From an uncultured Bacteroidota bacterium (GTDB lineage Bacteria; Bacteroidota; Bacteroidia; Chitinophagales; Chitinophagaceae): a DNA stretch of 44,505 nt. The first letter of the stretch is position 1; each line of letters begins with the position of its first letter. The notes under the pieces were generated by a model. That model ran no database searches and was not told the origin of the DNA. It saw only the letters and a list, made by a program, of their open reading frames with translations. The stretch covers positions 1-44,505 of the forward strand of contig CAIQHJ010000126.1 in assembly GCA_903871575.1 (NCBI GenBank), given 5' to 3'. A program made the position numbers and the translations under genes. Below are positions 1-44,505 of this stretch, piece after piece.

Positions 1-1044
1 GTGCAACAGGAATTAGATCTTTGGCTACATCGATGCCAACACTCATACACTTTTGGTAAATGTTGGGGAAATGAGCGGTAAAAGATTCCATTGGCAAATG
101 TCTGCAATCCAAATACACAAATTCTGTCCCGTTTAATTTCATTTCATTATCAATTGCCCTGGCAACGATGTCTCTTGGTGCCAAATCTTTTCTTTCGTCG
201 TATTTATGCATAAACGGATTGCCTTGTGCATCACACAGTATTCCGCCATCGCCCCTAACCGCTTCCGTTATCAGAAAGGAATAGCCATGAACACCCGGCT
301 CGTATAATGCAGTAGGATGGAACTGAATAAATTCCATGTTTTCAATTCTGCCTTTTGCTCTATACACCATTGCAACACCATCTCCAGTTGCAATCGTAGG
401 GTTGGTTGTTGTTCTATAAATTTGTCCATTCCCTCCAGTAGCAAGCATGGTTATTTTAGATACAATTTTTTCTATTTTATTGGAATTTAAATTCAACACA
501 TACACACCATAACATTCAATGTTGGGTGTAGATTTAGTTACCAAATAACCCAAATGGTGTTGTGTGATCAAGTCAAGAACAAAGCAATGACTTATTAATT
601 GAACGTTTTTGCATTGCTTGATGGCTTCGAGCAGCACGCGTTCCATCTCCTTACCTGTAACATCTTTATGATGCAAAATTCTGTTTTCGCTATGGCCACC
701 TTCCTTCCCCAATTTAAAATCGCCATCTGCATCTTTGTCAAAACGCGCACCCCAATCAATCATCTCCCGAATTCTATCCACACCTTCTTTTACAACAATA
801 TCTACAATGACCTTATTACACAAGCCGTCTCCGGCAATTAAGGTATCTGCAATGTGTTTGGTAAAACTATCTTCATCAAAATTCATCACTGCGGCAATTC
901 CACCTTGTGCATACTTGGTGTTGGTTTCGTCGCTCGATGCTTTGGTAATAATGGTGATGGATTTTTCTGGAAAATGTTGCGCAACTTTCAATGCATATGT
1001 TAAACCCGCAATGCCCGAACCTATTATGAGAAAATCTGTTTCCA
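1..1044 (-). CDS. nadB: L-aspartate oxidase (partial, C-terminus beyond window start)
   Basis: Minus-strand translation from ATG at 1044 begins METDFLIIGSGIAGLTYALKVA (FAD dinucleotide-binding motif), with GGIAAV, HHKDVTGKEMER and EFIQFHPTALY motifs typical of NadB; open at position 1. Confidence 0.9.
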
Positions 1045-1063
1045 TGTGTTGAGGTGGCTAAAC

Positions 1064-3040
1064 TTAAGAAGATTGCATGTTTTCTGCATCAACCCAAGCA
1101 CCGTTTTCTTTTAATAAATTAATGAGTTCATCTACTGCCACATCGCTATTGATATTGCGCTTCATGATTTCTTTTCCTTTGTACAAAGTGATTTTATCAA
1201 CCCCACTGCCTACATAACCAAAATCGGCATCGGCCATTTCACCCGGACCATTTACAATACATCCCATGATGGCAATTTTCACGCCTTTTAGATGATTGGT
1301 AACCGCTCTAATTTTAGCGGTTGTTTCTTGCAAATCAAACAATGTTCTACCACAGCTTGGACAGCTGATGTATTCTGTTTTAGAAATTCTTGTTCTTGTA
1401 GCTTGTAAAATTCCGAATGCAATTGAATTCATGGTTTCTTGCGTAGGCAGGATGTCTGGATTACCATAATGATAGCCCATACAAATGCCATCGCTCATGC
1501 CGTCTATTAGCAACGCACCCAATTCAATGGAATAGTGAATTAAGCTTTTTTCGAAGGTAGAATGGTTGCTATCGGTGATCACAACAACCGGATTTTTAAC
1601 GTCGTGCTTCCCCAACATTTGAAACATGCTACGAATGGATTGCACGGCATTTTTATTTTCGGTACTCAGACAAATAACTGCAGTTTCATCTAATCTTAAT
1701 TTTTGTAAAGCAACTTCCATTTGGCTAACATCTGTTCCAAATGAAAAACAATCGAGCATTACAAAGTTGATGCTTGGTGAGTGTGTTAAGTTTTCGTTGA
1801 GGTATGCTTCTGCAGAAAAAATAGGAACTGCGGTTTGTTGATCTGTTGTAGCAGCCCAATCTTCATGATTTAAAATAACACGTAATGTTCCTGGAAGCGC
1901 AAATTGGGGCATTGATTTGCAATAAACATAATCTGCAGCGCCATCAGCAATATTCCATTTATCCAAATTGGATTGGTAATGATATCCAATGGCTTGAAGG
2001 TCTTGCGCATTGATGGTGTGGTATTTGTAGAAATCGGCAACCACCACCGGCACTTGTTTTGAGCCAATATTGGCTACTTGAAACGTTTCTCTACGTTGAT
2101 ATTGAAATGGATTATAAAAATATTTTTCAGGCGTTGGCACGTTCGATAATGATGTCAGGTTTTGATATCTTTCCACCAAATCTTTACAAACCGGAATTTC
2201 CAATTCTGGGTCTTCGGTAAGGGATACACGAATGGTATCGCCAATTCCATCTTCCAGTAAAGTACCAATACCAATGGCTGATTTTATTCTTCCATCTTCG
2301 CCATCACCAGCTTCTGTAACACCCAGGTGCAAAGGATAGCACTCACCAAATTCATGCATCATGTGATGGATGAGGAGTCGATAAGCATGTACCATAACTT
2401 GAGGATTGCTGCTCTTCATGCTAAGCACAATATTGTGATAATCCGCTGCTCGGGCGATGCGTAAAAATTCCATCGCACTTTCTACCATACCTATAGCGGT
2501 ATCGCCATAACGACTCATGATTCTATCGCTTAAACTACCATGATTGGTTCCAATGCGCATGGCAGTTCCATGTTCCTTGCAAATTAGCACCAACGGTGTG
2601 AAGCGTTCTCTAATTCTTTCTATCTCTTCAACATATTCTTGATCGGTGTATTCAATTTGTTCAAATTTTTTCTTGTCAACATAATTACCCGGATTCACTC
2701 TTACCTTCTCTACTATCTTAGCTGCAATTTCTGCTGCATTGGGTGTGAAATGTATGTCGGCTACTAACGGTGTTTCGTAACCTCTTTTCCTCAATTCGTC
2801 TTTTATGTTTTGTAGATTTTCTGCTTCTTTTTTTGAAGGTGCGGTTATCCTCACCATATCTGCGCCAGCTTCAATGCAACGGATGGTTTGTTCTACTGTT
2901 GCCATCGTATCCATCGTGTCGGTGGTTGTCATGGTTTGCACAACAATGGGATTGTCTCCGCCCAATAACACATGACCAACTTTTACAACTCTTGTTGGAA
3001 GTCGCTTGTAGCTTGTTAACGATGCACTATACAATTGCAT
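1064..3040 (-). CDS. ispG: 4-hydroxy-3-methylbut-2-enyl diphosphate synthase, long (insert-containing) form
   Basis: 658 aa; VQTMTTTDTMD, ADIHFTPNAA, KVRVNPGNY, C-terminal CPSCGRTLFDL and GCIVNGPGEMADAD motifs. Confidence 0.95.
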   Translation of the reverse strand: MQLYSASLTSYKRLPTRVVKVGHVLLGGDNPIVVQTMTTTDTMDTMATVEQTIRCIEAGADMVRITAPSKKEAENLQNIKDELRKRGYETPLVADIHFTPNAAEIAAKIVEKVRVNPGNYVDKKKFEQIEYTDQEYVEEIERIRERFTPLVLICKEHGTAMRIGTNHGSLSDRIMSRYGDTAIGMVESAMEFLRIARAADYHNIVLSMKSSNPQVMVHAYRLLIHHMMHEFGECYPLHLGVTEAGDGEDGRIKSAIGIGTLLEDGIGDTIRVSLTEDPELEIPVCKDLVERYQNLTSLSNVPTPEKYFYNPFQYQRRETFQVANIGSKQVPVVVADFYKYHTINAQDLQAIGYHYQSNLDKWNIADGAADYVYCKSMPQFALPGTLRVILNHEDWAATTDQQTAVPIFSAEAYLNENLTHSPSINFVMLDCFSFGTDVSQMEVALQKLRLDETAVICLSTENKNAVQSIRSMFQMLGKHDVKNPVVVITDSNHSTFEKSLIHYSIELGALLIDGMSDGICMGYHYGNPDILPTQETMNSIAFGILQATRTRISKTEYISCPSCGRTLFDLQETTAKIRAVTNHLKGVKIAIMGCIVNGPGEMADADFGYVGSGVDKITLYKGKEIMKRNINSDVAVDELINLLKENGAWVDAENMQSS

Positions 3041-3061
3041 AATTTGATTTTAATAACTTAA

Positions 3062-3931
3062 TTATTTTTTTCCTTTAAAAAATCCGTAATGGGTAAGGAT
3101 GTTATTCGTAATATCTACACCCAATTTTTCGCTTTGTTGTGCTGTAGAATTTTCGAGGTTTGATATAGATGCTACTGTTTCATTAATGTTTGCTTTTTTT
3201 GACTTTAACACCGTTGTAAAAAAGTACACGTGCCTGTTTTCTTCAATCCATCCCGTAACCCATTGAATAAGATGATTGCTTTTGTCTTTCACTGTTGCTG
3301 TTTTATAGTTGATCGCATAAACACTATTGTTAATTTGCGACATCATATCTCTAACGCTTAATTGCACCGATTTTCTGAAAGGCAATTGATCAAAATACAA
3401 ACGCTTCATGAAGCCCAATTGTTCATCAGCAGAAATTTGGAGTGTATTGTTTTGCCAAAAATTTGTTGTTTCATCTCCAATATTTTTATTGCCATAACCA
3501 ATGCTATCGATCCACAACTGCATGGTTGTTTTACCAATTTTTTGGGCAATGAATTGTGTAGCTGATGCCGAATTTTTTTGAAAGGCTTCAATGAGATTCA
3601 TGTGTTGTATGGAGCTGTCTTGGACCAAAGGAAGATCAAATAAAATAGGCGCTTTTTCATCTGCTACGACCCCTGTTTCCAAAGCAACAAGTGCGTTAAA
3701 AATATCGAAACTAGCTCCAGGCGCATATCTTATCGTATCCATGCCTATATTGAAAACCGTAATTTTTCCGGTTGCATTGTCTAACAATGTAAAGCAACCT
3801 TCTACATTTTTCTCGTCAAAATATGATTTGAGTTCATTGTCGATATTCGCTTTGTTTACAGAACATCCCAATAAAGAGAAAAGAGAAATTAAAACGATGC
3901 TGTAAATAAAAATGGAGTTGATTTTTTTCAT
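3062..3931 (-). CDS. Class D beta-lactamase (OXA)-like lipoprotein with altered catalytic motif
   Basis: 289 aa; lipobox LLGC; APGASFDIFNALVALE aligns with OXA PASTFKIPNALIALE; YGN motif, FW..NTLQISADEQLGFMKRLYFDQLPF and WVTGWIE match class D conserved blocks. Confidence 0.75.
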   Translation of the reverse strand: MKKINSIFIYSIVLISLFSLLGCSVNKANIDNELKSYFDEKNVEGCFTLLDNATGKITVFNIGMDTIRYAPGASFDIFNALVALETGVVADEKAPILFDLPLVQDSSIQHMNLIEAFQKNSASATQFIAQKIGKTTMQLWIDSIGYGNKNIGDETTNFWQNNTLQISADEQLGFMKRLYFDQLPFRKSVQLSVRDMMSQINNSVYAINYKTATVKDKSNHLIQWVTGWIEENRHVYFFTTVLKSKKANINETVASISNLENSTAQQSEKLGVDITNNILTHYGFFKGKK

Positions 3932-3982
3932 TGATGCTTTTTGTACGATGGATATGCTGTAGTTCCAGCAGTAAATTGATTG

Positions 3983-4561
3983 TTATTTTTTGATGTGTTG
4001 TGCGGTTGCTTCTAATGCATTGTAAAAGTCTGTTCCAAATTTTCTCACCAAAGGCTCTTTTAAAAATTCATACACGGGCACTTTTAATTTTTTTCCCAAA
4101 CTACATGCGGCTTTGCAATGATCTTCCCTGGGTTCATAATTGGCATATTCAGTTACACCATCCTTGCTCTTTTTTACGATAATGGGGAAAAGATGACAAC
4201 TGATGGGTTTTTTCCATTTTACCTTTCCATCCAAATAAGCTTGCTCTATGCCACATTTCACAATACCATTGTCGTCAACAATTCCGTATACACAAATTTT
4301 GCTTTCGATGGTTGGTGTAACCCATCCAAATTCTGCATTGTATACATATCGACCTTGTTTTTTGATTTCTTCGAGGCTAACTTCATTGAGATAAGGCAAT
4401 ACCGCATCATACACTTCGTCTATGTGTTGCAGTTCTTTTCTGTCGAGCGGTGCACCTGCATCACCATCTACACAACAAGCACCTTTGCATTTGGAAAGAT
4501 CACAAACAAATTGTTCGGAAAGAATTTTATCACTCAGTAAAACGTGGTCTATGGCGATCAT
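3983..4561 (-). CDS. DUF3109-type cysteine-rich protein
   Basis: MIAIDHVLLSDKILSEQFVCDLSKCKGACCVDGDAGAPL with conserved Cys (KCKGACC, CHLFPI, CKAAC); the ORF track extends upstream to 4600, but MIAIDHV is the likely start. Confidence 0.75.
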   Translation of the reverse strand: MIAIDHVLLSDKILSEQFVCDLSKCKGACCVDGDAGAPLDRKELQHIDEVYDAVLPYLNEVSLEEIKKQGRYVYNAEFGWVTPTIESKICVYGIVDDNGIVKCGIEQAYLDGKVKWKKPISCHLFPIIVKKSKDGVTEYANYEPREDHCKAACSLGKKLKVPVYEFLKEPLVRKFGTDFYNALEATAQHIKK

Positions 4562-4603
4562 GACGCAAAAATACAATGGAATAATGATTTGAAGCCACAA
4601 TTC

Positions 4604-5266
4604 TTATTCTGTTGTACCACTATTTTTCCATTGAAAACTGTTGATGAGATGCTGGATGTCTTTTTCAAGAAATTGTTGAACAGGCAACAATGAATCGGCA
4701 TTGGGTGTTGTGTTGAAATACAATGCGCCCCTTATAAAATGCTTGCTGCTATCACTGAGAAAAAACTGATTGGCAGTTGCGGCATTTCCACCCACTTTGA
4801 AGAATATACCAGAAACCCGATTGGCGGTATGAATTAAACTGTCGTTGATAGACGTCGCAGCAACATCGTTTTTATTGGTAAGGTTGAAAGCGTCGTTGAC
4901 CATTAAATCAAATTGATTGATGCCAAATGAATCTTTGTAACTGCCATTGGCTTGCTTCACTTTAAACAATGCTTTTCCACCAATTGATTTATAACTCAAA
5001 AACAAACGTGCATCATAATCTGGAAAATCTATATTGATCCAGTATTTGTCCTCTGGGTTGTTGTCGAAATAAGTGCTATCCTTTAAAATTTGAGCATATA
5101 CAGGGTAATCAAAAGCAAATGGAAAGGATGGATTTTCGAAGCGTTGGTACTGATGCGGTGGAAGTGGAATTTTATAATACCCCTTTTTTTTAGTAGTGTA
5201 ATTTGAATTGCAAGCAAGAGCAGCAATAAGCAAGAAAAAACAACAAAGCGTTCGTAGAATGTGCAT
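4604..5266 (-). CDS. gldD: Gliding motility lipoprotein GldD
   Basis: Lipoprotein signal (LIAALAC), YYKIPLPPHQYQRFENPSFPFAFDYPVYA; adjacent to gldE. Confidence 0.88.
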   Translation of the reverse strand: MHILRTLCCFFLLIAALACNSNYTTKKKGYYKIPLPPHQYQRFENPSFPFAFDYPVYAQILKDSTYFDNNPEDKYWINIDFPDYDARLFLSYKSIGGKALFKVKQANGSYKDSFGINQFDLMVNDAFNLTNKNDVAATSINDSLIHTANRVSGIFFKVGGNAATANQFFLSDSSKHFIRGALYFNTTPNADSLLPVQQFLEKDIQHLINSFQWKNSGTTE

Positions 5267-5272
5267 GGGGTG

Positions 5273-6613
5273 TTAGTTGATTTGTTCTTGATGTTTGACG
5301 GCTACTTTTACTTTGTCGATTCTGTTTTTGTTGATCTCTAATGCAGAAAAAGTGTATACGCCAAAAATAAATTCCTGACCAATTGGAGGAAAAGCACCAG
5401 CAATTTCTAGAACAAGTCCGGCAATAGAGTTGCTATCGCCTCTTACTTTTTCAAATGTGCTGATGGGTATATTCATGACGCTGCAAAAATCATTAATCAT
5501 TGTTTTTCCTTCAAATACATAATTGAAGTCGTCAATTTTTTTATTGCCACTTTCTTCGTCATCAAATTCATCTTTAATATCTCCAATCACTTCTTCGATG
5601 ATGTCTTCTAAAGTTACAATACCCGAGGTGCCGCCAAACTCGTCTACAATTATTGCAAAATGGATATGTTTAGTCCGAAATTCTTGCAACAAGTCTTCAA
5701 TCATTTTTTGCTCATGTACAAAATAAGGCTTGCGGATAAACGGATGCCAATCGAAGCTGTCGGATTCGTGCAGAAAAGGCAAAAGGTCTTTGATATGCAA
5801 AACCCCTAAAATTTCATCCAGGTTTTTTTTAAACACGGGCAAACGAGAATAGTGCAAGTCTTCCGTTAATTTGATCAGGGCATGAAAAGAGAGTTCTGCT
5901 GGTATGCCACTAACATCCAATCTGGTTCTCATCACCTGTTTCACAGATGTGTCTCCAAATTTTCGAATCCCTTTTAGGATTTGTTTTTCTTCGTTGCTGG
6001 CTTCGTCTTCTGGCAACAAATCAATAGCATAATCCAAATTGGTATTGTCTAATGTAGCACCGCTTTGTGGCGAAATTCTTTTTTCGATGTTGTCGCTATA
6101 CCCCACAAACCTTTTGCTTAGTTTGTAAAAAATGCTATAGAAAACTTCTACAACAAGCGAAGACATTGAAGCAAACCAAACCTTGTGATGAGTAGCCCAA
6201 ACTTTTGGCAACACTTCTGCAAACAACACCAACAAGAAAGAAACAACCACCACTTTCATTAAAAAATGCAACAAGGGAGAATCAAACATTTCAAATTGAA
6301 GCCAATTTTCAATGAGCAAATTGGTGATTAAAATAATGCCGATGTTTATAAAACTATTTGCAACAAGCATTACACCCAATAAGGTTTTGGGCTCCTCCAA
6401 CAAACTCACCACACGCTTTAATGAAGGGTGTTTTCTTGTTTTTAAAATGTTGATGTCTTTGGGGGTGAGCGAAAAAAAAGCGACTTCGCTACCAGATAAA
6501 ATAAAAGAAAGGATTAACAAAACCAATACTGATACAATCAATACCGTAAGGGCTCCGGAAGACAATAAAAGAAAATTCATTTGCAGAAGTCCTAATGCCG
6601 AATGATGGTCCAA
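5273..6613 (-). CDS. gldE: Gliding motility-associated protein GldE (CNNM/CBS/CorC_HlyC family)
   Basis: 446 aa; N-terminal TM DUF21-like region (SGSEVAFFSLTPKDI), CBS region (VMRTRLDVSGIPAE..., FGGTSGIVTLEDIIEEVIGDIKDE), next to gldD. Confidence 0.88.
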   Translation of the reverse strand: MDHHSALGLLQMNFLLLSSGALTVLIVSVLVLLILSFILSGSEVAFFSLTPKDINILKTRKHPSLKRVVSLLEEPKTLLGVMLVANSFINIGIILITNLLIENWLQFEMFDSPLLHFLMKVVVVSFLLVLFAEVLPKVWATHHKVWFASMSSLVVEVFYSIFYKLSKRFVGYSDNIEKRISPQSGATLDNTNLDYAIDLLPEDEASNEEKQILKGIRKFGDTSVKQVMRTRLDVSGIPAELSFHALIKLTEDLHYSRLPVFKKNLDEILGVLHIKDLLPFLHESDSFDWHPFIRKPYFVHEQKMIEDLLQEFRTKHIHFAIIVDEFGGTSGIVTLEDIIEEVIGDIKDEFDDEESGNKKIDDFNYVFEGKTMINDFCSVMNIPISTFEKVRGDSNSIAGLVLEIAGAFPPIGQEFIFGVYTFSALEINKNRIDKVKVAVKHQEQIN

Positions 6614-6678
6614 AATAAATTATTTAGTTAACAAATACTGTTGTTGAAAACAGCTTATCATTTTTAAATACTGTGCTT

Positions 6679-7044
6679 TTACATTTCAAAATCATTGCTG
6701 GGTTGATTGTCAGATTTCTTATCCAACATCATGAGATGATCGCCAATAATTTCGGTTACCGATTTCTTATTGCCATCTTTATCATCCCAACTTCTCGTTT
6801 TTAATTTCCCTTCCAAATAGATTAAATTCCCTTTGTGCAAGTATTTTTGCGCCATTTCTGCCAAGCTCCTCCACAAAACAATTTGATGCCATTCGGTTTG
6901 AGTAATCAGTTTACCTGTTTTGTCTTTGTAAGTTTCTGAGGTAGCCAAAGTGAATTTCGCAACAGCCACATTGGCTTCTGTAAACAACATTTCAGGATCT
7001 TTCCCTAAATGTCCTATCAACGTCACTTTGTTTAGTCCCTTCAT
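6679..7044 (-). CDS. ssb: Single-stranded DNA-binding protein
   Basis: MKGLNKVTLIGHLGKDPEMLFTEANVAVAKFTLATSE... OB-fold SSB; acidic tail. Start MKGLNK preferred over the 7053 ORF start. Confidence 0.9.
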   Translation of the reverse strand: MKGLNKVTLIGHLGKDPEMLFTEANVAVAKFTLATSETYKDKTGKLITQTEWHQIVLWRSLAEMAQKYLHKGNLIYLEGKLKTRSWDDKDGNKKSVTEIIGDHLMMLDKKSDNQPSNDFEM

Positions 7045-7079
7045 AACAAACAATTAAATCCTCTTGAAAATTAAAGATA

Positions 7080-7087
7080 CAAATCTA
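7080..7087 (-). promoter_or_regulatory. Possible Bacteroidetes -7 element (TAGATTTG) upstream of ssb
   Basis: Minus strand reads TAGATTTG, an exact match to TAnnTTTG, about 35 nt upstream of the ssb ATG; no convincing -33 element seen. Confidence 0.35.
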
Positions 7088-7109
7088 GTCCAAAATAAAT
7101 GTTTGTGTT

Positions 7110-8186
7110 TTATAAATTTATCAGCCAATTTAAATTGCTAGAAATAATTTTTGGAAAAGCCAGTTGCTGGATTTGTTTTTTGGTGATGGGTGCATACATG
7201 TTAGTTTGCAATGGTGCTTTTAATTGGATGGTAATGAAAGTGCCTGTGATGGTTTGATGTGTCAGTTGCTGGTTGATGGGATTTGAGACTTCCAGTAATT
7301 CAAACGGCACATCAATAACTTTTTTCCATTCGGCTGAATTTATTATGGTATCAGCAGAACTACGGCTTGACTTTTCAATTAAAATAAACTCATGCAAGTT
7401 TTGCCAAATGTCTTTTGCTGTTCTGTTTCGAAAATAATATTGGTTTTTGTATTTCGCAGTGATATAAAAGAACCAACGCTGTTTTTTTATCAATTTTTTT
7501 GATTTCAACGGAAGAACATCAACAAGCTGTTGGTTGTAGGCGATGCAGTTTTTTTGCATCACACAATCCAAGCAAATTGGATTTTTAGGCTTACAAATGG
7601 TTGCACCAAAATCCATGATGGCCTGGTTAAAAGATGCAGATTGATGGGTAGGCAAAAGCTCCTGTGCTAAATGTGCAATTTGTTTTTTTCCCTGCGTCGT
7701 GTCTATTGGAATCTCAATACCAAAAAAACGAGACAATACGCGCATTACGTTTCCATCAACAACTGCATATGGCAAATCGAATGCAAAAGACGCGATTGCT
7801 GCTGCGGTATATGGACCAACGCCAGTGAGCGACAAAATTTCGGCATGGGTGTTTGGAAAAACCCCATTGCTTTCATTGCTAATTGTTTTTGCTGTGGTCA
7901 GTAAATTTTTACATCTACTATAATAACCCAGGCCTTCCCACATTTTGAAAACTTTTTTCTCGGGTGCGTTGGCTAAATCAGTAACCGTAGGAAATGCTTC
8001 AATGAATTTAAGATAATAAGTTAGTCCTTGTTCAACCCGTGTTTGTTGCAGCATGATTTCACTCAACCAAATTTTATATGGATCCTTTTCAAATTTCCAT
8101 GGCATCGAACGAAAATTGGAACTGTGATTCCAATTCAATAATTTTTTTACGAAAAAAGCCTGCCATTTCGATGAAAAACTGTCCAT
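7110..8186 (-). CDS. mutY: A/G-specific adenine glycosylase
   Basis: 358 aa; MLQQTRVEQGL, LTGVGPYTAAAIASFAFD, VDGNVMRVLSR, [4Fe-4S] motif CKPKNPICLDCVMQKNC. Confidence 0.93.
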   Translation of the reverse strand: MDSFSSKWQAFFVKKLLNWNHSSNFRSMPWKFEKDPYKIWLSEIMLQQTRVEQGLTYYLKFIEAFPTVTDLANAPEKKVFKMWEGLGYYSRCKNLLTTAKTISNESNGVFPNTHAEILSLTGVGPYTAAAIASFAFDLPYAVVDGNVMRVLSRFFGIEIPIDTTQGKKQIAHLAQELLPTHQSASFNQAIMDFGATICKPKNPICLDCVMQKNCIAYNQQLVDVLPLKSKKLIKKQRWFFYITAKYKNQYYFRNRTAKDIWQNLHEFILIEKSSRSSADTIINSAEWKKVIDVPFELLEVSNPINQQLTHQTITGTFITIQLKAPLQTNMYAPITKKQIQQLAFPKIISSNLNWLINL

Positions 8187-8280
8187 TTTAGGTTAATTTT
8201 CGACAAACCTATTGATTCTCACCTTCTTATTTTTGTTTTTCGAAATATTTTTTATACCTTACTTCTAAAATTATTTGCAT

Positions 8281-8604
8281 ATGAGAAAAGCAGATTTAAT
8301 AAACAAAATTTCAGAGAAAACAGGTATTCCAAAAGTAGACGTTTTGGTAACCCTTGAAACAATGTTTAGAGAAGTAAAAGCTTCTTTAGCAAATGGTGAA
8401 AACCTTTACATTCGTGGGTTTGGTAGTTTTATAATTAAAAAACGAGCTGCAAAAATTGGCAGAAACATAAAGAAAAACGTATCTGTATCTATCCCCGAGC
8501 ATTTTATTCCAGCTTTCAAACCAGCAAAGGAATTTGTAAATGAAATCAAATCATCTCCCAACATTAAAGAAGCGCCTGAAGTTGCTGACGATAACGAGGA
8601 TTAA
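8281..8604 (+). CDS. HU/IHF family DNA-binding protein
   Basis: MRKADLINKISEKTGIPKVDVLVTLETMF...ENLYIRGFGSFIIKKRAAKIGRNIKKN; ATG at 8281. Confidence 0.92.
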   Translation: MRKADLINKISEKTGIPKVDVLVTLETMFREVKASLANGENLYIRGFGSFIIKKRAAKIGRNIKKNVSVSIPEHFIPAFKPAKEFVNEIKSSPNIKEAPEVADDNED

Positions 8605-8613
8605 TGTACATTT

Positions 8614-9501
8614 GTGCCCCTCACAAAAAATCGAGGGGAATCATCATTGAAAAAGCAAATTATTTTGGTTTTGGCTGCTGTTGCGATTATAGCAGTCTTA
8701 TTTTTTTTAGGCAAAACTACTACTGAAAAGAAAGCAGTTGCACCTGAAAAACAACCTACTGAACAGGTAGATGCTTTTGACATTCAAAAATTTCTGCAAC
8801 AGGAGAAAGCAAAACTAACCCCTACTCAAAAAGAAACGCTTTCCAAAATAGAGGAAAACAGCAGTACAACTGATACAAGTATATCTCAACAACGCATTTT
8901 ATTAAATACCGCAAACTTTTGGAAAGACAGTGTGCAGCGCATAGAATTGTATGCTTTTTACATGAATGAAATTTCAAAGTTGGATTATTCAGAAAAAAAC
9001 CTCACCTTCGCAGCCCAAATATTTTTAAGCTTGCTGAGAGAAGAACACGATACGGCAAAGTTGGAATGGGAAACAGATCAAGCGGTTCAATTGTTTTCAA
9101 AGGCAATTGAGTTAAACCCAGCGGATGAGGATTTGAAAATTGATTTGGGAAGTTCTTATGTTTTTGGGAAGGGAAGAAATGGCAATCCGCAAGAAACAAT
9201 GAAAGGTATACAAGAGTTGCTCAGTGTTGTGAGAAGAGATTCAACCAACATGAAGGCACAACTGGTACTAGGAATTGGCGGGTTGGTGTCGGGACAATAC
9301 GAAAAAGCTGTTTCGAGGTTATTGAAAGTGGTGAGTAATGAGCCAAACAATTTGGAAGCAGTTGCATTTTTAGCTGATGCTTACGCGGCAATAGGCGATA
9401 AAGCTGCCGCAATTAAATGGTATACGCTCAGCAAACGATTAGCCAACAACCCTTCTTACTCAAAAGAAGTTGACAACAGAATTAAATTGCTTAATCAATA
9501 A
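8614..9501 (+). CDS. Tetratricopeptide-repeat protein with N-terminal TM segment
   Basis: LKKQIILVLAAVAIIAVLFFLG membrane segment; TPR-like LFSKAIELNPADEDLKIDLGSSYVFG...; real start may be TTG at 8647. Confidence 0.75.
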   Translation: MPLTKNRGESSLKKQIILVLAAVAIIAVLFFLGKTTTEKKAVAPEKQPTEQVDAFDIQKFLQQEKAKLTPTQKETLSKIEENSSTTDTSISQQRILLNTANFWKDSVQRIELYAFYMNEISKLDYSEKNLTFAAQIFLSLLREEHDTAKLEWETDQAVQLFSKAIELNPADEDLKIDLGSSYVFGKGRNGNPQETMKGIQELLSVVRRDSTNMKAQLVLGIGGLVSGQYEKAVSRLLKVVSNEPNNLEAVAFLADAYAAIGDKAAAIKWYTLSKRLANNPSYSKEVDNRIKLLNQ

Positions 9502-9550
9502 ACATTAAGCATCGATCGGAAATAATATTTTTAACAAAAAAGACTAGGTT

Positions 9551-9640
9551 ATGCCTTGTGGTAAAAAAAGAAAACGTCATAAAATCGCTACTCATAAGCG
9601 TAAAAAACGTTTAAGAAAAAATCGTCATAAGAAAAAATAA
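9551..9640 (+). CDS. 29-aa highly basic protein, bS22/AURKAIP1-COX24-like small ribosomal protein
   Basis: ATG..TAA ORF translating to MPCGKKRKRHKIATHKRKKRLRKNRHKKK; too short for the ORF track; resembles Bacteroidota proteins annotated AURKAIP1/COX24 domain. Confidence 0.82.
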   Translation: MPCGKKRKRHKIATHKRKKRLRKNRHKKK

Positions 9641-9671
9641 TTCATTCAGCTAACACTGAATAGATTACTAT

Positions 9672-9721
9672 TGCACAAGAAAGTTATGTTGTCATTTCCT
9701 TCTTGTGCACTTTATTTTTTT
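9672..9721 (+). terminator. Rho-independent terminator downstream of the small basic protein
   Basis: TGCACAAGAA (9672-9681) ... TTCTTGTGCA (9700-9709) followed by CTTTATTTTTTT. Confidence 0.7.
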
Positions 9722-9834
9722 AAAACGATAACGTGTGTGCTGAATGCTTGCCCACTTTATTACTTCAATATACCATTGGGTCAATTGAAAGTTTTTCCCA
9801 CCGTTATGCATAATAGGTCTCAAACTGAAACGAG

Positions 9835-11382
9835 TTGACCAAGGAATTAATCATTAACGTAATTCCACAGGGTGTTGAAATAGCACTACTGGAAGATAAA
9901 CGTTTAGTAGAGTTACATACTGAGAAAGCGGATGCCAATTTTGCTGTAGGAGACTTATATCTCGGAAAAGTCAAAAAACTAATCCCAGGTCTTAATGCCG
10001 CTTTTGTAGACGTAGGCTTCGAAAAAGATGCATTTCTTCATTACACAGATTTAAGCCCATACGTACGTTCTATTTTAAAATTCACCAATATTTGTGTCAA
10101 TCAAAAAAAAGGAGAATTATTTGACTTCAATAAATTTAAGGTTGAACCAGAAATCATTAAAACTGGAAAAATCAATGAGGTGCTTCCGGGCAAGCCGCAT
10201 ATTCTTGTTCAAATTTTAAAAGAACCCATCGCTGCAAAAGGGCCCAGATTAACCTGCGAAATCTCTTTACCAGGTAGATATGTGGTTGTTACACCTTTCA
10301 ACGACATCGTAGCAGTTTCCAGAAAAATACATTCTGCAGAAGAAAGAAAAAGACTTCAAAAAATTATAGAGGCCGTGAAGCCTAAGAATTTGGGTGTAAT
10401 CGTTCGCACTGCAGCAGAAGGCATGAGCACAGCAGAACTGCACGACGATTTATTAGGATTGGAAAAAACTTGGAAAACCATACAATCCAATTTAAGTCAG
10501 GCGGTTCCACCAACCCGCATTTTAAGCGAACAAGGCAAAACCAATAGCATCTTACGCGATTTACTAAGTGCAGATTTCAACAAAATTGTGGTGAATGACA
10601 AAGCCATGTTTGCAGAAACAAAAAGCTACTTACAACGCATTGCTCCAGATAAGGTAGATATCATTTCATTATACAACAATACGAACGCAATTTTCGACAC
10701 CTATGGCGTTACCAAACAGGTAAAAGGATCATTTGGTAAAACCGTTAACTTGCCCAGTGGCGCTTATTTGATTATTGAACACACCGAAGCATTGCATGTA
10801 ATTGATGTAAACAGTGGTTACAAAAGCGTTAGCAACAACCAAGAGCAAAATGCATTAGAAACCAACTTGGAAGCAGCCGAGGAAATTGCACGACAATTGA
10901 GATTAAGAGATTTGGGTGGCATTATTGTAGTCGACTTTATTGATATGAAGTTGATGGAGAATAAAAAGAAACTGGCAGATGCAATGGAAGAGATGATGAG
11001 AAGCGATAGAGCCAAGCATGCGGTATTGCCTTTAACGAAATTTGGTTTGATGCAAATTACCAGACAACGCATGAAGCCAGAGATGAATATCAATACCAGT
11101 GAGGTTTGTCCGAGCTGCAACGGAACGGGTATCATTTCGTCAACATTGATTTTTATTGATGAGATTGCTAAAAATTTGAATTATCTGATCATGCAAAAAC
11201 ATAAAGGGCTGACCATTACAGTTCACCCCATTATGTATAGTTATCTCACCTGCGGCTTTCCTTCGCGAAGATTAAAATGGAGTTGGAAATACAAGCAACT
11301 GATTAAGGTTGCAGCAAACAATAGCTACCATTTAACTGAGTTTACTTTTTATGATGGAAATGGAGAAGAAATAAAACTTTAA
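9835..11382 (+). CDS. rng: Ribonuclease G/E family protein
   Basis: 515 aa; KELIINVIPQGVEIALLEDKRLVEL, S1-like LYLGKVKKLIPGLNAAFVDVGFEKDAFLH, DLGGIIVVDFIDMK, CPSCNGTG; TTG start. Confidence 0.93.
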   Translation: MTKELIINVIPQGVEIALLEDKRLVELHTEKADANFAVGDLYLGKVKKLIPGLNAAFVDVGFEKDAFLHYTDLSPYVRSILKFTNICVNQKKGELFDFNKFKVEPEIIKTGKINEVLPGKPHILVQILKEPIAAKGPRLTCEISLPGRYVVVTPFNDIVAVSRKIHSAEERKRLQKIIEAVKPKNLGVIVRTAAEGMSTAELHDDLLGLEKTWKTIQSNLSQAVPPTRILSEQGKTNSILRDLLSADFNKIVVNDKAMFAETKSYLQRIAPDKVDIISLYNNTNAIFDTYGVTKQVKGSFGKTVNLPSGAYLIIEHTEALHVIDVNSGYKSVSNNQEQNALETNLEAAEEIARQLRLRDLGGIIVVDFIDMKLMENKKKLADAMEEMMRSDRAKHAVLPLTKFGLMQITRQRMKPEMNINTSEVCPSCNGTGIISSTLIFIDEIAKNLNYLIMQKHKGLTITVHPIMYSYLTCGFPSRRLKWSWKYKQLIKVAANNSYHLTEFTFYDGNGEEIKL

Positions 11383-11383
11383 T

Positions 11384-11416
11384 AAAAAAGCTGTAACATT
11401 TGTTACAGCTTTTTTT
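11384..11416. terminator. Bidirectional rho-independent terminator between convergent rng and tig
   Basis: AAAAAAGCTGTAACA-TT-TGTTACAGCTTTTTTT, perfect stem with A-run and T-run flanks. Confidence 0.85.
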
Positions 11417-11436
11417 GTGATTTATTTGTAATCAGA

Positions 11437-12804
11437 TTAATGTTGGTGATGGTGTTGCATCGCTGCCAATTCATCAGCAGAAACCAATTTGTCTGTTGTA
11501 GAAATTTGTTTTTCTAAATAATCGAACAGTCTTTCTGTGATGAGTCTTCTGTAGGTAGCATCCACTTGTTTTTCATCTTTCATCATTCTGTCGATGTAGC
11601 TGTCTAACCAACCCATATCATCACCCATGTTCATTTGACCAAAGTAACGCATTACTTCTTCTTTCATGTGCGTTTTTAAATCATCCTGAGATACTTCTAA
11701 ATTGTTATTGATGATGATTTTATCGCTAATTAACGTCCATTTTAATTGATTGGCAAAAGTTGGAAATTCTGCTTCTGCTTCTTCGGCTGTTTTTTGTTTT
11801 TCGCCGCCGGTTTGCAACCATCTTTTCAAAAATGATGCTGGAAACTCCATGGCTGTTTTTTCGAGTAACAAATGATACAGTTGATCGTGCAATTGATTGC
11901 GTGATTGCGCAGTCCAATATTTCTCAATTTCTTCCTTAAGCGTTGATTTTAAATCTGCTTCTGTGGTGATTCCTTTTCCTGGATACACCTCGTTGAAAAA
12001 ATCTTCGTTTAACGCTCTTTTTTCTATTAATCCAATTTTTACAATATCGAGTTTGAAGTATGTAGATGCAGCAGCTTGGTCTTCTTTATTCATTCCCAAA
12101 TCGTGCAACATCATGTCCAATTTCTCTCCTTCAAAAGTATCATTGAGTTTAAAAACAATGCAATCTGCCATTTTTTTACCCATTAATTGTTTTTGGATAG
12201 CAGGCGTAAAATATTTTAGCAGTACAGAATTTTCTTTGCAAATACCACCCTCAATTGTGTTGCCATCTTTGTCTGATTCTGTAAACAATACGTTGATGAC
12301 ATTTTCTTCATTGTCGATTGTTTCAGGTTCTGTCATGTTGCCGCCTTTGATTTGCATGCGGCCGATTTCTTCATTCACCATTTCATCGGTAACGGTTACT
12401 TGATGTTTGGTAAGGGTTTCTTTAGAAAAATCGGGAAGTTCAAAAGTTGGTTTTAAGCCAATTTCGAAACCAAAATCATAATCGGAGGGGTTGTTGAAAT
12501 CTAGTTTATTTAAATCTTTTTCGAGTGGCAATGGTTGAGCGAAAATATCTGGTCTTTCTTCGTTGAGGTATTCGTACAATTTCTTTTCTACAGCTCTCAA
12601 CACTTCGTCATTAAAAATAGAAGGACCATACATTTTTTTAATCATACCAGCGGGTACCATGCCTTTTCTAAAACCCGGGATGTTGGCTGTTTTGCTGTAT
12701 TCTTTTAGTTTTTTCTCATAAGGCTGAACGTATTCGTCCTTTGTTACGGTTATGGTGATTTTATCGTGTAACAAACCGATGTTTTCTCTTACTGCTGTTG
12801 CCAT
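11437..12804 (-). CDS. tig: Trigger factor
   Basis: 455 aa; ITVTKDEYVQPYEKKLKEYSKTANIPGFRKGMVPAGMIKKMYG ribosome-binding signature; trigger factor layout. Confidence 0.9.
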   Translation of the reverse strand: MATAVRENIGLLHDKITITVTKDEYVQPYEKKLKEYSKTANIPGFRKGMVPAGMIKKMYGPSIFNDEVLRAVEKKLYEYLNEERPDIFAQPLPLEKDLNKLDFNNPSDYDFGFEIGLKPTFELPDFSKETLTKHQVTVTDEMVNEEIGRMQIKGGNMTEPETIDNEENVINVLFTESDKDGNTIEGGICKENSVLLKYFTPAIQKQLMGKKMADCIVFKLNDTFEGEKLDMMLHDLGMNKEDQAAASTYFKLDIVKIGLIEKRALNEDFFNEVYPGKGITTEADLKSTLKEEIEKYWTAQSRNQLHDQLYHLLLEKTAMEFPASFLKRWLQTGGEKQKTAEEAEAEFPTFANQLKWTLISDKIIINNNLEVSQDDLKTHMKEEVMRYFGQMNMGDDMGWLDSYIDRMMKDEKQVDATYRRLITERLFDYLEKQISTTDKLVSADELAAMQHHHQH

Positions 12805-12910
12805 TTTTAAAGATTGAACTGGTGATAAATTAAATAAGTTGATAAGTCAATGGTTATTGATGCAAGAAAGTTGCAGCCAATCAACCTCTCAACTTATCAA
12901 CTTAAAAAAG

Positions 12911-12992
12911 TGCGGATGATAGGGGTCGAACCTACATGCCTCGCGGCGCCAGATCCTAAGTCTGGTGCGTCTGCCAATTTCGCCACATCCGC
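12911..12992 (-). tRNA. tRNA-Leu (anticodon UAG)
   Basis: Minus strand GCGGATG..CATCCGC acceptor, CCAGA-CTTAGGA-TCTGG anticodon arm (TAG), GGTTCGACCCC T-arm, long variable arm. Confidence 0.95.
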
Positions 12993-13168
12993 ATCGTTGA
13001 ATTTCTCCCAATTAAGGGATTGAACAAACGGGGGGCAAAACTAACATATTTATACTTAAAACTGAACAGAATATTAAAGTATATTTTGCGTTAATTGATT
13101 TTTAATAGCATCGGTTGTCAATAATTGAATATAGTCGATGGAAAAATTAGAGTAAATTCGTCACTGCA

Positions 13169-15406
13169 ATGGTATCAACAGAACACATATCAACGTATAA
13201 CCTTTCGGAAGAAGAGGAAAAAAAAGAAATTCTACGTCATTATCGTGGCTTGCTTCGAGCGCTCAAACAAAAAATGAAGCCGGGAGATAAAATCCTCATT
13301 CGTACGGCATTTGAGATGGCAGTGGAAGCCCATAAAACCATGCGTCGCAAAAGTGGCGAACCCTATATTTTACATCCCATTGCCGTAGCAAAAATATGTG
13401 TAGAAGAAATTGGACTGGGCATCAGAAGCAGTATTTGCGCTTTATTACACGATACTGTTGAAGACACCGATATCAGTTTAGAAGACATACAAAGGGAATT
13501 TGGTAGTGAGATTGCAAAAATTGTGGATGGGCTCACCAAGATTTCGAATGTGATGGATACCAACACAAGTCAACAAGCAGAGAATTTTAAAAAGATACTG
13601 CTTACCCTCACAGACGACCCCAGGGTTATTCTCATCAAACTCGCCGACAGATTGCACAACATGCGCACTTTGGATAGTATGAAGCGAGAGAAGCAGTTGA
13701 AAATTTCTTCGGAAACGATTTATGTGTACGCGCCACTTGCACATCGAATGGGTTTATACAACATTAAAACAGAGATGGAAGATTTGTCGATGAAATACAT
13801 GGAAACAGACACGTATAAATTCATCGCAAAAAAATTACAAGAAACAAAAAGAGATCGAACAAGGTATATCAACGATTTTATAAAACCTTTAAAAGACAAG
13901 TTACAACATGCAGGTTTGGAGTTCGACATTTATGGACGACCCAAGAGCATACATTCTATCTGGACAAAAATTAAAAAGAAAGGTGTTTCATTTGAAGAGG
14001 TGTACGATTTGTTTGCGATAAGAATCATTGTAAATGCGGCACCGGAAAAAGAAAAAGAAGATTGTTGGAAAGTGTACAGCATCATCACAGACGAATACAA
14101 TCCTTCACCAGAGCGACTTAGAGATTGGCTGAGCAATCCAAAAAGCAACGGTTATGAGGCCTTGCATACTACGGTAATGGGACCTTTGGGCAAATGGGTT
14201 GAGGTTCAGATTCGAACAAAAAGAATGAATGAAATTGCCGAGAAAGGCTTAGCTGCACATTGGAAATACAAAGAAGAAAAAGACGACGAAAGCCATTTCG
14301 ATAAGTGGTTCAATCAAATTAGAGAGGCGTTATCGAATCAGGAGAGCAATTCCTTAGATTTTTTACAAGATTTCAAAACATCTTTTTTAGCTGAAGAAAT
14401 TTATGTTTACACGCCAAAAGGAGATGTGAAAATGTTGCCCATTGGGGCCAGTGCATTGGATTTTGCATTTAGTGTGCATACCGCGGTTGGTATAAAATGT
14501 ATCGGTGCAAAAGTGAATCACAAATTGGTACCCATCAGTTATGTTTTGCGAAGTGGCGATCAGATTGAAATCATCACCAGCGCAAAGCAGAAGCCCAATA
14601 GCGAGTGGTTGAAATTGGTGATTACTACAAAGGCGAAAGCGAAAATTAAAGACTCACTAAAAGAAGAAAAGCGTCAAATTGCCGACCTTGGAAAATCTAT
14701 ATTAGAACGAAAATTTAATGCCATAGGTGCGGTGTACAATCAGTCCAATGTAGAAGAGTTGGCTGGTTTTTATAAAAACAGCAGTAGTTTGGATTTGTTG
14801 TATGACATCGCTGTAAAGAAGAATGAGTTAAAGGAGTTGAAAGCATTTACGGTTCATGGCGACAAGATAATAGCTCCCAAAGTATTAAAGGTCGTGGAAG
14901 AAAAACTGGAGTCTATTGAAGTGAAGCCGCTTTCCAAAAAAGACACCGAGCTCATTATTTTTGGAGAGAGCAGCGATAAGATTTTATATACATTGGCCAA
15001 TTGTTGCAAGCCCATTCCGGGGGATGATGTTTTTGGATTTGTTACTACCGGCGAAGGGTTAAAAATACATCGAACGAATTGTCCAAATGCAACGCGATTA
15101 TTAGCCAACCATGCCCATCGGGTGGTAAAAACGAAATGGGCGAAGAATAAAGAAATTTCATTCCTCACTGGTTTGAAAATTGTTGGCTTAGATGATGTAG
15201 GGGTAATCCACAAAATCACGAATTTGCTAAGTGGCGAGTTGAAAGTAAATATAGCGGCCATGACCATCGAAGCCAATCATGGTGTGTTTGAGGGCAATGT
15301 GAAAATTTTTGTTCAAGATAAAGAGCACCTCAATATTGTAGTTAATAAACTGCTCGGGCTTTCGGGCATTGAAAGGGTTGATCGTTATGATACGGAGGAG
15401 GGATAG
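13169..15406 (+). CDS. RelA/SpoT bifunctional (p)ppGpp synthetase/hydrolase
   Basis: 745 aa; HDTVED HD domain, YGRPKSIHSIWTKIKKKG, GYEALHTTVMGP, TGS (VYTPKGDVKMLPIGASALDFAF) and ACT domains. Confidence 0.93.
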   Translation: MVSTEHISTYNLSEEEEKKEILRHYRGLLRALKQKMKPGDKILIRTAFEMAVEAHKTMRRKSGEPYILHPIAVAKICVEEIGLGIRSSICALLHDTVEDTDISLEDIQREFGSEIAKIVDGLTKISNVMDTNTSQQAENFKKILLTLTDDPRVILIKLADRLHNMRTLDSMKREKQLKISSETIYVYAPLAHRMGLYNIKTEMEDLSMKYMETDTYKFIAKKLQETKRDRTRYINDFIKPLKDKLQHAGLEFDIYGRPKSIHSIWTKIKKKGVSFEEVYDLFAIRIIVNAAPEKEKEDCWKVYSIITDEYNPSPERLRDWLSNPKSNGYEALHTTVMGPLGKWVEVQIRTKRMNEIAEKGLAAHWKYKEEKDDESHFDKWFNQIREALSNQESNSLDFLQDFKTSFLAEEIYVYTPKGDVKMLPIGASALDFAFSVHTAVGIKCIGAKVNHKLVPISYVLRSGDQIEIITSAKQKPNSEWLKLVITTKAKAKIKDSLKEEKRQIADLGKSILERKFNAIGAVYNQSNVEELAGFYKNSSSLDLLYDIAVKKNELKELKAFTVHGDKIIAPKVLKVVEEKLESIEVKPLSKKDTELIIFGESSDKILYTLANCCKPIPGDDVFGFVTTGEGLKIHRTNCPNATRLLANHAHRVVKTKWAKNKEISFLTGLKIVGLDDVGVIHKITNLLSGELKVNIAAMTIEANHGVFEGNVKIFVQDKEHLNIVVNKLLGLSGIERVDRYDTEEG

Positions 15407-15460
15407 GATACGGGGTTTGGTGTTTGTTTTAGTGTTCAAAAGGTTTCAATAGGTTCAAAA

Positions 15461-15533
15461 TGTTTGTTTGTGGTTTGTTGTTTGTGGTTTGTTGTTTGTG
15501 GTATGTTGTTTGTGGTTTGTCGTTTGTCGTTGA
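15461..15533. repeat. G/T heptamer tandem repeat (TTTGTKG)n
   Basis: TTTGTGGTTTGTTGTTTGTGGTTTGTTGTTTGTGGTATGTTGTTTGTGGTTTGTCG... Confidence 0.9.
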
Positions 15534-15546
15534 AACAGCCTACTAG

Positions 15547-15680
15547 TATCCAGCATCTAGTACCCAGCATCCAGCCTATCCAGCATCCAGCTTATCCAGC
15601 CTATCCAGCATCCAGCTTATCTAGCCTATCCAGCATCCAGCTTATCCAGCCTATCCAGCATCCAGCTTATCCAGCTTTAT
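15547..15680 (+). repeat. ATCCAGC heptamer tandem array with ~25-bp superunit
   Basis: Repeated CTATCCAGCATCCAGCTTATCCAGC units between convergent spoT and acyl-CoA dehydrogenase. Confidence 0.92.
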
Positions 15681-15691
15681 CCCCCCTCTCC

Positions 15692-16831
15692 CTACTTCAA
15701 TATCTCACGACTGATTACCAATTTCTGGATCTCACTGGTGCCTTCACCAATTGTGCACAGCTTACTGTCTCTGTAAAATTTCTCCACAGGAAAATCTTTC
15801 GTATATCCATATCCGCCAAATATTTGGACTGCATCAGTACTGATTTCTACCGCAATTTCACTGGCATAATATTTAGCAATAGCAGATTCTTTTGTCATGG
15901 GCAAGCCTTTCATCTTCAAATCGCAGGCTTGTTGTACAAGCAATTCTGCCCCTTCAATTTTGGTGGCCATGTCAGCCAATTTAAAAGCAATGGCCTGAAA
16001 ATTTGCAATGGGTTGATCGAACTGATGACGCTCTTTAGCATATTTTACAGATGCTTCATATGCGCCGCGTGCGATTCCTAAACTCAATGCCGCAATCGAA
16101 ATTCTTCCACCATCTAAAATCTTCATGGCTTGTTTGAAACCATCGCCCACTTCCCCCAATCTATTTTCATCTGAAATGATGCAATTATCAAAAATCATTT
16201 CTGCTGTTTCACTTGCGCGCATGCCCAATTTGTTTTCTTTTTTTCCTGCAGAAAAACCAGGGGTATTGCGTTCAACGATAAACGCAGTTGAATTGTTTTT
16301 TGCACGAGGTTCACCGGTTCTGCAAATCACTACAGCCACATCTCCCGATTTGCCATGAGTGATCCAACTTTTCGTGCCATTGATAATCCAATTGTCGCCA
16401 TCTTTTACCGCAGTAGTTTTCATATTTCCTGCATCACTTCCTGTATTGGGCTCCGTTAATCCCCATGCGCCAATGTGCTCAGCCGTTGCCAACTTAGGTA
16501 AGTATTTTTGTTTTTGTGTTTCATTCCCAAAGGTCATGATGTGTCCTGTGCACAATGAATTGTGTGCAGCCAATGACAAACCAATTGAGCCGCATACTTT
16601 TGCAACCTCTTGGATGATGGCATTGTACTCGAAATAAGACAATCCAGATCCACCATAGGTTGTAGGCACCAAAACACCCATCAATCCCAACTCGCCCAAG
16701 GCCTTAAAAATATGGACTGGAAATTCCTGCGATTCGTCCCACTCCATCAAATTTGGACGAATGTGCTGGTTAGAAAAATCCCTGGCAATCTGTGCCACTT
16801 GTTGCGTAATTTCTGAAGTTTGAAAATGCAT
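15692..16831 (-). CDS. Acyl-CoA dehydrogenase
   Basis: GAWGLTEPNTGSDAGNMKTTAV, WIINGTKSWITHG, DAVQIFGGYGYTKDFPVEKFYRDSKLCTIGEGTSEIQ; start MHFQTSEI more likely than 16852. Confidence 0.93.
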   Translation of the reverse strand: MHFQTSEITQQVAQIARDFSNQHIRPNLMEWDESQEFPVHIFKALGELGLMGVLVPTTYGGSGLSYFEYNAIIQEVAKVCGSIGLSLAAHNSLCTGHIMTFGNETQKQKYLPKLATAEHIGAWGLTEPNTGSDAGNMKTTAVKDGDNWIINGTKSWITHGKSGDVAVVICRTGEPRAKNNSTAFIVERNTPGFSAGKKENKLGMRASETAEMIFDNCIISDENRLGEVGDGFKQAMKILDGGRISIAALSLGIARGAYEASVKYAKERHQFDQPIANFQAIAFKLADMATKIEGAELLVQQACDLKMKGLPMTKESAIAKYYASEIAVEISTDAVQIFGGYGYTKDFPVEKFYRDSKLCTIGEGTSEIQKLVISREILK

Positions 16832-16887
16832 AATTTGAAATTGTTGTCGCAATTTAGGGAATTTAAAATACCAACAAGCGTTAGTTT

Positions 16888-17799
16888 TTATCTGTCTACA
16901 AACAAATATGGCAAAATCTTCTCGTACGTTTTTTCATCAATTTGAACAATTTGTTGAATATCTTCTAACTGATTAAATTTCCCATGTTGTTTGCGGTAAT
17001 TGATTAATGCATTGGCTAATTTATATCCAAAGTAAGGATGCGATTTTAAGGCATCAAATTCAACCAAATTGATGTCAATCTTAATAATTTCTTCATGAAT
17101 TGTGCATTGATTTTTTATTTTTTCATACACCGAATCTGGCAATCCCCATACATCTGCCAATTGATGGATAGCATAAAAACCGCCCAATTTTTTTCGGTAC
17201 AATACGATTCTTCTTGCAATGGCTGGACCAATGCCTGGCAGCGATTCCAATTGTGTTGAATCGGCTTTGTTTAGATCAATGATTTGAACCTGCTTTTCTT
17301 TAGGTGTTGAATACTTTGTTGTCGTTGGAGCCGGTGTGTTTTGAATGTTTACATATGGCTCGAGCATTTCTTTTTGTTTTTCCGACAATCCCCATATTTT
17401 TCTGATGTCTGCAGGTGTTCGAAATCGTCCGCCCTTAGCAATGTATTTCTGAATGCTTAACGCTGTTTTTTCTTTTACACCAAACATCATCCATTCCGCA
17501 GTGGTAATGGTATTGGGGTCGAAGGATTTGTAAACAGGCGAAGCGTTTTGTAGCGAGGTATTGTTGTTTTTCTCATGTGCGTTTGGTTCATCTTTGCTTG
17601 CATCAATGGATTGTTGCTGTGTAACAAGCAGGTCAACATCTGCAGCAATTTGTGGCGTAGCTGTTTGTTTGAGGATGAAATATTTTCGATACATCACAGG
17701 CAGCAAACACAGAAGAAGATTAATGAAAAGAATAAACAGAATGCCTCTTTTTTCTTTTTTTGTAAATGCCAGCAAAGCATGGTTGTCATTTGTTTTCAT
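16888..17799 (-). CDS. Helix-hairpin-helix (ComEA-like) domain protein
   Basis: Single N-terminal TM; repeated HhH motifs: DLNKADSTQLESLPGIGPAIARRIVLYRKKLGGF and FDPNTITTAEWMMFGV... Confidence 0.85.
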   Translation of the reverse strand: MKTNDNHALLAFTKKEKRGILFILFINLLLCLLPVMYRKYFILKQTATPQIAADVDLLVTQQQSIDASKDEPNAHEKNNNTSLQNASPVYKSFDPNTITTAEWMMFGVKEKTALSIQKYIAKGGRFRTPADIRKIWGLSEKQKEMLEPYVNIQNTPAPTTTKYSTPKEKQVQIIDLNKADSTQLESLPGIGPAIARRIVLYRKKLGGFYAIHQLADVWGLPDSVYEKIKNQCTIHEEIIKIDINLVEFDALKSHPYFGYKLANALINYRKQHGKFNQLEDIQQIVQIDEKTYEKILPYLFVDR

Positions 17800-17850
17800 C
17801 CCACAAAACTATCCTCAGCTACTAGATATTTGATGTGAAAAAAACAACAA

Positions 17851-18630
17851 TTATGCGATATTAATCACTTGGCCATCATAAGCCAAAGCCATACCAAGCG
17901 GGAGTTCATTGCAAATGTTTTCGTGGGTTCCCAGTTGGTGACTGATGTGCGTAAAATATACTTCGGGTACGGCTACCTGTTGGGCAACGCCTATGGCTTC
18001 TGAGAGTGTAAAATGGGATAAATGCTTTTCTTTTCTGAGTGCATTCAATACCAATACTTTACTGCCAAACAGCTTAGTCATTTCTTCGGGATCAATTTTA
18101 TTGGCATCCGTGATGTAAGTGAAATGTCCAAATCTAAATCCGAGCACGGGCATTTTTAGATGCCAAACATAAATTGGTGTAACAGGAATATCTCCTATCA
18201 TTATGGGTGTTTGGTGTATAGGATGTAGGTTGATTTCTGGTATACCTGGATATTTGTTTTCATCGAAAATATACCCAAATTCTTTTCGCAAAGCTGTTGC
18301 TGTAAGTTCGTTGGCGTAGACAGGTATCGGTTGTTGATGGAAATAATTGAACGCCTTGATGTCATCTAATCCTGCGATATGGTCTTTGTGTGGATGCGTA
18401 AACAATACGGCATCGAGTTTTTTAACTTTTGCCCGCAACATTTGAGATCTAAAATCTGGGGTGGTATCAACTACAATGGATGTGTTATCGCTCTCTACCA
18501 AAATACTACTTCTAAATCGTTTGTCCTTTTCATCCATCGATTCGCAAACTACACAATCACAGGCAATCATTGGAACGCCGCCACTTGTTCCGGTTCCCAA
18601 GAATGTGATTTTTAGCGGAGGAATGAACAT
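17851..18630 (-). CDS. MBL-fold metallo-hydrolase (PhnP-like)
   Basis: FLGTGTSGGVPMIACDCVVC, VDTTPDFRSQML, LFTHPHKDHIAGLDD, YFTHISHQLG. Confidence 0.88.
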   Translation of the reverse strand: MFIPPLKITFLGTGTSGGVPMIACDCVVCESMDEKDKRFRSSILVESDNTSIVVDTTPDFRSQMLRAKVKKLDAVLFTHPHKDHIAGLDDIKAFNYFHQQPIPVYANELTATALRKEFGYIFDENKYPGIPEINLHPIHQTPIMIGDIPVTPIYVWHLKMPVLGFRFGHFTYITDANKIDPEEMTKLFGSKVLVLNALRKEKHLSHFTLSEAIGVAQQVAVPEVYFTHISHQLGTHENICNELPLGMALAYDGQVINIA

Positions 18631-18727
18631 GAATGTTGTATTAGAAGTGTAAGGTAATGTCCGCTTTTCTTAAACTTTCATCAGCAGTTGAAGATAACTT
18701 AAATTTAAACTGATGGATTGTTGATGA

Positions 18728-18997
18728 TTATCCTGCAAACTCAGTCGACATCAACACATCATAGAACTTCTGACTTTCGTGCGTTAGGTCATCGATATTA
18801 ATAGACAATAAGGGCAGCAAATCAATTAAGGTATTGATTCTTCCTTCGGTAGGTAGAAATTTATTTAAAACAACCACCTTTTTTTCTTGAAGAATACAAT
18901 AACCGCTTTGGAAAGTGCCTTTTTCGAAGCGAACAATGTATCCACCCTCTTCAATAACCCGCTCCACTTTATCTAAGGTATGTTGATTTAATTTCAT
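18728..18997 (-). CDS. Conserved hypothetical protein downstream of porX
   Basis: MKLNQHTLDKVERVIEEGGYIVRFEKGTFQSGYCILQEKKVVVLNKFLPTEGRINTLIDLL; ORF starts at 19033 in the track but MKLNQH is likely. Confidence 0.65.
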   Translation of the reverse strand: MKLNQHTLDKVERVIEEGGYIVRFEKGTFQSGYCILQEKKVVVLNKFLPTEGRINTLIDLLPLLSINIDDLTHESQKFYDVLMSTEFAG

Positions 18998-19087
18998 AGT
19001 TACTCGTTTGGTTAATAGTATGCAACTTCCCAAAAAACCATGTCAATATGAATTCTATTTTTCAACACTTGTTGATAAGTAAATAAA

Positions 19088-20644
19088 CTATTTTGACGAC
19101 ATCCTAATTATGGGAACTATCATCTCCTCTAAACTGATGCCGCCGTGCTGAAATGTGTTTTTGTAGTAGTTCACAAAATGGTTGTAATTATTGGGATAAC
19201 ATAAAAAAGTATCGCCTTTAGCAAAGATAAATGTGGAGTTTACGTTGGGCACCGGTAATCCTGCTAATTTAGGATCTCTGAATGCCAACACATCCTTGGG
19301 TTCGTAGTCTAAATTGCGTCCATGCTTATACCTCAAATTGGCAGTAGTTTGTTTGTCGCCAATAACTTTTGCTGGTGTTTTAACCCTGGTGCTGCCATGA
19401 TCGGTTGCCACAATTAATTGTATGTTTTTTTCTGCAATTTTTTTAAGCGCCTGGTGCAATGGACTGTGTTCAAACCATGATGCCGTTAAGCTTCTATAGC
19501 TGGTTTCATCACCGGCCAACTCTTTCAATACTTCCATTTCAGTTCTGGCATGGCTCAACATATCCACGAAATTGTACACTATAACATTCAAATCATTTTG
19601 CATCAAATTGTGTATGTTGTCAACTAGTTTTTGTCCATCGAAATGATTGGTAATTTTGGTGTAAGAAAATTTCACATCCGATTTTCCTAAGCGCATCAGT
19701 TGTGCTTTTAAAAATGCTTCTTCGTGCAAATTTTTTCCGCCTTCTTCTTCGTCATTTTTCCATTGTGTAGGGAATTTTTTTTCTATCTCCACCGGAAGCA
19801 TACCGGCAAAAATGGCATTGCGTGCATATTGAGTAGCAGTTGGTAAAATCGAATAAAAAGTTTCATCTTCCATGATTCGAAAACTCTCGGCAAAAATGGG
19901 CTGTATGGTTTTCCATTGGTCATATCGCAAGTTATCTATCAATACAAAAAAAAGCGGCGTTCCTTTTTCAATATGTGGGAATACTTTAAATGGCAATAAG
20001 GTATGACTCATGATTGGCGATGCAACACTGTTGGGTGCAACCCAAGACGCATAATTTTTGGAGATGTATTTAAAAAATTCGGTATTGGCTTCTTGCTTTT
20101 GCGCCGCAAACACTTCTTGCATTTCTGGGCTATCACTTTTTTGAATTTCAAGCTCCCAATACACCAACTTCTTGTAAATGTCCATCCATTTTAAATAATC
20201 TGGATTGTCATTCAAGGCCATAAACAAACTGCTAAATTCTTGTTGATATGCAGAAGTTGTTTTTTCTGCAACCAATCTTTTGTTGTCGATAATTTTTTTC
20301 AAGCTCAGCCAAACCTGATTGGGATTCACTGGCTTTATCAGGTAATCGGATATCTGGCTCCCAATTGCTTCATCCATCAGGTTTTCTGCTTCATTTTTAG
20401 TAATCAATACCACGGGCAAATTGTTGTGAATGGCTTTTATTTGTTGAAGTGTTTGCAAACCTGTAATACCGGGCATAGTTTCATCTAACAGTACCACGTC
20501 TATAATATGATCTTTTACAAACTCCACCGCATCAAAACCATTGGTCATTGTTTGTATTTCATATCCTTTCGTTTCTAAAAATAATATCTGAGATTTTAAA
20601 CTGTCAATTTCATCATCAACCCAAAGAATTTTTGCAATACTCAT
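19088..20644 (-). CDS. porX: T9SS response regulator PorX (receiver + PglZ domain)
   Basis: 518 aa; KILWVDDEIDSLKSQILFLETKGYE receiver, LDETMPGITG, PglZ-type alkaline-phosphatase-like domain (FFVLIDNLRYDQWKTI..., ATDHGSTRVKTPAKV). Confidence 0.92.
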   Translation of the reverse strand: MSIAKILWVDDEIDSLKSQILFLETKGYEIQTMTNGFDAVEFVKDHIIDVVLLDETMPGITGLQTLQQIKAIHNNLPVVLITKNEAENLMDEAIGSQISDYLIKPVNPNQVWLSLKKIIDNKRLVAEKTTSAYQQEFSSLFMALNDNPDYLKWMDIYKKLVYWELEIQKSDSPEMQEVFAAQKQEANTEFFKYISKNYASWVAPNSVASPIMSHTLLPFKVFPHIEKGTPLFFVLIDNLRYDQWKTIQPIFAESFRIMEDETFYSILPTATQYARNAIFAGMLPVEIEKKFPTQWKNDEEEGGKNLHEEAFLKAQLMRLGKSDVKFSYTKITNHFDGQKLVDNIHNLMQNDLNVIVYNFVDMLSHARTEMEVLKELAGDETSYRSLTASWFEHSPLHQALKKIAEKNIQLIVATDHGSTRVKTPAKVIGDKQTTANLRYKHGRNLDYEPKDVLAFRDPKLAGLPVPNVNSTFIFAKGDTFLCYPNNYNHFVNYYKNTFQHGGISLEEMIVPIIRMSSK

Positions 20645-20803
20645 ATACTGAATTTAAAATGAGGGTGAATTTTATTTTGAATGTATTCAATTTTTTTGAA
20701 GCTAACTTGCGCTCAGACAAAAGTAATTTTTTAATTGAATGCTTTGTAGCTTTGTCAAAGATGCTGAATTGATTTAACAAGACCTTCCATTTTAAATAGC
20801 AAC

Positions 20804-21988
20804 ATGCGATTTCACAAAATAATAAATGATCCGGTATATGGTTTTATTACCATTGATGATGAATTAATCAATCAAATCATTTCGCATCCTTATTATCAAA
20901 GACTAAGAAGAATAAGCCAGATGGCAATGGCTCATTTGGTGTATCCGGGTGCAATTCACTCCAGATTGCATCATTCGCTTGGAGCATATCATTTGATGCG
21001 ATCGGCACTGCAGGTTTTGTTGGATAAAGGAATTGATATTTCCTTGGAAGAACAACAAGCCGCCAAAATTGCAATTTTATTACACGATATTGGACATGGC
21101 CCCTACTCTCATGCGCTTGAACATGTGCTGGCAGAACATTTACATCACGAAGAATTGTCGTTGATGATGATGAAAGAACTGAACAAAACATTTGAAGGGA
21201 AACTACAAATGGCCTTGGATATTTTCACCAACAATTACCCAAAAAAATTTTTACACCAGCTGATTAGCGGACAGTTGGATGTTGATAGAATGGATTACCT
21301 CACACGCGACAGTTTTTTTACAGGCGTTAATGAAGGTGTAATTGCCTATGACCGCATTATCAACATGCTAACAGTTCACCAAGGAGAATTAATGGTAGAA
21401 GAAAAAGGTACTTATTCAATAGAAAAATTTTTGGTGGCCAGAAGATTGATGTATTGGCAAGTGTACCTACACAAAACAGTTGTAAGTGCCGAACAAATGT
21501 TGCAACGCATTATCAAACGGGCTAAATGGGTACATGCCCAATGCGCAGAACCCTTGAATAGTTTTATTAACCAACCTATTGCGGATGTTACCTTAGCACA
21601 ATTTTGCAGCATGGATGATTTTGATGTGATGATGGCCATTAAAAGTTGGTGCGCACATGAAGACAAAGTTCTTTCTATTCTATGCAAGGGTATTATTGAC
21701 AGAAACTTATTGAAAGTAAAATATTATCCCGAGGTTATTTCTGCCGAAACAATAAAAGAAAAAAAGGAAGCAACGAAACTGCATTATCAATTGTCTGAGG
21801 AAGACACAGATTGGTTGGTTTATGTTGGAGAGGCGTCGAGCAGTACCTATAATTTTGAAAATGAGAAAATCAATATCCTTTTTAAAGATGGTACAGTAAA
21901 GGATATAACGCAGGTTGACCATGCGTTGATCAATGAAAACCTGAGGGGGAAAGTTAAAAAATATTACATTTGTTATCCGAGGTTATAA
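20804..21988 (+). CDS. HD-domain phosphohydrolase
   Basis: 394 aa; YQRLRRISQMAMAHLVYPGAIHSRLHHSLGAYHLM, LLHDIGHGPYSHALEH, SGQLDVDRMDYLTRDSFFTGV. Confidence 0.9.
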   Translation: MRFHKIINDPVYGFITIDDELINQIISHPYYQRLRRISQMAMAHLVYPGAIHSRLHHSLGAYHLMRSALQVLLDKGIDISLEEQQAAKIAILLHDIGHGPYSHALEHVLAEHLHHEELSLMMMKELNKTFEGKLQMALDIFTNNYPKKFLHQLISGQLDVDRMDYLTRDSFFTGVNEGVIAYDRIINMLTVHQGELMVEEKGTYSIEKFLVARRLMYWQVYLHKTVVSAEQMLQRIIKRAKWVHAQCAEPLNSFINQPIADVTLAQFCSMDDFDVMMAIKSWCAHEDKVLSILCKGIIDRNLLKVKYYPEVISAETIKEKKEATKLHYQLSEEDTDWLVYVGEASSSTYNFENEKINILFKDGTVKDITQVDHALINENLRGKVKKYYICYPRL

Positions 21989-22011
21989 CGACCAAACAAG
22001 TTTAAATACAT

Positions 22012-23052
22012 ATGCAATTTACAGCAGCTCAAATCGCACAAATCATAAATGGGAAAGTAGAGGGAGATGAAACTGTTGCGGTGGGTTCATTTGGAAAAAT
22101 TGAAGAGGCCAACGCTGGCCAGCTCTCATTCTTAGCAAATCCAAAATACGAAGATTACATATATACAACTGGCGCTTCTATCATTATAGTGAACCAGGAT
22201 TATCAATTAAAAAACGCAGTGGGTGCAACTTTAATTCGGGTTGCAGATGCTTATACTGCTTTCGCCACTTTATTGGATGCATATCAGCAAATTCAACAAC
22301 AACAATTGACAGGCATTGAGCAACCTTCGTTTGTATCGGCATCGGCCACATTGGGTGAGCAAGTGTACATTGGGGCATTTGCTTATGTTGGAGAAAAGGC
22401 AGTAATTGGAAAGGGCTCGAAAATATATCCGGGTGCATACATTGGCAATCAGGTTAAAATTGGAGACAATACAACAATACACCCTGGTGTGAAAATTTAC
22501 CACGATTGTGTGATTGGCCATGGGGTAACCATACATGCCGGAACCGTGATTGGCGGTGATGGATTTGGATTTGCACCATTGGCAGATGGCACATTAAAGA
22601 AAGTGCCTCAAATTGGAAATGTGGTTATTGAAGATGCTGTTGAGATTGGATCAAATACAACCATTGACCGGGCTACCATTGGTAGCACCATCATCCGAAA
22701 AGGCGCAAAGATTGACAACCTGGTTCAAATTGCACACAATGTTGAAGTTGGAAACAATACGGTAATTGCTGCACAAACCGGCGTAAGTGGCAGTACAAAA
22801 ATTGGGAAAAATGTAATGATCGGTGGACAGGCAGGAATTGTTGGCCACATCGTTATTGCAGATGGATCTAAAATAAACGCACAAAGCGGTGTAAGCAAAT
22901 CAATGAAATTACCCAACACCGCCGTTACCGGTTCTCCTGCATATGACTATACCGCGGCTTTAAGAAGTCAGGCTGCTGCCAGAAATCTTCCTCAGTTGGA
23001 AAAAAGAATTAAAACATTGGAAGATTGGTTAAAAAATCAAGAAAATAAATAG
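22012..23052 (+). CDS. lpxD: UDP-3-O-(3-hydroxymyristoyl)glucosamine N-acyltransferase
   Basis: 346 aa; left-handed beta-helix hexapeptides, [30 protein letters not shown]. Confidence 0.95.
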
Positions 23053-23130
23053 CCGCTAGTTGAGCGCTTCGTTTTTGTTTAGTCTTCAGCTAAAAAAAAA
23101 TCGAATATCTTTGCCGAAAATACTACCATC

Positions 23131-24540
23131 ATGGACAAAAACTTCAACCCTGATAAACAACACACGCTAGCTGAGTTGATTGGTATTTCTGGAACAGGGT
23201 TGCATACAGGTATCAATGTAGATATGACACTCAAGCCTGCAAATCCGGGTTTTGGTTTTCAGTTTCAAAGAGTAGACCTTCCCGGCACCCCCACCATAAA
23301 AGCAGATTGCGATTTGGTTACCGATACTTCAAGAGGAACTACTTTAGAACAAAATGGTGTAAAAGTGAGTACAGTTGAACATATTTTAGCTGCTCTTGTA
23401 GGGATGGGCGTCGACAACTGTTTAATCGAAATCAATGGACCTGAAATTCCAATCATCGATGGAAGCAGCTTTCCATTTGTAGAGATCATAGAAAAAGTGG
23501 GTGTTGTGGAACAAGATGCCGCTAAAGCCTGGTATACCATTGATACCAATATTACTTTCTATGATGACAAGAAAAGAGTAGAAATGACGGCTTTACCAGC
23601 TACAACTTATGAAATCACCACACTAATAGATTTTAATAGTCCGGTGTTGGGCACACAACATGCCAGTTTGAAAAACATGCTGGACTTCAAAGCAGAGATT
23701 AGTCCTTGCCGAACTTTTTGTTTTTTGCATGAGTTGGAAATGCTGTTGGATAATAACTTGGTTAAAGGCGGAGATATAAATAATGCAATCGTAGTGGTAG
23801 ACAAGCCCTTAGACAAGTCTGCGATGAATCGATTGGCAAAAGCTTTTGGTAGAGAAACCGTTGAAGTAAAAACAGAAGGATACCTAAATAACTTAGAGCT
23901 TCGTTTTCCAAATGAACCTGCCCGCCACAAATTATTGGATGTGATTGGAGATTTGGCACTTATTGGTTATCCCATCAAGTCGCATATCATTGCCAATCGC
24001 CCCGGACATAGCAGCAATGTTGAGTTTGCTAAGAAGATCAAGCAATACATCAAGAAAAACAAACACACAAAAGACATACCTGTTTACGATCCCACACAGC
24101 CTCCAATTTATTCATTACAACAAATTGAAAAAACGCTGCCGCATAGGTATCCTTTTTTATTGGTTGATAAAATAGTTGAGCTAACCGACAATTGCATCAT
24201 TGGTATTAAAAATGTTACGTTCAATGAACCATTTTTTCAGGGGCATTTTCCTGGAAATCCGGTGATGCCAGGTGTTTTGCAAATTGAAGCGCTGGCACAA
24301 ACTGGTGGAATTTTATGCATCAACAGTATGCCTGAAGGAAACTACGATACCTATTTTCTTAAAATAGACAATTGTAAATTCAAGCAAAAAGTGGTGCCCG
24401 GCGATACCATGATTTTGAAAATGGAATTGATAGAGCCTATTCGCAGGGGGATATGCGTGATGCGCGGAAGTGTTTATGTTGCCAATAAACTTTGTACAGA
24501 AGGCGAGTTTACAGCACAATTGGTGAAGCGAAACGATTAA
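23131..24540 (+). CDS. lpxC/fabZ: Bifunctional UDP-3-O-acyl-GlcNAc deacetylase / (3R)-hydroxyacyl-ACP dehydratase
   Basis: 469 aa; LpxC part (GTGLHTG, STVEHILAAL, HKLLDVIGDLALIGYP) fused to FabZ part (LPHRYPFLLVDKI, FFQGHFPGNPVMPGVLQIEALAQTGG). Confidence 0.95.
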   Translation: MDKNFNPDKQHTLAELIGISGTGLHTGINVDMTLKPANPGFGFQFQRVDLPGTPTIKADCDLVTDTSRGTTLEQNGVKVSTVEHILAALVGMGVDNCLIEINGPEIPIIDGSSFPFVEIIEKVGVVEQDAAKAWYTIDTNITFYDDKKRVEMTALPATTYEITTLIDFNSPVLGTQHASLKNMLDFKAEISPCRTFCFLHELEMLLDNNLVKGGDINNAIVVVDKPLDKSAMNRLAKAFGRETVEVKTEGYLNNLELRFPNEPARHKLLDVIGDLALIGYPIKSHIIANRPGHSSNVEFAKKIKQYIKKNKHTKDIPVYDPTQPPIYSLQQIEKTLPHRYPFLLVDKIVELTDNCIIGIKNVTFNEPFFQGHFPGNPVMPGVLQIEALAQTGGILCINSMPEGNYDTYFLKIDNCKFKQKVVPGDTMILKMELIEPIRRGICVMRGSVYVANKLCTEGEFTAQLVKRND

Positions 24541-24568
24541 TGAAATAAATAATCTTAAAACAAGTACG

Positions 24569-25366
24569 ATGATTCATCCACACACATACATACACCCCAA
24601 TGCCAAACTGGCCCCTAATGTTAAGATTGATCCATTCAGTGTTATTCACCAAAATGTTGAGATTGGAAGCGGCACTTGGATTGGGAGCAATGTGACCATC
24701 ATGGAAGGAGCTCGAATTGGCAGCAATTGTAGGGTTTTTCCAGGTGCAGTTATTGCGGGTATACCCCAAGATTTAAAATACGAAGGAGAAAATACAACCG
24801 TAGAAATCGGCAACAACACCACCATCAGGGAGTTTGTAACCATCAACCGTGGCAGTAAAGACAAATGGACAACAAAGGTTGGCGACAACTGTTTGATTAT
24901 GGCATACAGCCATATTGCACATGATTGTATTATTGGCAACAATTGCATCATGAGCAACAATACACAAATGGCAGGACATGTGTCGTTGGGCGATTTTTCT
25001 ATTTTAGCGGGGATGTGTGCAGTACATCAATTTGTTCAGATTGGACAACATGCTTTTGTTGCAGGAGGCTCACTAGTGAGTAAAGATGTTCCACCCTACA
25101 TTAAAGCCGGCAGAACGCCATTGAGTTACGCAGGAGTCAATTCGGTAGGATTGAAACGCCGAGGATTTTCATTGGACAGAATTAACCACATATTGGATAT
25201 TTACAGAATTATTTACAATAAGAATTTAAATACATCGCAGGCCTTAAATTTCATTGAGGAAGAAGTAGAAGCTACAGATGAACGAGATGAAATTGTAACA
25301 TTTATCCGTGAGAGTGGCCGTGGAATTATCAAACGCTTCAGCAAAGGAAGCATGGATGACGAATAG
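24569..25366 (+). CDS. lpxA: Acyl-ACP--UDP-GlcNAc O-acyltransferase
   Basis: 265 aa; IHPHTYIHPNAKLAPNVKIDPFSVI, IGNNTTIREFVTINRGS, AYSHIAHDCIIGNNCIMSN. Confidence 0.95.
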   Translation: MIHPHTYIHPNAKLAPNVKIDPFSVIHQNVEIGSGTWIGSNVTIMEGARIGSNCRVFPGAVIAGIPQDLKYEGENTTVEIGNNTTIREFVTINRGSKDKWTTKVGDNCLIMAYSHIAHDCIIGNNCIMSNNTQMAGHVSLGDFSILAGMCAVHQFVQIGQHAFVAGGSLVSKDVPPYIKAGRTPLSYAGVNSVGLKRRGFSLDRINHILDIYRIIYNKNLNTSQALNFIEEEVEATDERDEIVTFIRESGRGIIKRFSKGSMDDE

Positions 25367-25374
25367 AACAACAC

Positions 25375-25989
25375 ATGCAAATCCAGTTAAGCAATACGGG
25401 CAAAAGATTCAATAGGGAATGGATTTTTCGTGGACTTACCCATACTTTTATCCATGGCAAAACATACGCCATTACAGGATCTAACGGTTCGGGTAAATCT
25501 ACTTTATTACAAGTGATTGCAGGTGCCCTGATGATTAGCGAAGGAACTATATGCTATACCAATCAAAACGACCAAGCCATTGCTGACGCAGAAGCATATC
25601 AACATATTTCTATAGCTGCCCCATATTTGGAATTGATTGAAGAGATGACAGCCAGAGAGTTTTTAACATTCCATCAAACATTTAAACCTTTTATCAAACC
25701 CCTAACATCCGTGTTGGCATACGTTGGGTTAGCGGATGCAGCGGATAAACAGATTCGGTATTATAGCAGTGGGATGAAACAGCGATTGAAACTAGCACAA
25801 GCATTTTTTGCAAATACCACCGTTTTGTTATTGGATGAGCCAACAACCAATTTAGATGATAAGGGAATTGCGTTGTATAATACATTGGTTGAAGAATATA
25901 CCCATAATAGGTTGGTTGTTGTTTGTAGCAATGACAAACAGGAATATGATTTTTGTGAGATGGTAATTAGAATGGAATTTTATAAATAA
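25375..25989 (+). CDS. ABC transporter ATP-binding protein
   Basis: 204 aa; Walker A GSNGSGKST, signature YYSSGMKQRLKLAQAF, Walker B VLLLDEPTTNLD. Confidence 0.92.
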   Translation: MQIQLSNTGKRFNREWIFRGLTHTFIHGKTYAITGSNGSGKSTLLQVIAGALMISEGTICYTNQNDQAIADAEAYQHISIAAPYLELIEEMTAREFLTFHQTFKPFIKPLTSVLAYVGLADAADKQIRYYSSGMKQRLKLAQAFFANTTVLLLDEPTTNLDDKGIALYNTLVEEYTHNRLVVVCSNDKQEYDFCEMVIRMEFYK

Positions 25990-25997
25990 TTTTTGAT

Positions 25998-26070
25998 TAT
26001 GCAATTTCGCAATATTGCAATATTGTAATAATACGTGTTCTCAACTCAAATAGCCAAATATTTTCACTGA
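25998..26070 (-). repeat. Dispersed ~60-bp palindromic repeat, copy 1
   Basis: Minus strand TCAGTGAAAATATTTGGCTATTTGAGTTGAGAACACGTATTATTACAATATTGCAATATTGCG; matches plus-strand copies at 44321 and 44447. Confidence 0.85.
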
Positions 26071-26080
26071 TTTTTCTTTA

Positions 26081-26790
26081 GAGGAGATGTTCCGATGGAA
26101 CATGCGCAACCAAATCTAAATTGTTTCGTCTCTCGGGGCTATAGATGAAATGTTTTGATGGGGCATACAAACCATTCTAAATTATTCTTGTATTCGGGTA
26201 ATTGAGGAGATGTTCCGATGGAACATTTAAATCAATTCAACATTGTTTCGTCTCTCGGGGCTATTGAGGAATTGTTATAATGGAACATATAAAACAAATC
26301 GAAATTATTCCTGTATTCGGGGCATTGAGGAGATGTTCCGATGGAAATGCGCATCAAATCTAAATTGTTTCATCTCTCGTGGTTATAGATGAAATGTTAT
26401 GATGGGGTATTCAAACCATTCTAAATTATTCTTGTATTCGGGGCATTGAGGAGATTTTCCGATGGAACATGTAAATCAATTCAACATTGTTTCGTCTCTC
26501 GAGGTTATAGATGAAATGTTTTGATGGGGCATTCAAACCATTCTAAATTATTCTTGTATTCGGGGCATTGAGGAGATTTTCCGATGGAACATGTAAATCA
26601 ATTCAACATTGTTTCGTCTCTCGGGGCTATTGAGGAAATGTTTTGATAGGGCATACAAACTATTCTAAATTATTCCTGTATTCGGGTAATGGAGGAGATT
26701 TTCCGATGGAACATTTAAATCAATTCAACATTGTTTCGTCTCTCGGGGTTATTGATGAAATGTTTTGATGACACATATAAATCAAATCAG
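26081..26790 (+). repeat. Higher-order tandem array: six A/B dimers (~122 bp) of ~61-bp monomers with internal hairpins
   Basis: A starts (GAGGAGAT) at 26081, 26204, 26327, 26448, 26570, 26692; B starts (GATGAAATG/GAGGAATTG) at 26144, 26266, 26388, 26510, 26632, 26754. Confidence 0.97.
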
Positions 26791-26842
26791 ACAATTAGTA
26801 TTACCCAAGCAAAACACATCCCCTTTGGTGAATTAAACAAGC

Positions 26843-28057
26843 TTACCTCCTACTCGCAATCAATAAATTCAAATCTGTATATTTTAAATCAAACCTTTCG
26901 CTCAAATAAATATTGGTCAAACTCCCTTTAAACAAATATATCCCGCTGCGGATGCTTACTTTATGCCACACGATGTTATCTATTCCTCCATCTTCTCCCG
27001 TTTCCAACAACAACGACATCAACACGTTGCTTATGGCTTGAGATGCTGTACGGGCAAAGCCACTCGGAATATTGGGAACACAATAATGTATCACATCAAA
27101 TTTTGTAAACACTGGCTTCTCATGTGAAGTCACCTCACTGGTTTCAAAACAACCACCATGATCAATACTCACATCTACAATAACTGAACCCGCCCGCATG
27201 TTGCTTACCATTTCTTCTGTTACCACAATCGGCACCCTTCCTGCAGCCCCACTCATCGCACCTATCGCCACATCACATGTTTTCAATTGCTTACTCAAAA
27301 TCTTAGGCTCAATAACCGATGTCCACATTCTAACGCCTATGTTGTTTTGCAATCGCTTCAATCTGTAAATACTATTATCAAAAACTTTTACACTGGCTCC
27401 CATCGCTAATGCTGTTCTTGCAGCATATTCTCCCACTATGCCCGCCCCAATGATGATCACTTTTGTTGGCGGTATGCCACTGATTCCTCCTACCAAAACA
27501 CCTTTCCCATTATTTGCATTGCTCAAATATTGACCGGCAATCAACATAACCGCACTCCCTGCAATCTCACTCATACTCCTCACAATTGGATTGTGGCCAC
27601 TATCGTCTTTTAAATTCTCAAAACTCAATGCAGTCACTTTCTTCTCCATCATCTTTTCTAAAATTTCCTTTTTCATTATTGCCATATGAATTGGGGAAAT
27701 GATGGTTGTATTGGGCTTCAACAATGCACAATCTTCTTCGCTCACTGGTGCACTTTTTACAATAATGTCGCAATTAAAAATAGATTGCTTGTCGTATGCA
27801 ATTTTTGTTCCCACTTCACTATAATCATTGTCGCTATAATTAGAACCTTTTGCAGCATTCGACTCCATCAATACCTGATGCCCATTCGCAATTAAAACGC
27901 CAACAGCCTCCGGTGTTAAAGCAATCCTGTTTTCATTAAATGATGTCTCCTTTGGAATGCCAATTTGTAATGACTCACCTTTTGGTTTCACATCAAGCGT
28001 TTCTTCTAATGTTTCGTAATTGAATGACGATGAAACAAATGGTTTTGATGTTGCCAT
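26843..28057 (-). CDS. ald: Alanine dehydrogenase
   Basis: 404 aa; IGIPKETSFNENRIALTPEAV, IIIGAGIVGEYAARTALAMGASVKVFD, CVPNIPSGFARTASQAISN. Confidence 0.9.
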   Translation of the reverse strand: MATSKPFVSSSFNYETLEETLDVKPKGESLQIGIPKETSFNENRIALTPEAVGVLIANGHQVLMESNAAKGSNYSDNDYSEVGTKIAYDKQSIFNCDIIVKSAPVSEEDCALLKPNTTIISPIHMAIMKKEILEKMMEKKVTALSFENLKDDSGHNPIVRSMSEIAGSAVMLIAGQYLSNANNGKGVLVGGISGIPPTKVIIIGAGIVGEYAARTALAMGASVKVFDNSIYRLKRLQNNIGVRMWTSVIEPKILSKQLKTCDVAIGAMSGAAGRVPIVVTEEMVSNMRAGSVIVDVSIDHGGCFETSEVTSHEKPVFTKFDVIHYCVPNIPSGFARTASQAISNVLMSLLLETGEDGGIDNIVWHKVSIRSGIYLFKGSLTNIYLSERFDLKYTDLNLLIASRR

Positions 28058-28101
28058 AATATTTTAAATAAATAATGAATGGATTTTACTCGGAATACAA
28101 T

Positions 28102-28515
28102 TTACAAATTAAATGTTAGGATTCTTGTATTTGCATCAATGGTGTTGATAAAACAATGTACCACATCCATCGGAAAAATTCCTGGTGCTCGTTCTGGCCA
28201 TTCTACAAAACAAAAAGCATCCTGGTCAAAACAATCTTCAACTCCTGCCGCAATGGCTTCGCGCTCATCTTTTAAACGATATAAATCTATGTGAAATATG
28301 TTGCCATTTTCTGTTGTTTGATATGCATTGATTATTGAAAATGTAGGACTGCTTTGGCCTTCCGCTACACCCAACACTTCGCAAACTGAACCAATAAATG
28401 TTGTTTTGCCCGCACCCATCTCTCCATGAAATGCGAAACAAGTTGACCCCTTTGTTTTTTCTGCAAACATCTGTGCTGCAGATTTAATTTCTTCTAGTGC
28501 ATATTTGATTTCCAT
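28102..28515 (-). CDS. tsaE: tRNA threonylcarbamoyladenosine biosynthesis ATPase TsaE
   Basis: 137 aa; GEMGAGKTTFIGSVCEVLGV, SSPTFSIINAYQ, FCFVEWPERAPGIFP. Confidence 0.92.
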   Translation of the reverse strand: MEIKYALEEIKSAAQMFAEKTKGSTCFAFHGEMGAGKTTFIGSVCEVLGVAEGQSSPTFSIINAYQTTENGNIFHIDLYRLKDEREAIAAGVEDCFDQDAFCFVEWPERAPGIFPMDVVHCFINTIDANTRILTFNL

Positions 28516-28577
28516 ATGACAAAGATATTTTCATAATTAATAATTAAGCACTTAATTTATTGAGGTAAATTTATGTT

Positions 28578-30695
28578 ATGGAAAAAATTACATGGAAAGT
28601 AGATGGGATGACTTGTAGCAATTGTGCTTTATCCATTAATAAACTCCTCGAAAAAAAAGGATTGGTCAATATAAAAGTCAACCCCATTGACGGTATTGTA
28701 CACTTCGATTGGGACCACAAGCCTTCACTTGAATCTATTAAAAACGATATAGCCGGTTTAGGTTATGCGGTTAAAGATGATGAACAACAAGTTAGTTCAA
28801 CAAAAACCAAATGGCTCTCTACAAATAAACAACGTTTTTTATTTACACTTCCTTTTACTGCCATACTCATGTTGCACATGCTGCACCAATGGATTCCATT
28901 GCATTTCATCGCCAATCCTTGGTTGCAACTTATTTTGTGTACGCCTGTATTTATCGTTGGCATGTTGTTTTTTGGGAAAAGTGCTTGGCGAAGTATTTGG
29001 AGCGGAGTGCCCAACATGAATGTGTTGGTTACTTTAGGATCCTCCCTTGCTTTTGTTTATAGCCTTGCCGGTCTCCTCTATTTTAAAAACGCAGATTATA
29101 TTTTTTTTGAAACTACCGCATCAATAATCACCTTAGTGTTATTGGGCAATTACCTCGAAGAAAACACCAAAAAAGCAACACAAAAGGCACTCGATAGTTT
29201 GGTCAAATCACAAAAACTGATGGCCAACATGATTGCTTTTGACGACAAACACCAGGAACAGATTTTTCAAATTGAAAATACACAGCTGAAAACCGGAGAT
29301 TTAATCCTCATCAAAACTGGTGAACAAGTGCCCATTGATTGCAAAATTTTATGGGGCGATTGTGCGGTTAATGAAGCCATTATTACAGGAGAAAGCATCC
29401 CCATTCTTAAAACCAAAAAAGACGCTTTAATTGGCGGAAGCACCATCGACGACGGCATCATAAAAGCACAGGTTACTGCCGTTGGAAAAGATACCGTATT
29501 GGCCAGCATCATTTTGATGGTTCAACAAGCACAAGCCGAAAAGCCGCCTATGCAAAAACTGGCAGATAGAATCAGTGCCATTTTTGTTCCCGTTGTCATT
29601 GTGATTGCTATCATTGCTTTTTTGGCCAACTACTTTTTCTTTGCTATTCCTTTCGATTTGTCATTGATGCGGGCCATTGCCGTTTTGGTCATCTCTTGTC
29701 CCTGCGCAATGGGCCTTGCCACGCCAGCTGCTATTGCTGTTGGTTTGGGTAGGGCTGCAAAAAAAGGCATCATCTTTCGAAACGCAACCAGTTTAGAATC
29801 ATTCAAAACCATTCAACAAATTGTATTCGATAAAACAGGCACTCTAACAACCGGACAATTTACCGTAAGCGATTACCATACTTCCATTGAAGACAGTGAA
29901 TTTAAATCGATTGTATTGTCTATGGAAAAATATTCAAATCATCCCATCGCCAATGGCATTGTAAAAGATTGGAAACAAGCGAGCGTGGTGCTTTGGAAAA
30001 ACGCAACAGAAATAAAAGGAATTGGTGTTCGAACAGAAGATAATATGGGCAATGTTTTCGAAGCTGGCTCATCCAAAATTTTAAAAAGCCAAAACGCAAC
30101 AGATAGCCACAATGTATATGTGCTAAAAAATGGCGAATTGATCGGTTGGGTGGACGTACAAGATGAAATCAGGCCAGAAGCAAGGCAAGTAATGGATTGG
30201 TTTAATCAACACAACATTAAAACCATCATGCTCACGGGCGATTTGCAGCAAAAAGCGGATGTCGTGGCAAAAGCACTTGGGATACAAGAGGTTTTTGCAT
30301 CTTATTCTCCTGCACAAAAACTCAAAAAAATTACTGAATTGAATAATCAAAAACCAACCGCCATGGTTGGTGATGGCATCAATGACGCGCCAGCATTGGC
30401 AAAAGCTACCATCGGTATATCCATTAGCGATGCTGCGCAATTGGCGCTGCAACATGCCGATGTTGTGTTGATGAATAAAGGACTGCAAAATTTACCTGAA
30501 GCACTTGGGTTGGGAAAACACACATACATCACCATCAAACAAAATTTATATTGGGCTTTCTCCTACAATATTGTTGCCATTCCAATTGCTGCCATGGGAT
30601 TATTAACGCCAACTTTTGCCGCTTTAATCATGGGTGGCAGTGATGTTATGCTCGCTGTAATTTCTTTACGGCTATTTATAAAAAAGGTTGTTTAA
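28578..30695 (+). CDS. copA: Copper-translocating P-type ATPase
   Basis: 705 aa; N-terminal HMA GMTCSNC, CPC motif (SCPCAMGLATP), DKTGTLT, GDGINDAPAL. Confidence 0.9.
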   Translation: MEKITWKVDGMTCSNCALSINKLLEKKGLVNIKVNPIDGIVHFDWDHKPSLESIKNDIAGLGYAVKDDEQQVSSTKTKWLSTNKQRFLFTLPFTAILMLHMLHQWIPLHFIANPWLQLILCTPVFIVGMLFFGKSAWRSIWSGVPNMNVLVTLGSSLAFVYSLAGLLYFKNADYIFFETTASIITLVLLGNYLEENTKKATQKALDSLVKSQKLMANMIAFDDKHQEQIFQIENTQLKTGDLILIKTGEQVPIDCKILWGDCAVNEAIITGESIPILKTKKDALIGGSTIDDGIIKAQVTAVGKDTVLASIILMVQQAQAEKPPMQKLADRISAIFVPVVIVIAIIAFLANYFFFAIPFDLSLMRAIAVLVISCPCAMGLATPAAIAVGLGRAAKKGIIFRNATSLESFKTIQQIVFDKTGTLTTGQFTVSDYHTSIEDSEFKSIVLSMEKYSNHPIANGIVKDWKQASVVLWKNATEIKGIGVRTEDNMGNVFEAGSSKILKSQNATDSHNVYVLKNGELIGWVDVQDEIRPEARQVMDWFNQHNIKTIMLTGDLQQKADVVAKALGIQEVFASYSPAQKLKKITELNNQKPTAMVGDGINDAPALAKATIGISISDAAQLALQHADVVLMNKGLQNLPEALGLGKHTYITIKQNLYWAFSYNIVAIPIAAMGLLTPTFAALIMGGSDVMLAVISLRLFIKKVV

Positions 30696-32625
30696 CTTCA
30701 TTTCTTATTACAATACCTTGAATTCTAGCACATCAATTTTAAAAAAATATTGGGGACATGAACAGTTTCGTCCAATGCAGGAAAGCATTGTAAATGCTGT
30801 ATTAGAAGGAAACGACGTACTGGCTTTGTTACCAACAGGTGGTGGAAAATCGGTGTGCTTTCAAGTTCCCGCAATGATGATGGAAGGCATTTGTATTGTA
30901 ATCAGTCCGCTCATTGCTTTGATGAAAGACCAAGTGGAAAATCTTCAAAAAAAAGGAATTCACGCTTTGTCTATTTATTCGGGCATGCACTACATGGAAG
31001 TGAAACGAACACTCCAAAATGCTGCTTATGGAAATTACAAGTTCCTCTATGTTTCACCCGAAAGATTGGAGACATCCCTTTTTGAAGAATACCTGCCAGC
31101 CATCAATCCATGTCTCATTGCTATTGATGAAGCACATTGCATCTCTCAATGGGGATACGATTTCAGGCCTTCTTATTTAAACATTGCAGCGCTTCGTAAA
31201 CATTTACCCGATATTCCCATTATTGCACTAACGGCATCTGCTACACTAACTGTGCAAAATGACATTTGCGAAAAATTGTTGTTCAACAAAAAGCAAATGC
31301 GTTTTCAACAATCTTTTGCCAGGCCCAATTTATCTTACCATGCATTGCAACCTGTTGCCAAACAAACCAAGTTGATTGATGTGTTGCAAAAAATAAAGGG
31401 AAGTTCTATTGTATATTGCAAAAGTAGAAAGCAAACCCAACAAATTGCAACCCTGCTCTCACAGCAAGGCATAGTAGCAGATTTTTATCATGCTGGACTT
31501 AGCAGCGCCCAAAGGGATTCCAAACAAGAAGATTGGATAAAAAACAAGATACAGACGATTGTATGTACCAATGCATTTGGTATGGGAATCGACAAGCCAG
31601 ATGTACGTCTCGTGGTGCATTATGCTATCCCCGAAAGTTTAGAACATTATTACCAAGAAGCAGGAAGAGCCGGTAGAGATGGGAATCGTGCACATGCCAT
31701 TTTATTGTTTGAAAAACAAGAGTTGAACGACTTGTATCAAATGCATGAGATGAGATTCCCCACATTAGATTTTTTAAAAAAATTGTACGCCGATTTAATG
31801 AACCATTTACAAGTGGCAGCAGGTATTGGCGAAGGACAAACTTTTGATTTTGAAATGAGCGTTTTTGCTGAGAATTTCAAACTCAACATCTTACAGGCCA
31901 CCTATGGTTTGCAAGCATTGGCACAAGAAGGATTGTTCTATATGGGCGAATCTATTTACAAACCTTCAAAAATTGTATTTACTACAACAAAAGATGCATT
32001 GATTGATTTTGAAAATATGCATCCTACGTTGGAGCCAATTATAAAGGCATTGTTAAGAAGCTATGAAGGCATTTTCGATTACCCCGTAAATATTTATGAA
32101 TCGCTGATTGCAAAATTGATACACTTGCCCATAGATCAAATCAAAAATGGATTGAGTATTTTACACAAATATCAAATCATTGATTATATCCCACAAAGCG
32201 ACAAGCCACAAATAACGCTGCTGCAAAATAGAATGTATCGCGACGACTTTCGATTTGATATCACTGCATTATCGAAACGAAAACAGCAGCACCTTGAAAG
32301 AATACAGGCCATGGCAGATTTTACCGTCAATCAAACCTTGTGTAGATCTGTAATCATCGGTCGATATTTCAATGATGAAAAAATACAAGCCTGCGGAATT
32401 TGCGACAATTGTATGCAGCTTCAAAAGAACAAAATAACAGCATTGCAAGTTGAGGAAATCAGCAATAAAATTTTATCCGTTTTGGAATGTGATCAACAGG
32501 ATTTAAAAGGATTGTCACAAGTCATTGCAACAGAGAACAAGGAAAACATTTTGCAGGTGATACAATACCTCGAAGCTGAGGAAATCATCAAGTTGAATGA
32601 AGATGGAAAATATCAGAAAGTTTAA
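30688..32625 (+). CDS. recQ: ATP-dependent DNA helicase RecQ
   Basis: 645 aa; FRPMQESIVNAVLEGNDVLALLPTGGGKSVCFQVPA, IDEAHCISQWGYDFRPSY, QEAGRAGRDG, zinc-binding Cys (CGICDNCMQL). Confidence 0.93.
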   Translation: MFNFISYYNTLNSSTSILKKYWGHEQFRPMQESIVNAVLEGNDVLALLPTGGGKSVCFQVPAMMMEGICIVISPLIALMKDQVENLQKKGIHALSIYSGMHYMEVKRTLQNAAYGNYKFLYVSPERLETSLFEEYLPAINPCLIAIDEAHCISQWGYDFRPSYLNIAALRKHLPDIPIIALTASATLTVQNDICEKLLFNKKQMRFQQSFARPNLSYHALQPVAKQTKLIDVLQKIKGSSIVYCKSRKQTQQIATLLSQQGIVADFYHAGLSSAQRDSKQEDWIKNKIQTIVCTNAFGMGIDKPDVRLVVHYAIPESLEHYYQEAGRAGRDGNRAHAILLFEKQELNDLYQMHEMRFPTLDFLKKLYADLMNHLQVAAGIGEGQTFDFEMSVFAENFKLNILQATYGLQALAQEGLFYMGESIYKPSKIVFTTTKDALIDFENMHPTLEPIIKALLRSYEGIFDYPVNIYESLIAKLIHLPIDQIKNGLSILHKYQIIDYIPQSDKPQITLLQNRMYRDDFRFDITALSKRKQQHLERIQAMADFTVNQTLCRSVIIGRYFNDEKIQACGICDNCMQLQKNKITALQVEEISNKILSVLECDQQDLKGLSQVIATENKENILQVIQYLEAEEIIKLNEDGKYQKV

Positions 32626-32626
32626 A

Positions 32627-32695
32627 TCAAAAAAAAGGGACCAAGATAAAAATCTAGTCCCGCTTTAAAATCCAATATCCTATGAAAAACCATGG
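32627..32695 (-). ncRNA. Structured repeat element copy 1; possible 3' end of a minus-strand small RNA
   Basis: Minus strand GGGACTAGATTTTTATCTTGGTCCCTTTTTTTT is an intrinsic-terminator shape; near-identical to 39478-39545. Confidence 0.55.
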
Positions 32696-32952
32696 CAAAG
32701 ATAACTGCACCTGGTTATGATACAAACAAATTTCTTTTCTTTGTTCAACTTATTTTTCCACAATTTGAATTAAGCTGATATATAGGATTGCTATTTTTTT
32801 TAACCCAATCAATATCAGGAATTTATAAAAATTTATTCCATTAGCTTTGATGAAAAGATTGATACAAAAAAACCTTTAACAAAAAATTATTCACAAATAA
32901 AAAGATATAAAAAATCAAAAGTATAATTTGGAGTGAACTAAAACATATTACC

Positions 32953-33651
32953 ATGGAAGCAACAAAATCAAAAATCTTACTTTGCGAGGATGATACCAAT
33001 CTTGGCATGGTTTTAAAAAACTACCTTGAATTGAATGACTATGATGTCACATTGGAAAGAGATGGCCGTTTGGGTTTGGCTGCATTTCAAAGGGAAAAAT
33101 ATGACATCTGCCTTTTGGATGTGATGATGCCCAATATGGATGGCTTTACGGTAGCTGAAGAAATCAGAGACATCAACCCAGATGTGCCTTTGTTTTTTCT
33201 GAGTGCAAAAACAATGAAAGAAGACATTATTCAAGGATATAAATTAGGTGCAGATGATTACATCACCAAGCCATTTGATAGTGAGGTGTTGTTGCTTAAA
33301 ATAAAAGCAATCATCAAGCGCAATGAAGAAGATCACAGAGAAGAAGCGAATGCGGAATATGATTTAGGCAATTACCATTTCAATCCGCGTTTACGTGAAT
33401 TAACGGTAGCTGGAAAAACACAAACCCTTTCTCCTAAAGAAAATGATTTATTGAGAATGCTTGCAGATTATAAAAACGATTTACTGCCTCGTGAAGCAGC
33501 ATTGAAAAAAATCTGGGGCAGCGATACCTATTTCAACGGAAGAAGTATGGATGTGTACATTGCTAAATTGAGAAAATATTTAAAAGAAGACGACAAACTA
33601 GAAATAGTAAACATCCATGGAAATGGATTTAGACTGGTTGTTGCAGAGTAA
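32953..33651 (+). CDS. OmpR-family response regulator (RprY-like)
   Basis: 232 aa; receiver CEDDTNLGMVLKNYLE, LLDVMMPNMDGF, KPFDSEVLLLKIKAII; winged-helix C-terminus. Confidence 0.9.
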   Translation: MEATKSKILLCEDDTNLGMVLKNYLELNDYDVTLERDGRLGLAAFQREKYDICLLDVMMPNMDGFTVAEEIRDINPDVPLFFLSAKTMKEDIIQGYKLGADDYITKPFDSEVLLLKIKAIIKRNEEDHREEANAEYDLGNYHFNPRLRELTVAGKTQTLSPKENDLLRMLADYKNDLLPREAALKKIWGSDTYFNGRSMDVYIAKLRKYLKEDDKLEIVNIHGNGFRLVVAE

Positions 33652-33658
33652 TGGATTC

Positions 33659-34696
33659 TTAACCCCCAAATAGATCATGTTGAGTGCCGCCTTTGTGCGG
33701 CACTTTTCCTAAGTGCCGGTAGGCTTTTTCTGTTACTTCTCTACCCCTCGCTGTTCGCATAATAAACCCTTCCTGAATTAAAAATGGTTCATACACCTCT
33801 TCCAATGTGCCGGGTTCTTCTCCAACAGCTGTAGCAATGGTGGTTATGCCCACAGGTCCTCCTTTAAACTTCTCAATGATGGTGCTCAATATCCGGTTGT
33901 CCATTTCATCTAAGCCGTATTGATCCACATTTAATGCTTTTAATGAATGTTCTGTGATGCCCATGTCAATAATACCATTGCCAAGCACTTGTGCAAAATC
34001 TCTTACCCTTCTCAGCAAACCGTTGGCAATTCTGGGTGTACCTCTGCTTCTGCGCGCAATTTCGCCGGCAGCATCGCTGGTTATTTTTGTTTGCAGAATG
34101 GCCGAACTTCTAATTAATATATTTTTTAGCGTCTCTGCATCATAATATTCCAATCGAGATTTTATTCCAAAACGCGATAGCAAAGGTGCAGTAAGCAAGC
34201 CACTTCTGGTGGTAGCACCTATCAGCGTAAATGGATTTAGCGTAAGTTGAACAGACCGTGCATTGGGGCCGCTATCTATCATGATGTCTATTCTAAAATC
34301 TTCCATCGCAGCATATAAATACTCTTCTACCACCGTACTCAATCGATGAATTTCATCAATAAATAAAACATCATTGGGTTCGAGACTGGTGAGCAATCCG
34401 GCAAGATCACCCGGCTTTTCAATTACCGGACCCGAGGTTTCTTTGATGCTTACGCCCATTTCATTGGCCACAATTCTTGACAAAGTTGTTTTTCCTAAAC
34501 CAGGAGGCCCATGAAACAAAATGTGATCCAAGGCTTCTCCGCGCAATTTGGAGGCTTTTATAAAAATGCTGATGTTCTCAATAATCTGTCCTTGTCCACT
34601 AAATTCTTTGATGTACCCTGGCCGAATATTGTTTTCAAACTCTTTATCGGGGGATTGTAAAATGTCTTTGTTGGTATTTTGAAAGTCTTGGGGCAT
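33659..34696 (-). CDS. ruvB: Holliday junction branch migration DNA helicase RuvB
   Basis: 345 aa; [65 protein letters not shown]. Confidence 0.96.
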
Positions 34697-34780
34697 GTAT
34701 GATTTTCAGATGTTAAAGCTAAACTATTTCGGTCACTTTCACTGAATCGAAAAAATGAGGATTTTTGGGAAAATAAGCCA

Positions 34781-35553
34781 TTACAATACAGATGCATGAA
34801 TAGCAGCTGAAATTGCTTTAATCAATGAGGCATCTTTTTCAATTGCATTGCCAACTACAATAACATCGGCGCCTGCATTACAATTGGCTACTGCTTTTTC
34901 TGGCGTGGTAATACCTCCGCCAACAATGAGTGGAACGTGAATGCAACTTGCAACTTTTTGAATCATCGACTCGTTGATTGGTTTGATGGCTCCACTTCCT
35001 GCATCCATATATATCAACTTCATGCCCAACATTTCGCCGGCCATAGCGGTGCACATGGCAATTTCGTTTTTATTCGATGGCAATGGACTTGCATTGCTGA
35101 TGTATGAAACAGTGGTTGGTGCGCCTCCATCTATAACCATGTATCCTGTAGACATCACTTCCAATCCACTTTGCTTTACAATGGGAGCTGATACTACATG
35201 CTGCCCAATGAGTAATTCTGGATTCCTTCCACTGATTAAAGAAAGATATAACAAGGCGTCTGCGTTTTAGAAATTTGTGTTGGACTTCCTGGAAATAAAA
35301 TCACCGGGATGTTGGTGTGCGTTTTAATCAGTTGCACGCATTGGTCCAAATAATCCGATACCACCAAACTGCCACCAACAAAAAGGTAATCCACTTGGGC
35401 GCTATTGGCTAATCCAATCAACTCCAATACTTGAGCATCATTTACTTTATCGGGGTCAATTAAAACAGCAAAAGATTTCTTTCCCTGTTTTTTTCTTTCC
35501 AACATAGAATCATAAATAACTTGTTGCATGCCTTCGGATAACATTTCCTGCAA
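34781..35553 (-). pseudogene. Geranylgeranylglyceryl-phosphate synthase (GGGPS/PcrB) family gene with an apparent one-base frameshift
   Basis: N-terminal ORF 35236-35553 (FAVLIDPDKVNDAQ...ILFPGSPTQISK|TQTPCYIFL*) and C-terminal ORF 34781-35254 (LYLSLISGRNPELLIGQHVV...VGGGITTPEKA) join as ISK-N-ADALLYLSLISGRNPE if one A is added to the A-run at 35265-35268. Confidence 0.88.
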
Positions 35554-35683
35554 AAATGTGCATTTTTTTCCTCATACCGAAATAATAAAAAAGATGCGTG
35601 TAGTCAAAGTTCGTTATTCGCATAGATAAGTATTAATTTTGGATAAGGCTAGTTATCTACAGAATTCCAAAGAATCTTCATTT

Positions 35684-36091
35684 ATGCCAATCGATATCAC
35701 CAAAGAATTGAAATACAAAACCGCTCGCAGCGGCGGAAAAGGCGGGCAAAATGTAAACAAGGTAGAAACCATGGTGGAAGGATTTTGGCATATTGAATCT
35801 TCTCAACTCATCAATGAAGCAGAAAAAGCACGCTTGCACCTGAAATTAAAAAATCACATTAGCCAGGAAGGGTTTTTCTTTGCGACCTGCCAAGAAGAAA
35901 GATCACAATTGGCGAACAAGCAAACGGTAACCAGTAAAATGAACAAGCTAATTAATCAAGCTTTGATCATTCCCAAGAAAAGAAAAGCTACAAAACCTAC
36001 CGCAGCATCCAAAGCCCAAAGACTCGAATCGAAAAAAATATCTTCGGCAAAAAAAGAAACCAGAAAAAAAATCAACATTAAAGATGCTTAA
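35684..36091 (+). CDS. arfB: ArfB/YaeJ-type peptidyl-tRNA hydrolase (alternative ribosome rescue)
   Basis: MPIDITKELKYKTARSGGKGGQNVNKVET (GGQ) plus basic C-terminal tail (KKRKATKPTAASKAQRLESKKISSAKKETRKK). Confidence 0.87.
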   Translation: MPIDITKELKYKTARSGGKGGQNVNKVETMVEGFWHIESSQLINEAEKARLHLKLKNHISQEGFFFATCQEERSQLANKQTVTSKMNKLINQALIIPKKRKATKPTAASKAQRLESKKISSAKKETRKKINIKDA

Positions 36092-36827
36092 AAAAACAAT
36101 AGTGTTTACTGGTATTTTTTGGTGGCTGTTGATGATGGCCGTAATAATTGTGAATGCACAAACAAAATTAGGTACCGTTGTCATCCATTTTTCTCATACT
36201 GCAAATCAACAACCGCTTCAATTCAATGATAGCGTTTATGCGAATGATTTTGGAGAGCGATATACCATTTCTAAATTGAAATATTATGTTGGTGCTTTTA
36301 AACTAGATGAAAAAAATCTTTCCTTAGGCTTTGATAAATATGTATTGGTGGATGCCAATCAAACTGAAAATAAAATTATTGCGCAATTGCCCGAAGGAAA
36401 TTACCATTCGATTCAATTCAAGTTGGGAGTAGATAGTACAGACAATTGCAGTGGAGCTCAAACAGGTGCATTGGATCCTTTAAACAGTATGTTCTGGACA
36501 TGGAACAGTGGATATATTTTTTTAAAGTTGGAGGGAAACAGCTCGGCATCTACAGCCCCAGATGGAAGAATTGAACATCATATTGGTGGATACAAAGATT
36601 CTATGAATGTGGCATCTACCATACGTTTAGCAGATAACATTGCCATCGAAGCTGGTAAAGCGAAAGACATTTACATTTCGTTTAACCTTGATCGTTATTG
36701 GAATGCCGCATCGAAAATAAAGATTAAAGAAACGCCCGTTTGTATGTCGCCGGGTTTTTTGGCCAAAACAATTGCAGCCAATTTTAATGCCATTTTTTCT
36801 ATTGGAAGCAAAACCATTACGTATTGA
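36084..36827 (+). CDS. MbnP-family protein (secreted, putative copper-binding partner of MbnH)
   Basis: Signal peptide; FNDSVYANDFGERYTISKLKYYVGAF, FKLGVDST, NSMFWTWNSGYIFLKLEG, GRIEHHIGG; followed by a diheme peroxidase-like gene. Confidence 0.82.
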   Translation: MLKKTIVFTGIFWWLLMMAVIIVNAQTKLGTVVIHFSHTANQQPLQFNDSVYANDFGERYTISKLKYYVGAFKLDEKNLSLGFDKYVLVDANQTENKIIAQLPEGNYHSIQFKLGVDSTDNCSGAQTGALDPLNSMFWTWNSGYIFLKLEGNSSASTAPDGRIEHHIGGYKDSMNVASTIRLADNIAIEAGKAKDIYISFNLDRYWNAASKIKIKETPVCMSPGFLAKTIAANFNAIFSIGSKTITY

Positions 36828-37900
36828 AAACATCCACAACGATATTCTTGATTTGCCTTGTTTGCATTGCTGGAATGTACATCAGTGCCAAAGATGAACA
36901 TCATCAACCATCACCCCTAAAATTTGACATTCCCAAGGGTTGGCCGAAGCCTTCAAAAAATATTTTTGCCAAAAACAAATTAACAGAAGAAGGTTTTCAA
37001 TTGGGTAGGAAATTGTTTTATGATGGGAATTTAAGTGCAGATGGTGAAGTAAGTTGCGCAAGTTGTCATCAACAATTTGCGGCCTTTGCCAATTACGATC
37101 ACGATTTAAGCCATGGCGTTAACAATGCGCTCAGTATTAGAAATGCGCCGGCATTGATTAATGTAGCCTGGATGGATTTGTTGCATTGGGATGGCGCCAT
37201 CAACCATCTGGAAGTTCAACCATTGGCACCGCTCACAAACCCAATTGAAATGGGCGAAAGTTTGGAAAATGTTTTAAAAAAATTAAAAAAAGATACTGCA
37301 TACATTCGAATGTTTACAGCCGCTTTTGGCGATGCTGAAATCAATAGTCAACGCATGTTAAAAGCTATGGCACAATTTGTTAGCAGCTTGGTTTCGTCGA
37401 ACAGCAAATATGATAAAGTGATGCGTGGTGAAGCGCAATTTACCGATTACGAACAACGGGGTTACGAAACCTTTAAACGCAATTGTAATGGTTGTCATAA
37501 AGAGCCATTGTTTACAGACAATCGCATGCGCAACAATGGGCAACATCTCAATAAGAAACTGGATATCGGATTTCAAGCGATTAGTCTTCGTTCAGAAGAT
37601 TCATTGAAATTTAAAGTGCCAACCCTTCGGAATGTACAATTGACATTTCCATATATGCACGACGGACACATCTATTCTTTGTTTCAGGTAATCGATCATT
37701 ATTCAAAAAATATCGACACAACACAAACAAGATTGGACCCGATTTTAAAAAAGAAAATCAACATCTCAAATAAGGAAAGAATAGAATTGGTGTACTTTTT
37801 ATACACGTTGACAGACAGCAGTTTTGTAAGGAACAATCGGTTTGCTGCAGACCACATAACGACAATAAAAAACCCGCATCATCCGCAACTTGTAAATTAA
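36824..37900 (+). CDS. Diheme cytochrome c peroxidase/MauG superfamily protein, MbnH-like
   Basis: 358 aa; two CxxCH motifs (CASCHQQF, CNGCHKEP), PTLRNVQLTFPYMHDGHIYSLFQVIDHY; TTG start overlaps the upstream TGA stop (TTGA). Confidence 0.85.
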   Translation: MKTSTTIFLICLVCIAGMYISAKDEHHQPSPLKFDIPKGWPKPSKNIFAKNKLTEEGFQLGRKLFYDGNLSADGEVSCASCHQQFAAFANYDHDLSHGVNNALSIRNAPALINVAWMDLLHWDGAINHLEVQPLAPLTNPIEMGESLENVLKKLKKDTAYIRMFTAAFGDAEINSQRMLKAMAQFVSSLVSSNSKYDKVMRGEAQFTDYEQRGYETFKRNCNGCHKEPLFTDNRMRNNGQHLNKKLDIGFQAISLRSEDSLKFKVPTLRNVQLTFPYMHDGHIYSLFQVIDHYSKNIDTTQTRLDPILKKKINISNKERIELVYFLYTLTDSSFVRNNRFAADHITTIKNPHHPQLVN

Positions 37901-37935
37901 AATTATACAAGTAAATTACACCTAAAATTTACAAT

Positions 37936-39456
37936 TTGAGCGGCATCAAAAAATTAGCAGGGCAAACACTATGGTATGGATTGCCAACCATCGCTAGTCG
38001 TTTCCTAGGATATTTAATGAATATGGCATTGCCATTTTTTATCGCCCTTCCCGAAAAAACTGCAGATTTAGTGCAAGTGTACACCCTCATTCCTTTTTTA
38101 AATGTGTTGTATGCCTATGGAATGGAAACGGCTTATTTTAGATTTTCGCAAACACACGATAAATCCAAACTATACAGCACACTTTCAATCTCTTTATTTT
38201 TAAGCACCATTTTTTTTAGTGTGATTTTATTTTGGCAAAAAAGCAATATTGCCAACGTGGTAGATTTGAACAACCATCCCAATTATTTGCTTTGGATGAT
38301 TGCCATAATTGCTATTGATAATCTAAACACCTTGCCTTTTGCAAAACTCCGACAAGAGAACAGGCCTAAACGATATGCATTTGCGAGAATAGCAGGTATT
38401 GTCATCAATCTTTCAACAGTTATTTTCTTTTTGGGTTTTATGCCTGCTTTTGCCAGCTCCCATCCAAATCATTTTTTAACCAGTTGGTACGACCCCAATT
38501 TAGGGATTGGATATTATTTGATTGGAAATGTTTTGGGTAGTGTGTTTACATTGATGGTATTGTCGAAAGAGCTTGGTCAAATCAAATTTCAATTCAGTTT
38601 TTCATTATGGAAAGAAGTGATGCGATACAGTGCTCCATTGATTATTGTTGGATTGGGCGGAATGGTGAATGATGTGTTGAGCAGATTGATTTACCGGCAT
38701 GTGGTTGATTTACCTGCGATGGAGGCAGATCATGAACTCGGTATTTTTGCAAATGTTTTTCGATTGGCGTTGTTGATAACAATCATGATACAAGCATTTC
38801 GGATGGCAGCAGAGCCTTTCTTTTTTAATCAAAGTAAGCAAGAAGATGCGCCAAAAACCTATGCTCGGGTGATGAAGTTTTTTGTTATTGCCTGTTGCTT
38901 TATGTTTTTGTTTATTGGATTGTTTTTGGATGTATTTAAATGGGTATTTACAACTTTGGCAAATCCCAGATGGGCAGAAGGTTTAGAAGTTGTGCCCTTG
39001 TTGGCTTTGGGAAATATCTTTCTGGGAATTTATTACAATTTGAGTGTGTGGTACAAATTAACCAACAAGAATTCCTACGGTGCTGTCATTACAATTGTAG
39101 GCGCAGCCATCACCATTGTTTTGAATATTGCCTTGATTCCTAAGTTGCATTATGCGGGAGCTGCATTGGCAACATTTTGTTGTTATTTGTTTATGATGAT
39201 ATCAAGTTATATGCTTGGACAAAAACATTATCCTATCCCATACGCAGTGAAAAAACTTACTGCATACATTGTTTTGGTAGTACTCATTTATCTAGCGCAC
39301 ATTGGGCTCAATTGGATTGTAAAAGACCAGTTGTGGTTTTCTGTTTCAACAGGTTTGGTGATGCTCGTCTTGTTTACGCGTTTTGTTTTAAAAGTGGAGG
39401 CAAGGGAGCTGGTGAAAATGCCTATTCTAGGAAGATTTATAAAAAAGAAAATGTAA
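37936..39456 (+). CDS. Polysaccharide biosynthesis/oligosaccharide flippase family membrane protein
   Basis: 506 aa polytopic; SGIKKLAGQTLWYGLPTIASRFLGYLMN start typical of Wzx/MOP family; TTG start. Confidence 0.8.
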   Translation: MSGIKKLAGQTLWYGLPTIASRFLGYLMNMALPFFIALPEKTADLVQVYTLIPFLNVLYAYGMETAYFRFSQTHDKSKLYSTLSISLFLSTIFFSVILFWQKSNIANVVDLNNHPNYLLWMIAIIAIDNLNTLPFAKLRQENRPKRYAFARIAGIVINLSTVIFFLGFMPAFASSHPNHFLTSWYDPNLGIGYYLIGNVLGSVFTLMVLSKELGQIKFQFSFSLWKEVMRYSAPLIIVGLGGMVNDVLSRLIYRHVVDLPAMEADHELGIFANVFRLALLITIMIQAFRMAAEPFFFNQSKQEDAPKTYARVMKFFVIACCFMFLFIGLFLDVFKWVFTTLANPRWAEGLEVVPLLALGNIFLGIYYNLSVWYKLTNKNSYGAVITIVGAAITIVLNIALIPKLHYAGAALATFCCYLFMMISSYMLGQKHYPIPYAVKKLTAYIVLVVLIYLAHIGLNWIVKDQLWFSVSTGLVMLVLFTRFVLKVEARELVKMPILGRFIKKKM

Positions 39457-39477
39457 CCTATTTTTCAAAAAAGGCAT

Positions 39478-39545
39478 AAAAAAAGGGCCAAGATAAAAAT
39501 CTAGCCCCGCTTTAAAATCCAATATCCTATGAAAAACCGAGGTAA
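39478..39545 (-). ncRNA. Structured repeat element copy 2; possible 3' end of a minus-strand small RNA, or terminator downstream of icmF
   Basis: Minus strand GGGGCTAGATTTTTATCTTGGCCCTTTTTTT; near-identical to 32627-32695 with a compensatory stem change. Confidence 0.55.
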
Positions 39546-39674
39546 AAGTATAAGAGATTTCCTATCCTTCAAAGTCTTTTTGAACACAATTTACTTTCGT
39601 GTATAAATGCATCAAACTCGTGTGAATTCAATTCAATATTATGACCTCTTCTATTGTATAAACTCAACACATCA

Positions 39675-42600
39675 TTACATATTTCTGCGATATTGACCCC
39701 CTACTTTGTATAGTGCATTGGTGATTTGACCTAGGCTACAACATTTTACTGTTTCCATCAAGGCTTCAAATAAATTGCCATTGTTGATGGCAACTTGTTG
39801 CAGGTGTTGTAGCAATTTTTCGGATTTATCCTGATGTCTATTTTGGAATGCCAATAAGGTTGAAATCTGCAATTCTTTTTCTGCTTCGGTAGATCTAATC
39901 ACTTCAGAGGGCAAGATGGTAGGAGATCCTTTTTTACTTAAGAAAGTATTCACGCCCACGATTGGATATTCGCCAGTATGTTTCATGGTTTCGTAATGCA
40001 AACTTTCTTCTTGAATTTTATTGCGTTGATACATTCTTTCCATAGCGCCCAACACACCACCTCTTTCAGTAATGCGGTTAAATTCTGTCATCACTGCATC
40101 TTCTACTAAATCGGTAAGTTCTTCAATTAGAAATGCGCCTTGGTTTGGATTTTCGTTTTTGGCGGTGCCCAGTTCTCTGTTGATGATTAATTGAATGGCC
40201 ATTGCTCTTCTTACACTTTCTTCGGTTGGTGTAGTTATCGCCTCATCGTATGCGTTAGTATGTAAAGAATTGCAGTTGTCGTATATCGCGTACAATGCCT
40301 GTAAGGTTGTTCTGATGTCATTGAAGTCGATTTCCTGTGCATGTAAACTTCTGCCACTCGTTTGAATATGGTACTTCAATTTTTGACTTCTGCTGTTGGC
40401 CTTGTATTTATTCTTCATCGCCTTTGCCCAAATGCGTCTAGCTACGCGGCCAATTACACTGTATTCTGGATCCATGCCGTTGCTAAAAAAGAAGGAGAGG
40501 TTTGGAGCAAAATCATCAATGTTCATGCCTCTGCTCAAATAATATTCTACATATGTGAAACCATTGGCCAATGTAAATGCCAGCTGTGTGATAGGATTGG
40601 CGCCAGCTTCAGCAATATGGTATCCGCTGATGCTCACACTATAAAAATTTTCAACTTGGTGTTCGATGAAATATTGTTGAACATCTCCCATCAATTTCAA
40701 AGCAAATTCTGTAGAAAAGATACAAGTGTTTTGTGCTTGGTCTTCTTTTAAAATATCGGCTTGCACTGTTCCTCTAACGGTTGACAATGCGGTAGCTTTT
40801 ATTTTTTCGTACACTTCTTTAGGCAACACATCTTCTCCACTTAAGCCCAATAACCTCAATCCTAAACCATTGTTTCCAGGTGGCAGTTCTCCATCCATTT
40901 TTCCATGAGCTGGTAATACGGGATTATTGTTTATGCCTACATATTTGGGTAATGCATTGATATTGAATTTTGATTCTATGATCTCGTTTACAGTATCGCT
41001 TAGTTGATTTTCGATGATGTATTTTTCGCATTGTTGGTCGATGGCAGCATTCATGAAAAAAGCTAAAAGAATTGGAGCCGGACCATTAATAGTCATGCTT
41101 ACAGAAGTTTTGGGATCACACAAATCGAAACCGCTGTATAGTTTTTTTGCATCATCTACGGTTGCAATACTCACGCCGCTGTTGCCAATTTTCCCATAGA
41201 TATCTGGACGAATCGCAGGGTCTTCACCGTATAATGTAACACTGTCAAATGCAGTACTGAGGCGCTTTGCGGGCTGTCCAACACTCACATAATGGAAACG
41301 ACGGTTGGTTCTTTCGGGACCACCTTCACCTGCAAACATTCTGGTAGGATCTTCCCCATCTCTTTTCAATGGAAATACGCCTGCAGTATACGGATATTCA
41401 CCTGGAACATTTTCTTGCAATTGCCATTTTAAAATATCACCCCAATCTTGATACCTGGGCAAATACACTTTAGCAATCAATGAACCGGACAAACTTTTAT
41501 ACGTGAGTGGTTGTTTGATGATTTTATCTCTAACCTGAAATTCATAAAAGGGTTGTTGATAGCGATGTTGTATAGCTGGCCAGTTTTCAATTCTTTTTTT
41601 ATTTTCTGGTGTAAGCAAAGTTTGAATGTTGCTGATGGCAGATTGAATAGAATTATTTGCGGCAGAATCTTTTATCAATTGAGTTGCACCGTGTAATTGG
41701 TACCATTGGGTTGCCAACTTACTTTGTGCCACAACATGCGCATCGTAAGCCTGAATGGTTTCTGCGATTTCAGAAAGATATCTTACTCTTGCGGGTGGGA
41801 TGATGGTGGAAGCGGAAAAAGACGCTGTGATAATCTGCTCGTTTTTAACTGAAAAATCAACGCTCGTTTTTTTTGTAATTGTTTGCATGAGTAATGCAAA
41901 AAGTTGGTTGATTCCAGCGTCGTTAAATTGAGCAGCAATTGAACCAACGATTGGCAACTGTTCATCTTTCGCATCCCAAAGACCATGATTGCGTTTGTAT
42001 TGTTTGCGTACATCATGCAATGCATCCAATGCGCCGGCTTTGTCAAATTTGTTTACACAAACCAAGTCAGCATAGTCGAGCATATTTATTTTTTCGAGCT
42101 GAGAAGGTGCGCCATATTCAGGCGTCATTACATACATGCTTACGTTGCAATAATCCAAGATAGAAGCATCGCTTTGACCAACGCCAGCGGATTCGAGAAT
42201 GATAAAATCATATCCTGCAACTTTGCAAATGTCAATTGCATCTTGAACATATTTGCTGAGTGCCTTATCGCTTTCGCGGGTTGCCAAACTGCGCATGTAT
42301 GCACGTGGAGAAGAAATGGCATTCATTCTGATTCTGTCGCCCAACAATGCACCGCCGGTTTTTTTCTTTGATGGATCAACAGAAATAACTGCAATCGTTT
42401 TGTCTGTATACTGTTGTAAAAAACGTCTAACGATTTCATCAGTAACGGAAGACTTTCCGGCACCACCCGTTCCCGTTATGCCTAAAACTGGTGTTTGAAT
42501 AGTAGAAAGAAAATCAGGATCTACGCCATCGAATTGGTCGTTTTCTGCTAGGGTTATTTTTCTTGCAACCAACCGAATATCCTTCACTTCACCTAAGGTC

Positions 42601-43058
42601 ATTGGTTTGGAAAAATCGCCTTTATCATTCAAATTAAAATCGCATTGTTTGATTACATCTTCAATCATACCTTCCAAACCCATTGCTCTGCCATCATCAG
42701 GAGAATAAACTCTTGTGATGCCATATTGATGCAATTCATCAATTTCAGCTGGCAGGATGGTACCGCCACCGCCGCCAAATATTTTAATATGTCCACAACC
42801 ATTCTCTTCTAATAAATCTTTCATGTATTTAAAGAACTCAACGTGACCGCCTTGATAACTTGTGATGGCGATACCTTGTACATCTTCTTCAATGGCACAT
42901 TCAACAATTTCAGCTACGCTTCTGTTGTGGCCCAGGTGAATAATTTCGGCACCTTTACTTTGAAGGATTCTGCGCATAATATTGATGGCTGCATCGTGAC
43001 CATCAAACAAGGATGCGGCAGTAACAATTCTAACTTTTTGTTGTGTTGAGAAGCTCAT
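39675..43058 (-). CDS. icmF: Fused acyl-CoA mutase (IcmF type: B12-binding + MeaB-like GTPase + mutase domain)
   Basis: 1127 aa; N-terminal B12-binding domain ([28 protein letters not shown]), GTPase [13 protein letters not shown], mutase domain [56 protein letters not shown]. Confidence 0.88.
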
Positions 43059-43195
43059 GACAAATGCTGATTAAGTGAAATAATCAAAAACTGGCGTATT
43101 AGATATAATTTAAAATAAATCCATGTAACCCCATGGTTTTAATTATTGGGCCAAAATTACAGATAAAAATGTGCAAAAAATCTAAAAATAGGAAA

Positions 43196-43951
43196 TTAAG
43201 AACGCATGCGAAAGGTAAGGGCGGCGAAATCATCAATGCTCAAAGCTTCGGCTCTTTTGTTGAAAATGTCTTCTTGTAAAACTTCTGTTGTAAACTGACC
43301 CTTGAGGGCATTTCTGAGTGTCTTTCTACGTTGGTTAAACGCAGTTTTCACAAGAACCCAATAAGCACGATCTGACTTTACCAATAGCGGCTCTTTTCTT
43401 CTGGTAAAACGTACCATTCCGCTCATTACTTTTGGAGGAGGATTGAAACTATCTGGAGGAACATCAAACAAATATTCTACATCATAATAGGCCTGCACCA
43501 AAGCAGATAAGACGCCATATACTTTGGAGCCTTCTTTCGAAGCGGCGCGGGCAGCCACTTCTTTTTGAAACATTCCAATCACAACAGGCACATATTCTTT
43601 CCATTCTAAAATTTTGAAAACAATTTGTGTGGAAATATTGTAAGGGAAATTTCCAATAACTACAAAAGGGTCTTGGAAAGGCATCTCAATTTGTAAGAAA
43701 TCGCCTCCAATAATTTTGTTTTGAATGGAGGGATATTGTTTGTTGAGATAGTTTATTTTTTCGTCGTCCAATTCTACTGCTTTGAAATCTATATCTGGGA
43801 TTTGCAATAAGTGTTTCGTTAGAGCGCCCGCACCTGGACCAACTTCGAGTAGTTTATCAAAAGCATGGGCCTTTAATGCCGCAAGGATTTTTTGTATAAT
43901 CAGATCGTCTTTCAAAAAATGTTGGCCTAGCGATTTTTTTAGCGTATACAT
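43196..43951 (-). CDS. rsmA: 16S rRNA (adenine(1518/1519)-N6) dimethyltransferase
   Basis: MYTLKKSLGQHFLKDDLIIQKIL, LEVGPGAGALTKHLL, VIGNFPYNISTQIVFKIL, TAFNQRRKTLRNAL; start at 43951 rather than 44047. Confidence 0.94.
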   Translation of the reverse strand: MYTLKKSLGQHFLKDDLIIQKILAALKAHAFDKLLEVGPGAGALTKHLLQIPDIDFKAVELDDEKINYLNKQYPSIQNKIIGGDFLQIEMPFQDPFVVIGNFPYNISTQIVFKILEWKEYVPVVIGMFQKEVAARAASKEGSKVYGVLSALVQAYYDVEYLFDVPPDSFNPPPKVMSGMVRFTRRKEPLLVKSDRAYWVLVKTAFNQRRKTLRNALKGQFTTEVLQEDIFNKRAEALSIDDFAALTFRMRS

Positions 43952-43980
43952 AGGACGCAAAGGTAAGGGGAAGATGGTTA

Positions 43981-44017
43981 CTGGATGCTGGATGCTGGAT
44001 GCTGGATGCCGGATAGC
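43981..44017 (-). repeat. GCTGGAT (=ATCCAGC) heptamer array upstream of rsmA
   Basis: CTGGATGCTGGATGCTGGATGCTGGATGCCGGATAGC; reverse complement of the 15.6-kb heptamer. Confidence 0.9.
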
Positions 44018-44100
44018 TTTATCAGTTTGCAAGTAATGCATCATCAAGAATCTGAAAGTCTTCTCCGTAATGTCTCCTGCAAAGCACGTTGAGTATGGAT

Positions 44101-44139
44101 ATAGCTGGATAGGCTGGATAGGCTAGATAGGCTAGATAA
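44101..44139 (-). repeat. GCTGGATAG nonamer array (same heptamer core with 2-nt spacer)
   Basis: ATAGCTGGATAGGCTGGATAGGCTAGATAGGCTAGATAA. Confidence 0.88.
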
Positions 44140-44320
44140 TGATTGATAAGAAAAAAGGTAATGAAAATAATTATTGGTTTGGTATGACAATCAAATTCAA
44201 TAATGCCAAATGTGTTTGTTACATAACAAGATTGACAGAACAATTGGCTAAGATGTTTAGAAAAATGAGCAGAAAAAGGGAGTGAATAAATTTAATGTGT
44301 GCGTAAATAAAATGTAGTTT

Positions 44321-44371
44321 AAATATTTGGCTATCTCAGTTCTGAGGACGTAATATTGCAATATTGCATAA
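44321..44371 (+). repeat. Dispersed palindromic repeat, copy 2
   Basis: AAATATTTGGCTATCTCAGTTCTGAGGACGTAATATTGCAATATTGCATA. Confidence 0.85.
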
Positions 44372-44446
44372 TCGAAATTAGATAAAAGTCAATACAGTAT
44401 TGCATTTCATAAAAAATAGCAACATAAAATTGGTTAATGAATAAAC

Positions 44447-44505
44447 ATCAGTGAAAATATTTGGCTATCTCAGTTCCAGGGACGTAATATTGCAATTTTG
44501 CAAAA
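44447..44505 (+). repeat. Dispersed palindromic repeat, copy 3 (runs to window edge)
   Basis: ATCAGTGAAAATATTTGGCTATCTCAGTTCCAGGGACGTAATATTGCAATTTTGCAAAA. Confidence 0.85.

Follow-up and report, generated by a model that had tools for sequence, protein, structure and literature searches.

The window, a stretch of 44,505 nucleotides from an uncultured bacterium of the Chitinophagaceae, carries two near-identical copies of a short element on its minus strand (Table 1). They share 93% identity over 70 bp (E=1.5e-22 in a search of the bacterium's own genome), and in both a brief A/T spacer separates GGTTTTTCATAGGATATTGGATT from a hairpin followed by a T-run. Copy 1 is flanked on the plus strand by recQ and the gene of an OmpR-type response regulator, as the earlier note had described. 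The predicted transcript of copy 1 is about 60-63 nt long and extends from the GG at 32691 to the U-run. A minus-strand terminator had been proposed at each copy, and it is indeed present: GGTTTTTCATAGGATATTGGATTTTAAAGCGGGACTAGATTTTTATCTTGGTCCC is followed by T8 in copy 1, and ...GCGGGGCTAGATTTTTATCTTGGCCC by T7 in copy 2. The stem is G+C-rich and the U-run that follows it is strand-specific, as the hairpin of copy 1 has no U-run after it on the plus strand.

Table 1. Positions of the two candidate small RNA genes, their parts, and neighboring genes in the window (CM, covariance model)
Feature	Positions	Strand	Basis or remark
recQ (DEAD helicase, Helicase_C, RecQ zinc-binding)	30688..32625	+	Pfam; convergent with copy 1
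Candidate sRNA gene, copy 1	32629..32691	-	CM match 32632-32691, 85.1 bits; kept in genus
U-run (T8), intrinsic terminator of copy 1	32629..32636	-	sequence
Terminator hairpin, copy 1	32637..32661	-	8 of 9 pairs covary family-wide
Conserved 5' stretch resembling a seed, copy 1: GGUUUUUCAUAGGAUAUUGGAUU	32669..32691	-	alignment A2
Putative promoter of copy 1: TTTG (32726-32723), N19, TATCTTTG (32703-32696)	32696..32726	-	sequence and register
OmpR-type response regulator	32953..33651	+	Pfam; divergent from copy 1
Candidate sRNA gene, copy 2	39478..39538	-	CM match 39479-39538, 85.1 bits
Terminator hairpin, copy 2, G-C replacing A-U	39485..39507	-	sequence; covariation
5' seed-like stretch of copy 2	39516..39538	-	identical to copy 1
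Putative promoter of copy 2: TTTG (39573-39570), N19, TACTTTTA (39550-39543)	39543..39573	-	sequence and register
Fused methylmalonyl-CoA-type mutase/MeaB, upstream of copy 2	39675..43058	-	Pfam; same strand as copy 2

Hairpin, 5' stretch, and promoters

The replacement of an A-U by a G-C pair between the two copies, noted earlier as compensatory, is real and belongs to a wider pattern, with compensatory changes in eight of the nine stem pairs over 43 distinct members. Covariation was judged against two controls: 45 two-sided cells were observed compared to 10.5 +/- 2.8 after shuffling, and the covariation score was 0.456 compared to 0.224 +/- 0.016. The 5' stretch is nearly invariant. Folds predict it to be mostly unpaired except for a weak 4-bp hairpin that exposes UAGGAUAU in its loop; this hairpin never varies and therefore receives no covariation support.

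Weak promoter-like boxes had been reported upstream of both copies. Boxes do exist there, but they are stronger than claimed and are positioned elsewhere, since both copies are preceded by the Bacteroidota promoter pattern TTTG-N19-TAnnTTTR with the exact N19 spacing. Of the 158 copies collected, 95 have a TAnnTT whose first base lies exactly 14 nt ahead of the core's first T, and at most 10 share any other single offset; 64 of these 95 also have TTG 21-25 nt further upstream. On account of this fixed register, transcription is predicted to start at the GG. In 15 copies, including all three on contig C209, CGTT replaces TAnnTT at -14, and CACAAT/CATACT-like hexamers lie 16-17 nt upstream of it in 14 of the 15. 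From this spacing and sequence we infer an alternative, ECF-like promoter. The copies between malate dehydrogenase and queA (L017:742-1515, L003, L143, L145, L162, and L163) have the ECF-like form, CAyAmT-N16/17-CGTT, and no sigma-ABfr-type promoter.

The original observation is thus correct, far beyond chance. The comparative evidence, namely promoter register, hairpin covariation, and the locus beside recQ, also favors the reading proposed with it, that of a minus-strand small RNA family, here with its own promoter.

Distribution of the family, its neighbors, and phage copies

The earlier note knew two loci. Both are real, but BLAST finds at least seven copies in the genome (seven clear ones in 2.3 Mb: two in the window, three in tandem on C209, and two in tandem on C7), and a possible eighth at C141 is cut by the contig end. 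Of 59 genomes of the genus, 58 (counting the window's own) have matches, with 2-10 copies per genome in the other matching members among the matches listed. Across the Chitinophagaceae, bacteria of soil and water, copy number reaches about ten per genome. A scan of public genomes located the 20-nt core in at least 119 contigs, most of them titled Chitinophagaceae or genera of this family, while some metagenome-bin matches have broader or clearly doubtful taxon labels. Invariance of the core in that scan is partly set by the exact-match search, but the genus BLAST, which had no such constraint, also retained the core while the hairpin varied. Cultured carriers include Niastella, Flavihumibacter, Ferruginibacter, Terrimonas, Puia, and Chitinophagaceae bacterium DXS. 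A covariance model, R1, built from the 43 distinct copies, matches 12 of 14 sampled Chitinophagaceae genomes at E<1e-6 and gave no match at E<1e-4 outside the Chitinophagaceae (396 genomes searched). The family is absent from Rfam, and the open-licence literature searched holds no description of it. These data support a multicopy paralogous family that appears characteristic of the Chitinophagaceae.

Several loci are common to relatives. Copy 1 occupies an old site behind recQ: a recQ homologue (weakest identity 31%) adjoins the element in 40 loci. Between these loci the distance to the response regulator gene varies; where the regulator is more distant, no minus-strand neighbor accounts for the terminator. 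Relatives also share the copy next to the mutase and those between malate dehydrogenase and queA: L165 retains the order flippase-sRNA-mutase and L102 the order sRNA-mutase; malate dehydrogenase neighbors the element in seven loci and queA in five. Because the same neighbors recur across genera, the family has been inherited in place rather than scattered as a mobile repeat.

Other loci show local peculiarities. In the second C7 copy (L018:1103-1176), 14 nt separate the end of the terminator from the start codon of a gene of the pfkB family, whose transcription would have to read through that terminator or begin within it. Tandem copies in L110:4050-4308 and L128:3038-3346 have a perfect inverted repeat upstream (GAAACTG-TATTT-CAGTTTC; AAAGYCC-GTTTC-GGGCTTT), and both arms differ between the two contigs. 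On the minus strand of L129 (Terrimonas ferruginea), around position 7020 of the locus, an ATG antisense to the seed opens a frame that resembles ribose-5-phosphate isomerase, although the true start of this gene is probably downstream.

Complete copies with a terminator are also found on two viral contigs, L380:5816-5890 (236 kb, encoding baseplate-wedge and ribonucleotide-reductase genes) and L379:4930-5001 (59 kb). Four further viral contigs (L381, L382, L384, and L385) have the seed, a promoter-like box, and a hairpin of their own; the genes compared between L382 and L384 are almost identical, and both contigs overlap with L381. The order in L382:4247-7912 is a Ro60/TROVE-vWA gene just upstream of the seed, the seed with a different hairpin, and HNH and integrase genes, the integrase 1 kb downstream. 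The position of Ro60 beside a small RNA is suggestive. These phage seeds may be regulatory copies or remnants of attachment sites. On L383 there is just the core, the displayed sequence contains no terminator, and the match may be due to chance.

A second RNA, AGUUUUCAUAGGGUACGGAUUAAAAACGGGCC..., occurs as about one element per genome in most of the family genomes sampled with R1. It consists of AGTTTTCATAGGGTACGGATTAAAAACGGGCC, a hairpin, and a T-run (L289:145-201 in G000:C154, L290-L298, and L267), usually adjoins a polysaccharide-deacetylase gene, and has a covarying-looking hairpin with the loop type of the main family. This GGGUACGGAUU RNA seems to be a sister sRNA.

Proposed action and competing explanations

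We consider it probable that the element is a stand-alone sRNA gene of ~60 nt, one of a multicopy Chitinophagaceae family, which acts by pairing in trans in the manner of FopS. FopS is a multicopy sRNA of gut Bacteroides that controls nutrient-uptake genes (SusC-type transporter mRNAs); by pairing at the start regions of susC it prevents translation, an effect that RbpB counteracts (PMC11697453). Comparative sequence evidence supports a sigma-ABfr-type promoter that ends ~6 nt before the conserved block, so that the RNA should start at or beside GGUUUUUC, continuing with the nearly invariant 5' stretch of ~22 nt and then the covarying intrinsic terminator. In the proposed mechanism, the 5' stretch would pair with mRNAs, most plausibly at start codons, as UUUUUCAU is complementary to AUGAAAAA, and would block translation as FopS does for SusC-type transporter mRNAs in Bacteroides. 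With copies under housekeeping-type or ECF-like sigma factors, several signals could feed one seed. Translational repression of the FopS type through the 5' seed is the mechanism we favor as likely.

Targets and protein partners were sought by several routes. With UUUUUCAU kept in the controls, strong duplexes showed no excess at the 595 translation starts of one genus member (G039). The mean duplex energy there was -9.04, compared to -8.15 +/- 0.39 for fully shuffled seeds and -8.73 +/- 0.26 with UUUUUCAU kept, and was not significant. The ATATCCTATGAAA pattern outside the sRNA context had 26 matches compared to 14 for backward controls in 148 genomes, which is a weak test; about six of the matches lie at credible starts of genes, chiefly those of secreted proteins or lipoproteins, and the result is no more than suggestive. 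About 30 inspected susC start regions had no obvious common complement. In the own genome, 20-nt complements with up to three mismatches comprised the sRNA copies and one site, C57, without obvious sRNA features. The gene of a META-domain-like lipoprotein (L064) has a perfect 23-nt complement at its start codon and looked like a target. It was dropped, as its genome has no convincing sRNA copy and a scan of this size should yield about one chance match. As for partners, RRM_1 (RbpB-like) proteins occur, one or more, in 108 of 118 Chitinophagaceae genomes but were not detected in the window's 95%-complete genome; Hfq was detected neither there nor in 60 relatives. Given the non-significant start-region tests and these partner searches, we infer the trans mechanism from architecture and analogy. 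The seed is also more invariant across the whole family than loosely conserved mRNA targets would clearly require, which counts against this mechanism.

Such invariance would suit a decoy RNA, whose conserved 5' stretch binds an RRM-type protein, or a different protein with affinity for single strands, and titrates it through multicopy expression. The display of UAGGAUAU in the loop of the weak conserved hairpin, the wide occurrence of RRM_1 proteins in the family, the binding of FopS by RbpB, an RRM-1 protein (PMC11697453), and the lack of a target excess at translation starts are all consistent with this, but the window's genome combines seven copies with no detectable RRM_1 protein and the 5' hairpin gains nothing from covariation. 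We regard a decoy as unlikely, and a mere terminator as improbable. The latter would end an upstream same-strand gene or act bidirectionally, without a separate RNA function, and would be well placed at copy 2, which shares its strand with the mutase gene and sits 137 nt past the stop of that gene, and at the two C7 copies, which follow mlaD. However, a terminator needs neither the invariant 22-nt upstream stretch nor a promoter in fixed register; copy 1 has no preceding same-strand gene, and its plus-strand hairpin lacks the U-run of a bidirectional terminator.

Multicopy and in places tandem occurrence might also indicate a dispersed mobile or REP-like repeat, and the core on phage contigs, in four cases near an integrase gene or gene end, an attachment site. 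Locations inherited across genera with the same neighbors, conserved covariation and promoter, and the lack of any match among 72,556 plasmids argue against these readings. The variant of the integrase phages, TTTTTCATAGGATATTGGACC, likewise occurs in 0 of 396 family genomes, and no prophage joined at the core was found in 396 genomes. Both ideas are highly improbable, and we give just as little credence to a cis-acting leader or attenuator, or to a small-peptide mRNA. The C7 copy close to the pfkB-family start codon would fit a leader, but most inspected copies precede no same-strand gene. A TTG-initiated frame of copy 1 is open through the hairpin but broken in other copies (GGATTAATACGG reads TTG GAT TAA), and the peptide reading was rejected because the frame is not conserved.

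Most knowledge of post-transcriptional control in Bacteroidota comes from Bacteroides. A candidate sRNA family that is nearly invariant across a large environmental family would offer a second, independent study system, and the failure to find Hfq in carrier genomes adds to its interest. Its two classes of promoter, together with the copies on phages, raise the questions of which signals are integrated, what the seed contacts, and why phages carry it.

Comparison with FopS and other known RNAs

The earlier note had allowed that Rfam might assign the element another known role. At gathering thresholds the whole window yielded only a tRNA; nothing reached the gathering score at the element, and no role contradicting a small RNA emerged. 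FopS had been picked as the analogue before any sub-threshold Rfam search. In that search, the best full-length match of copy 1 was FopS (RF04319, BTncRNA_FopS), at 18.1 bits end to end and E=1.4 over all families, and the best of 20 copies reached 20.1 bits with the FopS model. Because this is below the gathering score of 56, the family is not filed as a FopS member. In the other direction, R1 scored 18.0-18.8 bits end to end in five of six Bacteroides FopS loci and 13.4 in the sixth, in each case as the best match of the locus; the E-values of R1 are rough and the six loci are paralogues, not independent. The shared positions are, in order, GUUUUUCAUAG..UAUU.GAUUU.

Both families have multicopy paralogues (seven copies here), a sigma-ABfr promoter directly upstream (here predicted by sequence), and a single-stranded 5' seed beginning UUUUUCAU with a Rho-independent terminator directly after it (here a seed-like stretch, predicted from folds and covariation, in which a weak 4-bp hairpin may form). 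Their lengths are similar, with 60 positions in this family and 71 in FopS, and both sequences occur on phage contigs. The present family differs in two extra bases (GA), in the 3' part of the seed (UUGGAUUUUAAA compared to UUAGAUUUAAGGUUAA), in its own hairpin with a near-constant UUUCUA-type loop, and in its second promoter class. It belongs to the Chitinophagaceae, whereas FopS belongs to the Bacteroidaceae, and an RbpB-type protein is undetected in the window's genome.

Both seeds hold the complement of AUGAAAAA, and convergence on such start regions is a possible source of the likeness. Several hits of the FopS model in other orders look antisense to gene starts, and many such hits were accordingly rejected as sRNAs. 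Two Chitinophagaceae variants, L282 and L191, carry GGUUUUUCAUAGGAUA and have intermediate R1 scores (27.4 and 25.7 bits). A more ambitious and rather doubtful proposal is a Bacteroidota-wide superfamily of UUUUUCAU-seeded sRNAs, in which FopS would be the Bacteroidaceae branch and the present family the Chitinophagaceae branch. One invariant seed would be shared by paralogues on different sigma factors, and phages, including the 236-kb contig, would carry copies that act on the host regulon.

Other known RNAs are less close. GibS, a Bacteroides sRNA that has the R1 seed in common with FopS, is linked via FopS to a related seed family and to RbpB binding (PMC11697453), but it is described as single-copy and with an additional seed, R2. 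Qrr, LhrC, and OmrA/B (PMC11697453) likewise comprise sibling sRNAs with a common seed and sometimes different regulators, yet they are unrelated in sequence and phylum, and some of them need Hfq. SorY (RF02651) matches two C7 copies at 25-26 bits, far from its gathering score of 111; the match is essentially confined to the terminator stem and is therefore a chance resemblance. SorY, the L20 leader, and other sub-threshold Rfam matches were rejected as resemblances of terminator or composition. Among known systems, it is FopS whose build this family repeats while being absent from Rfam, and by that analogy a function of the FopS type is likely.
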